DNA of 60,172 nucleotides from positions 1-60,172 of the forward strand of contig JAJFLV010000021.1 of assembly GCA_021772535.1 (NCBI GenBank), read 5' to 3'. The stretch is from Opitutales bacterium (lineage in GTDB: Bacteria > Verrucomicrobiota > Verrucomicrobiia > Opitutales > UBA2987). The position numbers were made by a program, and so were the translations under genes. Under the pieces are notes generated by a model. The model had not been told where the DNA came from. It did not search any database and saw only the letters and a list, made by a program, of their open reading frames with translations. This document shows, piece after piece, positions 1 through 60,172 of the stretch. How positions within the stretch are numbered: the stretch's first letter is position 1; every line of letters begins with the position of its first letter.

Positions 1-96
1 CAAGGCGCAGTTCGTAAATCAGCGCGGGAGCGTAGTTCCCTACGTGACCAAGCGGTTTGCGGGCTGCAACGCAGCTATTCGCGCTTGTCGGATTTA

Positions 97-207
97 GGCT
101 TCTTAAGGGCATTTTCGTATCCTCACATTCAGTGGCGGCCAGATTTGACCAGTTCTGCATCATAACTCTTTCATTACAAAATATTGTTCAACCGCCCTTA
201 AGAAGCC
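97..207. repeat. 14-bp perfect inverted repeat (GGCTTCTTAAGGGC at 97-110 / GCCCTTAAGAAGCC at 194-207) next to GC-rich non-coding sequence at the window start; possible end(s) of a repeat/MITE-like element
   Basis: Exact inverted repeat read from the sequence; no convincing ORF in 1-217. Confidence 0.5.
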
Positions 208-334
208 GTTTGAAACTGTGGGGTTTACACCGCACTATCATGCCCGACGGTTCTTGAAAAAGGTTCCCAAGTATCCTACCTTGAACCTCAACCACCGGGA
301 TTTAGGTGTCCAATATTTGTCCAGGAAGTATCCT

Positions 335-1729
335 ATGAAAACAATCGCTTTTTTCCTCCTGAGTTTCCTTCTGTTTTTCTACAACCTCCAAGGGGCTTCG
401 AGCCACCCGGGATTTAAGGCCACCGTTGAGGTGGAGGAGGAGGTTTATAGCTTTGTCCCCCCTGACAACGGCACCAACCCGCTCTGGTGTTATGGAAATA
501 CCTGCATCGTACGCCACGGTGAGGACGTATTTGTCAGCGGGGTGGAAACCATGGAGGGAATTCCACCTTACAACAACACCCGCTGGCTCCTTTTCAAAAG
601 AGGCCAGGACGGTTGGAATTTGGTTCAAAAGGACGAAAAGGACCTCACCCGTGAACCCTCGCCCCTGACTGTGTTTCCCGACGGGCGAATTTTCCTCTCA
701 GCCAACCCCACACTTGAACCAGGGAAAGAAGGGGGAAGCTCGGCAGAGCCTCGGTTGCTGCGTTTTTCAGCCTCCGACATTGAAGCTCCCTACAAAACGA
801 TTGTGCCGGTATGGAATACAGAATTTGGATTCAGGGAACATACCTATCGCAGTTTCGTGACCGATCGCAACAAAGGTGACATGATATTGTTTCAAAACGA
901 AAGTGATGATGATAACCTGGCTATTTGGACCTACCGAAACGCCAAGGGCGATTGGTCTCATCAGGGAATTTTGCCTTACCCCTGGGGGCCTGATTATGAG
1001 GAGCCTCAGACCATCCGCGTCTGTTACCCGGCAGTGCAGTTGCGGGAACGGCAAGTCCACTTTTTCGGCGTTAGCGACATCGTGGAACCGAACCTTGCCT
1101 GGCGCGAATACAAACGCGAGTTGACGGGCCGCAAGTGGGATTATGACTTCCGCCGAATGTTTTACACTTGGTCGGAAGATATAACGGAGGGCAAATTCAA
1201 ACCGTGGGTGGAAGTGGCCAGCCGGGAGGAGACCTGCGGCTGGCTCTTCCCTGCGGATATCTGGGTCGCCCGAGACAACCGGGCCCATGTGCTCTGGTCG
1301 GAACGTGCCATCGACGAGAGACTGAGGGAGAAATTTTTCCCGGAAGCCAAACAATCCCATGCCCTCAATTACGCCATTTTGGATAATGGGGAAGTGGTTT
1401 TCCGAAAGCCGGTCATGATGGTTCAGGAAGGAGAATCTGAAATCGTCCCCAGAGCAGGAAGGTTTCACATAACCCCAGACGAGAGGATTTTTGTTTTCTA
1501 CTCACTGGGACCCCAGAATGCCGAGTGGGGGAAACCCGGAACAGAAAATCGCATGGTCGAAGTTAAAGATGGGGGCAAATTTTCGAAACCGGTCATTTTG
1601 GAAATGAAATCACCTTTGCAACGATTTTTCACAGCCACTCCGCGAAGCGGTTCACCTCCTTCACAAACGCTGGATGTTTTAGGCTTGGACGGCAATACAA
1701 TGCGTTATGCTCGCATCAGAATCGAGTAA
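335..1729 (+). CDS. Secreted BNR/sialidase-like beta-propeller protein (copy 1)
   Basis: ORF 218-1729; probable start ATG at 335 (MKTIAFFLLSFLLFFYNLQGASS signal peptide). Highly similar to the N-terminal half of the next ORF. Confidence 0.7.
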   Translation: MKTIAFFLLSFLLFFYNLQGASSHPGFKATVEVEEEVYSFVPPDNGTNPLWCYGNTCIVRHGEDVFVSGVETMEGIPPYNNTRWLLFKRGQDGWNLVQKDEKDLTREPSPLTVFPDGRIFLSANPTLEPGKEGGSSAEPRLLRFSASDIEAPYKTIVPVWNTEFGFREHTYRSFVTDRNKGDMILFQNESDDDNLAIWTYRNAKGDWSHQGILPYPWGPDYEEPQTIRVCYPAVQLRERQVHFFGVSDIVEPNLAWREYKRELTGRKWDYDFRRMFYTWSEDITEGKFKPWVEVASREETCGWLFPADIWVARDNRAHVLWSERAIDERLREKFFPEAKQSHALNYAILDNGEVVFRKPVMMVQEGESEIVPRAGRFHITPDERIFVFYSLGPQNAEWGKPGTENRMVEVKDGGKFSKPVILEMKSPLQRFFTATPRSGSPPSQTLDVLGLDGNTMRYARIRIE

Positions 1730-1795
1730 AATGAGTCAACGAGACCTGGGTTCGTCGTTTAATATTTCAATCTTCAATCAGGAGGGCTTTAATCC

Positions 1796-4363
1796 GTGAG
1801 AACAATAGCATTCTTCATCATTGGATTATGCCTTATCTACTTCCGCGCCAGTGGAGCTTCGCGACAACCCGGGTTTCAGGCCACTGTTGAAGTAGAGGAG
1901 GAGGTTTACAGTTTTGTCCTCCCCAACAACGGCTCCAATCCGCTCTGGTGTTACGGAAATACCTGCATCGTCCGCCATGGCGAGGAAGTATTCATTAGCG
2001 GGATGGAAACCCTGGAAGGAATTCCACCCGACAACAATACCCGCTGGCTTCTTTTCAAACGGGACGAGAATGGCTGGAAGCTCGTTCACAAGGATGAGAA
2101 AGACCTCACCCGCGAACCCACGCCTCTGACCATATTGCCAAACGGCCAAATTTTTCTCTCCGCCAATCCGACTTTGGAACCGGGAAAAGAAGCGACAGGG
2201 CCATTCGGGAGAAGCCGGGCCGAGCCTCGCCTGCTTCAATTTTCGGTCTCCGAATTTGAGGCTCCCTACAAAACCATTGTGCCGGTGTGGCATAAAAAAT
2301 TCGGGTTCCGGGAAACTACCTATCGCAGTTTCGTGGCCGACAGTGCCGGCAACGACATGATTTTGATTCAAAATGAAAGTGATAAGGAAAACATGGCCGT
2401 TTGGACCTACCGGAATGCCAACGGCGATTGGTCCCACCAAGGAAATTTGCCTTATCCATGGGGGTCGGATTACGAGGAACCCCAGTCCATCCGTGTCTGC
2501 TACCCTGCGGTTCAGTTGCGGGAGCGAGAGGTTCACTTTTTCGGAGTCAGCGACATCATCGAACCGAATCCGGCCTGGCGTGACTTTAAATATCAATTGA
2601 CCAATCGAAAATGGGATTACGACTTTCGGCGCATGTTTTATACCTGGTCGGACGATATAACCATGGGCCAATTCAACCCCTGGGTGGAAATTGCAAGCAG
2701 GGAGAAAACCTGTGGCTGGCTCTTCCCGGCTGATCTTTGGGTCGCCCGCAACGGCCTCGTTCATCTGCTCTGGACGGAACGCGCCCTTGACGAACGCCTG
2801 CGGGAGAAATTCTTTCCCGATGCCAAACAGTCCCATGCCCTCAATTATGCGGTTCTGGATGATGGCGAGGTAGTTTTCAGGGCACCGGTAATGCAGGTCG
2901 AGGAAGGAGAGTCGGAATTCGTTCCCGCCTCCGGCAGATTTCACATAACACCCGATGAGAGAATGTTCATTTTCTATTCCATCGCACCCAAAGATGCTGG
3001 GTGGGAAGTCCAGGCGGTCGAAAATCGCATGATCGAGGTCAAAGACAACGGCGCTTTTTCCGAACCGGTCGTTTTGGATATGAAGACTCCCCTGCAACGA
3101 TTTTTTACGGCAACCCCCCGAGGCGGCTCGCCTCCCTCGCAAACGCTTGATGTTCTCGGAATGGTAGGTGATACAATGAGATATGCGCGGATCAGGATCG
3201 AGGATTTAAAAGAAAGGAATACGATAATGGAACCGAATATGATCGGCGCTTACGGCCCTTGGGCCGCCGGGTTGGCCAAAGACCCCCCAAATCTCTCTTT
3301 CCGCCACCCAAAATTCCAGGATGTGGAAAAATGGCGGCCCATCGCTCGCCAAAGAATGGCGGAACTCCTGGCCCAGGCGGACAGTGGAGGCATTCCCGAA
3401 GTTACCGTGCATGAGCAATACATTTACGACGGCTTGCACTGCGAGTTGCTCTCATGGCAGCTTCCTTACGGCCCTCGCACCGAAGCCATCTTTTTAAAAC
3501 CAGCCGGGGCCAAGGGCCCGTTGCCGGGGGTGTTGGCCCTGCATGATCACTCCGGCAACAAATATTTCGGCAAAAGGAAAGTAGCTCGAACCGCGGATGA
3601 TCGGCACCCAATGATGGAAAAACACCACCAAAAAATGTATGAAGGCCGACCGTGGGCCAATGCTTTGGCCAAACGCGGCTATGCCGTCCTGGTGCCCGAT
3701 ATCTTCCCCTTTGGCAGCCGAAGGGTTATGCTGGAAGATGTGCCTATAAAAATACGGGATGGAATTACCGCTCCCGATTCGGAGGACGAGGAGTTTATCG
3801 AAGCCTACAATAGTTGGGCCAAGGACCATGAATCGATCCTGGCCAAGTCGCTGTTCTCTGCCGGGACGACCTGGCCGGCAACCTTCCTGGCAGACGATCA
3901 GAGAGCCCTCGATGTCCTCTGCGCCCGTCAGGATGTGGACGCGGATCGCGTTGGTTGCGGTGGACTTTCCGGAGGCGGCATGCAAACGGTTTTTCTCGGC
4001 GGCATGGACCCCAGAATCAAGGTAGCGGTTTGCGTCGGACTGATGTCCACCTGGCGCGACTTTTTGCTCAATCGTTCCCATAACCATACCTGGATGGCCT
4101 ATGTCCCCAAACTTCCCCACGATCTTGATTTTCCAGAGATACTGGGATTGCGGACACCGCTGCCCACCCTGGTTCTAAACAACACGGAAGACCCGTTATT
4201 CACCCTGCCTGAAATGCAGCGGGCGGACAGAATATTAGCGGAGGTTTACAGCAAAGCGGGCGCCCCGGACAACTACCGATGTTCCTTTCATTCCGGTGGA
4301 CATAAATTCGATCAATCCATGCAGGAAGAAGCCTTTGCCTGGTTCGACCGCTGGTTGCAGTAA
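1796..4363 (+). CDS. Secreted fusion: BNR/sialidase-like propeller domain + alpha/beta hydrolase (dienelactone hydrolase/acetyl xylan esterase-like)
   Basis: GTG start with signal peptide MRTIAFFIIGLCLIYFRASGAS; N-terminal part paralogous to 335-1729; C-terminal part has nucleophile elbow GLSGGGM and HSGGHKF near the C-terminus. Confidence 0.75.
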   Translation: MRTIAFFIIGLCLIYFRASGASRQPGFQATVEVEEEVYSFVLPNNGSNPLWCYGNTCIVRHGEEVFISGMETLEGIPPDNNTRWLLFKRDENGWKLVHKDEKDLTREPTPLTILPNGQIFLSANPTLEPGKEATGPFGRSRAEPRLLQFSVSEFEAPYKTIVPVWHKKFGFRETTYRSFVADSAGNDMILIQNESDKENMAVWTYRNANGDWSHQGNLPYPWGSDYEEPQSIRVCYPAVQLREREVHFFGVSDIIEPNPAWRDFKYQLTNRKWDYDFRRMFYTWSDDITMGQFNPWVEIASREKTCGWLFPADLWVARNGLVHLLWTERALDERLREKFFPDAKQSHALNYAVLDDGEVVFRAPVMQVEEGESEFVPASGRFHITPDERMFIFYSIAPKDAGWEVQAVENRMIEVKDNGAFSEPVVLDMKTPLQRFFTATPRGGSPPSQTLDVLGMVGDTMRYARIRIEDLKERNTIMEPNMIGAYGPWAAGLAKDPPNLSFRHPKFQDVEKWRPIARQRMAELLAQADSGGIPEVTVHEQYIYDGLHCELLSWQLPYGPRTEAIFLKPAGAKGPLPGVLALHDHSGNKYFGKRKVARTADDRHPMMEKHHQKMYEGRPWANALAKRGYAVLVPDIFPFGSRRVMLEDVPIKIRDGITAPDSEDEEFIEAYNSWAKDHESILAKSLFSAGTTWPATFLADDQRALDVLCARQDVDADRVGCGGLSGGGMQTVFLGGMDPRIKVAVCVGLMSTWRDFLLNRSHNHTWMAYVPKLPHDLDFPEILGLRTPLPTLVLNNTEDPLFTLPEMQRADRILAEVYSKAGAPDNYRCSFHSGGHKFDQSMQEEAFAWFDRWLQ

Positions 4364-4408
4364 TAACCGTTGTATCTGCAAATACCCATCGATTAAATCT
4401 GTATTTGG

Positions 4409-5083
4409 TTACTCTTCGGGTATGCTCGAAGTAAGGAAAATAGATTCGAAATTTGTTTTTGAGAAAGCATCCACGTCCGACAGCGGGCCAAAGAGCGTGG
4501 CCACAAACAGAATCTTGTCCACCTTGAGAAAATATTCGTAATATTTGGTCACGACATCCGATTCTGGATCGGGGTCGGCAATGGTGTAAACGAGCCTGAG
4601 ATTTACCTGCCCCAAGGGCATGGTAGCCTGACCTTCCGGCAGGTATTCGTCATCGTCGTTAAGCCACTCAAGCTGAACTTTCGGGTCGACCCTGAGCGAC
4701 TCGAGATAACCGCGGATGGACTTCGGTTCGATATCGGGGAGAAACTCTTTTTCACCGTAAAGAGAAAAAGCAAATTGAATTTTCTGGTTTCCCCGGAATC
4801 TGTAGATGATGGAATACTGAGAATTGTTAAACCGCGTCCAGGACATGGGATTGTCCATGAAAATATTGAAAGCACCTCCCTCCAGATAGTATTCCTGGAC
4901 CTCCTCGCCATCCCCCTCAACGGTCTTGAGGACAGGTTTCAAAGGCGGCCTGGGGGAGTCCGGCTTTTCATAAATAGGCCCCTTGTAGGGTGCCAGGGTT
5001 ACTTGGGCAACCAATTCTCCACCACCAATAATGATGATTTGGGCTGCCGCCAATACCATATAAATCGATTGAAAGAGTTTCAT
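4409..5083 (-). CDS. Hypothetical secreted protein
   Basis: 224-aa ORF with N-terminal hydrophobic signal (MKLFQSIYMVLAAAQIIIIGGGELVAQ). Confidence 0.6.
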   Translation of the reverse strand: MKLFQSIYMVLAAAQIIIIGGGELVAQVTLAPYKGPIYEKPDSPRPPLKPVLKTVEGDGEEVQEYYLEGGAFNIFMDNPMSWTRFNNSQYSIIYRFRGNQKIQFAFSLYGEKEFLPDIEPKSIRGYLESLRVDPKVQLEWLNDDDEYLPEGQATMPLGQVNLRLVYTIADPDPESDVVTKYYEYFLKVDKILFVATLFGPLSDVDAFSKTNFESIFLTSSIPEE

Positions 5084-5225
5084 GATTTCTGATCGAAGAT
5101 GATTGTCGTTTAGATTAATACAAGGCCAGAATTAGGAGGAGAAGTCGAATCCATCAAATCAATTTTGCAGATCCGCAAGAACCGTTTGTGTTGGGAAATA
5201 GTAATATGACCTTGTCACCCGGAAA

Positions 5226-7538
5226 TTATGGACCAGTCCACAAACTATTGATGGCCGTTGTGTATTCCGCTTCTGTCAAATCCTTGAAGGCGGTCCGCCG
5301 GAAGGTGCGGGCGTTGGGCGAACCCGGCGGGTAATTGCCGTCTCGGAAATTCTGGCTGAACCCAAAATTACGGGATGGCCAGCGGTAATAATGGGTGTAA
5401 TTGGAGGGCCTCGTCCCGGGATGCACTTCGCTCTGAAACAATGATACAAGCGAGCCGCGAATGGTCAGGGTTTTCCCGCTCCAGTATTCGATGAAGCGTG
5501 GAAAGTTATGCAGCCCCCCGCTGCTCGAGCCGTCGTCGCCCGGAGCGCCCTGGGGAACGGTGGGAGCAAGGCCGGTCAGGATGGCTGCCGAGATTTCCGT
5601 GCTGTAGGTGGGGCGGTTGCTGGAAGAGACCGAACCATCGGCGCTTCGCTGGCGCCCTCTCCCGGATTCACCGTAGCGGCTTGATAGCACCGTAAAAGTG
5701 TCTGCCACCAGTGCCGCCGGAGGCTCGTTGGCACTATCGAGGGCAACCGAATTGGCTCCGGTGCCGTTGGCGTTAAAATGCCCCATTGAATAAAGCGGGT
5801 TGTTGGTCGCCAGTGTCCAGCCGCGTTCCGCCACAAAATTGGTATTGGTGAGGTAGGGATCGGGTATTTGCTTGGCGTTAATCGTCATGAGGGCGACATT
5901 CACGTCATTTCCCTTCACAATCTTGTCCACCCGCCCCCCGGAATTGGCTACCGTCGGGAATTCCACATAGGTGACCCCGTTCCACCATTTTTCCGGCTTG
6001 TAGGTGGAGCCGCCGGTCCCGGCCGGGTCCCAGTCGGCCGCGTCGTTATCCTCAACAGCGTCTTTCAGTTTACCCACGTTGATGGCAAGTATATCGAGGG
6101 CCTTATCCTGGCGGTGGTCAAACATCCCGCCAATGGGTCTTCCGGAGCTGTTCTTTTGATAATCGTCCACTGTCGCCGTGTCGGAGGAGGAAATGCTCGA
6201 TAAACTGCTATTGGGCGCCCCAAAGACGCCGTCTGGAATTTTCAGCTCTATACGTACCGGCGTGCCGTCCGCGGCCAGCACCGGAGCGCTTGTCGGATCG
6301 TCCGGATTGGTCCGCTGATAACGGTAGGCTTTCACCGTGTAGGAATTGGGCACATAGGAGCCCGCAGCAACTGGGGGGGCGCTATTAGCGGGAATGCCCA
6401 CCCGGCCGTTTCCCGTGACAGAGACGATGAGACCGGCTTTGTAGGCGAATTTTTGTTTGCGGACGGCATCGTCCTTGTAGTCCACATGCGCCGTGGGGAG
6501 AACCGGCTCGATGACGGAATAGGCGTGATTTTCAAGTTCGTTGACCCCAGTGGTGTAGGGATTATCGGGCACATAGTCGTCAATCCCCAGCGGATTGAGG
6601 GTGTGTACCTGGTGGGCGCTATCCTGGGCCATGCCGTCCCATCGCTGCACCGATTTTTCCCGCCATTCGGCGTCTCTATGGTCCAGCCAGGAGGAATAGG
6701 AGCTTGTCGAGCCGCCGTTGTACATGTTCCGGCTGGTTCCTCCGGAGTCCTTGATATAGACGGGTCCGGTTTTTGTGGTGATGCCTCTTTTCTTTTCTCC
6801 ATGCATGATGCGCCCGGCCGAGGAAACGCCCTCCGTGAGGTTCAACGGGCCCGATGAATTGGCCTCCATCCAGATATCGGTATTGGAATGGATGGGGCCG
6901 CTGATGGTCATGGTTGAGCCGGAATGCATCTCCAGGTCCATGTTATAAAAAACGGCGTGCCCGAAAAGAGGCGCATCGCGAACCTGCAGTCGCTGCATCG
7001 TATAGGCGGTCAAATCGCCGCCGAAACCGGAGGGTTCGGCGGTGGCTTTGCCGAAAACCTCTATTTCCCGCACAAATACCCGCTTGCCTTTCATCGGGTC
7101 AAGGTCGTTGACTGGATCGGCAGGGTCGATATAGCGCCATTCACCGGGAGGCACCACACCGCCCGTCAGAATCGTGTCGGAAGAGTTGGTCGATATTTCG
7201 CTGTCGGCATAAAAACTTGAATAAGCGGTAGGCTGCTTCAAAGGCCGCGTTTGCAGTTCATTGATGGGAAAACTCGTTTGGCCCACAAATCGCGCAATGA
7301 GTTCGGCGAAACCGTATTCCACAATCGACTCGGAAGCATTTTTGGCCTGCACCCGCAAGACATGCCGAATATTCAGCCGTTTTTCCGTCACACTCCAATT
7401 GAGAGTGACTCCTGCAACGAGCAGAAGGCCCGTCCCTATCATCATGACCGTCATCAGGGCGGAACCTTTCTTCCGCCGGTTATTTCTCCCATCTGATAAT
7501 TTCAGATCCTCTTTTTTGCCAATCTTCAACCAATTCAT
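5226..7538 (-). CDS. Large PilX-like/pilus-assembly type protein with N-terminal class-III-like TM helix
   Basis: 770 aa; KKGSALMTVMMIGTGLLLVAGVTLNWSVTEKR followed by a long helical/extracellular region; clustered with two prepilin-like genes. Confidence 0.6.
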   Translation of the reverse strand: MNWLKIGKKEDLKLSDGRNNRRKKGSALMTVMMIGTGLLLVAGVTLNWSVTEKRLNIRHVLRVQAKNASESIVEYGFAELIARFVGQTSFPINELQTRPLKQPTAYSSFYADSEISTNSSDTILTGGVVPPGEWRYIDPADPVNDLDPMKGKRVFVREIEVFGKATAEPSGFGGDLTAYTMQRLQVRDAPLFGHAVFYNMDLEMHSGSTMTISGPIHSNTDIWMEANSSGPLNLTEGVSSAGRIMHGEKKRGITTKTGPVYIKDSGGTSRNMYNGGSTSSYSSWLDHRDAEWREKSVQRWDGMAQDSAHQVHTLNPLGIDDYVPDNPYTTGVNELENHAYSVIEPVLPTAHVDYKDDAVRKQKFAYKAGLIVSVTGNGRVGIPANSAPPVAAGSYVPNSYTVKAYRYQRTNPDDPTSAPVLAADGTPVRIELKIPDGVFGAPNSSLSSISSSDTATVDDYQKNSSGRPIGGMFDHRQDKALDILAINVGKLKDAVEDNDAADWDPAGTGGSTYKPEKWWNGVTYVEFPTVANSGGRVDKIVKGNDVNVALMTINAKQIPDPYLTNTNFVAERGWTLATNNPLYSMGHFNANGTGANSVALDSANEPPAALVADTFTVLSSRYGESGRGRQRSADGSVSSSNRPTYSTEISAAILTGLAPTVPQGAPGDDGSSSGGLHNFPRFIEYWSGKTLTIRGSLVSLFQSEVHPGTRPSNYTHYYRWPSRNFGFSQNFRDGNYPPGSPNARTFRRTAFKDLTEAEYTTAINSLWTGP

Positions 7539-7611
7539 AATATTTCCAGCCCTCTTTTTCTTTAACTCCTTGAACGGGTAAGTTTAATAATTTTAGTTAT
7601 GTATGGCTTTT

Positions 7612-8310
7612 TCAGCCGCGCGGCGAAATTGTGAAATTATAGGTGTCGGTGACCCTCTTGGCCACGTTGCCATGGTAGATTTGGCCGTTCACCATGATGC
7701 TGCGGTCGCGGAAATTGTAAAACAGCCGCCCGTTGGCCAGCCCGCGGGACAGCTCGATGACTTCCTGGAAGATAGGCTCAAAGCTGACGGACGGAATCAG
7801 TTGCTCCACTTTCAGGTTTTGCGAGGATGCCGGGACCGTCATGTCGAATTTCCTGACCGGACCGGTGTTGGTCGTTTCCGCAGTTTCGTCGATGGAACGG
7901 TAGTACCCAACAAGCCTGACAATGGGGGCCGGGGTTGTGTCGGCCGGGTTCGGATCCGTCCCATAAAAAATAAGCACCAGCAAATCGCCCGATTCCCCAT
8001 CGTGCTTGCGGTAATCCTCGTAGGTATTTCCCACCGGGGGATGCCGAAAAGTTCCGTAAAAATCTTCGTAAAGCGTGAAATGGTTCGCATCCCTGGCATT
8101 ATCCGTCATCTCGTTGGTCAACTCGCGGATATTGGCGTTGATTCTGAGTTTGCCCCCGGTAGTAAACATCAACAGCGTCGAATCCATGTAAAACCGGGTC
8201 AAGCCAAGCATCACCAGACCCATCACCGTCATCGTGATGAGCAACTCGGGAAGGGTCATGCCCAGACCCTTTTTTGGCAGATTTCGCTTCATGACAATTT
8301 TTCTTTCCAT
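7612..8310 (-). CDS. Prepilin-type N-terminal cleavage/methylation domain protein (PilW-like)
   Basis: KKGLGMTLPELLITMTVMGLVMLGLTRFYMD prepilin signature. Confidence 0.75.
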   Translation of the reverse strand: MERKIVMKRNLPKKGLGMTLPELLITMTVMGLVMLGLTRFYMDSTLLMFTTGGKLRINANIRELTNEMTDNARDANHFTLYEDFYGTFRHPPVGNTYEDYRKHDGESGDLLVLIFYGTDPNPADTTPAPIVRLVGYYRSIDETAETTNTGPVRKFDMTVPASSQNLKVEQLIPSVSFEPIFQEVIELSRGLANGRLFYNFRDRSIMVNGQIYHGNVAKRVTDTYNFTISPRG

Positions 8311-8335
8311 AACACAAATGATTCAGAATAAACGG

Positions 8336-8908
8336 CTAAAAGGTCGGAACAAACGATTTAACCAGGCGCACGGTACCGTCCCTCAACTCCGGGGAACCTT
8401 TTTCCGGACTCAAGAATTGGTATTCCAGGGTTATCTCAAGCGCCCGCAAAGGATTGGCGCCGGTATCGAGATCGACCACCGTTGGCCGTATCAGGTAACT
8501 CATGGTCACCGGGCTCGGGTTGGCCGATTCCGGATTGCGGATATCGATGACCACTTTCTTGGAATTGGACGCATGCTCTTTTTGGGAATTTATGTAGATG
8601 GGGTCGTCGATTTCGATTCCAGCCCCTGTGGTCGAGGTAATGGCGGAAATGCTTTTGGTCGGCAATGGGATTGAATTGTCGCCAACGCTATCCAGCACGA
8701 CATTGTATTCCATGCTTTTAATCTGCTCCAGATAGCCTTGGGTGATGGTCAAAGCGGTGTTCCCGTAGATGTTGGCCTCGGCAATTCGACGCGACAGTAA
8801 AACTGATGACAGGATCGTCACCGCCAAAACGGAAAATATGGTCATCGCAATCATCACCTCGATGAGGCTCATACCCTTTGATCTCTGTAGGCTGCAAAAA
8901 CTTTTCAT
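8336..8908 (-). CDS. Prepilin-type N-terminal cleavage/methylation domain protein (PilV-like)
   Basis: RSKGMSLIEVMIAMTIFSVLAVTILSSVLLSRR prepilin signature. Confidence 0.8.
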   Translation of the reverse strand: MKSFCSLQRSKGMSLIEVMIAMTIFSVLAVTILSSVLLSRRIAEANIYGNTALTITQGYLEQIKSMEYNVVLDSVGDNSIPLPTKSISAITSTTGAGIEIDDPIYINSQKEHASNSKKVVIDIRNPESANPSPVTMSYLIRPTVVDLDTGANPLRALEITLEYQFLSPEKGSPELRDGTVRLVKSFVPTF

Positions 8909-9361
8909 AACACTGAGCGAATTGGGGAATTGACGCCGCCAAACACAATTACGTCGGGGGGATATTTGGAATAAACGGCACGCAATTTTCTTTACTAATT
9001 CATTGAGGGGGAGGTCGGCTCATAAAGAATATACTAACCAACTTAATGTCCGATTAGGATAAATATTTTTCAGAAAAAATCAATCCTTTTCTTCTTCCCA
9101 CCGCAATGTTGAAATAAATTACACAAATGGGAAACCATCCATTCCGAATTTCAGAAAAATTGATTTTCATTTATTATCTGTTGTCTATCAGTTGATTATA
9201 AATGTGACTAGGCGGTTCACTACAAACGGGTTAAGGTATTCCTCCCATTTCAAAAATAAGGGAAAGCCCCCACACTCGACTCTACCAATCGTCAATTCAC
9301 GTTTATGTTATTCCGAAACCGCAACAGGTTGAAATTCGACTGGTGAATCTTTAGCCCGCAA

Positions 9362-10063
9362 TTATTCGACAAGGTTTTCCAGCCTCCCCAACCCATCGAC
9401 GCGGATGCTGATTCGATCGCCCGACTGTAAAGTAAATTCGTTTCCCGGAACGATCCCGGCCCCCATCAACAGGTAAGCCTCGTTCGGGAACACATTGTCG
9501 CGAAAGAGAAAGTCTGCTAATTCCTCGAACGACCGTTTCATCTGGCTGAGGCGCGTCTTTCCCTGAAAAGCGATTTCCTCCTTTCGCTCGATTATAAGTT
9601 CGATGCCCGTATTTGCACCAAGGGAATCCATAACCGTCAAACAGGATCTCAGGGCACAGCATTTCCTGCAGACCTTGGCCTGCGGCAGGTAGGGGGGATT
9701 GCCCCCCACGATGTCCCGCGAACTCAAGTCATTACTGATGGTATAGCCGAAGATCCCCCATGCGCGTTCACCGCCAGGGCTGCTTCCGGCTCCGGCACAT
9801 GCTTCACGGGAACGCAAATAAGTGAAACCGGCAGCCCGGATTTCCTGGTTTTCCATCGGTGCATGAAGCTCCATCAATTCAACCGGCACATCCCGGTTCA
9901 CCGCTTCAATTTCTCCAATGTTTTCTTCCAACCACCGGGCGAGGTTTTCTTCTCTGAGAGGGCGTCCAAAAGGTGGAAATGTGTCAGCCAGTCTGTAAAT
10001 CCTGATCATGGTAATGTTTAAGAGGGCGTCTAAGACCCCATCCCATGAGTCGGGAAGAAACAA
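9362..10063 (-). pseudogene. Fumarylacetoacetate hydrolase-family gene with internal deletion plus frame lesion (ORF remains open)
   Basis: Motifs GYTISNDLSSRDIVGGNPPYLPQAKV and RDNVFPNEAYLLMGAGIVPGNEFTL are FAH-like; between 'TYLRSREA' and 'IFGYTISND' the family's ~45-55 aa are missing and VPEPEAALAVNAHG is encoded only in the shifted frame. Confidence 0.6.
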
Positions 10064-10133
10064 TTGCCAAAGCAGGTTAAAAGAGGTAGACTATGGTTTT
10101 AGACAATTATAATGCCTCAATCCATTTGAAACC

Positions 10134-11084
10134 ATGAAAATCCCGGCTCTTTTCTGCATTTGCTTAATTCTCTTTCCGGGTTTACTGCTTGGGGACCAAT
10201 CTGCCAGGGTTTTTCCGACCGCTGTCTATGGGACATACAAAAAGGAAAAAATTCCCGTTTTTGGTGTCGAAGGTCAATACGCGCTGTCAAAGCAAAAGGG
10301 GAAAACCGTAAAACTGCTGCCCAAACACCTGACCATTGAAAGAAGCGATTATTACAATCCGGGATTTGTTGAAATAACGAACGCCGATTTTGAAAGCTCT
10401 TATGAGGGGGTTTACTCCCTCGATTCCACCATCGCGATTTCGGGCACCAAGTCCACTTTCGAGGGTCACTACAAAGCCAGAATGAAGGTCGAAGGCAGCA
10501 TCGAAAACATCTACGTGATAGCTTATTGTCTTCCCAGTTCGGCCCTCCAAATGGACGAGCTCTCCGCCGAGCGAATCAACCTCACATTTAAAAACCTTGG
10601 CTCCTTAAAAAATCAAGACGAAGTCGATTTAATTATCGATGTAAATTTCATGCCCGATTTCTTTGCCGTCGGCGACGAATTTGTTCTCATTCCGATATTT
10701 TACTCAAACGGATACGAGATTAGGAGCAACCTCAGTTCTGAAATATATTCCTATTTCCGTAAACAGGAAGAGATCTACCACAGCCAGCTGCTCGCCGAAT
10801 ACCTGAGAAATAACACAGGAAACACACTCAAACACACACCATTCATCAGATTCCTGCCCTACCTCCCCCCAGCCGTCTTTAAAAGACAAGGCTCCATCGA
10901 CACTGCCGCAGTCCTCACCATAGACAAATCAGGCAAAGTGCGCAAAGTTGACCTCGACCTTGAGGATATGGACCCAGAAGCGGCAACCTGTTTAACCGGC
11001 GGCCTCAAGGACTGGCTCTTCCTCCCCCCTCTCAAAGAAGGAACCCCCCACCCCTTCCGCATCAAAGTCCCCCTCAAATACTGA
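10134..11084 (+). CDS. Hypothetical secreted protein with TonB-C-like C-terminal region
   Basis: Signal peptide MKIPALFCICLILFPGLLLG; C-term AVLTIDKSGKVRKVDL...DWLFLPPLKEGTPHPFRIKVPLKY resembles TonB C-terminal domains. Confidence 0.5.
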   Translation: MKIPALFCICLILFPGLLLGDQSARVFPTAVYGTYKKEKIPVFGVEGQYALSKQKGKTVKLLPKHLTIERSDYYNPGFVEITNADFESSYEGVYSLDSTIAISGTKSTFEGHYKARMKVEGSIENIYVIAYCLPSSALQMDELSAERINLTFKNLGSLKNQDEVDLIIDVNFMPDFFAVGDEFVLIPIFYSNGYEIRSNLSSEIYSYFRKQEEIYHSQLLAEYLRNNTGNTLKHTPFIRFLPYLPPAVFKRQGSIDTAAVLTIDKSGKVRKVDLDLEDMDPEAATCLTGGLKDWLFLPPLKEGTPHPFRIKVPLKY

Positions 11085-11137
11085 GGTAAAAGGTGCTTCT
11101 GACATTTTTGTTGAATGGCCAATACTCAGGATGCATA

Positions 11138-11181
11138 GTGTCGGATCGTTTCGGATTTCAGTGTTTTTTGAGGTCTGACAC
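11138..11181. repeat. Weak REP-like imperfect inverted repeat (GTGTCGGA ... TCTGACAC)
   Basis: 8-bp arms with one mismatch in a non-coding gap. Confidence 0.2.
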
Positions 11182-11234
11182 CTGAATCTCTAATCCGCAA
11201 TCGCCATAAAAGTTAAAGTGCTCCCTAGAGAGCA

Positions 11235-12122
11235 TTAATGCCGATAAACATAACTTCCTCGGAGGAATAGGTGGTGTTGGCCATGGAGGCGGATGGCTTC
11301 GTAGTTGATGAGGGGATTGTTTTGGGGAGTGAAGTATTGCTCATGTGAAAGGTCGAATAATCCGGACCGAGGATTGCCCGCCGAGTTGTAGCGCCCGCCA
11401 AAGTGTCCGGCGTAAGTGAGGCGGCATTCGTCCAGGAGTTTGTCCTTGGCCAGGGCCGCGATGAGCCTTCCACCTGCCGTCACGTCGAGAAAGCGGATGT
11501 CCATTTCTTTCCTTAAATAACGCATGACTTCCCGGTAATCGAGAGTGGCGCCGCCAAATGTCTTCAGGCGGGTATTGCCTTCCTCCATAGGATGAAAGCC
11601 CTCACTAGAGGCTTTTCCGGCACTTCTCAGAACAGTTTCCCGGCCATGCTTGGTTGTGAGGATCACAGTGAAAAAACGGTCGTCGTTGAACATGGGGTGG
11701 CGCATGTCGAAATCCCCGGTAGCGGTAATGACCAGATTGATGGGATAAGGACCGGATTTTTTGAGAACCTTTTGCCGGTATTCCATCAGATCCTTATAAA
11801 CCGGAATCCACTTAATCTCCGGTTCAGCCCGGATGATCCGGCCGGTGCCCAGAACCGCATCGGCATAGAGCCAGCCGGCATTGAGGAGCCGCCAATCGGC
11901 CTCACTGCCGGAGTTTTCGATATGGGTTAATGCAACGGTATCCCCGGCCAGGGCTGCCTGCTCCTGAAAACTGGTTACCCCATCGAGTGTGGCCACCGAC
12001 ATGGTCCAGGTATAGGGCCGCTCCTCTGGGGCTTTAATTCCGTCGAGAGAGTAAAAGGTCTTGATCTCCTCCAGGGGAATGAACTCATTGCTGAATTCGG
12101 CCAAACGGGGTTGAATATTCAT
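11235..12122 (-). CDS. RibD C-terminal domain / dihydrofolate reductase-like protein
   Basis: RPYTWTMSVATLDGVTSF...RLLNAGWLYADAVLGTGRIIRAEPEI and C-term TAGGRLIAALAKDKLLDECRLTYAGHFGG; start trimmed from a TTG at 12224 to ATG at 12122. Confidence 0.65.
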   Translation of the reverse strand: MNIQPRLAEFSNEFIPLEEIKTFYSLDGIKAPEERPYTWTMSVATLDGVTSFQEQAALAGDTVALTHIENSGSEADWRLLNAGWLYADAVLGTGRIIRAEPEIKWIPVYKDLMEYRQKVLKKSGPYPINLVITATGDFDMRHPMFNDDRFFTVILTTKHGRETVLRSAGKASSEGFHPMEEGNTRLKTFGGATLDYREVMRYLRKEMDIRFLDVTAGGRLIAALAKDKLLDECRLTYAGHFGGRYNSAGNPRSGLFDLSHEQYFTPQNNPLINYEAIRLHGQHHLFLRGSYVYRH

Positions 12123-12226
12123 CGCTTTGAGGTTGATGGAATGATCAAACAAGCAGTCTTCCCGGTCATTAACGAGAATTATTTGAGTTTGCCACACATC
12201 CACCGAGAATCTACTGAAGTTCAAAC

Positions 12227-13297
12227 ATGACCAGCGCTAATCGATCTCTAAAAGATAACATTCCAACAAAATCTCTCTCCTTTGCCATTATTCCGTGGTT
12301 TTTGGCAGGTATTCTTTCTACAACTTTATTGGCGTCTGAAACAGACCAAAATATGGAACCCGGGAACGATAAAGAGAAGAAATCCGAGCAAAGGGTGCGT
12401 GTAACCAAAGAAGATTTGGTCAAACATTACGACCTCTCCAATCCGCAGATTGACCTTGAAGAAATGCTGGCCCCCGGCGTACCCAAGGACGGTATCCATT
12501 TCCTGACCAACCCAAAACGGATCAAAGTGAGCGGGGCGGATTACCCCCAGCCTGGGGAGCGTGTGGCCGTGGTCGAATTCAACGGCCAGGCGGTGGCTTA
12601 CCCGCTCGGAATTCTCAATTTTCACGAGGTGGCCAATGACACTGTGGGGGGCGTTCCCGTGGCCGTAACCTACTGCCCTCTGTGTGACTCGGTAGCCGTG
12701 CTGGACCGGCGATTACGAACAACCGATGAATCGGGCCGGGAAAAGGAAATCGTCCTTGAGTTCGGCATTTCCGGGTTTCTCTACAACTCCAACATGGTCC
12801 TCTACGACCAAACTTCGATGGGCCTGTGGTCGCAGGTCTATTTGAAGGCCTTTACGGGAAAATTCTCCGGGGAGTCTCTCGAATATCTACCGGTTCGCTT
12901 GATGCGGTTCGGGACCTTTCAAAAGGATTACCCCAAAGGCGAGGTTCTCAGCACCGATACCGGTTTCGATGAACCCTATGAAAAGAATCCCTATGCCGAA
13001 TATTTGAAAAATAACAAAGTTTTCCGCGACCACGACTTTGGCTACAAAAAAAATTTACCGGCAAAAACCCTGGGACTAGGCCTCAAGGTTGGCAATTACA
13101 GCGCATTTGTGACCGCCGAGAGGGCCCGCCAAGGCCCGGTTACAGTAGAAACTCCCGGGGGACCGGCAATTGTCATCGCTGACGATGCCGGGGTCTTGCT
13201 CAAATCAGGTCCTGCCGGAACCCGGGCCCTGCAAACCTTTTATCACAGTTGGTCAGCCTTCCACCCCGGGACGGAAGTTATCAGCGTCCAAAAATAA
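12227..13297 (+). CDS. DUF3179 domain-containing protein
   Basis: GIHFLTNPKRIKVSGADYPQPGERVAVVEFNGQAVAYPLGILNFHEVANDTVGGVPVAVTYCPLCDSVAVLDR is DUF3179-like. Confidence 0.8.
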   Translation: MTSANRSLKDNIPTKSLSFAIIPWFLAGILSTTLLASETDQNMEPGNDKEKKSEQRVRVTKEDLVKHYDLSNPQIDLEEMLAPGVPKDGIHFLTNPKRIKVSGADYPQPGERVAVVEFNGQAVAYPLGILNFHEVANDTVGGVPVAVTYCPLCDSVAVLDRRLRTTDESGREKEIVLEFGISGFLYNSNMVLYDQTSMGLWSQVYLKAFTGKFSGESLEYLPVRLMRFGTFQKDYPKGEVLSTDTGFDEPYEKNPYAEYLKNNKVFRDHDFGYKKNLPAKTLGLGLKVGNYSAFVTAERARQGPVTVETPGGPAIVIADDAGVLLKSGPAGTRALQTFYHSWSAFHPGTEVISVQK

Positions 13298-13415
13298 AAC
13301 GGCCACCGATAACGAAATTTACTGGCAACTATCGATTTTACTAATAATCGAACGGTTTTCTTTAAAATCTCGGCGGTAAGTACAATATATAGTAATTGTT
13401 ACCTAACCGTTGATT

Positions 13416-14780
13416 ATGATTTCAAAAAACTTCTCCTCCGCGGCCGCCACAGCAACCGCTGCCCTCATTGCGTGCCTCCTGTTAACTCTGCACACCTTTG
13501 CCGATCGGCCAAAATTTCAGGTCCTACGATTTAATGAGGACTGGTCCAAACTGGCCGAACCAGAAAAAACGGACTCTTTTGACAGCCTCAAGTATATTGA
13601 GTTGGATGCTGAAGGAAACAACTGGCTGAGCATTGGCGGGCAGTTGCGCGAAAGGGTGGAAGCCTGGTCCGGGTTCGCCTTCCGGGACAACGACGAGGTC
13701 TTCAACCTGCACCGGATTTTTCTCCATGGGGATCTGCATTTAGGTCCAAACATGCGCGTTTTCGGTGAATTCATTAACGCCCTCTCCACCAATCGTGATC
13801 TTCCCGGAGGACGCCGCGGACTCGATGTTGATTCAGCTGACCTGCTCAATGCCTTCATCGATTTCAACCTGCCTCTGAATGATGCCAACCTGACACTGCG
13901 GATAGGGCGGCAGGAGTTTCTATTCGGAAAACAGCGGCTTATAAGTCCCCTGCCCTGGGCCAACACAATGCGCCGGTGGGATGCCATTAATGGAATCCTG
14001 ACCACGAAAAATTGGAAAATACAGGCCTTTGCTTCAAAATTCGTTCCGGTTGACAAATATGATTTCAACGAAAACGACGACAACAACGTCCTTTTCGGAG
14101 TTTATGGTACCTTTAGGAAATCTCTCGATATCTATTATCTAGGGCGCGATCGGGACTCCATAGACAGCATCCGCCACACCATCGGCGCACGCTACTTCGG
14201 CAAAACCTCTGCCGGATTCGATTACGATGTGGAGGCCGCTTATCAGTTTGGCGAAGTGGGCTCCGCCGACGTCAACGCCATCATGGTGGGGAGCCAATTC
14301 GGTTATGGCTGGACGGATAACCAATGGAAACCGCGTCTGTGGCTGGGTTTCGATTACGGCAGCGGTGACAGCGACCCTGGAGACGGAGAAGTTGAAACCT
14401 TCGATCAGCTATTTCCTCTCGGTCATGCCTACCTGGGATATATCGATATCGTGGGCCGGCAGAACATCATCGATTTCAGCCAGGGAATTGACCTCAAACC
14501 GGCCAAAAAGATCGGTTTCAAAATCGCCAATCATTTCTTCTGGAGAGCGGAGTCTGCTGATGCTTTTTATAATGCGGGGGGTGGCGTTGTCCGTCCAGGA
14601 GGGGCTGGCAATGAAAATTCCATAGGAAGCGAAATCGATTTTACGGCCACATATTCGATTAATGCCCACACCTCTTTATTATTAGGCTACAGTCATTTTT
14701 TTGCAGGAGATTTTGTTGAACAAAGCGGCGCTGCCAACGATACCGACTTCTTCTACACCCAACTTTTATTCAGATTCTGA
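13416..14780 (+). CDS. Alginate-export-like outer membrane beta-barrel protein
   Basis: Signal peptide; GGQLRERVEAWSGF...LTLRIGRQEFLFGKQRLISPLPWANTMRRWDAI; ends in F (LLFRF) as outer-membrane barrels do. Confidence 0.7.
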   Translation: MISKNFSSAAATATAALIACLLLTLHTFADRPKFQVLRFNEDWSKLAEPEKTDSFDSLKYIELDAEGNNWLSIGGQLRERVEAWSGFAFRDNDEVFNLHRIFLHGDLHLGPNMRVFGEFINALSTNRDLPGGRRGLDVDSADLLNAFIDFNLPLNDANLTLRIGRQEFLFGKQRLISPLPWANTMRRWDAINGILTTKNWKIQAFASKFVPVDKYDFNENDDNNVLFGVYGTFRKSLDIYYLGRDRDSIDSIRHTIGARYFGKTSAGFDYDVEAAYQFGEVGSADVNAIMVGSQFGYGWTDNQWKPRLWLGFDYGSGDSDPGDGEVETFDQLFPLGHAYLGYIDIVGRQNIIDFSQGIDLKPAKKIGFKIANHFFWRAESADAFYNAGGGVVRPGGAGNENSIGSEIDFTATYSINAHTSLLLGYSHFFAGDFVEQSGAANDTDFFYTQLLFRF

Positions 14781-14805
14781 AGAGAATTCAGGGTGGTTGT
14801 GGACC

Positions 14806-15170
14806 CTACGCGCTTCTAACAGGCAGCAGCCGTTTTTCCCAGTTCGCTTCCTTAAAACCGGCCAGCCCGAATCTTTCCGCTAATAAAAAGGGCCGCTTGA
14901 TCAGCATGCCATTGGTTTGCAGCAAAGCCAACGAATCGTCAACGGACATGTTGGGCAGGCGATCCTTCAATTTCATACCCCGATAGAGCAAACCGGAGGT
15001 ATTGAAAATTTTTGCACCTCCCCCTCATAGGAATCCAGCATAAACCGCAATTCTTCCAGAGTAGGAGGAGTTTCCTTAATGGGTAGATCGGTGTATTCCA
15101 GGCCGTGACGATCCAGCCATTGCAAAGCCCGACGGCAAGTGCTGCATTTGTCGTAAACGTAAATCTTCAT
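14806..15170 (-). pseudogene. Spx/ArsC-family (arsenate reductase-like) protein, frameshifted
   Basis: N-term half MKIYVYDKCSTCRRALQWLDRHGLEY (14973-15170) and C-term half KIFNTSGLLYRGMKLKDRLPNMS...TNGMLIKRPFLL (14806-) are in different frames; junction at the A5/T5 run 15009-15013. Confidence 0.75.
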
Positions 15171-15215
15171 TCGTTAAAAACGTATCGTAAATGTAGCAGT
15201 AGGAAACAATCTTTT

Positions 15216-15230
15216 TAGAACCTATCTTAA
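15216..15230. repeat. Solo TIR-like sequence (TAGAACCTATCTTAA)
   Basis: Same first 12 bases as the TIR of the element at 15311-15588. Confidence 0.45.
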
Positions 15231-15310
15231 TATTCCCTTTTCAATCACTACGAAATTCTTTTGTATGCAAAAGGCTGGATTTTTGGGAGATAGACGGATC
15301 TCCACAATAT

Positions 15311-15588
15311 TAGAACCTATCTCAAAATCGATGATGTTGATGCAGAGAGCAATTATGCGCTTGGAGCAAGGCGCACCGGGGCTTGCCGGGCTGGAAGCCC
15401 TGCTGCCCCGGCGGAACGCCGCTCAAACACATAATTGCCTCTGTCCAAAGGATTTGTGCGGCACGGTAGCACCTGCTGCGTTGGTTTGCGCTCGAGGGGC
15501 TTATAGCCCATCTGGGCGCAAAGCCGCCTGGCATCTGCCACCGTGGCGTTACAAACATCATTCATCTGCGAATTTGAGATAGGTTCTA
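15311..15588. mobile_element. MITE-like element, 278 bp, with ~20-bp terminal inverted repeats
   Basis: Left TAGAACCTATCTCAAAATCG, right CGAATTTGAGATAGGTTCTA (reverse complement TAGAACCTATCTCAAATTCG, one mismatch); GC-rich interior with hairpins (e.g. CCGGGGC...GCCCCGG); TA at both ends. Confidence 0.65.
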
Positions 15589-15611
15589 CTTTCTGTTTTC
15601 AACCTGATGGC

Positions 15612-16874
15612 ATGTCTGAAAATTTAACCAAGACCGCTTCGGCTCCCTTCCATGTGATGACCAAGCCAATTGGTCCACGCTGCAATATCGATTGCAAATA
15701 TTGCTTTTACCTCGAAAAGGAGAAGCTTTTCCCCCGGGGGGAAAATTCGCGGATGCCCAAGGACGTACTCGAAAATTATGTGCGACAGTACATCGAGGCC
15801 CAACCTGGGAAAGAGGTTACCTTCGCCTGGCAGGGAGGCGAGCCAACCCTTATGGGGGTGGATTTCTTTCGCCAAGCGGTAGCCTTTCAAAAAAAACATG
15901 GTAATGGGAAAAAAATCGCCAATTCATTCCAGACCAATGCCACCCTGCTTAATGACGAATGGTGCCGGTTCTTGAGGGATAACGACTTTCTTGTCGGCAT
16001 CAGCATCGACGGTCCTCGGGAACTCCACGACGCCCACCGGGTGGACCGCAAACAAAATTCCACCTTCGACCGCGTCATGCGTGGTATCGGCTTGTGCCGC
16101 AAGCATGGCGTGCAATTCAATACCCTCACCTGTGTCACTCGCCGCAATTCGAAAAAGCCCCTCGAAGTTTACCAATTTTTACGCAAAATCGGATCCCGAT
16201 ACCTCCAGTTCATTCCCATTGTGGAAAGAAAACCCGATGATACCGCCGCTTTGCTGAACCTTACCCTGGCGACTCCCCCCGAAGCGGAGGATGAAAGTGA
16301 TAAATTCAGCCCGGTTACCCCCTGGAGCGTGCTACCCAAGGACTACGGAAAATTTCTCGTAAACATTTTCGACCACTGGGTGCGCAACCATGTCGGCGGC
16401 ACCTATGTCCAGATCTTTGATGTGGCCCTCGGTAACTGGATGGACATGGGCGGCAGCCTTTGTATTTTCAGCGAACACTGTGGCCGAGCCCTTGCCATTG
16501 AACACAACGGCGACCTCTATGCCTGCGACCATTATGTTTACCCCCAATACCTGCAAGGCAATATCCGAGATAAAAGCATTGCGGAAATGGTCGATTCTCC
16601 GGTCATGAAAAAATTTGGCCGTGACAAATCAGACACCCTGCCCGCCTACTGCCGCCGCTGTGATTACCGCTTCGCATGCCACGGAGAGTGTCCCAAACAC
16701 CGCTTCATGAAAACCCCTGATGGCGAATACGGCCTCAACTACCTCTGCCCTGCCTACAAAAAGTTTTTCAGTCACATCGACCCCTATATGAAAACTATGT
16801 GCGATCTGCTCAGGAATCAACAGGCGCCCGCCTCCATTATGGGAATGCTCAAAAAGGGGCTCGTCCGGGTCTAA
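15612..16874 (+). CDS. Radical SAM/SPASM protein, anaerobic sulfatase-maturase-like
   Basis: GPRCNIDCKYCFYLEKEKLFP (CxxxCxxC), AWQGGEPTLMG, and C-terminal cysteine clusters CRRCDYRFACHGECPKHRF; start ATG at 15612. Confidence 0.85.
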   Translation: MSENLTKTASAPFHVMTKPIGPRCNIDCKYCFYLEKEKLFPRGENSRMPKDVLENYVRQYIEAQPGKEVTFAWQGGEPTLMGVDFFRQAVAFQKKHGNGKKIANSFQTNATLLNDEWCRFLRDNDFLVGISIDGPRELHDAHRVDRKQNSTFDRVMRGIGLCRKHGVQFNTLTCVTRRNSKKPLEVYQFLRKIGSRYLQFIPIVERKPDDTAALLNLTLATPPEAEDESDKFSPVTPWSVLPKDYGKFLVNIFDHWVRNHVGGTYVQIFDVALGNWMDMGGSLCIFSEHCGRALAIEHNGDLYACDHYVYPQYLQGNIRDKSIAEMVDSPVMKKFGRDKSDTLPAYCRRCDYRFACHGECPKHRFMKTPDGEYGLNYLCPAYKKFFSHIDPYMKTMCDLLRNQQAPASIMGMLKKGLVRV

Positions 16875-16953
16875 CGTAATCTTGGGAATAAGTTTTTCTC
16901 ATAAGGGTAACTTAGTCATTGCCCTGAACTTGGGGCTATCCCAATTTTGACTT

Positions 16954-17325
16954 ATGGACAAGTTCGACGAAATTTTCGAGATGCAAAAAGCGCTCAACGC
17001 CCGCATTGGTGTCCACACCGATGAATTAAGCGACGAGGAGAAAGCGAAATGGATTCTCAATTACACGCGGGCGATGGAGCAGGAACTGGCCGAACTTGTT
17101 GATTCGGTGCCCTGGAAGTGGTGGGCCAAATACCAAAAATTCGATGAACAAAACGCTCGGGTGGAAGTGGTGGACCTTTTTCACTTCCTCATCTCACTGG
17201 CCCAGGTGCTGGGCATGAGCGCCGAGGATGTTCACCGGGCCTACCTGGAGAAAAACAAGGTCAATCACCAGAGACAGGAGAGCGGTTACGAGGAAAAAGA
17301 CCTAGAGGACTCCCGCCATATTTGA
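16954..17325 (+). CDS. Dimeric dUTPase-like (all-alpha NTP pyrophosphohydrolase)
   Basis: NYTRAMEQELAELVDSVPWKWWAK...NARVEVVDLFHFLISLAQVLGM matches the dUTPase_2 pattern. Confidence 0.75.
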   Translation: MDKFDEIFEMQKALNARIGVHTDELSDEEKAKWILNYTRAMEQELAELVDSVPWKWWAKYQKFDEQNARVEVVDLFHFLISLAQVLGMSAEDVHRAYLEKNKVNHQRQESGYEEKDLEDSRHI

Positions 17326-17326
17326 T

Positions 17327-17342
17327 TGAGGGCCAGGCCTCA
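17327..17342. terminator. Possible bidirectional terminator hairpin between convergent genes
   Basis: TGAGGGCCAGGCCTCA followed by TTATTAATTT. Confidence 0.35.
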
Positions 17343-17345
17343 TTA

Positions 17346-17723
17346 TTAATTTCCCTCCCCCTCTTTGGGAGTCCCCGAATACTGTTTCCCTTCACTCGCA
17401 TCTTCCATGCTTTTTAACTGACTCTCAAGGCCGATGGCCTGCTCCAGAGGAAGCACGAATGCGATGCCGGTGCCGGGCTCGTGAAATTTACCCTCCTTGG
17501 AAATCGCTTTCAGGATGGGGCCAACCAGGCTCTCCTCAACAATAAACAGGACGACATCGGTGGGGGCCTCGAGGGTGAGACCAAAAAAGGATTTGGCCTC
17601 GTGTATGCCGACCCCTCGGGCATTGATGATGGTGGCGCCGGTGGCGCCTGCTGCCTTGGCCCCATCGACAATGCTGTCCGTCAGGTCTGTTTTTACCATG
17701 GAGATTATGAACTTTAATTTCAT
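17346..17723 (-). CDS. P-II family nitrogen-regulator-like protein (short, non-canonical T-loop)
   Basis: MKLKFIISMVKTDLTDSIVDGAKAAGATGATIINARGVG...TDVVLFIVEESLVGPILKAISKEGKFHEPGTGIAFVLPLEQAIGL. Confidence 0.75.
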   Translation of the reverse strand: MKLKFIISMVKTDLTDSIVDGAKAAGATGATIINARGVGIHEAKSFFGLTLEAPTDVVLFIVEESLVGPILKAISKEGKFHEPGTGIAFVLPLEQAIGLESQLKSMEDASEGKQYSGTPKEGEGN

Positions 17724-17749
17724 TTCGATCCTTTCTTAAATTGCCCAGG

Positions 17750-18520
17750 CTAGGTTCGCCTTTGGTCCAACCAATGAGCGCATTGAATATAAGCCAAAAC
17801 GGTAATAATGGGAAAAACGCTGGCAAAGGCCACCAGGCCGAACCCGTCCAGGGCCACATTGCGCCCTGGTATGGTGCTGGAAAGCCCCAACCCCAGAGCG
17901 GCCACCAATGGCACGGTTACAGTCGAGGTGGTGACTCCACCTGTATCATAGGCCAATGGGATTATGTATCGTGGTGCAAATATGGTTTGCAATATGACGA
18001 TGAAATAGCCGGCAGCGAAGTAGATCAAAAGAGGAGTGCCTGTAATGATCCGAAAGATGCCCAGAATTATTCCTCCCGCAACCCCCACGGCCACGGCAAT
18101 CCTCAGTCCCCATTGCTTTATGCTTCCGCGGGATACCTCCTCAGCCTTCATGGCCACGGCCATAAGGGCGGGTTCGGCAATTGTTGTAGAGAAGCCGATC
18201 AGGCCACCAAAAAGGTAAATCCAGCCATAGGCCCACCAGACAGGTTCAGCGGTATTAGATTTTGAACCGAAAATAAAAGCGGGGGCGGACAATTGCTCTG
18301 CCATCATTTTGCCCACCGGAAAAAGTGCTTTATCGAGCCCGATGAGAAACAGGGCCAAACCCAGAATGCAGAATAAAAATCCAAACGCCACACGCTTCTT
18401 ATGGAGAATGGGTTGGCGCAGAATCAGTAATTGAAAAAATAAAATAAGCACAATGACGGGAAACACATCCCTGCCGGTTGAAAGGATGATTTTCCCTGTT
18501 TCAGTGAATTCGTTACCCAT
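17750..18520 (-). CDS. DUF1538 family integral membrane protein
   Basis: Hydrophobic; contains [29 protein letters not shown], shared with the adjacent paralog. Confidence 0.8.
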   Translation of the reverse strand: MGNEFTETGKIILSTGRDVFPVIVLILFFQLLILRQPILHKKRVAFGFLFCILGLALFLIGLDKALFPVGKMMAEQLSAPAFIFGSKSNTAEPVWWAYGWIYLFGGLIGFSTTIAEPALMAVAMKAEEVSRGSIKQWGLRIAVAVGVAGGIILGIFRIITGTPLLIYFAAGYFIVILQTIFAPRYIIPLAYDTGGVTTSTVTVPLVAALGLGLSSTIPGRNVALDGFGLVAFASVFPIITVLAYIQCAHWLDQRRT

Positions 18521-18531
18521 GGTGAGGCCGG

Positions 18532-19266
18532 TTACCGGTCAAATAGAATAATACCGAAAGCCAAAACAAATATTATTGGGAGAAGAGAAGCCAGTGCAAT
18601 CAGGCCAAACCCATGCAGAAGAGGGTTCCGGTGGCGAATCGTTGTAGCCAGGCCAACCCCGAAAGCCGTAACCAGCGGAACCGTAACTGTCGATGTGGTG
18701 ACCCCACCGGAATCGTAGGCAATCCCAATGATTTCATTGGGGGCCAAAAAGGTCATTAGGATAACGATCCCATAACCCCCGATGATCAGATAATGCAAGG
18801 GCCAGCCCAGCAAAATCCGTAAAATACCTAAACCGACCGCCAGTCCTACAGCCACTGCAACGGTAAGCCGGATTCCCATTGCATATTCAGTTTGTCCCTC
18901 GATGCTCCTTGTTATTAACCCGGCCTCTGCAGCAACCTCTGCCGCTTCTCCACTAATGGCAATGAGTGCTGGTTCGGCTATCGTGGTCGAGAATCCGAGG
19001 AAAAACCCGAAAGTCATTAGCCAAAACACGCTCCCTTTACGGGCAAATGCTCCCGCCATGCTTTCTCCGATGGGAAAGAGCCCCATTTCGAGTCCTTCCA
19101 AAAACAAGCCCAGCCCAATTGCCACCATGACAACCCCGAACAACACTTGTCCCAAATGCGGAACCGGTTGCTGCAAAATGAAAACTTGAAAAAAAACAAT
19201 TACCAGGATTATGGGCGCCAAATCTCTCAAGATCTTCTTGGCCTTTTTCCAAATCAAACTGCCCAT
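18532..19266 (-). CDS. DUF1538 family integral membrane protein (paralog)
   Basis: Contains [29 protein letters not shown]; same operon orientation. Confidence 0.8.
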
Positions 19267-19504
19267 ATTCGTTATTTAGCTACCTGGATATTAGCTATCT
19301 TTCAATAAGTTTAATCGATTTCAGTTTTTTTGGGAACTGAATTGTCATAATTATCCTTGATTCAAAGTGACATTGTGGGCTGCTTTCCGACCGTACCTTC
19401 CTTGTTTTCCAAAAAATAGACCTGACTCCCTAAAGTATTATGAGACAGAGCCGAATTATCTACCCAGTAAGTTCCGCTCTAATTGAAATAAATAAGCAAA
19501 AACG

Positions 19505-19695
19505 GTAAAACTAAAACAGGGTGGGCCCGTTTTACTGGAACCCACCCTGTTCGTAGCAGTAGTGGTAATAACCACTTTAGGCCGTAGTTACCACCACGCG
19601 TGGTTTTCCCCGGCCTCCCATAATGGGAGGCCGCAGGAAATTTGCTTTCTACCCCCCCGGTAGAAATTTATTTTCCGCACCCCATGCGTAGTAAA
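19505..19695 (-). ncRNA. Candidate structured RNA: about six consecutive hairpins, last one terminator-like on the minus strand
   Basis: Inverted repeats (plus-strand coordinates): 19677-19689 CGCA/TGCG; 19646-19666 TTTCTACC/GGTAGAAA; 19612-19632 GGCCTCCCA/TGGGAGGCC; 19594-19603 CCACGCGTGG; 19561-19576 AGTGGT/ACCACT; 19515-19551 AACAGGGTGGG/CCCACCCTGTT followed on the minus strand by TTAGTTTT. No ORF. Confidence 0.55.
19511..19551 (-). terminator. Intrinsic terminator-like hairpin
   Basis: Perfect 11-bp stem AACAGGGTGGG/CCCACCCTGTT; minus-strand reading ends ...CCCACCCTGTTTTAGTTTT. Confidence 0.6.
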
Positions 19696-20064
19696 TTTGT
19701 CCTCTCCTAAATTCATTGGAAATTTTTAAACGTCAACTTTTTTCCTGATCGATTACTTGATATTGAATGAGTATTAATCTTTATAAACAACATAGGTCTT
19801 ATACCCCATAATGCAACCCATAAATACCTGATTTCAGTTAATAAAGTGTAAATTTATTATTTTATAAGCCGCTATAGAACAAATACATTCGTAATTTTAA
19901 AACTATTGTTACAACATTGTAAAATATTTATGAATTATAAAATTTTTAATATTCATTTCCCCAAAATCGCACCTCTTTTTTTGGGAAAATGACGGGTGCT
20001 TGCAATCAACAGTCTTACTATTGGCAAAAGAGGGATAATTGTAAATTTATTTAAAAATCCGCAA

Positions 20065-21531
20065 CTAACCCGCTTGTTTACGCGTCTCAACGGCCCAGCG
20101 ATATATATTTTCATAGGTAGCCGATGGGTTCTTCCAGGAAAAGTCTTTCCTCATTCCATTTAACTGTAATCGTCTATACTCCTTCGGTTGATCTCTATAA
20201 AGGATGGCTGCCCTCTCAATGGCCGATCCAAGATCTTCAGGGGTAGCATCAGCAAACAGCAAGCCGGTGGCATCCCTCTTCCCTTTTCCATAAGGATCGA
20301 TGGTGTCGATTAAACCACCGGTTGAGCGTGCCACTGGCGGCGTGCCGTACCTCATGGCATACATTTGACTAAGACCACAGGGCTCGAACCGGCTTGGCAT
20401 AACAAAGAAATCCGAGCCGCCATAAATCAAATGAGCCAGTTGGTCGCTGAATCCAATTTGCACCCCTACCCTGCCCTTAAAACGCTCCCCCAATTGTTTG
20501 AATCGCTCTTCAAGTTCCTTTTCTCCAGTGCCCAGCAAGGCGATTTGCCCGTCTGTTGTCTCCATTATGGCGGCCACCGCTTCGGCCAGCAAATCCAATC
20601 CCTTCTGTTGGTAGAGACGGGAAACCACACCGAATAGTGGAATCTCGGCCTTAATCTCCAAACCCAACTCTTTTTGTAATTCAGCCTTGCAAAGGCCCTT
20701 GCCCTTGCGATTGGAAATAGAATAGGTGGCCGGCAGCAAAGGATCGCTTTGGGGGTTCCAAACGCTCGTATCGATGCCATTTATTTCTCCAATCAGGTCG
20801 CCCGCCCTGAGTTTCAGTATATGATGCAAACCGTGACCGTTGTCCGGTTTGAGGATTTCACGGGCATATTCGGGACTTACAGTGGTGATCTTGGTGGCAT
20901 TGTAGATTCCCCCCTTTAGAAAGTTCACGTGCCCCATCGCCTCCAGACAATCCGGCCGGTAAACGGAGGCGGGAAGCTGGGCATACTCAATGCTCGAATA
21001 GGGGAAATGTCCCTGATGCTGCAAATTATGGATGGTCAGAATGCTGGCCGCTTTACCTAATGGCTCATAGAAATCATTGGCATTCAAATAAACCGGGACC
21101 AGGGCTGTCGGCCAGTCGTGACAATGAATAACATCGGGAATCCAGCCCAGATAATAGCACAGGTTAAGGGCTGCTCGCGATAGAAAAATGAACCGCCGGT
21201 CATTGTCCTGAGGTCCCCGGCTGGAGTTTCCGTAAACATCGGGGCGGTCGTAAAATTCGTTAAATTCAAGAAAATAGGTCTCCACCTCCGAACCGGGCAA
21301 GCGACTCTCCCAAATCCGGCACTGAAGGTTTTCCCGACCTAGATTAACGGTTAACGGAATATTATAAGGTATCCATTTGCCAATTTTCTTGATACCGGAG
21401 TAGAGAGGGCATACCAGCCTGACTTCATGCCCCATCCCGGCTAGTTCCTTCGATAGCGCTCCAACTACATCGGCCAGCCCCCCCACCTTGATTAGGGGCG
21501 CCACCTCGGAGGCTATCATGAAAATTTTCAT
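20065..21531 (-). CDS. glgA: Glycogen synthase (ADP-glucose type)
   Basis: MKIFMIASEVAPLIKVGGLADVVGALSKEL (KVGGL), VVSRLYQQKGLDLLAEA, PSRFEPCGLSQMYAMRYGTPPVARSTGGLIDTI. Confidence 0.95.
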   Translation of the reverse strand: MKIFMIASEVAPLIKVGGLADVVGALSKELAGMGHEVRLVCPLYSGIKKIGKWIPYNIPLTVNLGRENLQCRIWESRLPGSEVETYFLEFNEFYDRPDVYGNSSRGPQDNDRRFIFLSRAALNLCYYLGWIPDVIHCHDWPTALVPVYLNANDFYEPLGKAASILTIHNLQHQGHFPYSSIEYAQLPASVYRPDCLEAMGHVNFLKGGIYNATKITTVSPEYAREILKPDNGHGLHHILKLRAGDLIGEINGIDTSVWNPQSDPLLPATYSISNRKGKGLCKAELQKELGLEIKAEIPLFGVVSRLYQQKGLDLLAEAVAAIMETTDGQIALLGTGEKELEERFKQLGERFKGRVGVQIGFSDQLAHLIYGGSDFFVMPSRFEPCGLSQMYAMRYGTPPVARSTGGLIDTIDPYGKGKRDATGLLFADATPEDLGSAIERAAILYRDQPKEYRRLQLNGMRKDFSWKNPSATYENIYRWAVETRKQAG

Positions 21532-21713
21532 GGCATAAAATGATTGAAAGTAAGAAAAAAGACTTCATTCCTTTAGCGAAAAGCATTTTTTGAGACCAAA
21601 GGATAAAGGAATAAAGGCTAAAATGCTCGCATTCCTAATAAGGTCAAGACTAGCGATAACGCGTTGCTGCCGTAGCAATCTCTAGAAGGCTTATCGGTCA
21701 AATAGGGCGCGTT

Positions 21714-22313
21714 CTAAGTGGATTTGTGTTTTGCCGTGAATAATCTTCCCATGCGCATTATTTGCAATACCGCCAGGGGAGCGAAAAAATAGACTGTTTG
21801 CACCGCTCCCGCTTTTTCCTGTAGCGCCTGGTGGAACAGGATGAGAATAGCGGCCACGTAAGCCAGGCGGTGGAGCCATTTCCATTTTTTCCCTCCAAGC
21901 ATGCGAACCATTCTATTGGTGCTGGTTACAGCCAGGATTAAAAGCAGAAAGAAAGCACTCAGACCCAACAAAACGAAGGGTTTTTCGATATCCTCAAAAA
22001 ACGCAGTGAATCCTCCCGTATAAACGAGGTAAAACCCCAGGTGAATCAGGGCGAAGAAAAATGAGCTGACTCCAATCAGCCGCCGATGGCGGTTGAGATC
22101 CCGTGCCAATTCAAATTTCGGGAAAAGAATCTTGAACGGGCTTAATGAGAGCACCCCGATGAATAACAAAGTGGCGGTCTTGCCATAATACTCGAGTAGG
22201 TATTTGGCAGGATCGGCCAAAACGGAGGCTTCTGCTCTGATCAATGGGTAAGCAGGATACAATCCCGCCAATAGGACCACGGTCCAAATTAACAGCTTTA
22301 TCAAAAAACGCAT
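21714..22313 (-). CDS. msrQ: Protein-methionine-sulfoxide reductase heme-binding subunit
   Basis: Ferric-reductase-like TM protein, RRLIGVSSFFFALIHLGFY...WKWLHRLAYVAAILILFHQALQ; adjacent to msrP. Confidence 0.85.
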   Translation of the reverse strand: MRFLIKLLIWTVVLLAGLYPAYPLIRAEASVLADPAKYLLEYYGKTATLLFIGVLSLSPFKILFPKFELARDLNRHRRLIGVSSFFFALIHLGFYLVYTGGFTAFFEDIEKPFVLLGLSAFFLLLILAVTSTNRMVRMLGGKKWKWLHRLAYVAAILILFHQALQEKAGAVQTVYFFAPLAVLQIMRMGRLFTAKHKST

Positions 22314-22393
22314 AAATACTCTCTCCCCCCGGTTCTGCCCTAGGTACGATTAAGACTCGGGAAACCAATCTCAATTGCTCTAAGGAAGGGGCA

Positions 22394-23353
22394 TCAGTAA
22401 TGCAAACGAAGGTTCAACCCCTTATATAAGTGTGCGACCTCCTTTTCATATCCATTGAATGGGAGAGTTGGCTGCCGGGCAAAAAATCCGCCTCCAATGA
22501 TTCGCTCCGAAGCCTGCGACCAACGCGGGTGGTCCACCTCAGGGTTCACATTGGCATAGAACCCATATTCCTGCGGGGCAAGTAATTGCCAGGTATTGCG
22601 GGGCCGGTTGCGGGTAAACTCAATCTTAACAATCGATTTGATGCTTTTGAATCCATACTTCCAGGGCACGACCAGGCGGATGGGGGCGCCGTTCTGGTTA
22701 GGCAGCGGTTTGCCGTAAACGCCGGTGGCCAGGATAGCGAGATCATTGTTAGCCTCCTCAATTGTGAGGGATTCCACATAGGGCCAATCGATGTTACGCC
22801 CTCTCTGACCGGGAGCGGACTTTGGGTCGAGAAAGGTGGTAAATTTAATATAACGGGCGTTCTTGTCAGGCTGGGCCAGTTCAATCAGTTTTTTTAAGGG
22901 AAAACCATCCCAGGGAACTACCATTGACCAGGCCTCTACGCACCTGAAGCGATAAATTCGCTCCTCCACGCCTCCAACTTTTTTTATCAAACCGTTGACA
23001 TCGATTTTAAAAGGATTCTCCACCAAACCACCGATCTGAATCGACCAGGGTTCGGTTTCCCATCCCTCATTGGCCAGCTTCTTGACTTCTCCCTTGTCGG
23101 TACTGAATTCATAAAAATTGTTATAGCTGGTGACATAATCGAAGTCGGTTGACTTTAAACCCGCTCCGTCGAATTTCGGATTGAGTTTCGCCGGAAATCC
23201 CGCCGTAGCGCCAGCCAGTCCTTGCGGCAAGAGAGCGGATCCAGCCAACCCCAGGCCCAACTTTCTTAAAAATCTTCTTCGATTGTAAAAGGCCTCCTCC
23301 GGGGTAACCGTGGAGGCGGGCATTTGCCAGCTTTGAGGAATTTTGATCAGCAT
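22394..23353 (-). CDS. msrP: Protein-methionine-sulfoxide reductase catalytic (molybdopterin) subunit
   Basis: YRFRCVEAWSMVVPWDGFPLKKLIEL...LPNQNGAPIRLVVPWKYGFKSIKSIVKIEFT; twin-arginine-like RRRFLRKLGLGLAG. Confidence 0.92.
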   Translation of the reverse strand: MLIKIPQSWQMPASTVTPEEAFYNRRRFLRKLGLGLAGSALLPQGLAGATAGFPAKLNPKFDGAGLKSTDFDYVTSYNNFYEFSTDKGEVKKLANEGWETEPWSIQIGGLVENPFKIDVNGLIKKVGGVEERIYRFRCVEAWSMVVPWDGFPLKKLIELAQPDKNARYIKFTTFLDPKSAPGQRGRNIDWPYVESLTIEEANNDLAILATGVYGKPLPNQNGAPIRLVVPWKYGFKSIKSIVKIEFTRNRPRNTWQLLAPQEYGFYANVNPEVDHPRWSQASERIIGGGFFARQPTLPFNGYEKEVAHLYKGLNLRLHY

Positions 23354-23475
23354 CAGTTATAGTATGAGACGAACCAACAGCCGAATCCTTCCCGCAATAA
23401 TCTCAAAAATTGTGACTGGAAAAAAGAGAGGTCAGCCAAATCGCTTTCTCCTCGGCTTCTCCAAAATGGAGAAAT

Positions 23476-24093
23476 TCAAGTTCCGTAGAGGCGGTCGCCG
23501 AAATCCCCCAGACCGGGAAGGATGTACTTTTTGTCGTTCAACTCGCGATCCAGGGAAGCGGTGTAGATGATGAGGTTGGGGAACTTATCCCGAAGCACTT
23601 TGACTCCCTCGGGAGCTGCCACAATATTGAGGAAATATACATCGGTGGCTCCCTGGTCGTAAACCATTCGGATCACTTGTTCCGCCGAGCCGCCCGTGGC
23701 CAGCATTGGGTCGACTACCAGCACCCGCCGATTTTTCAGGGGTGGCAGTTTGCAATAATAACTGTGCGCCTCTGCCGTTTCCTCATCACGTTCCATACCA
23801 ATGAAACCGACCGCCACCGACGGTAGAAGATCGACGATCGTATCCACCATACTCATTCCGGCCCGTACAATGGCCACCACCACCACCGTTACAGCCAATT
23901 TCCGGCATTGGGTTGTTTCCAGAGGCGTTTTTATTTCAACCGGCTCGGTGGGCAGATCCCGTGTCGCCTCCATTACTAATAGGGAGGTGACTTGCCGGCT
24001 AAGGTTGCGGAATTGGGCCGATCCGGTATTTTCATCCCTTAACAAGCTAAGGATATGACCGGCCACAGGATGGTTCAATACATGTAAGGACAT
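23476..24093 (-). CDS. upp: Uracil phosphoribosyltransferase
   Basis: VVAIVRAGMSMVDTIVDLLPSVAVGFIGMERDEET...VLVVDPMLATGGSAEQVI...DFGDRLYGT. Confidence 0.93.
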   Translation of the reverse strand: MSLHVLNHPVAGHILSLLRDENTGSAQFRNLSRQVTSLLVMEATRDLPTEPVEIKTPLETTQCRKLAVTVVVVAIVRAGMSMVDTIVDLLPSVAVGFIGMERDEETAEAHSYYCKLPPLKNRRVLVVDPMLATGGSAEQVIRMVYDQGATDVYFLNIVAAPEGVKVLRDKFPNLIIYTASLDRELNDKKYILPGLGDFGDRLYGT

Positions 24094-24247
24094 AGGATTC
24101 AGGTCAGGCGGTGAAAACCAAAAATTACTTGCCGGTGCGGGACCATTGCAAGTAAAACCCGTTCCGAATTTGCTAAACTCTCAGGCGGGCAATATTACCG
24201 GTCGAAATCGCTATTAAATTCAAACGCAAATAAAATCTTTGGATGTT

Positions 24248-25195
24248 ATGAATAATCCTGTAGTCATCGTAGGCAGTTACAATCAGGACCTCACCTGGTA
24301 TTGTTCGGAATTTCCTCAGCCGGGAGAAACCATATTCGGCTCATTCGTCACGGGACCTGGCGGCAAAGGTTCCAATCAAGCCGTTGCTGCCGTGCGAACG
24401 GGCGTAGGCACAACCTTTGTTGGAGCGGTCGGCAAGGATGTCTTCGGAGATGGTGTAAAAGTTTTTTACGACTTGGAGGGCCTCGAGTATCAACTCATGG
24501 AATATGATGACATTCCAACCGGCAATGCCGGTATTTTTGTTTCATCAAGCGGTGAAAATGAAATCATCGTAGCTCTGGGGGCCAACCTCGCTTTTAAATC
24601 AAAGGATGTCCGCGAGGAGACGCTTTCGCACGCCCAAATCGTCGTTTGCCAAAACGAGATCGATTTGGACACCACCCGACAGGTTCTTCGCCGGGCCCGC
24701 AGCTTGGGAGCGACCACGGTTCTCAATCCGGCACCCATGATTCCGGGTTTTCGTTCCGAATACCTCAAAGATGTGGACATTCTCATTCCTAACGAAACGG
24801 AGTTCGCCGAACTCATCAAAGCAACCCGTCCGGAAGCCCTGGGCAGTTTTCAATCGGCAGATATCCGGGATATGGATGAAGACGAGTTGCAAAAGCTTTG
24901 CCGAAGCGCCGAGGTGCCGACCGTTATTCTTACTCTCGGGAGCAAGGGCTGTTTTGTTTCCACCGCCGACAGCTACAGGACCATACCCGGATGCCGAGGC
25001 ATTGAAGTTGTGGACACTACCGGTGCCGGAGACGCCTTTGTCGGAGGTTTTGCCTCGGGAATGGTCCAGTTCGACAAGAATATTTATAAAGCCGCCTCCT
25101 ATGCCAACGCGGTTGCGGCTCTCTCCGTAACCCAACCCGGTACCGCCCCCTCCATGCCTCATAAAGAGGAGATTGAAAACTTTATCAATCGCTAA
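24248..25195 (+). CDS. rbsK: Ribokinase-like PfkB family carbohydrate kinase
   Basis: VIVGSYNQDLTWYCSEFPQPGETIFGSFVTGPGGKGSNQAVAA...DTTGAGDAFVGGFASGM. Confidence 0.85.
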   Translation: MNNPVVIVGSYNQDLTWYCSEFPQPGETIFGSFVTGPGGKGSNQAVAAVRTGVGTTFVGAVGKDVFGDGVKVFYDLEGLEYQLMEYDDIPTGNAGIFVSSSGENEIIVALGANLAFKSKDVREETLSHAQIVVCQNEIDLDTTRQVLRRARSLGATTVLNPAPMIPGFRSEYLKDVDILIPNETEFAELIKATRPEALGSFQSADIRDMDEDELQKLCRSAEVPTVILTLGSKGCFVSTADSYRTIPGCRGIEVVDTTGAGDAFVGGFASGMVQFDKNIYKAASYANAVAALSVTQPGTAPSMPHKEEIENFINR

Positions 25196-25273
25196 CCGCC
25201 ACGTTGTTTCCTTCAAAAGAATGGGGAGATTTTGTACATTTACTCCCGGCAAGAACTGGTTTATATTCAATAA

Positions 25274-25477
25274 ATGAAATTTAAAGTAGTCGTGCACACG
25301 GCGGAAGAAGGTGGATTCTGGGCTGAAGTTCCAGCTGTTCCCGGATGTGTCTCCCAAGGTGAGAACATGGAAGATCTGCTAGCGAACATCCAGGAAGCGA
25401 TTGAAGGGTGCCTTTCAATCGATGTGCAAGACCCAAGTGAAGACGATTCCTCTCAAATTGTTGAAGTCGCCCTGTGA
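25274..25477 (+). CDS. hicB: HicB-type antitoxin
   Basis: MKFKVVVHTAEEGGFWAEVPAVPGCVSQGENMEDLLANIQEAIEGCL; overlaps hicA. Confidence 0.85.
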   Translation: MKFKVVVHTAEEGGFWAEVPAVPGCVSQGENMEDLLANIQEAIEGCLSIDVQDPSEDDSSQIVEVAL

Positions 25478-25680
25478 AGCAAATTTCGGGCAAGGAGTTT
25501 GCGAAGGTCCTTGAGATAAAGGGTTGGGTGCTTCTGAGAATACGAGGAAGCCACCATATTTATACAAAACCAAATCGAATTGAAAGAATTTCACTGCCAA
25601 TCCACGGAAACAAACCTTTAAAGCGGGGTTTGCTCCACACGCTCATGAAAATGGCAGATGTTGATGAATCAGAATTATAA
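25474..25680 (+). CDS. hicA: HicA-type mRNA interferase toxin (GTG start)
   Basis: KQISGKEFAKVLEIKGWVLLRIRGSHHIYTK...SLPIHGNKPLKRGLLHTLMKMADV; GTGA overlap with hicB stop. Confidence 0.87.
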   Translation: MKQISGKEFAKVLEIKGWVLLRIRGSHHIYTKPNRIERISLPIHGNKPLKRGLLHTLMKMADVDESEL

Positions 25681-25819
25681 TCTTTGGTAATATAAATTTG
25701 CCTTTCAGGAAAGACTGCGTTCGATACTTTTCACAAAAAACAGTTGTATTCCTCGTTTTCTCCCAAATAGGACTCAATAACGTATTTCCTGTTATTTTTT
25801 TGTTTAAAGAAGCTACAAC

Positions 25820-26297
25820 GTGTTTGATCTTCCCAGGCCCCCTCGGACAATTGAAACGGAGAGGCTAAGGCTTTGTTTTGAATCCGTTCGCCCCGGTGAC
25901 AAGAACCGGGGATTTGTTCCTTTTTATCATTTTCATATCCAAAATTTGGTGGGGGAAAAGGTGGGACATATTAATTTCCGTGTGGGCGACACCGAGCATG
26001 TGCGAAACTGTGCCGGGCATATCGGCTATGTAATCCTTGAACAATTCCGGGGGGGGGAGGTTTGCCTATCATGCCTGTTGTGCACTTTCGGAATTCATTT
26101 CCTCTATTTACCATTCGGTCCTAATTACCACCGATCCCAACAACCATGCATCGATAAAGACCATTGAAAGACTCGGATGCCGGTTTCTTGATGAAGTGCC
26201 GGTCTCGCCCCATGAACCTCAATTTGCTCAAGGTTCACGAATCAAGAGAAGGTACCGATGGCATCTCAACGATTCCGTAACGCCAAGGAAAAGTTAA
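25820..26297 (+). pseudogene. GNAT acetyltransferase split by a G9 homopolymer frameshift
   Basis: Frame 1 PRTIETERLRLCFE...GHIGYVILEQFRGG continues in the other frame as RFAYHACCALSEF...TDPNNHASIKTIERLGCRFLDEV; switch point at G-run 26049-26057. Confidence 0.8.
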
Positions 26298-26368
26298 CCT
26301 ATGGAAACCTCCTGATTTGGAGTTGATAATTTTTATTGTTAGCACCATCAGGTAAGGATAAAGCTCAA

Positions 26369-27073
26369 ATGCGGTTCATCGACAACTTCAAGGTCATCTT
26401 GTTGGACATGGGAAACACCTTCATGTTTGAGTGTGACCGGTTTGGTAAAAACGAGGGTTATTTCGAGACTTATGCAAATCTAGGGGGTAGCAATCTCAAG
26501 TGGAATCAGATTGAAGAAATTATTGATAACACTTTCTCCTCAATGCTTGAAGCATCACGCAATCCCGATTGTGTTGAGCATTTTGCATCTGTTGCCGAAT
26601 TCCTCCGCAAGGCAACTGATGGAATGAATATATCTTCTGAGGATACAAAGCTATTGGAAACGGTTTTTGCCCTTCATGAGGTTGGTCGAATTCCCAAGAG
26701 CAGCGCTAATGCTCTCCACAAACTCCGTCAAACACATCCGCTCGGCCTGGTCTCAAACATCTGGTCAAAACCCGAAGTGTTTGAGTCTGAACTCAGGCGA
26801 GCCGGTGTGCTTGATTTGTTTGAAGTGTTCATTTGGTCTTCAGATTACAGTGTTATCAAGCCGTCTCCTCGACTTTTCCAATTGGCAATAGATTATTTTA
26901 GTCTGCCGCCGAACCAAATGGTTTACATCGGAGACCATCCCATACGCGATGTCGCCGGAGCAAAGTCCCTTGGTATGAGCGCTGTTTGGATCCGAAATAA
27001 CGAAAAACCTTGGACGCCGGATTACCCAAGACCGGACCTGATTGTTGACGATTTGTCCGAGGTGCTTGATTGA
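26369..27073 (+). CDS. HAD-family hydrolase
   Basis: VILLDMGNTFMFE, LVSNIWSKPEVFE, KPSPRLFQLAIDYFSLPPNQMVYIGDHPIRDVAGAKSLGMSAVWIRN. Confidence 0.85.
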   Translation: MRFIDNFKVILLDMGNTFMFECDRFGKNEGYFETYANLGGSNLKWNQIEEIIDNTFSSMLEASRNPDCVEHFASVAEFLRKATDGMNISSEDTKLLETVFALHEVGRIPKSSANALHKLRQTHPLGLVSNIWSKPEVFESELRRAGVLDLFEVFIWSSDYSVIKPSPRLFQLAIDYFSLPPNQMVYIGDHPIRDVAGAKSLGMSAVWIRNNEKPWTPDYPRPDLIVDDLSEVLD

Positions 27074-27131
27074 TTTCGTTGGAAATGCTCCTATTAACAA
27101 AATCCATTGTCTCATAACTCAAAGGACTCCT

Positions 27132-28580
27132 ATGAAACAAAAATGTTTAATAACGACTCTCGCGCTTGCGGGCCTTTGTATCACTTCTATGCCTCAATTG
27201 CGAGCTGGTGATAGCAAGAAAGAAGAGGCCATAGCAATAATTGAAAGCCAAAGGGATGCGCTCATTGATTTAAGCGACCGGATATGGACCTATGCGGAAA
27301 CAGCGTTGAAAGAAACCAAATCCTCCAAAGCGCTGGCCGATTATGCCGAGCAGCAGGGATTCGAGGTCGAGCGCGGTGTGGCCGGTATGCCGACCGCCTT
27401 CATGGCCAGTTATGGCAAAGGTTCGCCAATTATCGGAATCATGGGCGAATACGATGCTCTACCCGGTCTTTCGCAAAAACCGACTTCGGTTAAGGAAGCG
27501 CATGAACCGGGTGCCGCCGGTCATGGCTGCGGGCACAATCTTTTCGGCGCAGGGAGCCTGGGTGCGGCCATCGGTATCAAGGAACTGATCGAAGCCGGGA
27601 AATTGACAGGGACGATCCGTTTTTACGGCACACCGGCGGAAGAATCCGTGGGGGGCAAAATCTATATGGTCCGGGAGGGACTTTTCGACGATCTCGATGT
27701 CTGCCTTTCCTGGCATCCCAACTCTAAAATCAAGGCGGATGTGCAAAGCTCGCAGGCACTGGTTGATTTCATTGTCGAATTTCATGGCAAGGCTTCACAT
27801 GCCGCTTTCGATCCATGGAATGGTCGCAGCGCCGTCGATGGGCTTGAACTTTTTACCGACGGTTTGAATATGCTGCGGGAACATGTAAAACCCTCGGTTC
27901 GCATGCACTACGCGATTGTGAATGGCGGCGATGTGCCAAATGTGGTGCCGGAGTATGCCAAACTGTGGTGCTGGGTTCGCGATTCCAAACGCGATGGCGT
28001 GGAAACTGTTCTTAATCGCGTGCGTGATATCGCCAAAGGCGCCGGATTGATGGCAGGAGTGGAATCCAAACTGTCAATTATTTCCGGTGACTACGAAATG
28101 CTCGTCAATATAACGGGTGAAAAGCTAATTTATAAAAACCTGCAATGGCTCGGACCGATTGAATACTCAGAAGAGGAGCAGGAATTTGCGCGAACCATTC
28201 AACGGGCTGTCGGCATTGAAGAAACCGGCCTGAATGGCGAGGTTCAACCCATGGAAAAACCCAAGGAGGACCCGCCCGGAGGTTCGACCGATGTGGGCGA
28301 TGTTAGCTGGGTGGTACCGACCCTGCAACTAGAGGTAACCACAGCCCCCGAAAATTCGCCCTGGCACGCCTGGCCGGTAGTGGCCTGTGGCGGAAATTCA
28401 ATCGGCCAAAAGGGAATGATTTATGCAGCCAAGGCCCTGGCTATCTCAATGGTCGATTTATTTGAAAATGAGGAAGCCCGCCAAGCCATCAAAGCGGAAT
28501 TCAATGAAAAAAGAGGAGACCACGTTTACCAGCCCTATATCCCGGATGGCCCACCGCCTTTGCCCGAGACATCACATTGA
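27132..28580 (+). CDS. M20-family amidohydrolase (AbgB-like), secreted
   Basis: Signal peptide; GIMGEYDALPGLSQK, GAAGHGCGHNLFG, GTPAEESVGGKIYM, GGSTDVGDVSWVVPT. Confidence 0.85.
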   Translation: MKQKCLITTLALAGLCITSMPQLRAGDSKKEEAIAIIESQRDALIDLSDRIWTYAETALKETKSSKALADYAEQQGFEVERGVAGMPTAFMASYGKGSPIIGIMGEYDALPGLSQKPTSVKEAHEPGAAGHGCGHNLFGAGSLGAAIGIKELIEAGKLTGTIRFYGTPAEESVGGKIYMVREGLFDDLDVCLSWHPNSKIKADVQSSQALVDFIVEFHGKASHAAFDPWNGRSAVDGLELFTDGLNMLREHVKPSVRMHYAIVNGGDVPNVVPEYAKLWCWVRDSKRDGVETVLNRVRDIAKGAGLMAGVESKLSIISGDYEMLVNITGEKLIYKNLQWLGPIEYSEEEQEFARTIQRAVGIEETGLNGEVQPMEKPKEDPPGGSTDVGDVSWVVPTLQLEVTTAPENSPWHAWPVVACGGNSIGQKGMIYAAKALAISMVDLFENEEARQAIKAEFNEKRGDHVYQPYIPDGPPPLPETSH

Positions 28581-28611
28581 CTAATCGTTTATTCAGAACC
28601 GAAAACAGGAT

Positions 28612-28746
28612 TTATTCCTTAACCTCTCTTAATCGCTTAGCGTGATTTATCATAACGTTTTTCGTCCAGGTTTCGCCCCTGTCATTGGAGCGGTCCATTT
28701 TCCAGGTAAAGCCATCCTTCCGGATATCGGTGAAGGTAATTTTATC
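28612..28746 (-). pseudogene. 3' remnant of a small conserved (DUF1579-like) protein gene
   Basis: Minus-strand reading DKITFTDIRKDGFTWKMDRSNDRGETWTKNVMINHAKRLREVKE*; no start or upstream portion. Confidence 0.5.
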
Positions 28747-28759
28747 TAGAACTTATCTC
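28747..28759. repeat. TIR-like sequence TAGAACTTATCTC abutting the gene remnant
   Basis: One mismatch to TAGAACCTATCTC of the element at 15311. Confidence 0.4.
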
Positions 28760-28803
28760 TTTACCCATTTTGATAATCTTGATTTATAAATGCTGATTCT
28801 TTC

Positions 28804-29460
28804 GTGAAAAGCCGATTTGCAGAATATTTTAATCACGATGAAGATGCGTCAGAATATGACGTTGAAGTGCGGAACGAATTCAATCCAATCCGGACCGGCT
28901 ACGGTGAAACCCTGGCCTGGGTTGCCCAGAAAGCCCAAGTCTCCCCAAAAGATTCCGTTTTGGATCTCGGTTGCGGAACCGGCAATACCTCCGCCCTGTT
29001 GTCGAAAACGGCTGGGCTGGTTTGCGTAGACGTCTCCCTTAAAATGATGGAATTAGCCAAACTCAAGTTGGCCGCAATTGAAAATCTAACTTTTATTCAA
29101 TCCGATCTGCTGGAGTTTTTTGATCGGAATAAACTAAAATTTGACCGTATCGTCAGCACTTATGCGATCCATCATTTGACGGAGAATGAGAAAGCTCTCC
29201 TGTTCAAGGAGATTTACAAATGCCTGGCCCCCGGCGGAAGAGCAGTGTTTGGGGACTTGATGTTTCAGAATGACCATGAGAAAGAAAAGGTAGTCCAGTC
29301 TCTATTGAAGAAGGGTCACAAGGAAGGTGTTGCCGATATCAAAGACGAATTTTTCTGGGATCTGGATAATGCCTTGAATCAATTGGAAAAGTTAGGATTT
29401 CTTACAGTGGTAAAACGGTTTTCCGAGCTTTCCTGGGGTTTGGCGGCAATAAAAATATAA
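28804..29460 (+). CDS. Class I SAM-dependent methyltransferase
   Basis: VLDLGCGTGNTSALLSKTAGLVCVDVSLKMMELAK...FDRIVSTYAIHHLTENEK. Confidence 0.9.
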   Translation: MKSRFAEYFNHDEDASEYDVEVRNEFNPIRTGYGETLAWVAQKAQVSPKDSVLDLGCGTGNTSALLSKTAGLVCVDVSLKMMELAKLKLAAIENLTFIQSDLLEFFDRNKLKFDRIVSTYAIHHLTENEKALLFKEIYKCLAPGGRAVFGDLMFQNDHEKEKVVQSLLKKGHKEGVADIKDEFFWDLDNALNQLEKLGFLTVVKRFSELSWGLAAIKI

Positions 29461-29465
29461 ATACC

Positions 29466-29912
29466 ATGAACAAAATTATTCACCTCAAAGCCAATCTGAA
29501 TTGTTCTCCACAATACGCCTTTGCTTGTTTTACGGAGGAAACTTTACTGCAGAAATGGTTATGCTTGAAGGCGGAAGTGGATACTGAGGTCGGAGGTCGT
29601 TATTTTCTGTTTTGGGAACCGGATGATCGCGAAAACAACAGCACTCTGGGTTGCCGCATTACCGCTCTGGAAGAACCGAATCTTCTTTCCTTTGAATGGA
29701 GGGGACCAAAACAATTTAAACATTTCGCCAACCAGGCTGATCCGCTTACTCATGTTGCGGTGTTTCTCCTGCCTGTTGGTAAAGGCATGGACATCCATTT
29801 ATTGCATACGGGCTGGAGAGAATCCCCTCAATGGGAGGAGCATCGCCTTTGGCAGGAAAACGCCTGGAAATTCGCCTTTAAAGCCCTTCAGCAAAGGGTT
29901 GCCCAAACTTGA
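29466..29912 (+). CDS. SRPBCC (AHSA1-like) domain protein
   Basis: FACFTEETLLQKWLCLKAEVDTEVGGRYFLFWEPDD...HLLHTGWRESPQWEEHRLWQENAWKFAF. Confidence 0.8.
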   Translation: MNKIIHLKANLNCSPQYAFACFTEETLLQKWLCLKAEVDTEVGGRYFLFWEPDDRENNSTLGCRITALEEPNLLSFEWRGPKQFKHFANQADPLTHVAVFLLPVGKGMDIHLLHTGWRESPQWEEHRLWQENAWKFAFKALQQRVAQT

Positions 29913-29928
29913 AATAGTCTTCTCGGGT

Positions 29929-31518
29929 TTATAGCTCCACCAGGTGAATTTTCTCGATGGCAGGATGAGAAGCGAGTTCTTCCAAGGTTTCTTTGGAAGG
30001 TAAATTATCCATTTGCAATACAGTGAGGGCCAGCCCACCCAATGTATTGCGGCTTAAGGACATGCTGGCGATGTTGACGGAATCCTTCCCCAATAAGGTC
30101 CCCACCATCCCGACGATTCCCGGCTCGTCCTTATTTTCAAAAATGAGGAGTTTGCCCTCCAGTCTCGACTCTACTTCCCGCCGATTGATGCCCACAATAC
30201 GCGGTGAATGCCGTTTCCCCACCAATGTTCCTTGAACGCTGGAAACCTTTTTTTCGGCCCCGATCGCCTCCACTCGCACCAGCTCTGTGTAATCCCGCTC
30301 GCTGTCCGACTGGGTAACAATAACCTTGATGCCCAACCGTTTCATGTAATGGGGGGCATTGACCTCGTTTACTCTTTCACCGCTTATGTTTCGCAAATAC
30401 CCGCTCTGAATACATCTTGAGAGCGGCAACGTATCTAAATTGATTATTTTTCCCCAATAAGTGATTCTGATCTTTTGAACGTGCGGTTCGACGATTTGCT
30501 GTAGCACCATGCCCAGCTTTTCCCCCAGTTCAAGATAGGGTTTGAGGATTTTCAAAGTTCCCAATTCGACCGACGGCATATTGAGAGCATTACTGATGAT
30601 CCCCTTTTTCAAAAGATTCGTCACCCCGCGCGCTGCTTCCATGCCAACGCTCCGTTGTGCCTCGATAGTGGATGCGCCCAAATGAGGCGTCAAAACCAGA
30701 CCCGGCTGTTTCCTTAGCTCGCTTTCCAGCGGAACCGGCTCTTGTTCAAAAACGTCAAGGCCGGCCGCAGAGATTTTACCGCTGCGCAGCGCTGCCATTA
30801 AATCCGCCTCCACCACGATTCCGCCCCTGGCACAATTGATTATGCGTACCCCATCTTTCATTCTGGATATGGCCTCAGCATCGATCAAACCGCGAGATGT
30901 GTCTGTCAAAGGCATGTGGACGGTGATGAAATCCGATCGCTCCAGCAATACCTCAAAGTCTACCGATTCTACTTCGAGTGCCTGCCCCCGTTCAGGTGTC
31001 AGGTAGGGATCGTATGTAATAACGGTCATTCCAAAAGACTGTGCCCGTTTGGCTACTCCGCTGCCAACACGTCCCAGGCCGAGTATGCCGACAGTCTTGC
31101 CAAAAAGCTCCCTCCCGAAAAATTTCTGCCTCTCCCACTGCCCCTTCCGCATGGAAGCATCCGCCTGGGTAATGGGACGGGCGGAGCAAAGCATATGGGT
31201 AAATGTCAGTTCCGCGGTCGCGTTGGTGTTGCCGCTGGGGGCATTCATTACCACAATGCCGCGTTGAGTGGCTGCTTCCAGGTCCACGTTATCCACCCCA
31301 ACACCTGCCCTGGCGATAACTTGCAGTGATTTAGCGGCATCAATGATTTCCGCCGTAATTTTTGTATCGCTACGTACGATGATTGCCGCCACATCGGCCA
31401 CCAGCTTTTTCAATTGAACCGGATCGGAACCGAAAGCTTCCATTATTTCGAATTCCGGCTGCTGGTTTAAATATTCGATTCCCGCATCGGAAATTTGGTC
31501 CGCGATTAATATTTTCAT
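29929..31518 (-). CDS. serA: D-3-phosphoglycerate dehydrogenase
   Basis: ARAGVGVDNVDLEAATQRGIVVMNAPSGNTNATAELTFTHML, GKTVGILGLGRVGSGVAKRA, C-terminal ACT-like domain. Confidence 0.95.
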   Translation of the reverse strand: MKILIADQISDAGIEYLNQQPEFEIMEAFGSDPVQLKKLVADVAAIIVRSDTKITAEIIDAAKSLQVIARAGVGVDNVDLEAATQRGIVVMNAPSGNTNATAELTFTHMLCSARPITQADASMRKGQWERQKFFGRELFGKTVGILGLGRVGSGVAKRAQSFGMTVITYDPYLTPERGQALEVESVDFEVLLERSDFITVHMPLTDTSRGLIDAEAISRMKDGVRIINCARGGIVVEADLMAALRSGKISAAGLDVFEQEPVPLESELRKQPGLVLTPHLGASTIEAQRSVGMEAARGVTNLLKKGIISNALNMPSVELGTLKILKPYLELGEKLGMVLQQIVEPHVQKIRITYWGKIINLDTLPLSRCIQSGYLRNISGERVNEVNAPHYMKRLGIKVIVTQSDSERDYTELVRVEAIGAEKKVSSVQGTLVGKRHSPRIVGINRREVESRLEGKLLIFENKDEPGIVGMVGTLLGKDSVNIASMSLSRNTLGGLALTVLQMDNLPSKETLEELASHPAIEKIHLVEL

Positions 31519-31630
31519 TTGTCCTTAGTTGCAAAGATTACTTCTGCTATTCTTATAGGAGTACCGCATCGAAAGGTAGATTTTGGTCATTGGTTTTTAA
31601 TGACGGTATCTGCATAGTAGTAGCTCAAGT

Positions 31631-33184
31631 CTAATATGAGATTGATTCGATTTCAACATCGAGATTTCCCATCAATCTCATAAAAGGCAGAGTCATGTCG
31701 AAAAGGCTGTTTTCATCCAGCGAACCGGTGTAAAAGGCAATTCTGGTAGGTGAAGTTTCACTTTCCCCAAGTGCTGCATCGAAATCGACCCAGTATCCAT
31801 TCAGGTAAAACTGCGTCCACATGTGAAAACCGAGAATGTTCTCCTTGCCTTGAAATTCGGGCAAATAGGCCAGGCCGACAGCGATCCGTGAAGGCAGGTT
31901 CCGTATCCGACCCAAGGCGGCCAAAAAGACGGCATGCTCGGTGCAATCGCCGACCGGATTGATGGCTACTTCGCTGGCAGTGGCAAAACCCACCGAAAGC
32001 GACTTTTGGGAAATATAACGACTGGCAAATTTCCTCAATAAATCTGCCTCTTCGATGGGCTCAGTGGATTGACCGGCAGCTTTGGAAGCTAAGACGATTA
32101 ATTTTTCATCCTCAATATTAATATTCGCATTGCCGGTTAAAAAGTCCGAAAAATTCTCACCCTCCGCTCCTCCGCCGGGACTTCCCTTCAATGCTTCGTG
32201 ATTAGCTTGAGTGACTTTTATTAGGGCGCCTTCCAGATCGGAACTCACAATGTTTTGAGAATAACTTGCGGGCCAAAAAAACGGACTCTCCAACTGTTTC
32301 TTGAATTTTATGGCAAAGGTGACCGCTTTCGCGTCTTGAGGAATTTTTTCCGGCAAATCGAGGAGGCTAAATCCAAACAGATCGGCGGGAACAAAATTCG
32401 CCAACGCAGAGGATTCATCGGAATTGTAAAGAGTCAGCGCCATTCCTCCCATAGGAAATAAGGTTTTCAGCGCCCTCCCCTCCTCATCCAGCCATGATAT
32501 GCTTTCAAAGTAACCACTACCGAGATCCATGGTCGTGGTTACTTTTCTTCCTTCGGAAAACTCACCCTTTTTTATCAGGGGTTCCATTTTTCCCACGGCG
32601 ATAACGGTCTGGACCGGTCCATCAAGCCGGATTTCGGGGTTGAACAAGGGTAGTTGGTACTGGGTGCCCGCTTCAAATCCGTGCTGGATGGTTTCCCTCG
32701 TTAAGCCCCAGAACAATAGCGCCCCCTTGCTCCAGGGATACTCCGATGTCTGAAGATTTCCGGCCTGAGAGGTTTTTACCTGGAGAAAGTCTCCCTTTAT
32801 CTCTCCATCAATGGTTACGGGCAGGCTGCCCATGAGCATTTTTATCTGAAAAAAGAGGGGCTCACCGGAAACAGTTTCCACAGTTTTCTGCTCCGATTCC
32901 AGCGATACTTCGACGGGGCCTCGACTCAACCGCATAGACATCAGATTGCTGGAAAAAATACGCCCCCCCTTGCGGCTGAAGGTACTTCGCGAATAGCCGA
33001 TCTTGCTCTCCCCCAGAAAAACCTCCTGCCAGTCTTCCCAAAATATTCCCTTCGGAGGATCGTTCATATCGATTTCGGTTAATCCGGCAGCAGATAAATT
33101 CTCTGAATCGGCAGCCAGAATACCTGAAACGATGAACAATACCCCCAAAAAGGATCTTGAGCGAATTGACCTCAAATTTTTCAA
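31631..33184 (-). CDS. Transglutaminase-like domain protein, secreted
   Basis: GDCTEHAVFLAALGRIRNLPSRIAVGLAYLP...GFHMWTQFYLNGYWVDFDAAL (C, H, D triad). Confidence 0.8.
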   Translation of the reverse strand: MKNLRSIRSRSFLGVLFIVSGILAADSENLSAAGLTEIDMNDPPKGIFWEDWQEVFLGESKIGYSRSTFSRKGGRIFSSNLMSMRLSRGPVEVSLESEQKTVETVSGEPLFFQIKMLMGSLPVTIDGEIKGDFLQVKTSQAGNLQTSEYPWSKGALLFWGLTRETIQHGFEAGTQYQLPLFNPEIRLDGPVQTVIAVGKMEPLIKKGEFSEGRKVTTTMDLGSGYFESISWLDEEGRALKTLFPMGGMALTLYNSDESSALANFVPADLFGFSLLDLPEKIPQDAKAVTFAIKFKKQLESPFFWPASYSQNIVSSDLEGALIKVTQANHEALKGSPGGGAEGENFSDFLTGNANINIEDEKLIVLASKAAGQSTEPIEEADLLRKFASRYISQKSLSVGFATASEVAINPVGDCTEHAVFLAALGRIRNLPSRIAVGLAYLPEFQGKENILGFHMWTQFYLNGYWVDFDAALGESETSPTRIAFYTGSLDENSLFDMTLPFMRLMGNLDVEIESISY

Positions 33185-33311
33185 GCCGATAAGCTAATCC
33201 AGAAGGGATAGAAGGGCAAAACAAATCCAATATGGGTTCTGCTTGCTCCGGTATACGATTCGGATTGATAATTCCGTCCTTAGTTAGTTGATACTTTATT
33301 GGAAGGAAACT

Positions 33312-34700
33312 ATGAAAAAACACTATGAATTTATTGTGATCGGCGGGGGAAGCGCCGGATATGCTGCAGCCAGCACTTACGGCAAGGGACGCAACGAAGT
33401 GGCTGTGGTCGACAGTTCAGCAGAGCTTGGCGGTTTATGTATTTTGCGCGGCTGCATGCCGTCGAAAACCCTCCTTTACATTGCCGATGTGCTTCATCAT
33501 GCCCGCCATGGCGCCAAATTCGGGTTGGAGATTCCGTCCGCCAAAGCTGATATGGCCGCAGTCCATGAGCGCAAGAAAAGAATCATCGGAGAGTTCGCCG
33601 ATTACCGGGCCGGGCAACTGCAAAGCGGAAAATTCGAGCTTTACCGCCATTCCGCCCGTTTTGTAGATGATAAAACCATCCTCTTGGACGATGGATCAGA
33701 ACTGACTGCTGACGCTTTTCTCGTCTCGACGGGTTCAGTGGTGAATTTCCCTCCCCTTGCGGGACTGAAAGAGGATTCAGCCATCATCAGCGACAATGTC
33801 CTTGATCTTGATCACCTGCCGGAATCGGTCATAGTGTTGGGCGGTGGAGTGGTTGCCTGCGAATTAGCCCAGTTTCTCAATCGAATGGGCTCCAAAGTTA
33901 TCCAAATTCAACGCAACCCCATGATTCTCAAAGAGGGTTCACCGGAGGCGGCTCGGGTTGTCATGCAGGCATTTCGGGACGAGGGCATCGAGTTGCATAC
34001 CGGCACCAAAATAACCAAAATCGAGAAAACAGGAGACCGGTTTCAGGTAGCTTTTCAAGCCAATGGTCAGGAAGTCACCCGAGAGGCAACCTATTTGTTC
34101 AACGCCATGGGCCGCAAACCGAATACGGCAAACCTGGGGCTGGACCACGCCAGGGTGGAACTGCTTCCCAGCGGTCACCTCAAAACCAATTCCTTTCAGC
34201 AGTCAACAAATCCTCGAATATATGCCGCCGGAGACTGCGCTGGTCCGCACGAAATTGTGCATGTAGCTATTATGCAGGGAGAGGTTGCAGCCCGCCATGC
34301 CGCCGGGCTGAACCCGGAACCGGTCAATTACGATCACCTGACCAAAGTAATTTTTACCGACCCCCAGGTGGCCGCGACGGGGATAACGGAAACTGATTTA
34401 AAGGCCAGCAATGTCCCTTTTCTGAGTGCTGATTATCCTTTCAACGACCACGGAAAATCGATCCTTATGGAAGCCAAATACGGTTATGTAAAAGTTTGGG
34501 CCGATCAATCGAATGGAACAGTGCTGGGAGCCGAATGTGTGGGCAAAGATGCTGGTGAACTCATCCACTCAATGACGGTGGCAGTAGCCTTAAAGGCCAA
34601 TGTGTTCGACCTCTTGAAAGCCCACTGGTACCACCCCACCCTGTCGGAAATCTGGACCTACCCGCTCGAGGAAATCGCAGAGGAATTGAAACCAGGATAA
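33312..34700 (+). CDS. NAD(P)/FAD-dependent pyridine nucleotide-disulfide oxidoreductase (dihydrolipoamide dehydrogenase/mercuric reductase-like)
   Basis: FIVIGGGSAGYAAASTYGKG, GGLCILRGCMPSKTLL (redox-type CxxxxC-like region), IYAAGDCAGPHEIVHVAIMQGEVAARHA. Confidence 0.85.
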   Translation: MKKHYEFIVIGGGSAGYAAASTYGKGRNEVAVVDSSAELGGLCILRGCMPSKTLLYIADVLHHARHGAKFGLEIPSAKADMAAVHERKKRIIGEFADYRAGQLQSGKFELYRHSARFVDDKTILLDDGSELTADAFLVSTGSVVNFPPLAGLKEDSAIISDNVLDLDHLPESVIVLGGGVVACELAQFLNRMGSKVIQIQRNPMILKEGSPEAARVVMQAFRDEGIELHTGTKITKIEKTGDRFQVAFQANGQEVTREATYLFNAMGRKPNTANLGLDHARVELLPSGHLKTNSFQQSTNPRIYAAGDCAGPHEIVHVAIMQGEVAARHAAGLNPEPVNYDHLTKVIFTDPQVAATGITETDLKASNVPFLSADYPFNDHGKSILMEAKYGYVKVWADQSNGTVLGAECVGKDAGELIHSMTVAVALKANVFDLLKAHWYHPTLSEIWTYPLEEIAEELKPG

Positions 34701-35423
34701 CTAACCTGCGGCGATTAATTCACCCAAATCGATTTTTCCCTCATAAAGAGCCCGGCCAATAATAACCCCCTCGAGGTTTCGATGGACTTGGGACATGGAT
34801 TGAAATTTCTGCACGTCGTGAGGGTCCGCCACTCCACCTGAGGCAATTATTCGTGCCGGGACATTTTCCAGCATTTCCCTCTGGGCCGTAAAATTGGGTC
34901 CGGTCAACATGCCGTCTTTGGCAATATCGGTATAGATGATGGTATCCACACCCAGGGATGTGACCTGCCGAGCCAAGTCGAGAGCAGTCCACTCGGCGGC
35001 ATCAACCCAACCTCGCAAGGCCACTTTACCTCTCAGAGCATCGATGCCGACTGCGATTCGGGAGCCAAATCGTTCCACCATTGATTCCAGGAATTCACTG
35101 TCTTCCACCGCTGAGGTGCCGAGAACCACCCTGGCCACCCCGCATTGAAAAGCCTGCTCGATATCTTCAATTTGCCGTAATCCTCCACCCATCTGAATTT
35201 TAAGCCCGGTGGAGGAAATTTTTTTAAGCGCGGACCAGTTTTGCGGGTGGCCGGTAAAGGCGCCATCCAGATCAACCACATGTATCCATTCCGCTCCGGC
35301 ATCTTTCCAAAGTCGCGCCGGAACCAATGGATCTTCGTAATAAACCGTTTCTTTGTCGGCTCTGCCCTGCTCAAGACGAACTACTCGCCCTTGGCGCAAA
35401 TCGATAGCTGGATATATGTTCAA
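34701..35423 (-). CDS. hisA: 1-(5-phosphoribosyl)-5-[(5-phosphoribosylamino)methylideneamino]imidazole-4-carboxamide isomerase
   Basis: MNIYPAIDLRQGRVVRLEQG...WIHVVDLDGAFTGHPQN...IQMGGGLRQIEDIE...TDIAKDGMLTGPN. Confidence 0.95.
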   Translation of the reverse strand: MNIYPAIDLRQGRVVRLEQGRADKETVYYEDPLVPARLWKDAGAEWIHVVDLDGAFTGHPQNWSALKKISSTGLKIQMGGGLRQIEDIEQAFQCGVARVVLGTSAVEDSEFLESMVERFGSRIAVGIDALRGKVALRGWVDAAEWTALDLARQVTSLGVDTIIYTDIAKDGMLTGPNFTAQREMLENVPARIIASGGVADPHDVQKFQSMSQVHRNLEGVIIGRALYEGKIDLGELIAAG

Positions 35424-35592
35424 AATTCCGAACTTATTATGGTTTATGACAATACCTAAGCAATCGACTGTAAATCTGCACTGCCTTCGGGTTTAACAAT
35501 AACGATGAAGAAAATTTGTAGAAATAAGAAAAAGTTTTGCTTAAATCCCAAAAAATGTATGCCCTGTGGTCGATGACAACAGTTTAATTCAC

Positions 35593-36666
35593 ATGCCGAA
35601 AAAGAAAAACCTGGCGCCACCAAAATTTTTAGTCGACCTGCTTGATGCTCGTTCTCCATCCGGTTATGAAGGGGAAGCGCAAGCAGTCGTCGACAGTTAC
35701 ATCAAACCCATTGCCGAAGAATATGAAAAGGATAACCTCGGCAATCGCATAGCCACCATAAACCCTAAAGGCAGTCCGGTCCTCATGCTGGCGGGTCATA
35801 TGGATGAGTTGGGTTTGCAAATTCGTTACGTAGGCAGGAACGGTTTTCTTTATTTCGATACAATCGGAGGTCACGACAAGATAATGATTTCCGGCCGCAG
35901 GGTGGACATTCTGACAAAGAAGGGAATCGTCAAAGGGGTAACGGGAAAACGAGCCCTTCACCTGATGACGCCGGAAGACCGTAAAAAAGTGCCTGAACTG
36001 CACAAAATGTGGATCGACATCGGGGCAAAGGACAAGAAAGAAGCTCTCAATTACGTGCAAATCGGTGACTCAGCGGTCTATGACCAGAGTTTCGAGCTAA
36101 TACGAGGCAATATCGGTGTGGCCAGAGCTTTTGACAACAAGGCAGGAGCTTATGTGGTCAATGAAGCGCTTCGGCGGTTGGCCAAAGTTAAGCAACTTCG
36201 TTCCAAGGTAGTGGCAGTCTCCACCGCTCAGGAGGAGATCGGCACTCGCGGGGCTATCGCGGCTGCCTATGCGGTCAACCCGCAGTTTGCCATCGCGGTG
36301 GACGTAAGCCATGCCACCGACCATCCTGATTGCGACAACCGAAAATATGGGGAAACAAAGCTGGGAGGGGGCCCCATTCTAACCCGCGGAGCCAACATCA
36401 ATCCGGTAATTTTCAAGTTGTTGATCGAGTGTGCGGAAAAGGAAAAAATACCCTATCAGGTGGAAGCGGAACCGAGGCCTACGGGGACCGACGGCCGGGC
36501 CATTCAGATTGGCCGGGCAGGGGTAGCCACAGCCGTAATTTCTATCCCTTTACGCTATATGCACACTCCCAGTGAAGTTGTAAACCTGGAGGATATTGAA
36601 AACTGCGTCCGGCTGATTGTAGCCTTTGCCAAGTCACTGAAAAAGGACAGCCATGGCCGTTGGTAG
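35593..36666 (+). CDS. M42-family metallopeptidase
   Basis: LLDARSPSGYEGEAQ, MLAGHMDELGLQIRYV, AFDNKAGAYVVNEAL, STAQEEIGTRGA. Confidence 0.9.
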   Translation: MPKKKNLAPPKFLVDLLDARSPSGYEGEAQAVVDSYIKPIAEEYEKDNLGNRIATINPKGSPVLMLAGHMDELGLQIRYVGRNGFLYFDTIGGHDKIMISGRRVDILTKKGIVKGVTGKRALHLMTPEDRKKVPELHKMWIDIGAKDKKEALNYVQIGDSAVYDQSFELIRGNIGVARAFDNKAGAYVVNEALRRLAKVKQLRSKVVAVSTAQEEIGTRGAIAAAYAVNPQFAIAVDVSHATDHPDCDNRKYGETKLGGGPILTRGANINPVIFKLLIECAEKEKIPYQVEAEPRPTGTDGRAIQIGRAGVATAVISIPLRYMHTPSEVVNLEDIENCVRLIVAFAKSLKKDSHGRW

Positions 36667-36705
36667 CGCCGGAAGTTGAGGAAGATCCGGGAAAAAAACG
36701 CAAAT

Positions 36706-38001
36706 TCAGGCGGCGTCTTTGCCCGCTTTTTTGACAATTTTACTCAGTTTGGGCTGGCGTTTGCCCTCTACCACCGCCCTCGAAATAGCCACTTCAGTAA
36801 CTTCATCAAGATTGGGAATATCATACATTAGGTCGAGCATCAGCCTTTCCATAATAGATCGTAAGGCTCGCGCTCCTGTTTTGAGCTCCATTGCTTCCTC
36901 GGCCACAGCCCGCAAGGCGTCCTTTGTAAAATTGAGTCGCACCCCCTCCATGGCGAATAATTTTCCGTATTGCTTGACCAAGGCGTTCCTGGTGTTGAGG
37001 AGGATTTTTTCAAGATCCTCGATGCGGAGTTCATTGAGAATGGTAATCACCGGCAGACGCCCGATAAACTCCGGGATCATGCCGAATTTTATCAGATCCG
37101 CCGGAGCAATTCGCTTCATCATGGCGCTGTCCCGCTTATCCTGGTGCTCTTGTTCGCGGGCCGAGTTGTAGCCGAGAATCTTTACCCCCACCCTTTGGCG
37201 AATCAGGTTCTCCAAACCCACAAAGGCGCCGCCGCAAATAAAGAGAATATTGCTGGTGTTAACCTGGATGTATTCCTGATTGGGATGCTTGCGGCCTCCT
37301 TGCGGGGGAACGTTGCAGGTGGTACCCTCGAGAATTTTTAACAACGCTTGCTGGACCCCCTCTCCGGAAACATCGCGGGTTATGGAAACATTGTCCGTTT
37401 TGCGGCCGATTTTGTCTATTTCGTCCACATAAATAATGCCGCACTCTGCTTTTTTGACATCGTAATTAGCTGCCTGCAAAAGCCTCAAAACAATATTTTC
37501 GACATCCTCGCCCACATAACCGGCCTCAGTCAGTGTGGTGGCATCGGCAATGGCAAAAGGCACCTCAAGCAATTTGGCCAACGTTCTCGCCAACAAGGTT
37601 TTACCGCTGCCGGTCGGTCCAACAAGCAGTATGTTGCTCTTTTCAATCTCAACCTCCTCAAACTCCTGCCTCGGCCCGCTTATGATCATGCCGGGAACCG
37701 GGTTTTCCGCCATAAGCCTTTTGTAATGGTTGTAAACAGCCACCGCGAGCACCTTCTTGGCTTGGTCCTGGCCAATTATATAGTCGTCCAGAGATTTCTT
37801 GATTTCGGAGGGTTTGACCAGTTTGAAGGCGGTCTCCGCATTCCCTTCCGGGGATCGGAGCTCCCGATCGATGATCGTTTTACAGACTGAAACGCACGAA
37901 TCGCAGATATAAACCCCGGCCGGTCCGGCAATCATTTTGCGAACTTCGTTCTGCGATTTCCCGCAGAAGGAACAGAAGGTCATTTTTGCGGATCGGGCCA
38001 T
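36706..38001 (-). CDS. clpX: ATP-dependent Clp protease ATP-binding subunit
   Basis: C4 zinc finger CSFCGKSQ...[33 protein letters not shown]. Confidence 0.98.
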
Positions 38002-38013
38002 AAAAGATTAATG

Positions 38014-38634
38014 TCAGGCGCTCTTCTTCTTCGGAATCCGATCTTTTTTAAATTCGATTACGTGATCCACGATTCCGTAGTCCTTGGCCTCGCTGGCCGT
38101 CATGTAATAATCGCGATCCGAATCGCTTTCGATCTGGGCAATATCCTTACCCGTGTGTTCAGCCAGGATTTCATTGATAATACGTTTCCACCGCAGGATT
38201 TCTCTGGCCGCAATGGAAATGTCGGAGGTCTGACCGGTGGCGCCCCCTGTGGGCTGGTGAATCATTACCCGGCTGTGCGGAAGGGCGCTGCGCTTGCCCG
38301 GAGTTCCGGAGGACAGCAGAACCGTGCTCATGCTGGCAGCTTGCCCAATGCAGGTTGTGGCCACATCGCAGGATAGAAAATTTATGGTGTCATAAACGGC
38401 CATACCGTCGGTCACACTGCCCCCGGGCGAATTTATGTAAACGTTGATGTCTTTTTTAGGATCCTCCATCTCCAGAAATAGAAGCTGGGCGATCACGCCA
38501 TTGGCCACATAATCGTCGATCGGGGTTCCGATAAAAATGATCCGGTCTTTCAGCAACCGGCTGTAAATGTTCCATTCTCTCTCGGTGCGGCCATCGTGTT
38601 CAACGACGCTAGGTATGGGAAGGTAATAGCTCAA
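38014..38634 (-). CDS. clpP: ATP-dependent Clp protease proteolytic subunit
   Basis: [53 protein letters not shown]...[14 protein letters not shown]...[12 protein letters not shown]. Confidence 0.98.
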
Positions 38635-38790
38635 TCGTGTTTCTCCTCTTTGAATTTAATCTTAAAAAATATTTAATCCCGGCAATTGAAGCAAGAGAAT
38701 TTACTGACCCACTCTATCGGGGACGGTAAATGCAATTTTCTCCAGACTTGCTAATGTAACAAGAAATATGACGTGACAATCGTTCAAACC

Positions 38791-40107
38791 TTAATCGGAT
38801 TTTTCCTTCATGATGGATTGTTTCACCAGCCAATCGAGGGTTTTGTCAGTTAATACGGATCGTTGCAAAGCCTGCAGGCGAGCCGGATCTTTTTCGATTT
38901 CCTTGACATACTCCTTGGGCTCGGTGCGAGTGGCCATTGCCTGTGACAGGATGGCCTTTTGCATGTCCTCTTGTTCTATCGAAATTTTCTCCTCGGCGGC
39001 AATACGCGAAAGCAGAATATCCGTTTTCACGCGCCGGGCGGCGGTACGACGAGAGTTATCGTAGATTTCCTCCTTATGTTTTTCAAATTCGCTCTCCGGC
39101 ACTCCGCGATCCATATTTTGCCTCATGATTTGCGACATGGCCTGATTAGTCTCCTGCTCAAGAGCGCTTTCCGGCAGCGGAAACTCAACCCGTGCGTGAA
39201 TTTCCTCAATAATTTGCTGACGCTGGGCCTGTCGGTTGCCGTATTTTTTCCGATTCTGCAAATCCTCAAAAACCTGATCTTTAAGTACCTCGAGGCTTTC
39301 TATTTTCAGACTTTCCAGAAACTTTTTATCCAGTTCCGGCAGTATGCGGGTACGCACTTCGTGAACTTCAAAGCGGTAGAGAGCTTTCTTTCCTGACAAT
39401 TCAGGCACCTTGAAATCCCCAGGAAAATCCATTTCAGCCTCCTTTTTCTCCCCAGCGCTCATTCCCACCAGGCTTTCAACGACCACGGGAACCCCCATTT
39501 CCTGCTCGGTCGCGCCGGCTTCCTCCCAAGTATTCTCCTGTTTCCCCCAAATGGGTTTGTCGGGGATTATTTCGGCAATCGGGGCGCCATCGATCTCTCC
39601 TTCGTAGGATACCTTGACAAAATCCCCCTTGGCCGCCGCTCGATCGACTATCTCGAACTGGGAACGCTGCTTACGAATCTCCTCAATGGCAGTCTCGATC
39701 TCCTCATCGGAGACATCTTCTGATTCGATCACAGTGGGTATCCCTTTATACTCAGGAAGATTGAATTCGGGATTGATATCGACGGTAAAGGTAACCTGGC
39801 CTTCCTGGCCGGCATCAAATTCCCCGCCATCCATATCAATGAGGCCATAGATATCCATATCCGCTTCCTTGGCAGCCACTTCATAAGCGCCGGCGATTAA
39901 TTTTCGCTTCAACTCTGCCCCCAATTCCTTCGCATATCGAGACCGAATAACCTGCGGAGGAGCTTTGCCGGGGCGAAATCCCGGAAGTCTTGCCTGCTTG
40001 ATCAATTCTTTAAGGATAGAGTTTTCTTCCTTTAAGATCTCCTCCGGGGAGACGGAGACGATAAGTTTTTTGCGGGTCTCATTGACCTCTTCGATTGTAA
40101 CATTCAC
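38791..40107 (-). CDS. tig: Trigger factor
   Basis: N-terminal ribosome-binding motif GFRPGKAPPQVIRSRY; PPIase-like middle domain; upstream of clpP-clpX. Confidence 0.95.
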   Translation of the reverse strand: MNVTIEEVNETRKKLIVSVSPEEILKEENSILKELIKQARLPGFRPGKAPPQVIRSRYAKELGAELKRKLIAGAYEVAAKEADMDIYGLIDMDGGEFDAGQEGQVTFTVDINPEFNLPEYKGIPTVIESEDVSDEEIETAIEEIRKQRSQFEIVDRAAAKGDFVKVSYEGEIDGAPIAEIIPDKPIWGKQENTWEEAGATEQEMGVPVVVESLVGMSAGEKKEAEMDFPGDFKVPELSGKKALYRFEVHEVRTRILPELDKKFLESLKIESLEVLKDQVFEDLQNRKKYGNRQAQRQQIIEEIHARVEFPLPESALEQETNQAMSQIMRQNMDRGVPESEFEKHKEEIYDNSRRTAARRVKTDILLSRIAAEEKISIEQEDMQKAILSQAMATRTEPKEYVKEIEKDPARLQALQRSVLTDKTLDWLVKQSIMKEKSD

Positions 40108-40176
40108 CTTGGATGCCTGCTGTTGCGCTTGTGGAAATGAAAAAAAGGGGCAATAAACACAAAAGCCAACAAGTGG

Positions 40177-42354
40177 TCAATGTCTGAATTTGGCGGATTT
40201 CCACAACGAAAACGGTTCGTAGGAAAAGCGCACCTCATTTAAGCCGGGCTCGACCGCAACCGCTTTAAACGTTCCGAATAATTTGGAGATGGGAACCTCC
40301 ATCCCGTTGACATAGGCCTTCCAGTCAGGATCCCAATTATCAATAAAGCTGACATAGACCGACTGATTACTTTGAAGGTTGAATTTGAGGATATCTCCAT
40401 CGTAGTGAAGCGGTTCGATTTTGAGACCTTCCGAGGATTCCACATGTTCGGAATCAGCCAGGAAATCCTTCATCGTGGGATGATCCAGCCGCTCGGAGAC
40501 AAAAAGGAGCTTAGGGCTCGAGATACCCATCAACTTGTTGAAATAGGGCTCTAATTCCGCATTTTTGACCTCACTGAAATCATCGAAAACCCTGCCGTAA
40601 AACTCCAGGTAATCGCTAAAATACCATGTATCGATAACGCCGACATTGAAATGCGGAAACTTCAAGGTGTAATAACTGCGAATCCGTGGAATGTAAAAAG
40701 CGGCCGGAATGAATTTGGCAAAATGAGGAGTTGATTTCCTGCTACTGTAAACATTGGAGTAAATCCACTGTTTCGCCCCACCGGTAAAGGACAATTCCAC
40801 AAAAACTGCCACCGCCAAAAGACAAACTAGAGCAGAAGGAGCTAATCGGGAAGTGAAAAGCCCTGGCCTTTTTCCGGACAAAAACACAATTCCTGCCAGC
40901 AGAAGGCAGGCTGCCAGGTTCATGGCCAGAAATCGCCACTCCGTTCCTTTCAGGTGGTCAAACATCTTAATCCAGTAAGGATCGAATTTTTCATTATTGT
41001 AGAGCAACAACTGAATACTTCCGAAAAAAACGGCCGATTCAAAGAGAACTTTCAATAGGCGAAGGCGAATCCTGCCTTGGCCATTGCGACCGCTTTGCCG
41101 GGAGAAAACTAATCTCTCAAAATAAAGAAATGCCCTGCCCATTGCGAGAGCCAGCAATGGAACGAGAATGATGTTTAAACGGCCCCAGACTCGTAAACTG
41201 TCAAAACCGGGAAACCAATTATAAAGCAAATCAAAGAGGTAGGAAATTCTTCCATAGGTAATATAGGAAATTACCGAAAACCAGGCCAATCCAATAACGA
41301 CAAAAAGCCAATCAGACCGCATTCTTTTTCGATTCAGAAATATCGACACCCCGAATATGACGAGCAAAAAGAACCCCGTAAAACCGAAATAATACCAGCC
41401 ATCGGCTTGGGCCGAGGGGGGGAATATCAATGCCCCCAGGGTGTCCATACCGTCAAAATGAAAAGCGGTTGCAAATCCATAGTTTTTCCCTCCCCGGCTG
41501 GTCGTTCGTTCAAAAAGTTGAAACATTTTCGTGTAGTAGGGAAGGCAGAGGAGTGAAGCGACCGCCGCCGGCAGGAAACACGTAGTCAGAAATCGTAAAT
41601 TGGAAACCGGTGGTGGTTTTGTGCTGAAGTGGAGCGCATCCCGTGTCTTCCCAAAGAGCAGCAAGACAACATAGGGAGGAATGAGAAAAAGACAGTAGTA
41701 ACTGTAGTAGGGATATCCGGCGGTCAGTTGCATTATACAGGCGGCAAATAGAATCAGTCCGGTTTCACGGCTATTTTTGGCTTCCCGGGCGCGAGCAATT
41801 CCATACAGAATCCAGGGAATCCAGGCCGCTGCATGAATAGCGTTGGGAAACCGCAGGATATCCCCAATTTTAAAGCTGATAGAAAATACCAAGGCAGCAA
41901 AAAGAGCCCCTCGACGAGAGGGTAGAATCCGCCCCAGCCAAAAATAGAGCCCCAAACCGAAAAGAGCAGCGCCGAACACGGAAAATATTTGATGATCGAA
42001 TACAGAATACCCTCCGAATATCTTGTAAATGAGGATCAGGGGAACATTCAACGGATAAAAAACCTGGTTAAATGGATTGGAGTAGAAGGGAAAGCCAGCT
42101 CCCTCTCCCGGCGACCAAAGCGGAAAGTGACCCTGGGCCATCAATTCCAGAAAGTAGGCTTTGTGAACATAATAGAGAACGTAAAAATCGTTGTCGATGG
42201 CAACCGGACTATTGGGCGAGAGAAAGGATCGAAAAAACAGAAACGGCCAAAGAAAAACCAGCGCCCCGCAACCGAAACCCAAGAGTCGGACAGTTGAAAT
42301 CCGTTGGCCGAAGGAAGCCTGTAGTCGCTCAAATACCCTAGGAAACGGCTTCAT
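40177..42354 (-). CDS. YfhO-family polytopic membrane protein
   Basis: Many TM segments; C-term VSFIDNWDPDWKAYVNGMEVPISKLFGTFKAVAVEPGLNEVRFSYEP. Confidence 0.75.
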   Translation of the reverse strand: MKPFPRVFERLQASFGQRISTVRLLGFGCGALVFLWPFLFFRSFLSPNSPVAIDNDFYVLYYVHKAYFLELMAQGHFPLWSPGEGAGFPFYSNPFNQVFYPLNVPLILIYKIFGGYSVFDHQIFSVFGAALFGLGLYFWLGRILPSRRGALFAALVFSISFKIGDILRFPNAIHAAAWIPWILYGIARAREAKNSRETGLILFAACIMQLTAGYPYYSYYCLFLIPPYVVLLLFGKTRDALHFSTKPPPVSNLRFLTTCFLPAAVASLLCLPYYTKMFQLFERTTSRGGKNYGFATAFHFDGMDTLGALIFPPSAQADGWYYFGFTGFFLLVIFGVSIFLNRKRMRSDWLFVVIGLAWFSVISYITYGRISYLFDLLYNWFPGFDSLRVWGRLNIILVPLLALAMGRAFLYFERLVFSRQSGRNGQGRIRLRLLKVLFESAVFFGSIQLLLYNNEKFDPYWIKMFDHLKGTEWRFLAMNLAACLLLAGIVFLSGKRPGLFTSRLAPSALVCLLAVAVFVELSFTGGAKQWIYSNVYSSRKSTPHFAKFIPAAFYIPRIRSYYTLKFPHFNVGVIDTWYFSDYLEFYGRVFDDFSEVKNAELEPYFNKLMGISSPKLLFVSERLDHPTMKDFLADSEHVESSEGLKIEPLHYDGDILKFNLQSNQSVYVSFIDNWDPDWKAYVNGMEVPISKLFGTFKAVAVEPGLNEVRFSYEPFSLWKSAKFRH

Positions 42355-43867
42355 TTTTTCCTTCGGTGTTTTGCAAAATTCGTCTTTGTGAAGACTCCCG
42401 GGTAACCTTCAGCAAATCGTTAACGGTGGGTAAAGCTTTGGCCCGAACGAATATCTGGTAGGAGAACATTCCCCTGCTCAGCTTTATAAATAAATGGTTC
42501 AGGGCGAGCAGGCTCCGGCTCAGGATATTATTCCCCAGGGCCTTTGGAAAGGGGGCCGGAATTCCTCGCAAATCGACAATTTCATAACCGCTTTGCCGAA
42601 GCAGGTCTTTCAAGGAACTTTGAGTCAAAAGACGACGGTGAGTAAGGTCCAGAATGCCTGATTTGCCGTATTGAAACTCTCCCAGAAGGAGGCGGAACCG
42701 GATAATAAAAAATGCTACGTTGGGAACCGTGATAATGATTGTGGTTTTCCCCTTGTTAGGAATGGCTTCACGAAGGCGATCAAGAAAATTTTCGGGGCTC
42801 GAGAGGTGCTCTATGATATCCAGCAATAAAATATAATCTTCCTCCTCCACCGGAAGATCGAGAGATTCGCAATCGAGATCTCCGGGAGTGAATTTATCGA
42901 CGTTTGCAAGGTCTTCAAGTTGATGCCGGTCAACACCGTGTACATAGCACTCCTTTTTTTTAAGTTCCCGGGCCAAAAGTCCTTGTCCGCAGCCCAGATC
43001 AAGAATTCGGGAACCGTTGGGGATCGCCTCGATAACCAGAGTGTGGGAGGAGACATAACCCAACTTGAGGTCGTAGGCTTCCTGTGGCCCAAGCACGTCG
43101 AAGACCTTGCGATAGCGAATGCCCATCCCATGCAATCGGCTGGCGATGGTCGTCAGGACCACATCGCGAGCATATTTCAAGCCGTTGACGTAGCAAATTT
43201 CATCACCGTAATAGGTGGGTATGGGAATTTCCCTGATGACAAATTTTTTCAAAAGGAACTGGATGATGATTTCGGAATCGAAATGGAAATCGTTGGTATT
43301 GCTTTGAAACGGAACCTGGGCCAAGGCTTTGACCGAATAGATCCGGTATCCGGAATGAAATTCACTGAGATTAGACCCCAACAGCCAGTTTTGCACCTTG
43401 GTCAATATCCGGTTTCCGACAAGTTTGTAAAGCGGCATCCCCCCCTTGAGTGCATTACCGGGTTTTGACATTCGGCTGCCGAAAACGGCATCGCATTGCC
43501 CCTCGAGAACCGGCACGGACAATTCCTCCAGCATTTCCGGGGCGTATTGACCATCGCCGTGAAGAAGGGCCACCGCATCGAAATCGTGGTCGATGGCATA
43601 TTGATACCCCAGTTTCTGGTTGCCGCCATAACCTTGGTTGACTGGATTGTAAAGGACTTCGATGTCCAGACCGGGATTATGGTCTTTAAATGCCAGGCCC
43701 TGGGCAAAAGTGTGGTCCTTGGAGGAATCGTCGATGATAAGAATACGGTAATTGTATTTTTTTAGGCTTTCGGGGATGCGGCGCAAAGTGTTCGTCAGAG
43801 TGCTTTCAGCGTTGTAAGCCACGATAAAAACCAGGAGGGATTTGCCCAATCCATTTTCAGATGTCAT
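42338..43867 (-). CDS. Bifunctional GT2 glycosyltransferase / SAM-dependent methyltransferase
   Basis: N-term VFIVAYNAESTLTNTLRRIPESL...ILIIDDSSKDHT...LLHGDGQYAPEML; C-term ILDLGCGQGLLARELKKKECYVHGVDRHQLE...LLLDIIEHLSSPENFLD. Confidence 0.88.
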   Translation of the reverse strand: MTSENGLGKSLLVFIVAYNAESTLTNTLRRIPESLKKYNYRILIIDDSSKDHTFAQGLAFKDHNPGLDIEVLYNPVNQGYGGNQKLGYQYAIDHDFDAVALLHGDGQYAPEMLEELSVPVLEGQCDAVFGSRMSKPGNALKGGMPLYKLVGNRILTKVQNWLLGSNLSEFHSGYRIYSVKALAQVPFQSNTNDFHFDSEIIIQFLLKKFVIREIPIPTYYGDEICYVNGLKYARDVVLTTIASRLHGMGIRYRKVFDVLGPQEAYDLKLGYVSSHTLVIEAIPNGSRILDLGCGQGLLARELKKKECYVHGVDRHQLEDLANVDKFTPGDLDCESLDLPVEEEDYILLLDIIEHLSSPENFLDRLREAIPNKGKTTIIITVPNVAFFIIRFRLLLGEFQYGKSGILDLTHRRLLTQSSLKDLLRQSGYEIVDLRGIPAPFPKALGNNILSRSLLALNHLFIKLSRGMFSYQIFVRAKALPTVNDLLKVTRESSQRRILQNTEGKNEAVS

Positions 43868-43892
43868 AACTGTATGGATTTACTAAAACGGG

Positions 43893-46118
43893 TTACCGTT
43901 TTTCGATTTCACCCTCGTATTTGAGTATAAGAGTGCAGTCGCCCGGCAGTATGAGCTCAAGGGAATAGGGTTGACCATGGAATGGGATGTTATCGGTCTG
44001 CAAACCACCCAGGTTGCCCGCCCCTTGTCCGCCATAAACCTCTGCATCCGAATTGATGACTTCCCTCCAGAAACCTGCCCAGGGCACACCGACTCGATAA
44101 GGCGCTCGCTCCACGGGAGTGAAGTGGCCAATAACGGCCAGGGTATCTTCCGGTTTTTCATTCCGGCGCACAAACGAAATTACCGAACTTTCAGCATCGT
44201 CGTATGAAATCCATTCAAAACCGTCGGGATCGTTGTCAGTCTCATAAAGAACCGGTGAGGCTCGATAGAGGGTGTTCAAGTCGCGCACGATCAACTGCAC
44301 TCCTTCATGGTCCTTAAATTGAAGCAGATGCCAATCGAGGCTATTGTCGTAATGCCACTCTCTGGACTGGCCGAAATCGCTGCCCATAAAAAGTATCTTT
44401 TTTCCCGGCCAGGCCCACATCAATGTGTAAAGAGCCCGCAGGTTACAGGCTTTCTCGGTCATGGATGAGGCTGCCATCTTCATAATCATGGAACCCTTCC
44501 CGTGGACCACCTCGTCATGGGAAAAAACCTGCACAAAATTTTCGCTGAATTGGTAAACCATCCCGAAAGTGAGGTTATGCTGGTGCCATTTTCGATGAAT
44601 CGGGTCTTTTGAAAAATATTCGCAAGTGTCGTTCATCCAACCCATATTCCACTTAAAATCGAATCCCAACCCCTCCTCCGAGGCTGGCCGGGTCACTCCG
44701 GGCCAGGAGGTGGATTCCTCCGCAATCATAAGAACACCAGGGTAATATTGATGTACCAATTCGTTGGTTTTCCGTAAAAACCGAACCGCTTCAATATTTT
44801 CCCGGCCCCCGTATTGGTTGGGGATCCACTCCCCTTCCTCCCGGGAATAATCGAGATAAAGCATGGATGCGACGGCATCGACCCGCAGACCGTCAATATG
44901 GTAGCGGTCCAACCAGGACAGGGCGCTGGCAGTAAGGAATCCGCGCACTTCGTGGCGACCATAATTAAAGACCAGGGTGCCCCATTCGCGGTGAAGACCC
45001 TGCCGGGGGTCGGCATGCTCGAAAAGCTGCGTGCCGTCAAATTCGGCCAACGCGAAATGGTCCACCGGAAAATGCCCCGGCACCCAATCGACAATGATAC
45101 CGATCCCGTTGCGGTGTAAAGCATTCACTAGGTAAATAAAGTCATCCGGATCGCCGAAACGATGGGTGGGAGCAAAAAATCCGGTTACCTGATAACCCCA
45201 GGAACCATCGAAAGGATGCTCCGAAAGAGGCAAAAACTCGACATGGGTATAGCCCATGTCCTTAAGATAATCTACCAGATCCGAAGCCATTTCCCTGTAG
45301 CTGAAAGGCCGGTTGCCGTCCTCTACAACCCGTTTCCATGACCCGGGATGAATTTCGTAAATGCTGATTGGCATCTTTTTCCAGTCGGTTCGGGCGCGGG
45401 CCTCGATCCACCCTGCGTCATTCCAGCAATCGGTTTTAACCTCGTGAATAATGGAGGCATTATGCGGAGGCGCCTCGAAATAAATGCCGAACGGATCCAC
45501 CTTGAGACGAACAAACCCATCGGTGCCTAAAATCTCGAATTTATATTTCTGCCCCGCCACCAGACCGGGGATGAAGATTTCCCAAATACCGCTCGTTCCC
45601 AAGGGACGCATGGGATGGTAGCGCCCATCCCAATTGTTAAAATTACCGACAACAGAAAGCCTTTTGGCATTGGGAGCCCAAACAGCAAAGGACACCCCCT
45701 TTACACCCTCAATCTCCCTCGGATGGGCGCCTAGTTTTTTATATATCCGGTGCTCATTGCCCTCGTTGAACAAATAGGTGTCCTGCTCGCTCAAACTTGG
45801 CAAAAAACTGTAGGGATCGTAAAACTGCCGGATTTCGCTGTTGCCCCGTTCGATTCGCAAGCGATAGCGGAAAACCTGGTTTCGATTGCCGATCAGTCCC
45901 TCAAAAAACCCTTCGGGTGAAATTTTTTCCAGACGGTATCGTTTCTCCGGGACGCTTTCATAATCGATCACCTCGCAACTTGCCGCATCGAGAATCAATG
46001 CCCGCACAATGAGCCTTTTCTTCCCCTTGTGGGTACACGGATGCATCCCCAGAAGACTGTGGGGATGCCCGTGCTGGGCTTTCAAAAGAGCCTCAAGTTC
46101 GGCCGGATCGATTATCAC
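43893..46118 (-). CDS. glgB: 1,4-alpha-glucan branching enzyme
   Basis: SVVGNFNNWDGRYHPMRPLG, HVEFLPLSEHPFDGSWGYQVTGFFAPTHRFG, DGLRVDAVASMLYLDYSREEGEWIPNQYGGREN, FSHDEVVHGKGS. Confidence 0.97.
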   Translation of the reverse strand: MIIDPAELEALLKAQHGHPHSLLGMHPCTHKGKKRLIVRALILDAASCEVIDYESVPEKRYRLEKISPEGFFEGLIGNRNQVFRYRLRIERGNSEIRQFYDPYSFLPSLSEQDTYLFNEGNEHRIYKKLGAHPREIEGVKGVSFAVWAPNAKRLSVVGNFNNWDGRYHPMRPLGTSGIWEIFIPGLVAGQKYKFEILGTDGFVRLKVDPFGIYFEAPPHNASIIHEVKTDCWNDAGWIEARARTDWKKMPISIYEIHPGSWKRVVEDGNRPFSYREMASDLVDYLKDMGYTHVEFLPLSEHPFDGSWGYQVTGFFAPTHRFGDPDDFIYLVNALHRNGIGIIVDWVPGHFPVDHFALAEFDGTQLFEHADPRQGLHREWGTLVFNYGRHEVRGFLTASALSWLDRYHIDGLRVDAVASMLYLDYSREEGEWIPNQYGGRENIEAVRFLRKTNELVHQYYPGVLMIAEESTSWPGVTRPASEEGLGFDFKWNMGWMNDTCEYFSKDPIHRKWHQHNLTFGMVYQFSENFVQVFSHDEVVHGKGSMIMKMAASSMTEKACNLRALYTLMWAWPGKKILFMGSDFGQSREWHYDNSLDWHLLQFKDHEGVQLIVRDLNTLYRASPVLYETDNDPDGFEWISYDDAESSVISFVRRNEKPEDTLAVIGHFTPVERAPYRVGVPWAGFWREVINSDAEVYGGQGAGNLGGLQTDNIPFHGQPYSLELILPGDCTLILKYEGEIEKR

Positions 46119-46237
46119 TTAGCTGCTTGCTATTTAATTGCTTCAGTTATTAAAAGCGCCCTTATTAACCAGAAATGTCGCTCTCTGCCAAGCTGGAATA
46201 GTTTCGGATGTCCCTGTCGGCAGAGTCATCCGGTAAT

Positions 46238-46579
46238 TCAACTCCTGCGGATACGCTGTATTATATCTGGAATAATAAAACAGAATTTCAAGAAACACAA
46301 AATCCAGATACCCCAGGAAAGGTAAACCAGGTACCTTGGGGCAAGATTCATTCCGCCAAGTAAAATCATTGAAATTGCCATGGCCTGCCCGGTCAGACTC
46401 ATTGCCAATTCCATCACCCATCTGGGAATGCGGCGGGACAGGGCGCCTTCAGCCTTAAAGTCCCGGAGAAAGTAGGAAAAAAGAAATACTACACCCGAAA
46501 ATACCCCGAGGATAATCAGAAACGCGGCCAGCTTATAATTCATGCTCGACATGGACAGTGACAATTTGAGCATGCCCAT
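46238..46579 (-). CDS. Hypothetical membrane protein
   Basis: 113-aa ORF with three likely TM segments. Confidence 0.5.
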   Translation of the reverse strand: MGMLKLSLSMSSMNYKLAAFLIILGVFSGVVFLFSYFLRDFKAEGALSRRIPRWVMELAMSLTGQAMAISMILLGGMNLAPRYLVYLSWGIWILCFLKFCFIIPDIIQRIRRS

Positions 46580-46711
46580 GAAGCTAGGTCAATCATGCCC
46601 ATTGGAGATTTTCGCAGCAATATCAAAAGGAAATTCATACAAAGGATTGATTTCCCTAACCTGTTAATATATTGTTGCTCAAAATTCTCATCTCCCCTAA
46701 GTAATTTTCCC

Positions 46712-47053
46712 GTGAAGATAATAAAAGAACAACAGGATGGTCTCAAAATCCTCATTCTGGACGGCAGGCTTGACGCAATAAATGTAGAAGTGGTGGAAAA
46801 GACGGTTAAAGAGGCGCAAGCTGAAAAAGGGAGCAAAGTCCTGCTGGATATAAGTAAAATGTCCTATATCAGTAGTATCGGGCTGCGTGTTTTCCTGATG
46901 TCGGCCAAAAAGGCGGAAGCGGATGGCGGTAGGTTCGCCCTTTGTTCACCCTCCAGCAATGTTCAGTTGACTTTAGAAATTGCCGGTTTTGTTAAAATCC
47001 TCAATATTTACAATTCGCGTTCGGAAGCAGTTGAATCTTTTTCCGGAAATTAG
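46712..47053 (+). CDS. STAS-domain anti-sigma factor antagonist
   Basis: GTG start; ILILDGRLDAINVEVVEKTVKEA...VLLDISKMSYISSIGLRVFLMSAKKAEADGGRFALCSPSSNV. Confidence 0.85.
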   Translation: MKIIKEQQDGLKILILDGRLDAINVEVVEKTVKEAQAEKGSKVLLDISKMSYISSIGLRVFLMSAKKAEADGGRFALCSPSSNVQLTLEIAGFVKILNIYNSRSEAVESFSGN

Positions 47054-47067
47054 ATTGAGCGATAGTT

Positions 47068-47502
47068 TCAGTCTTCCAATTTGGAAGACTTTGTCTTCAA
47101 TAGGTTTTTTTCAAGGATCAGGACATTGAATACCCCCTCCCGACGGTATTTGATCTGATCCATAAATTTTTTCAAGATATGAATTCCAAGCCCTCCGATG
47201 GAACGATCGGCCAGCGACGAATCCAATTCCCGCCGTGCGCTGTATTTCAGAGGATCGAAGGGAATGCCATCATCGCGCACTACAGCAACCAGGAAATCTT
47301 CGGCCTTGGTTAAATCCAGGTCTATGCCGTGCTCTCTCCTATCCTTATAGCCATAGGAAACTATATTGGTTAGGATTTCCTCCAGGCAAAGGTTGACGGC
47401 ATAGCGCACATCTTCGCCGATATCATTAGTTTCAAAAAAACATTCCAAATCCTCTCGCAACGAATCTAGCTCAGATAGTTTATTCTTGTAGCTTCGTTTC
47501 AT
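47068..47502 (-). CDS. RsbW-like ATP-binding anti-sigma factor/serine kinase
   Basis: VRYAVNLCLEEILTNIVSYGYKD...VRDDGIPFDPLKY...GLGIHILKKFMDQIKYRREG (HATPase N and G boxes). Confidence 0.88.
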   Translation of the reverse strand: MKRSYKNKLSELDSLREDLECFFETNDIGEDVRYAVNLCLEEILTNIVSYGYKDRREHGIDLDLTKAEDFLVAVVRDDGIPFDPLKYSARRELDSSLADRSIGGLGIHILKKFMDQIKYRREGVFNVLILEKNLLKTKSSKLED

Positions 47503-47545
47503 TGATCGATTATCCCCATCGATTGATCATAATTTACTTCTGGCG

Positions 47546-49348
47546 CTAGAAAAATCGAATTTCAAGCAAGGAAAAATCGTCATCAAAGTTGTTACGGCCT
47601 TGCACCTTTTGAGCAAATGGAACCATGGAGGCAACTTTGTTTCCGGCTTGAGAGTCAAGTATTGAGTTTGGGTTCGCCAATTCGTCCGCAAACTCGTCGA
47701 TAGTCATGAGACCCCTGCCATCGGCGTATTCCAATTCATAAACACCGTCGCTGAATAGATAAAGCCGGCTACCGGGCGCCACCCGGGTTACGGCCGATTC
47801 AAAAGTCATGCCGGAGATACCGCCCACTACCATGCCAGCGGTTTTCAGCATCTTGATAGGCCTTTCCTCCACAGATGGATTGCCCACAAGAATGGCAGGA
47901 GGATGTCCCCCGCTGGAATAGGCCATTTCCCTGCGCTCCCTGTCATAAACGCCATACCAAATAGTGAAATACATCTGGTTGTGCTTTTCCATCTCAAAGG
48001 CCTCGTTGAGGCCCTCGAGTACCGCCTTGGGGTCCGTGAAATTAATGCCGTCGAGAGACTGGGATCGCAAAACATTGATCGCCGAGACAGAGAGCAGCGC
48101 TGCGCCTACACCGTGCCCGCAGACGTCGATCAAGTAGGCCGCAAATCGATTTTCATCGATCCAGTGATAGCCAAAAGAATCTCCTCCAAGTTGAGTGGAG
48201 GGAATGAACACCCAATCCGTGGCCAAAACCGGAGTGTTGAGTTTCTCGGGTAAAAGTGAGATAACATATTTATTGGCCTCCTCGAGTTCCGTCTTGAGGG
48301 TATTCTGGCTGGCCAGGAGAGCTTGGTAGGCCTCGTCTCGCTCTTTCAGCATCACACGTTCGCGATCCCGCAGATTTTTTCTTTCAAGACATGCGCTGAT
48401 CCGGGCGTTCAGGAGGACTGGATTGAACGGTTTCATCAAATAATCCGCAGCCCCCATTTCAATACAACGCACCACACCATCGAGTTCGTCCAGGGCAGAA
48501 ATCATGAGTACCGGAATATGTCGCAGTTCTCTATCTGCTTTCATTTGTCTGAGGACCTCGAATCCATTCACTTCCGGCATAATCACGTCGAGTAATATGA
48601 GATCGAACCGCTCCATACGGACTTTCTCGAGGGCCTGAAGTCCATTAACTGCCGAGGTTACTTTATAACCCTTTTTTTCGAGCCGGCGGGAAAGCAAATT
48701 GCGATTCAAGGCATTATCATCGACAACGAGAATGGAATTTTTTTTACCGTTATCGCTATTGGTAAAAGGCGGACTGGAGGCGGGAATCTCAATAGGATTT
48801 ATCTTCGGATCGGGCTTAATATTGGAATTTTTCGTTTCTTCGGGACTACCGGCTTCCGTTATTGGGATTACACGATCAATGGAGGAAAGAAATTTTTTGG
48901 CTTTTTCATGGATAAGTTGCAGATCCTCGACGAGTTGTTTTCCCTCTTCCTCAGCATCTTCAAGTAGCATTTCACTATAACCCATAATGCCATTGATAGG
49001 GTTTCGCAGTTCGTGCCGAAGATGGGAGCCATAGTCGTTCCAGCCATCGCGTTCGATCAATATTCCGGCCTGGTCGGGATCAAGCAGGTTAAGAATATTT
49101 TGGAAAAGCAGATTGCTCGCGTTTTTAATGAGAATGATATCGGGAGTAAACTCTTTCAAATCGAGATCTTCCACTTTTTTCAGCAGTCGTTCGATAATCT
49201 CACCTATGACCCCTGCCGGCCCACGCAAATCGCTCTGCATTTGTTTTATCAATCCGGATTGAACCGAATCGAACTTAAACTCCGAATTCAGGGGCGTTGA
49301 GGCGGCGACCTGCTTGCCCGTTCTTTTTTCAGGGGTCAATTCGCTCAT
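47546..49348 (-). CDS. HisKA-like domain + receiver + SpoIIE/PP2C phosphatase protein
   Basis: SHLRHELRNPINGIMGYSEML; SILVVDDNALNRNLLSRRLEKKGYKV...LILLDVIMPEVNGFE; C-term CGHGVGAALLSVSA...LYLFSDGVYELEYADG. Confidence 0.9.
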   Translation of the reverse strand: MSELTPEKRTGKQVAASTPLNSEFKFDSVQSGLIKQMQSDLRGPAGVIGEIIERLLKKVEDLDLKEFTPDIILIKNASNLLFQNILNLLDPDQAGILIERDGWNDYGSHLRHELRNPINGIMGYSEMLLEDAEEEGKQLVEDLQLIHEKAKKFLSSIDRVIPITEAGSPEETKNSNIKPDPKINPIEIPASSPPFTNSDNGKKNSILVVDDNALNRNLLSRRLEKKGYKVTSAVNGLQALEKVRMERFDLILLDVIMPEVNGFEVLRQMKADRELRHIPVLMISALDELDGVVRCIEMGAADYLMKPFNPVLLNARISACLERKNLRDRERVMLKERDEAYQALLASQNTLKTELEEANKYVISLLPEKLNTPVLATDWVFIPSTQLGGDSFGYHWIDENRFAAYLIDVCGHGVGAALLSVSAINVLRSQSLDGINFTDPKAVLEGLNEAFEMEKHNQMYFTIWYGVYDRERREMAYSSGGHPPAILVGNPSVEERPIKMLKTAGMVVGGISGMTFESAVTRVAPGSRLYLFSDGVYELEYADGRGLMTIDEFADELANPNSILDSQAGNKVASMVPFAQKVQGRNNFDDDFSLLEIRFF

Positions 49349-49728
49349 GAATCCTGCTCTGAATTCAGGAGGGCGTTAATTTTCCCCAATAGCCGAGCCA
49401 GGTCAACGGGCTTGGTGTCAAAATCGTCACAACCGATTTCCCTCGCTTTTTTACGGTCGCTGGACATGGCATGCGCAGTCAACGCGATGATCGGAATGCC
49501 GCAAGTCCTTGGGTCTGCTTTGATTTCCTGTGTTGCAGTCCACCCATCCTTGACTGGCAAACTGATATCCATCAGGATTAAATCCGGTCTTTCAGCCACT
49601 GCCGCATCGACTCCCTGCTGGCCATCGATAGCCATAATTACTTTGAAACCTTTCCTTTGGAGACGACGGGAAAGCATATCGCGATTCAATTCGTTATCTT
49701 CAACAAGGAGGATTTTTGGCTCAGTCAT
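49345..49728 (-). CDS. Response regulator receiver protein
   Basis: ILLVEDNELNRDMLSRRLQRKGFKVIMA...LILMDISLPVKDGWTATQEIK...IALTAHAM; ATGA overlap with downstream gene. Confidence 0.93.
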   Translation of the reverse strand: MTEPKILLVEDNELNRDMLSRRLQRKGFKVIMAIDGQQGVDAAVAERPDLILMDISLPVKDGWTATQEIKADPRTCGIPIIALTAHAMSSDRKKAREIGCDDFDTKPVDLARLLGKINALLNSEQDS

Positions 49729-49804
49729 GGTTATTCAGTAAATTCTTTTAGAACGATCAATTAACGGTTAGTCGGGTGACGAGGATGCATTGACTTTAAC
49801 TGGA

Positions 49805-52228
49805 TTATTTTTTGGCCTCCACTAAGTTTTGCACAATGGTAAGCAATTCATTCTTGTTAAAGGAACCCTTCTGCAAGATTTTGTTCACATTGCTGTTCAG
49901 TCGCGATAAGTCTTTCTCCGTTAATTCCTTAGCGGTTACTACTATGATGGGAATTTGAATATTCCGCTCATCCTTTCGCATTATTTCAATAAAAGAGAAG
50001 CCATCCATTTCGGGCATCATGATATCAAGAAGAATAAGGTCCGGTAAATATTCCTCAAGCCGGTCAAGACCTATTCGCCCGTTTTCAGCTTCCGTTACCA
50101 GCCAGCCCTCTTTCTCCAGCATCCTCCCCATTACCTCCCGGGCCGCCTCATCGTCCTCCACCATTAAGACCTGCCCTTTCTTTTCCACTGGTTTATACTT
50201 GTAAAGTATTTCCACCAGGCGTTCCCGTTCAACCGGCTTGGTCAGGTAATCGGCCGCACCCAGCATAAAACCCATTTCCTGCTCTTCCGTCATGGTAAGC
50301 ATGATAACGGGAATGTCGGATAATTCTGGATCCGATTTTAATGCTGTTAAAACGGACCATCCGTCGATTCCCGGCATGACAACATCAAGGGTGATCACGT
50401 CCGGAAGCAACTCTTTGGCCAGTTGCAATCCTATATCGCCGGTCGGCGATCCGATTACCTTGAAACCTGCCCGGCTTAATATACGGTCCAGAAGGTTTCG
50501 GGAAGAGCTATCGTCGTCTATGCATAAAACCGTGCCGACATAAGTCTTTTGGTCATCAAATTTTTCTATGCTGTCGAAGACCGCTTTTTGCAGTTCCTCT
50601 CTTTTATGCTTGGCCTCCGCAATGGTTTCCCCGAACTTGGTTACCTCGACATGGACGGGTATTCTAACCGTGAAAGTAGTTCCCTCATCCAATGTGCTCT
50701 CAACCTCAATATGACCTTTCATCAACTCGCAAAACCGCTGGGTAATGGCTAGTCCAAGCCCCGTTCCGCCATATTTACGCGTGGTTTGCGAATCGGCCTG
50801 GATAAACGGCTGAAAAATCTTTTCCACCTGCTCAGGACTTAAACCGATTCCGGTATCTTCGACACTGAAATTAATCCACTCCCCTTCATCCGGTCTAAAC
50901 CGGCGGCAGGCTCTCAGGATGATCGTACCTTCGTGGGTAAATTTGCTCGCATTGGAAAGCAGGTTGAAAAGGATTTGCCTCAACTTTGTCATGTCGCCAT
51001 GGCAAGAGCCCAGGTCCTCAGAGAAATCCGTTTCCAGTTTATTGGAATTTTTTTCCACCAACGGATGCACGGTAGTCACTACATCCTTGAGCATCGGTTC
51101 GATTGCAAAGTCCTCCAGGTAAAGATCCAGCTTCCCGGCCTCAATTTTTGATATATCGAGAACATCGTTGATAAGGCCGAGCAATTGTTTGCCCGAAGAA
51201 TGAATTTTGCTGAGGTCGGGAATCAATTGGTCCAGCCCTTGGTCTTCAGCCTCCTCAATGAGCATTTCGCTGTAGCCGATAGTGGCATTGAGAGGCGTAC
51301 GCAACTCGTGGCTCATATTGGCCAGAAATGCACTCTTGGCCTGGCTGGCCTCCTCGGCTTGTTCCTTGGCCGCAATAAGTTCCTGATTCTGGGCGTTGAG
51401 CCGTTCCTGGCCCTGTTTGATTTCTTCCGCCATATGGTTAAAACTGGTTCCCAGATCGCCAATTTCATCACTCCTTCGTAAATCGGTACGGTGATTTATA
51501 TCGCCGGAGCCCAACCGCTTGTGAGCCACTACCAGTGTCTTGATCGGGGAAACCAGTGACCGGGCGAAAAAAGCCGCCAAAATGCCTGCCAGCAAAGCGC
51601 TGATAACCGTACCCGCAATTATCGAAGTTAATTTTTCACGAAGCGTGGTATAAAAAAAACCCACGGAGCGGTCCGCCTGTAAAATTCCTACAATAACTCC
51701 CGTCGAATCATAAATGGGTGCGCTGGCGGATATCCATAGTCCTTCCTCATCTTCATAAAGCCCGGTCGAGGAAGAATTTCCTCCAAGAGAGCTCAATTGG
51801 TGAGGTTGGGCTGGATACCGGTTGCCCACAAAAAATTCACCCATTTCATTTCGATCCGTCATAACCACGAATTCCAGGTCGTTGGTCTTCTCAAAATCCC
51901 AGGCGGAACGTAATGTGTAAATAGGGCTGCCTTTACCCCCAAGATCGTTGTGGTTTTTTATCTTTACGAGCTTGTCGCGTATGATTTCAAACTCCTCCGG
52001 GGCGGCAAGTTCCCGATTTTCATCAAGGTAAATGAATTGATGAATATCCCCGTCAATGAGCGGAGCGGCCGAGTTGACAATGGCCAGGAGTTCATTGGCC
52101 AACATTTTTTCCAGCTCTTTCTTGCTTTGATTCATGACAAAGTAGGCGGACAGACCCACCGATATCACGATCAAAAAGATCGAGAAGAACAACAGACGAA
52201 GGTAAAAGCTGATTCGGGGCATAAACAA
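49805..52228 (-). CDS. Hybrid sensor histidine kinase with two C-terminal receiver domains
   Basis: Two TMs with [44 protein letters not shown], two REC domains ([16 protein letters not shown]...[27 protein letters not shown]...[11 protein letters not shown]). Confidence 0.94.
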
Positions 52229-52240
52229 AAAATAGGGGTA

Positions 52241-53116
52241 TTAATAGGAGAAACTTGCGGCTAAACTGACAATCGTCTTATCGCCGGTATTGAGACCGTC
52301 GATTGTTCGGGCCAAAGTGAATGAATAGTACCTACCTGATTTACCAGCCCAACCAAAAGTAAAATCGAGGTTGTGTGCGATTTCCTTTAACTCGGGAAAC
52401 CGTGATGCTGTGAATCCCGGTCCACCGATATCCAAACCGGATACCGACCGTCTGAGCCGGTAACTCAGACTGAGGTCCAAACGCTGGCCAAACCTCCGGA
52501 AAATACCGGAGGTTACGAAATATTCTTCGGGAACATTTTTGTTGCGCCACAAATAACCTACCTCTCCGATGGCTCCGAAGCCTTTCGGAAATGTCTTTCC
52601 AAACAAAAGAGATCCCGAGAAACCGGAGGCCCCGTCCCCCACGGCGGAGGGAAAACCGACCTCGTAGTTGCCCTCGATCACACCACCCAGACGAAGCGCG
52701 ATAGAGGGCATCCATTCCCGACCCTGGCTGAACTCATCGACCAATTTCCAGCGCAGCCCAATCAATGTATCCATCAGGCCGTCCTCCGTACGCCCTTTAT
52801 CTGTTGTTCGCACATAGCCCAAGCGCAGATCAAGAGCGATGTTTGACCTCAGTCCATAGTCTAAAAAGATGCCTGCAGTATGCTGATCGATCCGCTCCGG
52901 GTAATCCATTTTTTGACCCGCCCCGTAAAATTCGTCAAATGTTTCAAAGGTATAGGACAGAGCCACTTCCCATCGAGAGGGTTCCGGCAGCCAGGCCGAT
53001 TGCCCTCTAACCATAACGTTGCCCATCGGCAGGAGTAAAATAATCAATCGCAACAGGTTAAATCTTCCACCCTTTGCGCAGAAAAAATTCGGGTTAATTA
53101 CTTTTATCATCTGCAA
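52241..53116 (-). CDS. Putative outer-membrane beta-barrel protein
   Basis: Alternating amphipathic strands, Tyr/Gly-rich, ends in VSLAASFSY. Confidence 0.55.
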   Translation of the reverse strand: MQMIKVINPNFFCAKGGRFNLLRLIILLLPMGNVMVRGQSAWLPEPSRWEVALSYTFETFDEFYGAGQKMDYPERIDQHTAGIFLDYGLRSNIALDLRLGYVRTTDKGRTEDGLMDTLIGLRWKLVDEFSQGREWMPSIALRLGGVIEGNYEVGFPSAVGDGASGFSGSLLFGKTFPKGFGAIGEVGYLWRNKNVPEEYFVTSGIFRRFGQRLDLSLSYRLRRSVSGLDIGGPGFTASRFPELKEIAHNLDFTFGWAGKSGRYYSFTLARTIDGLNTGDKTIVSLAASFSY

Positions 53117-53537
53117 TTTTAATTTTGTACCGAATTTCCAGAAAGTAGATCAAAGCGGTCATTTGCTCTTCATCCAATTTTCCCGCCAGGGAGGACAGGT
53201 CGATTTTACTTTGGACTGTTCTGGGCAGCCGTTTCTGATATTGGAGGAGTAGTTGATTTTGCTCGTCCCTGAGCGATGGTAAATCCTTTGTCGCCACTTT
53301 GCCCGCATAGACGGATTTCCCAAGATGATAAAGTTCCGGTTTAATTTGCCGGGGAGGTCGCGGACCGCCGCCGATATAGCTGCCCGATGCTGCCAAATCA
53401 ACAACTGACAGGAAAAATACGGATCCGTATGCCAACAGCATCCGTACCATCAATCTTGATAAACACTCCATAACCGCTAATTTAAAAACCGGAGCCCATC
53501 CCCCGCTTTTGGGCATGCCTGTTGTTCCGATTGACAA
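53094..53537 (-). CDS. Hypothetical secreted protein
   Basis: N-terminal hydrophobic segment LMVRMLLAYGSVFFLSVVDLAASG; YHLGKSVYAGKV...LIYFLEIRYKIK, cytochrome-like 'YxxGKxVYxGK' but no CxxCH. Confidence 0.5.
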   Translation of the reverse strand: MSIGTTGMPKSGGWAPVFKLAVMECLSRLMVRMLLAYGSVFFLSVVDLAASGSYIGGGPRPPRQIKPELYHLGKSVYAGKVATKDLPSLRDEQNQLLLQYQKRLPRTVQSKIDLSSLAGKLDEEQMTALIYFLEIRYKIKIADDKSN

Positions 53538-53726
53538 TAAACATGCCCAAATCGCCTCGTTTTGGCAATAATTTATTCAAACGGTTTTGGGGACAAATTT
53601 TTACGGTTCTTCGCAATTCTTGTGGCATGCCCTGCTGGCCAGTCCTGAAACCCGACATTTTTCTCCCGCGCTATCCTTCCAAAAGTATGGCAAGGCAATT
53701 TTTCAGTTTGCCCCAAAATTTAACTT

Positions 53727-55838
53727 GTGCCCAAAAATGTCCGTCTGCATAGTCCGAACTCCGTGTTTTCGGGATTAAATTTTACCAATCTAGCCTTACT
53801 ATTCACGGTCGCTCAAGCCCCGGATCAACCTCCTCAACTAAGTTCCGACCAGGCCATCGTCTTCGACAGTGCGGCCCAGAGTACCATAGCTCGGGGCAAT
53901 GCCACCCTGACACACCAAGGGTTGACTGTGATAGCGGATGAAATTCGTTACTTCGCCCCCCAAAACAAAGCCAACGCAGAGGGAAATACCCGCCTGCATT
54001 ACGGAAATTTCCGGCTCGTCGGCCAGGGTCTGGTTTATGAGGTGGACAGCAAACGGACAACCTCGGAATCCTTCCGCTTGGGCGCCCCGCCCCTCTTTGC
54101 CGAAGGAAACGGTTTCAGTGGGACAAGGGACAAGATCACGGTCGAAAAGGTGATCCTGCATTTTGGGGAACCTTCCCCGGTCGGTCTCAACATCAAAGCG
54201 GACAAAGCCAACGTCTATCCGGAAGATCGGGTCGAGGCTGAAAATGTCACCTTCCGCATTGGGAAATTTCGTATTTTCAAACTGCCGCACTACCGCCAGA
54301 GCGTGGATACCCTGGCTATCTTGCTCTCCGCCAAACTGGGATACCGGGACAACCTGGGAGCCTATTTCCGCTCCAACAGCCTCTTCCCTGTGAGCGAAAA
54401 TTTGAGGGCCGGGGCCGTCCTTGATACCTACACAAAGCGGGGTCTCTTGGTCGGTCCAGCTCTTGAATGGCGATTGGAGAGACCGGACAACCGGGCCGTT
54501 TTTCAATTGGAGAGCGGTTATATAAACGATAGCGGCGATCGTGGCCGCGACCTCCAGGGCCAACCAGTAGATAAGGATCGTTATTTTCTAGCCCTTCATC
54601 ATCAGCAAGAGGTTGGTGGGCAATTGTCGATAAACGCCCTCCTCAACGCCTGGAGCGATTCCGAGATATTACGGGATTTTCGGCCTGACCAATTTCGTCA
54701 CAACCAGCAGCCCGATAATTTTGTGGAAACCGTCTACCGGGGAGAAAACTTTTTCCTGACGGGATTCGTCCGTTTCGCCCCCAACGACTTTCAAAACATA
54801 CAGGAAAGGCTACCGGAAATCCGTTTCGATTGGATGCCCTCGCAAATCTTTCAATCCGATTTTTATCAAAGTTTTAGCGCCTCCTATGTTCGGCTGGAGG
54901 AAGAAACGATAAATCTGATGCCAGAGCTTGAAAGCGACCGTCTTGATTTCTTTTACACCCTTTACAAGCCTATTGAGATCCGCAAATGGCTGCACTTGTT
55001 ACCCGTGGCCAGCACCCGGCTGACCCACTACGCCGATACCCTGGGCAGCGGTGATTCATTTACCAGGGTTATGGGCGAATTTGGCCTCGACGTTGAAATG
55101 AAAGCCCACGCAACCTGGGAATATCAGAACGAGCGCTGGGGAATTGATGGGCTGCGTCACCTCGTCAAACCGGTGGCGCGCTGGCGCTACCTTCCTGGGG
55201 GCAACAATGGTAACACGGAAATTATTCCCATCGACCGCGAAGTGTTCAGCACCAGCCTGCCCCCGGTCAGCCTGGCCAACATCCGCAATATTGACGACCT
55301 GACGGATCTCCATGTTCTTCGCCTGGGAGTCGAAAACCTGCTTCAGACCAGGGATGGCGATTACGGTTCCCGAAACCTGGTGGAGCTGAACTTTTATCAG
55401 GATATTCTTTTTTCGGCCAATCCAGGGGAGGACGAATGGTCGAATTTTTTTACTCAATTGAATATCCAACCAATCGATTGGTTCAGTTTCGGTCTCTACA
55501 ACAAGATGAATACCGAGCAACTCACTTCGGAGGAGACCCGCACCCGATTTAGGCTCAGTGATGGCGATATTTGGGTATTATCCCTTGAGACCGATAGTCT
55601 GCAGCGGCAAATTAACCAGTACGATATTGATTTCTTCTACAAGTTCAACGAGCGTTGGGCTTTTCGCAGCCGTTGGAGAATTGATACCCGGCGGGATGAC
55701 TTGACGGAGCAAATATATGCCATCCGCCACCGAATCGCCAATACCTGGGATATCGAATACCAGCTTGTTTTCCATGAAGGAAGTTCCCGCGAAGACGGTT
55801 TTAACTTTAATATCCGTGTCAGCTTGCTAAGTTTCTAG
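53727..55838 (+). CDS. LptD/OstA-like LPS-assembly outer-membrane protein
   Basis: N-term OstA-like SDQAIVFDSAAQSTIARGNATLTHQGLTVIADEIRYFAPQNKANAEGN; long beta-barrel-like C-terminal region. Confidence 0.75.
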   Translation: MPKNVRLHSPNSVFSGLNFTNLALLFTVAQAPDQPPQLSSDQAIVFDSAAQSTIARGNATLTHQGLTVIADEIRYFAPQNKANAEGNTRLHYGNFRLVGQGLVYEVDSKRTTSESFRLGAPPLFAEGNGFSGTRDKITVEKVILHFGEPSPVGLNIKADKANVYPEDRVEAENVTFRIGKFRIFKLPHYRQSVDTLAILLSAKLGYRDNLGAYFRSNSLFPVSENLRAGAVLDTYTKRGLLVGPALEWRLERPDNRAVFQLESGYINDSGDRGRDLQGQPVDKDRYFLALHHQQEVGGQLSINALLNAWSDSEILRDFRPDQFRHNQQPDNFVETVYRGENFFLTGFVRFAPNDFQNIQERLPEIRFDWMPSQIFQSDFYQSFSASYVRLEEETINLMPELESDRLDFFYTLYKPIEIRKWLHLLPVASTRLTHYADTLGSGDSFTRVMGEFGLDVEMKAHATWEYQNERWGIDGLRHLVKPVARWRYLPGGNNGNTEIIPIDREVFSTSLPPVSLANIRNIDDLTDLHVLRLGVENLLQTRDGDYGSRNLVELNFYQDILFSANPGEDEWSNFFTQLNIQPIDWFSFGLYNKMNTEQLTSEETRTRFRLSDGDIWVLSLETDSLQRQINQYDIDFFYKFNERWAFRSRWRIDTRRDDLTEQIYAIRHRIANTWDIEYQLVFHEGSSREDGFNFNIRVSLLSF

Positions 55839-55893
55839 GATCTGCCTGCTAATAACCGAAACAACAGAGTTAGAGTAGAAAATAAGACTAACC

Positions 55894-56721
55894 ATGCCGC
55901 CCGCCGCCGAAGCCTTTATTCAGCCACTGGAACATCCGGTGAAACTGCCTCTATTCGAGGGCCCTCTGGATTTGCTTCTATACCTCATCCGTAAAAACGA
56001 GATCGAGATTTATGATATTCCGATCCAGACCGTTACACGGCAGTATATTAAAATCCTCAATCAAATGGAGAAGCTCAGCCTGGAGGTAGCGGGAGAATTT
56101 TTTGTCATGGCGGCAACTCTGATGCATATTAAAAGTCGCATGTTGCTGCCCCAAAACGAGCAGGTGACCGAAGGTGCGCTGGAGGAGGAAGAAGAAGCCG
56201 ATCCCCGCTGGGAACTGGTCCAACAACTGTTGGAATACAAGAAATTCAAGGAAGCCGCCTTTAAAATTGGTGACCTTATGGCTGAGGCGCAAAAATTTCT
56301 GCCCCGCCAAGGTAAACCCTCCAAAGAAGAAAAACTACCCCGCGACCTCCTGCCGACGGACAAAATCGAGGTTTGGAACGTTTTTAACCAGGTGCTCCGG
56401 CGACTGTCCGATAAAATCATCATTGGTGAAATTCATGGTGAGGTGGTCACGGTGTCCGACCGAATGGAAGACCTCCTGGCTATCCTGCAAAAACGTCGAG
56501 AATTTCGCTTTACCAGCTTGTTCACTGAAGGGGAGCACAGTATCAATTTCCTGGTCTCCACCCTGTTGGCCGTCCTTGAGTTGGTGCGATTGAGAAAAAT
56601 GAACATTGAGCAGCAAGGGGACTTCGAGGATCTCCTTTGCACCGCTTGCGAGGAACCGGAGACCATGGTCGTTGTCGATCAGGTACCGGAGGAATCGACC
56701 CAAAACAGTGGATCCGAATAA
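55894..56721 (+). CDS. scpA: Segregation and condensation protein A
   Basis: VKLPLFEGPLDLLLYLIRKNEIEIYDIPIQTVTRQYIKIL...FFVMAATLMHIKSRMLLP. Confidence 0.95.
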   Translation: MPPAAEAFIQPLEHPVKLPLFEGPLDLLLYLIRKNEIEIYDIPIQTVTRQYIKILNQMEKLSLEVAGEFFVMAATLMHIKSRMLLPQNEQVTEGALEEEEEADPRWELVQQLLEYKKFKEAAFKIGDLMAEAQKFLPRQGKPSKEEKLPRDLLPTDKIEVWNVFNQVLRRLSDKIIIGEIHGEVVTVSDRMEDLLAILQKRREFRFTSLFTEGEHSINFLVSTLLAVLELVRLRKMNIEQQGDFEDLLCTACEEPETMVVVDQVPEESTQNSGSE

Positions 56722-56764
56722 TTCCGTCTTGATATTTTTTCGAAAACCAACACTTCTGCAATTC

Positions 56765-57013
56765 GTGAAAAATAATTCGCCAAAACCGGATAGCCATCTT
56801 TTGGGGATCGGCCTTGACCATAAGGACGGGCATAAACGCATTACCACTGCGGAAAAATTTTCCATTGTAGGAGGCTCGGAAGAAACTCACGAACGCATGA
56901 CGGAGACCGTCGTGAAGACTTTCGAAAACCTCAAGGATCGCGGTAAGGAGCTGAAAGATGTCGAACCTAAAGAACTGGCAGAGATATTGGCCAAAAATGT
57001 GCCGAAATCCTGA
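56765..57013 (+). CDS. Small hypothetical protein
   Basis: GTG start; KNNSPKPDSHLLGIGLDHKDGHKRITTAEKFSIVGGSEETHERMTETVVKTFENLKDRGK; between scpA and trxA. Confidence 0.5.
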   Translation: MKNNSPKPDSHLLGIGLDHKDGHKRITTAEKFSIVGGSEETHERMTETVVKTFENLKDRGKELKDVEPKELAEILAKNVPKS

Positions 57014-57076
57014 GAAAAAGACTTCATTTATCCACTCCTTGACTTGCCCAACAATCCTGCAAATGTCCTCAACATC

Positions 57077-57403
57077 ATGTCTGAAAAAATGCTCGATCTA
57101 AATACGGAAACTTTCGATAACGCCATAACGAGTTCGCAGACTCCGGTTTTGGTGGACTTCTGGGCACAATGGTGCGGACCATGCAAGCAAATGGCGCCCA
57201 TCCTGGAAGAACTGGCCAAGGAAATGACCGGGCAGCTTCAGGTAGCCAAGGTCGATATCGACCAGAATTTCGATCTGGCCAAACAATTCGGTATCCAATC
57301 GATTCCCACCTTGGTATTATTCAAGGAAGGGAAAGCGGTCGAACAAATCGTCGGTTTACGCGGCAAAGAGGACTTGCAGGGGAAAATCTCCCCTCACCTG
57401 TAA
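57077..57403 (+). CDS. trxA: Thioredoxin
   Basis: VLVDFWAQWCGPCKQMAPILEELAKE...GIQSIPTLVLFKEGK. Confidence 0.96.
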   Translation: MSEKMLDLNTETFDNAITSSQTPVLVDFWAQWCGPCKQMAPILEELAKEMTGQLQVAKVDIDQNFDLAKQFGIQSIPTLVLFKEGKAVEQIVGLRGKEDLQGKISPHL

Positions 57404-57475
57404 TATTCTGGTTCCCTCTGAAGAGGCTCGGCTTATTCATCAGTTACAGGCATTTGGCCGGATAAATTTATTTCA

Positions 57476-57697
57476 CTACAATCGGTTGTAACCCCGTTTC
57501 CCTCCCTCGCGTTCCCATTTCAATGCGGCCTCACGAGTAGTGCGTCGGCCAACCTGCCGAATTTTGACACCAGGTAAAATAATTTGATGCTCGGCCTCCC
57601 GGCTCAATAGATCATTTGTAATGCCCCGATGAATAGATCTTCGCCCCTTCATGAGGTGATATTTGTAAGTGTCCCGATTTTCCATGTTTAAATCCAT
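57476..57697 (-). CDS. Small protein, possibly minimal GIY-YIG-like fold
   Basis: YKYHLMKGRRSIHRGITNDLLSREAEHQ...GVKIRQVGRRTTREAALKWERE; 'GITNDLxxREAEH' resembles the GIY-YIG core. Confidence 0.45.
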   Translation of the reverse strand: MDLNMENRDTYKYHLMKGRRSIHRGITNDLLSREAEHQIILPGVKIRQVGRRTTREAALKWEREGGKRGYNRL

Positions 57698-57999
57698 TCT
57701 TATATTTTGTTTTATCTCTAATTTAAATATATTACACGCTTCTTACATTGTCAATTATGTTAAATTAATTTTATTGTATTTGTATGCTATTGAATATCAA
57801 TATATTACCTAATAAATTCATTATCTTTATAAAATTTTACGTAAAGAATATAGTCAAATTAATTTCGGATACACTTCTCTTACAGCAAGAATTAAAAATA
57901 TATTTGTTAATATTCACCTCTTGTTGGGGCAAGCTTCCCGTATTTTGAAAGTCGAAAAAAATTCCTGAATTAGTTTTTGAATCGATCTGCCCAGGCCGT

Positions 58000-59133
58000 T
58001 CACGGACTTTTCTTTAATTGATTCCACCGTTCTACATCCATCTCGGTTCCATCCGGCAATATTGCCTCCAAAACATTCTCCGCATCGCGAAGCTGGTCTA
58101 TCTCAATTTTAGCGTCACTTAAATCTGCGCGAAAAAGATTAACGTTGTTAATGGTTGCGTCTTGAAAGATTGCTTCGGTCAAATCGGCAACTGAGAGATT
58201 TGCGTCTATTAAGTTAGCTTCGCTCATATCGGCTTGGTGAAGAATTGCATAACGTAAATCGGTTCTCTCCAGTTGTGCTTCCCGCATCGAAGAATTGGAT
58301 AAGTCCGCGTATTGTAAGTCGGTTTCCTGAAAAATGGCTTCATCGAGGACCGCATGGCGCAAATCGACGCCATTCATGGAAAGACCTCCGAGGTCTGCCC
58401 CAGCCAAAGACGCCTGGGTCAAATCTGCCCCCTCAAGGGAGATGATGGGATTGATTTTAGCAAGTAACCTCGACTCTTGAAGGAAACGCAGAAGAATGCC
58501 TTTTCTGGTTCCATCCAGGCTTCGCAATGCCGCGAAAGTGTGGGCTTGCGCAACGGCCCTTTCCGGGGAATCGATTGGCGATTCTTTCAATTTTTCTTTC
58601 AGAACCAAATCTGTCAGACGCTCCAGGTAAGCCCGTAATGCCTCTTCTCTGGAACGATCAGCGGCAAGATCACGTTCATGCTGTGCGCGTTTGGCGAATG
58701 ACCGTGCTTCTCTTCCCAAAAAGACGCTGAGGCCGACTACTATTAAGGGAATTAAAAGAGGAATTAAAATATTCTCTAACCAATCCCAAAGCGTTTTGTC
58801 CTTGAAGCCGAGATAGTCCCAAAAAAGCGATATGGCTGTATCTATCTTTTCGCTTCCAGCAAATCTATTTGAAGTTTTATTTTCCCCATCCGAGGCCACA
58901 GGTATCGTATCCAATGTTTCCACCGAAGTGGAAATTCCGGAACTGAAGCTAATTATTGGAAAGCCAAGGACCACTATTGACAGAAGCCCCAAATTTGAAG
59001 CATGGGTTACTTTGTGCCGGAATTTGACGATCAAAATAAGGACAGATCCGAACATCACGGATTCAAAAATAGTGAATATCAAATTTTTGACAAGTTCTAA
59101 TCGAAAAAATCGGGACCCTGAGCCAATTAGCAA
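58000..59133 (-). CDS. Membrane-anchored pentapeptide-repeat protein
   Basis: N-terminal TM segments then GADLTQASLAGADLGGLSMNGVDLRHAVLDEAIFQETDLQYADLSNSSM... repeats. Confidence 0.85.
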   Translation of the reverse strand: MLIGSGSRFFRLELVKNLIFTIFESVMFGSVLILIVKFRHKVTHASNLGLLSIVVLGFPIISFSSGISTSVETLDTIPVASDGENKTSNRFAGSEKIDTAISLFWDYLGFKDKTLWDWLENILIPLLIPLIVVGLSVFLGREARSFAKRAQHERDLAADRSREEALRAYLERLTDLVLKEKLKESPIDSPERAVAQAHTFAALRSLDGTRKGILLRFLQESRLLAKINPIISLEGADLTQASLAGADLGGLSMNGVDLRHAVLDEAIFQETDLQYADLSNSSMREAQLERTDLRYAILHQADMSEANLIDANLSVADLTEAIFQDATINNVNLFRADLSDAKIEIDQLRDAENVLEAILPDGTEMDVERWNQLKKSP

Positions 59134-59170
59134 AGGAGATAACCTATGGTCATTCTATTGGAGCCCATCC

Positions 59171-59503
59171 CTACCTTGCGCAGTTGATACAAAGAATGGC
59201 ATCCGGTTGGGCCTCTAATCGAGCTTCCGCGATCTCTTTTCTGCAAAAGGGGCAAATTCCATAGGTTTCCTTATCAATACGCACCAAAGCGTTTTGCAAA
59301 TTTTGCAATTCGGATTTCAAGCGGCGTTTGGCGTTGAGCGCCATTTGCTGCATCTGCATCGAATCCAAACGCGACAGGCGTCCGATGGCGACATCTGGAG
59401 CGATGGGTTCAGTGTCAGCATCCTCTGCACTTAGCTTGTTATTAATCTCCTCAACTCTTGTTCCGATGAGAGACCTGAACTTTTCCAACCTATCCTTGTT
59501 CAT
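59171..59503 (-). CDS. DksA/TraR-type C4 zinc-finger protein
   Basis: LVRIDKETYGICPFCRKEIAEARLEAQPDAILCINCA. Confidence 0.85.
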   Translation of the reverse strand: MNKDRLEKFRSLIGTRVEEINNKLSAEDADTEPIAPDVAIGRLSRLDSMQMQQMALNAKRRLKSELQNLQNALVRIDKETYGICPFCRKEIAEARLEAQPDAILCINCAR

Positions 59504-59533
59504 TGAGATTCATGATTTTACAGTTCGAAGAAG

Positions 59534-60013
59534 CTATACCCAAAATCCCACATGGATTTTGCCCGCTTCTTCCTCCAGTGCCGGCCCGATTACTTCAATC
59601 CGCGCTGCTCCTTGAGCTAATATTTCGCGGCAATGCACATGCAGGCTGGGATTTTCCGGATGGTTGCCGATGATTTCATACAATTTTTCGATACCCAAAG
59701 CAAACACTACTCGGCGTACACCTCCCCAAAAGATAGCCCCGGAGCACATGGGACAAGGTTCGGCGCTGGTATAAAAGGTGTAACCCATAATTTGCTCCTT
59801 GCTAAATTCTTTCGATGCTTTGCGCATAAGATTCGTTTCGGCATGCCCCGTGCAATCGCTCTCAGTCACCACCGTATTTTCCGCTTCCAGCAGAATATTT
59901 CCCTCCCCATCTACCAGAATTGCGCCGAACGGATGATTTCCGTTTTCCCTTGACCGGAGGGCTACCTCGATTGCCGCACGGAGAAATTTTTCATCAGCAA
60001 AGCTTAAATCCAT
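59534..60013 (-). CDS. Nucleoside deaminase (CMP/dCMP/guanine deaminase family)
   Basis: HPFGAILVDGEGN, TGHAETNLMRKA, SAEPCPMCSGAIFWGGVRRVVF. Confidence 0.88.
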   Translation of the reverse strand: MDLSFADEKFLRAAIEVALRSRENGNHPFGAILVDGEGNILLEAENTVVTESDCTGHAETNLMRKASKEFSKEQIMGYTFYTSAEPCPMCSGAIFWGGVRRVVFALGIEKLYEIIGNHPENPSLHVHCREILAQGAARIEVIGPALEEEAGKIHVGFWV

Positions 60014-60037
60014 AATCCTGGAATATCGAAGTACGGA

Positions 60038-60172
60038 TTATAAGCCAACCGGGATGCTGAAGATCGATCCGTCATTGAATCTCTGGAAAAAACGACTACC
60101 GGGGGTATTGTCTGCAAAGGTGAAAATCCAATCCGGGTTGTCTCCGAAAAGAAAAAACCAGCGATAAGTGAC
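60038..60172 (-). CDS. C-terminal end of a CDS continuing beyond the window
   Basis: Open minus-strand frame ...TYRWFFLFGDNPDWIFTFADNTPGSRFFQRFNDGSIFSIPVGL* reaching the window edge. Confidence 0.4.
   Translation of the reverse strand, partial: VTYRWFFLFGDNPDWIFTFADNTPGSRFFQRFNDGSIFSIPVGL

Follow-up and report, generated by a model that had tools for sequence, protein, structure and literature searches.

A hairpin array conserved behind glgA in a genus of Opitutales is a candidate stand-alone small RNA gene

Introduction

What is encoded by a short run of non-coding DNA that is packed with inverted repeats and lies, in the genome of an Opitutales bacterium, between glgA and a DUF1538-DUF1538-PII-like cassette? 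The stretch of DNA analysed here (the window; 60,172 nt) makes up a single contig of a draft genome of 3.9 Mb, and a sequence-only reading of it had described an array of about six hairpins that ends in an intrinsic terminator on the minus strand and might be either a stand-alone sRNA or a regulated leader. Small RNAs are, to our knowledge, almost unstudied in this phylum. Our analysis suggests that the array most likely encodes a small non-coding RNA with four tight hairpins and its own terminator; we weigh this view against a leader, the 3' end of the glgA transcript and an element that works at the DNA level.

Results

The inverted repeats previously seen in the array are all present, at about the places given for them, and include an 11-bp pair (AACAGGGTGGG/CCCACCCTGTT) as well as GGCCTCCCAT/ATGGGAGGCC, TTTCTACC/GGTAGAAA and GTAGTGGTAA/TTACCACCAC. 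As minus-strand RNA, the array stretch (19495-19700; 206 nt) folds with -94.7 kcal/mol (z -7.0), a stability reached by 0 of 200 shuffled sequences. When the whole window was tiled on both strands (2,000 tiles), two adjacent minus-strand tiles over the array took ranks 1 and 2 for stability, corrected for G+C. No tRNA was found in the window.

Conservation was judged from two homologous sequences, that of the window and that of a same-genus Opitutales MAG (G001; the sister genome). Here, the homologue is found behind glgA as in the window, with 69% identity across window positions 19509-19924. Column identity averages 85% within the hairpin part, and most of 19740-19914 is 60-84% identical. 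The adjacent glgA genes share 77% identity in protein, 73% in DNA and 39% at four-fold degenerate sites, from which it follows that unconstrained sequence has largely decayed between the two genomes and that the non-coding block is held by selection. The conserved part starts abruptly near 19914-19924 and stops at the terminator, the sequence past 19505 being not conserved.

Elsewhere in the window, the next most extreme RNA stability belongs to minus-strand positions 15181-15560, where long-armed inverted repeats of high G+C content (GCAATTATG...CATAATTGC) are nested and for which no Rfam match was found. This region is contained in a segment (15172-15629) that does not align with the sister genome at the same place and is therefore possibly an inserted element.

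Using RNAalifold with the two sequences, we obtained a consensus of 49 pairs in four hairpins (A to D). Every pair is standard in both genomes (98 pair cells), and sliding the partners against each other lowers pairing from 100% to 44-59%. Ten of the 49 pairs are variable: two are changed on both sides (C-G/U-A in hairpin B, U-A/C-G in hairpin D) and the other eight show one-sided changes through G-U. Since there are only two homologous sequences, covariation is thin, and a letter-shuffle control, itself weak with so few sequences, did as well in 119 of 500 cases. Of the six repeats that had been noted, four hairpins are conserved in the sister species.

Hairpin A (19646-19666, minus strand like all parts that follow; UUUCUACC-GGGGG-GGUAGAAA) is identical in the sister genome over its 21 nt. 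An outward extension of its stem and a palindrome (CCACGCGTGG), both pointed out in the earlier reading, are not conserved there. Hairpin B (19604-19640) has 15 consensus pairs, five of them variable and all kept, with one changed on both sides. Hairpin C (19562-19597) forms 14 bp in the window sequence (-19.2 kcal/mol) and 4 + 9 bp separated by an internal loop in the sister genome (-15.5 kcal/mol). It is followed by a single-stranded linker, UACUGCUAC (19553-19561), which is identical in both genomes, unpaired in the consensus and thus a candidate contact site. Hairpin D (19514-19552) is the stem of the intrinsic terminator, an 11-bp perfect stem plus extensions, and differs in the sister genome by a U-A to C-G double change and a G-C to G-U change. 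Its U-rich tail (19505-19513) begins as a run within the stem (UUUUAGUUUU; UUUUCGUUG in the sister genome). Hairpin D went unlisted in an automatic terminator scan because its loop is longer than the limit of 8 used there; with its GC stem and U tail kept in both genomes, the minus-strand terminator of the earlier reading is supported. A further stem, a weak one (19675-19680 with 19598-19603; span 19598-19680), would close around A and B and directly abut C. It appears in the consensus structure of a wider alignment only, is absent from single-sequence folds and has five pairs, all of which differ between the two genomes and all of which are kept; we take this stem as suggestive only.

As the array hairpins are near-palindromic and the plus-strand RNA also folds well (-82.4 kcal/mol, z -6.1), one may ask whether we are looking at DNA, that is, a repeat, a recombination site or palindromic protein-binding sites, with RNA structure as a by-product. 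However, column shuffles of the alignment gave z -13.0 for the minus strand versus -6.8 for the plus strand, and G-U accounts for most of the variable pairs when these are read in minus sense, but not in plus sense. Since minus-strand G-U wobbles turn into A-C mismatches on the plus strand, minus-strand transcription is favoured. In addition, the array is single-copy in its own genome, in which only its own reverse-complement hairpins match otherwise, so that a dispersed repeat of the REP or MITE type, the outcome that would have spoken against an RNA gene, is not what we find. Phages gave no match, plasmids only a short chance-like piece, and scans of viral contigs with exact 25-mers and 19-mers gave no match either. 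A DNA-level role thus seems very improbable to us, and the minus-strand RNA proposed earlier gains from the conserved homologue, the upkeep of every pair, the wobbles in minus sense, the single copy and the lack of an Rfam match (see below).

Where might such an RNA begin? In the 5' half of the conserved block (19690-19930), conserved structure is no more than expected by chance (z -0.6 minus, -0.8 plus), which is why this half is more likely promoter or unstructured RNA. Candidate promoter P2 (19789-19816, minus strand) reads TTGCAT-N16-TATGTT in the window, where it falls below the scan threshold, and TTGATA-N16-TATGAT in the sister genome. Candidate promoter P1 (19894-19924, minus strand) reads TTTACA-N18-TAAAAT and/or consists of 11-bp-spaced TTACAA repeats; being 84% conserved, it is the best-conserved part of the 5' region. 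Promoter-like matches in the block are of weak consensus and about as many as expected by chance. With a start at P2, the proposed structured sRNA would span 19505-19782 (minus strand; ~275 nt), with one at P1 it would start near 19887 and measure ~380 nt, all ends being deduced from the sequence. The TTACAA-like repeats upstream of the RNA (19903-19924; 11-bp spacing) are conserved in the sister genome (TTTTACAA-N3-TGTTACAATAG) and may resemble a PhoB/PhoP-type box or direct repeat.

The upstream neighbour conserved together with the RNA is glgA (glycogen/starch synthase; 20065-21531, minus strand; Pfam PF08323 and PF00534), and the main rival reading sees the RNA as part of the glgA transcript, i.e. 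a long 3' UTR that, through its hairpins and terminator, would end glgA transcription, guard the mRNA from 3' exonucleases and perhaps be processed into a 3'-UTR-derived sRNA. This could be so because the RNA is known only beside glgA: it lies on the same strand, ~140 nt past the glgA stop, in the two genomes where it occurs, and G002, another genome of the family, has neither the RNA nor a detectable glgA. Also, there is no strong terminator between glgA and the RNA. Weak terminator-like sequences do lie between the two, however; the G002 case counts for less in a genome that is only 81% complete, and the ~140 nt that adjoin glgA are not conserved (24-56% identity) up to the abrupt onset of conservation at 19914-19924, which coincides with promoter-like sequence. 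Moreover, 400 nt of constrained sequence are more than a simple terminator needs, and other Opitutales glgA genes lack such a 3' region, with nothing similar downstream of 28 of them. The sister genus G003 (complete genome) has glgA closely followed by another gene and no array RNA. On balance, we hold a glgA 3' UTR to be unlikely, albeit the most serious of the alternatives.

On its other side the array adjoins, in the window, the DUF1538-DUF1538-PII-like cassette (17346-19266, minus strand), which is not part of the element. That the array lies upstream of this operon and on the same strand, as had been stated, holds in the window; together with the terminator at its end and the competing pairings within it, this made the array look like a cis-regulatory leader or attenuator of the operon (for UmpAB-type DUF1538 pairs, Na+(Li+,K+)/H+ antiporter activity has been shown in Halomonas, PMC5484666). 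The terminator, however, is ~240 nt away from the first cassette gene, and the short hairpin AGTGGT/ACCACT, proposed to form one half of a mutually exclusive pair, drops from -6.7 kcal/mol in the window to -0.4 kcal/mol in the sister genome while stem C stays, so the pair is not a conserved switch. In addition, the order of genes in the sister genome is a radical-SAM gene, a dUTPase_2-like gene, the array and glgA. The cassette is missing there and the gene downstream runs convergently to the array, which leaves a leader without any gene to act on. The dUTPase_2-like gene of G002 has an unrelated gene behind it. In both G001 and G002 the cassette is found on other contigs without an array in front, where the pair adjoins an apparent sugar-nucleotide uridylyltransferase gene (as read from open frames), and no second copy of the array was detected in either genome by covariance model. 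With the array occurring without the operon (G001) and the operon without the array (G001, G002), we reject a DUF1538 leader as a conserved role and consider this reading highly unlikely for the window, too. Most simply, one may suppose that in the window genome the cassette ended up behind the terminator of the RNA.

The cassette at 17346-19266 sits at a different genomic place than those of G001 and G002, i.e. it has been relocated, and another DUF1538 pair of the window genome is located on contig C213.

How far does the RNA reach beyond these two genomes? Among 373 Opitutales genomes, a covariance model (R1) recovered the window genome, the sister genome and one weak match in G082, a member of another Opitutales family. 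The latter (L066:3040-3135; G082:C1:240040-240130) lies between convergent genes, has only hairpin A in common with the array (TTCTACCGGGGGGGTAGAA, an exact 19-nt copy), stands directly upstream of a strong unrelated terminator and was not found in three congeners of G082; it is probably a coincidence rather than a shared motif. Across ~85,000 species genomes, the exact 19-mer of hairpin A occurred elsewhere only in the sister MAG OFTM35 (JAJFLU010000015.1). At the sensitivity used, the RNA element thus appears to be genus-specific.

In agreement with the earlier failure to match the array to a named RNA family, no family of Rfam 15 reached its gathering threshold anywhere in the window. At permissive thresholds, the region gives weak matches that lie for the most part on the wrong strand and have no counterpart in the homologue; L20_leader (RF00558) is the exception. 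This family shares with the array, as do riboswitch-type and other protein-binding leaders, several stems followed by an intrinsic terminator, and it scores on the right strand in both homologues. At 16.0 and 13.1 bits, these scores are far below the gathering score of 58.7; besides, there is no L20 gene and the sister genome has no co-directional downstream gene. The best-ranked Rfam scores in the region, anti-hemB sRNA (RF02837; 20.4 bits) and ROSE_2 (RF01832; 20.1 bits), are plus-strand matches far below gathering scores (49.5 and 65, respectively) and absent for the sister genome. 6S RNA (RF00013) resembles the array RNA in size range and strong structure, but is one long bulged hairpin instead of a series of hairpins. 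Its locus is elsewhere in all four family genomes (G000-G003), being on contig C146 in the window genome (63.2 bits), which is why the array is not 6S RNA.

Discussion

Our findings that the array is conserved in structure and strand, while its neighbourhood on the cassette side is not, lead us to regard a stand-alone, intrinsically terminated and strongly structured sRNA gene on the minus strand as the probable explanation, with its transcription, promoter and mode of action inferred. In the choice between sRNA and leader that had been left open, the RNA, its strand and its terminator are therefore supported and the leader is not. A promoter of its own in the conserved 19780-19924 block would drive minus-strand transcription, and the intrinsic terminator (19505-19552) would stop it. 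The four hairpins, being rigid, may then expose invariant unpaired segments, namely the G5 loop of hairpin A, the linker UACUGCUAC and the terminator loop, and these segments would most likely act in trans and independently of Hfq by base-pairing with mRNA or by binding protein. In line with this, a search for Hfq (PF17209) that was positive in control genomes gave no match in the four genomes of the family (G000-G003). When one short pattern complementary to the linker was used to look for targets in G000 and G001, it gave few matches, which were at unrelated loci and none of which was common to both. A CsrA sponge was dropped as a reading because inspection by eye showed no GGA loops.

Among known RNAs, the array may best be compared with the structured, intrinsically terminated sRNAs of Hfq-less bacteria, which are likewise intergenic, with several stable stems and short invariant unpaired segments; as in these, the array ends in a GC stem and a U tract, and Hfq is not found in the family. 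It differs in that it resembles no Rfam family, whether by sequence or by model. Most likely, the array RNA thus stands for a genus-level family of sRNAs, of a known kind but so far undescribed, with two sequences. A bolder option, less probable still than a glgA 3' UTR, is a new lineage-specific class of structured RNA with a defined three-dimensional core, in which A and B would be closed by the weak stem abutting C and presented together with the invariant G5 loop and the linker. Such an RNA would act without Hfq, too, possibly by sequestering a protein.

The array corrects a misreading that is easily made: adjacency to DUF1538 genes suggested a riboregulated leader, and the sister genome shows that this adjacency is not conserved. 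Small RNAs of Opitutales are practically undescribed in the literature we searched. With Hfq not found in the family, a conserved rigid sRNA at this locus, if true, would offer a starting point for learning how bacteria without Hfq make use of such RNAs.
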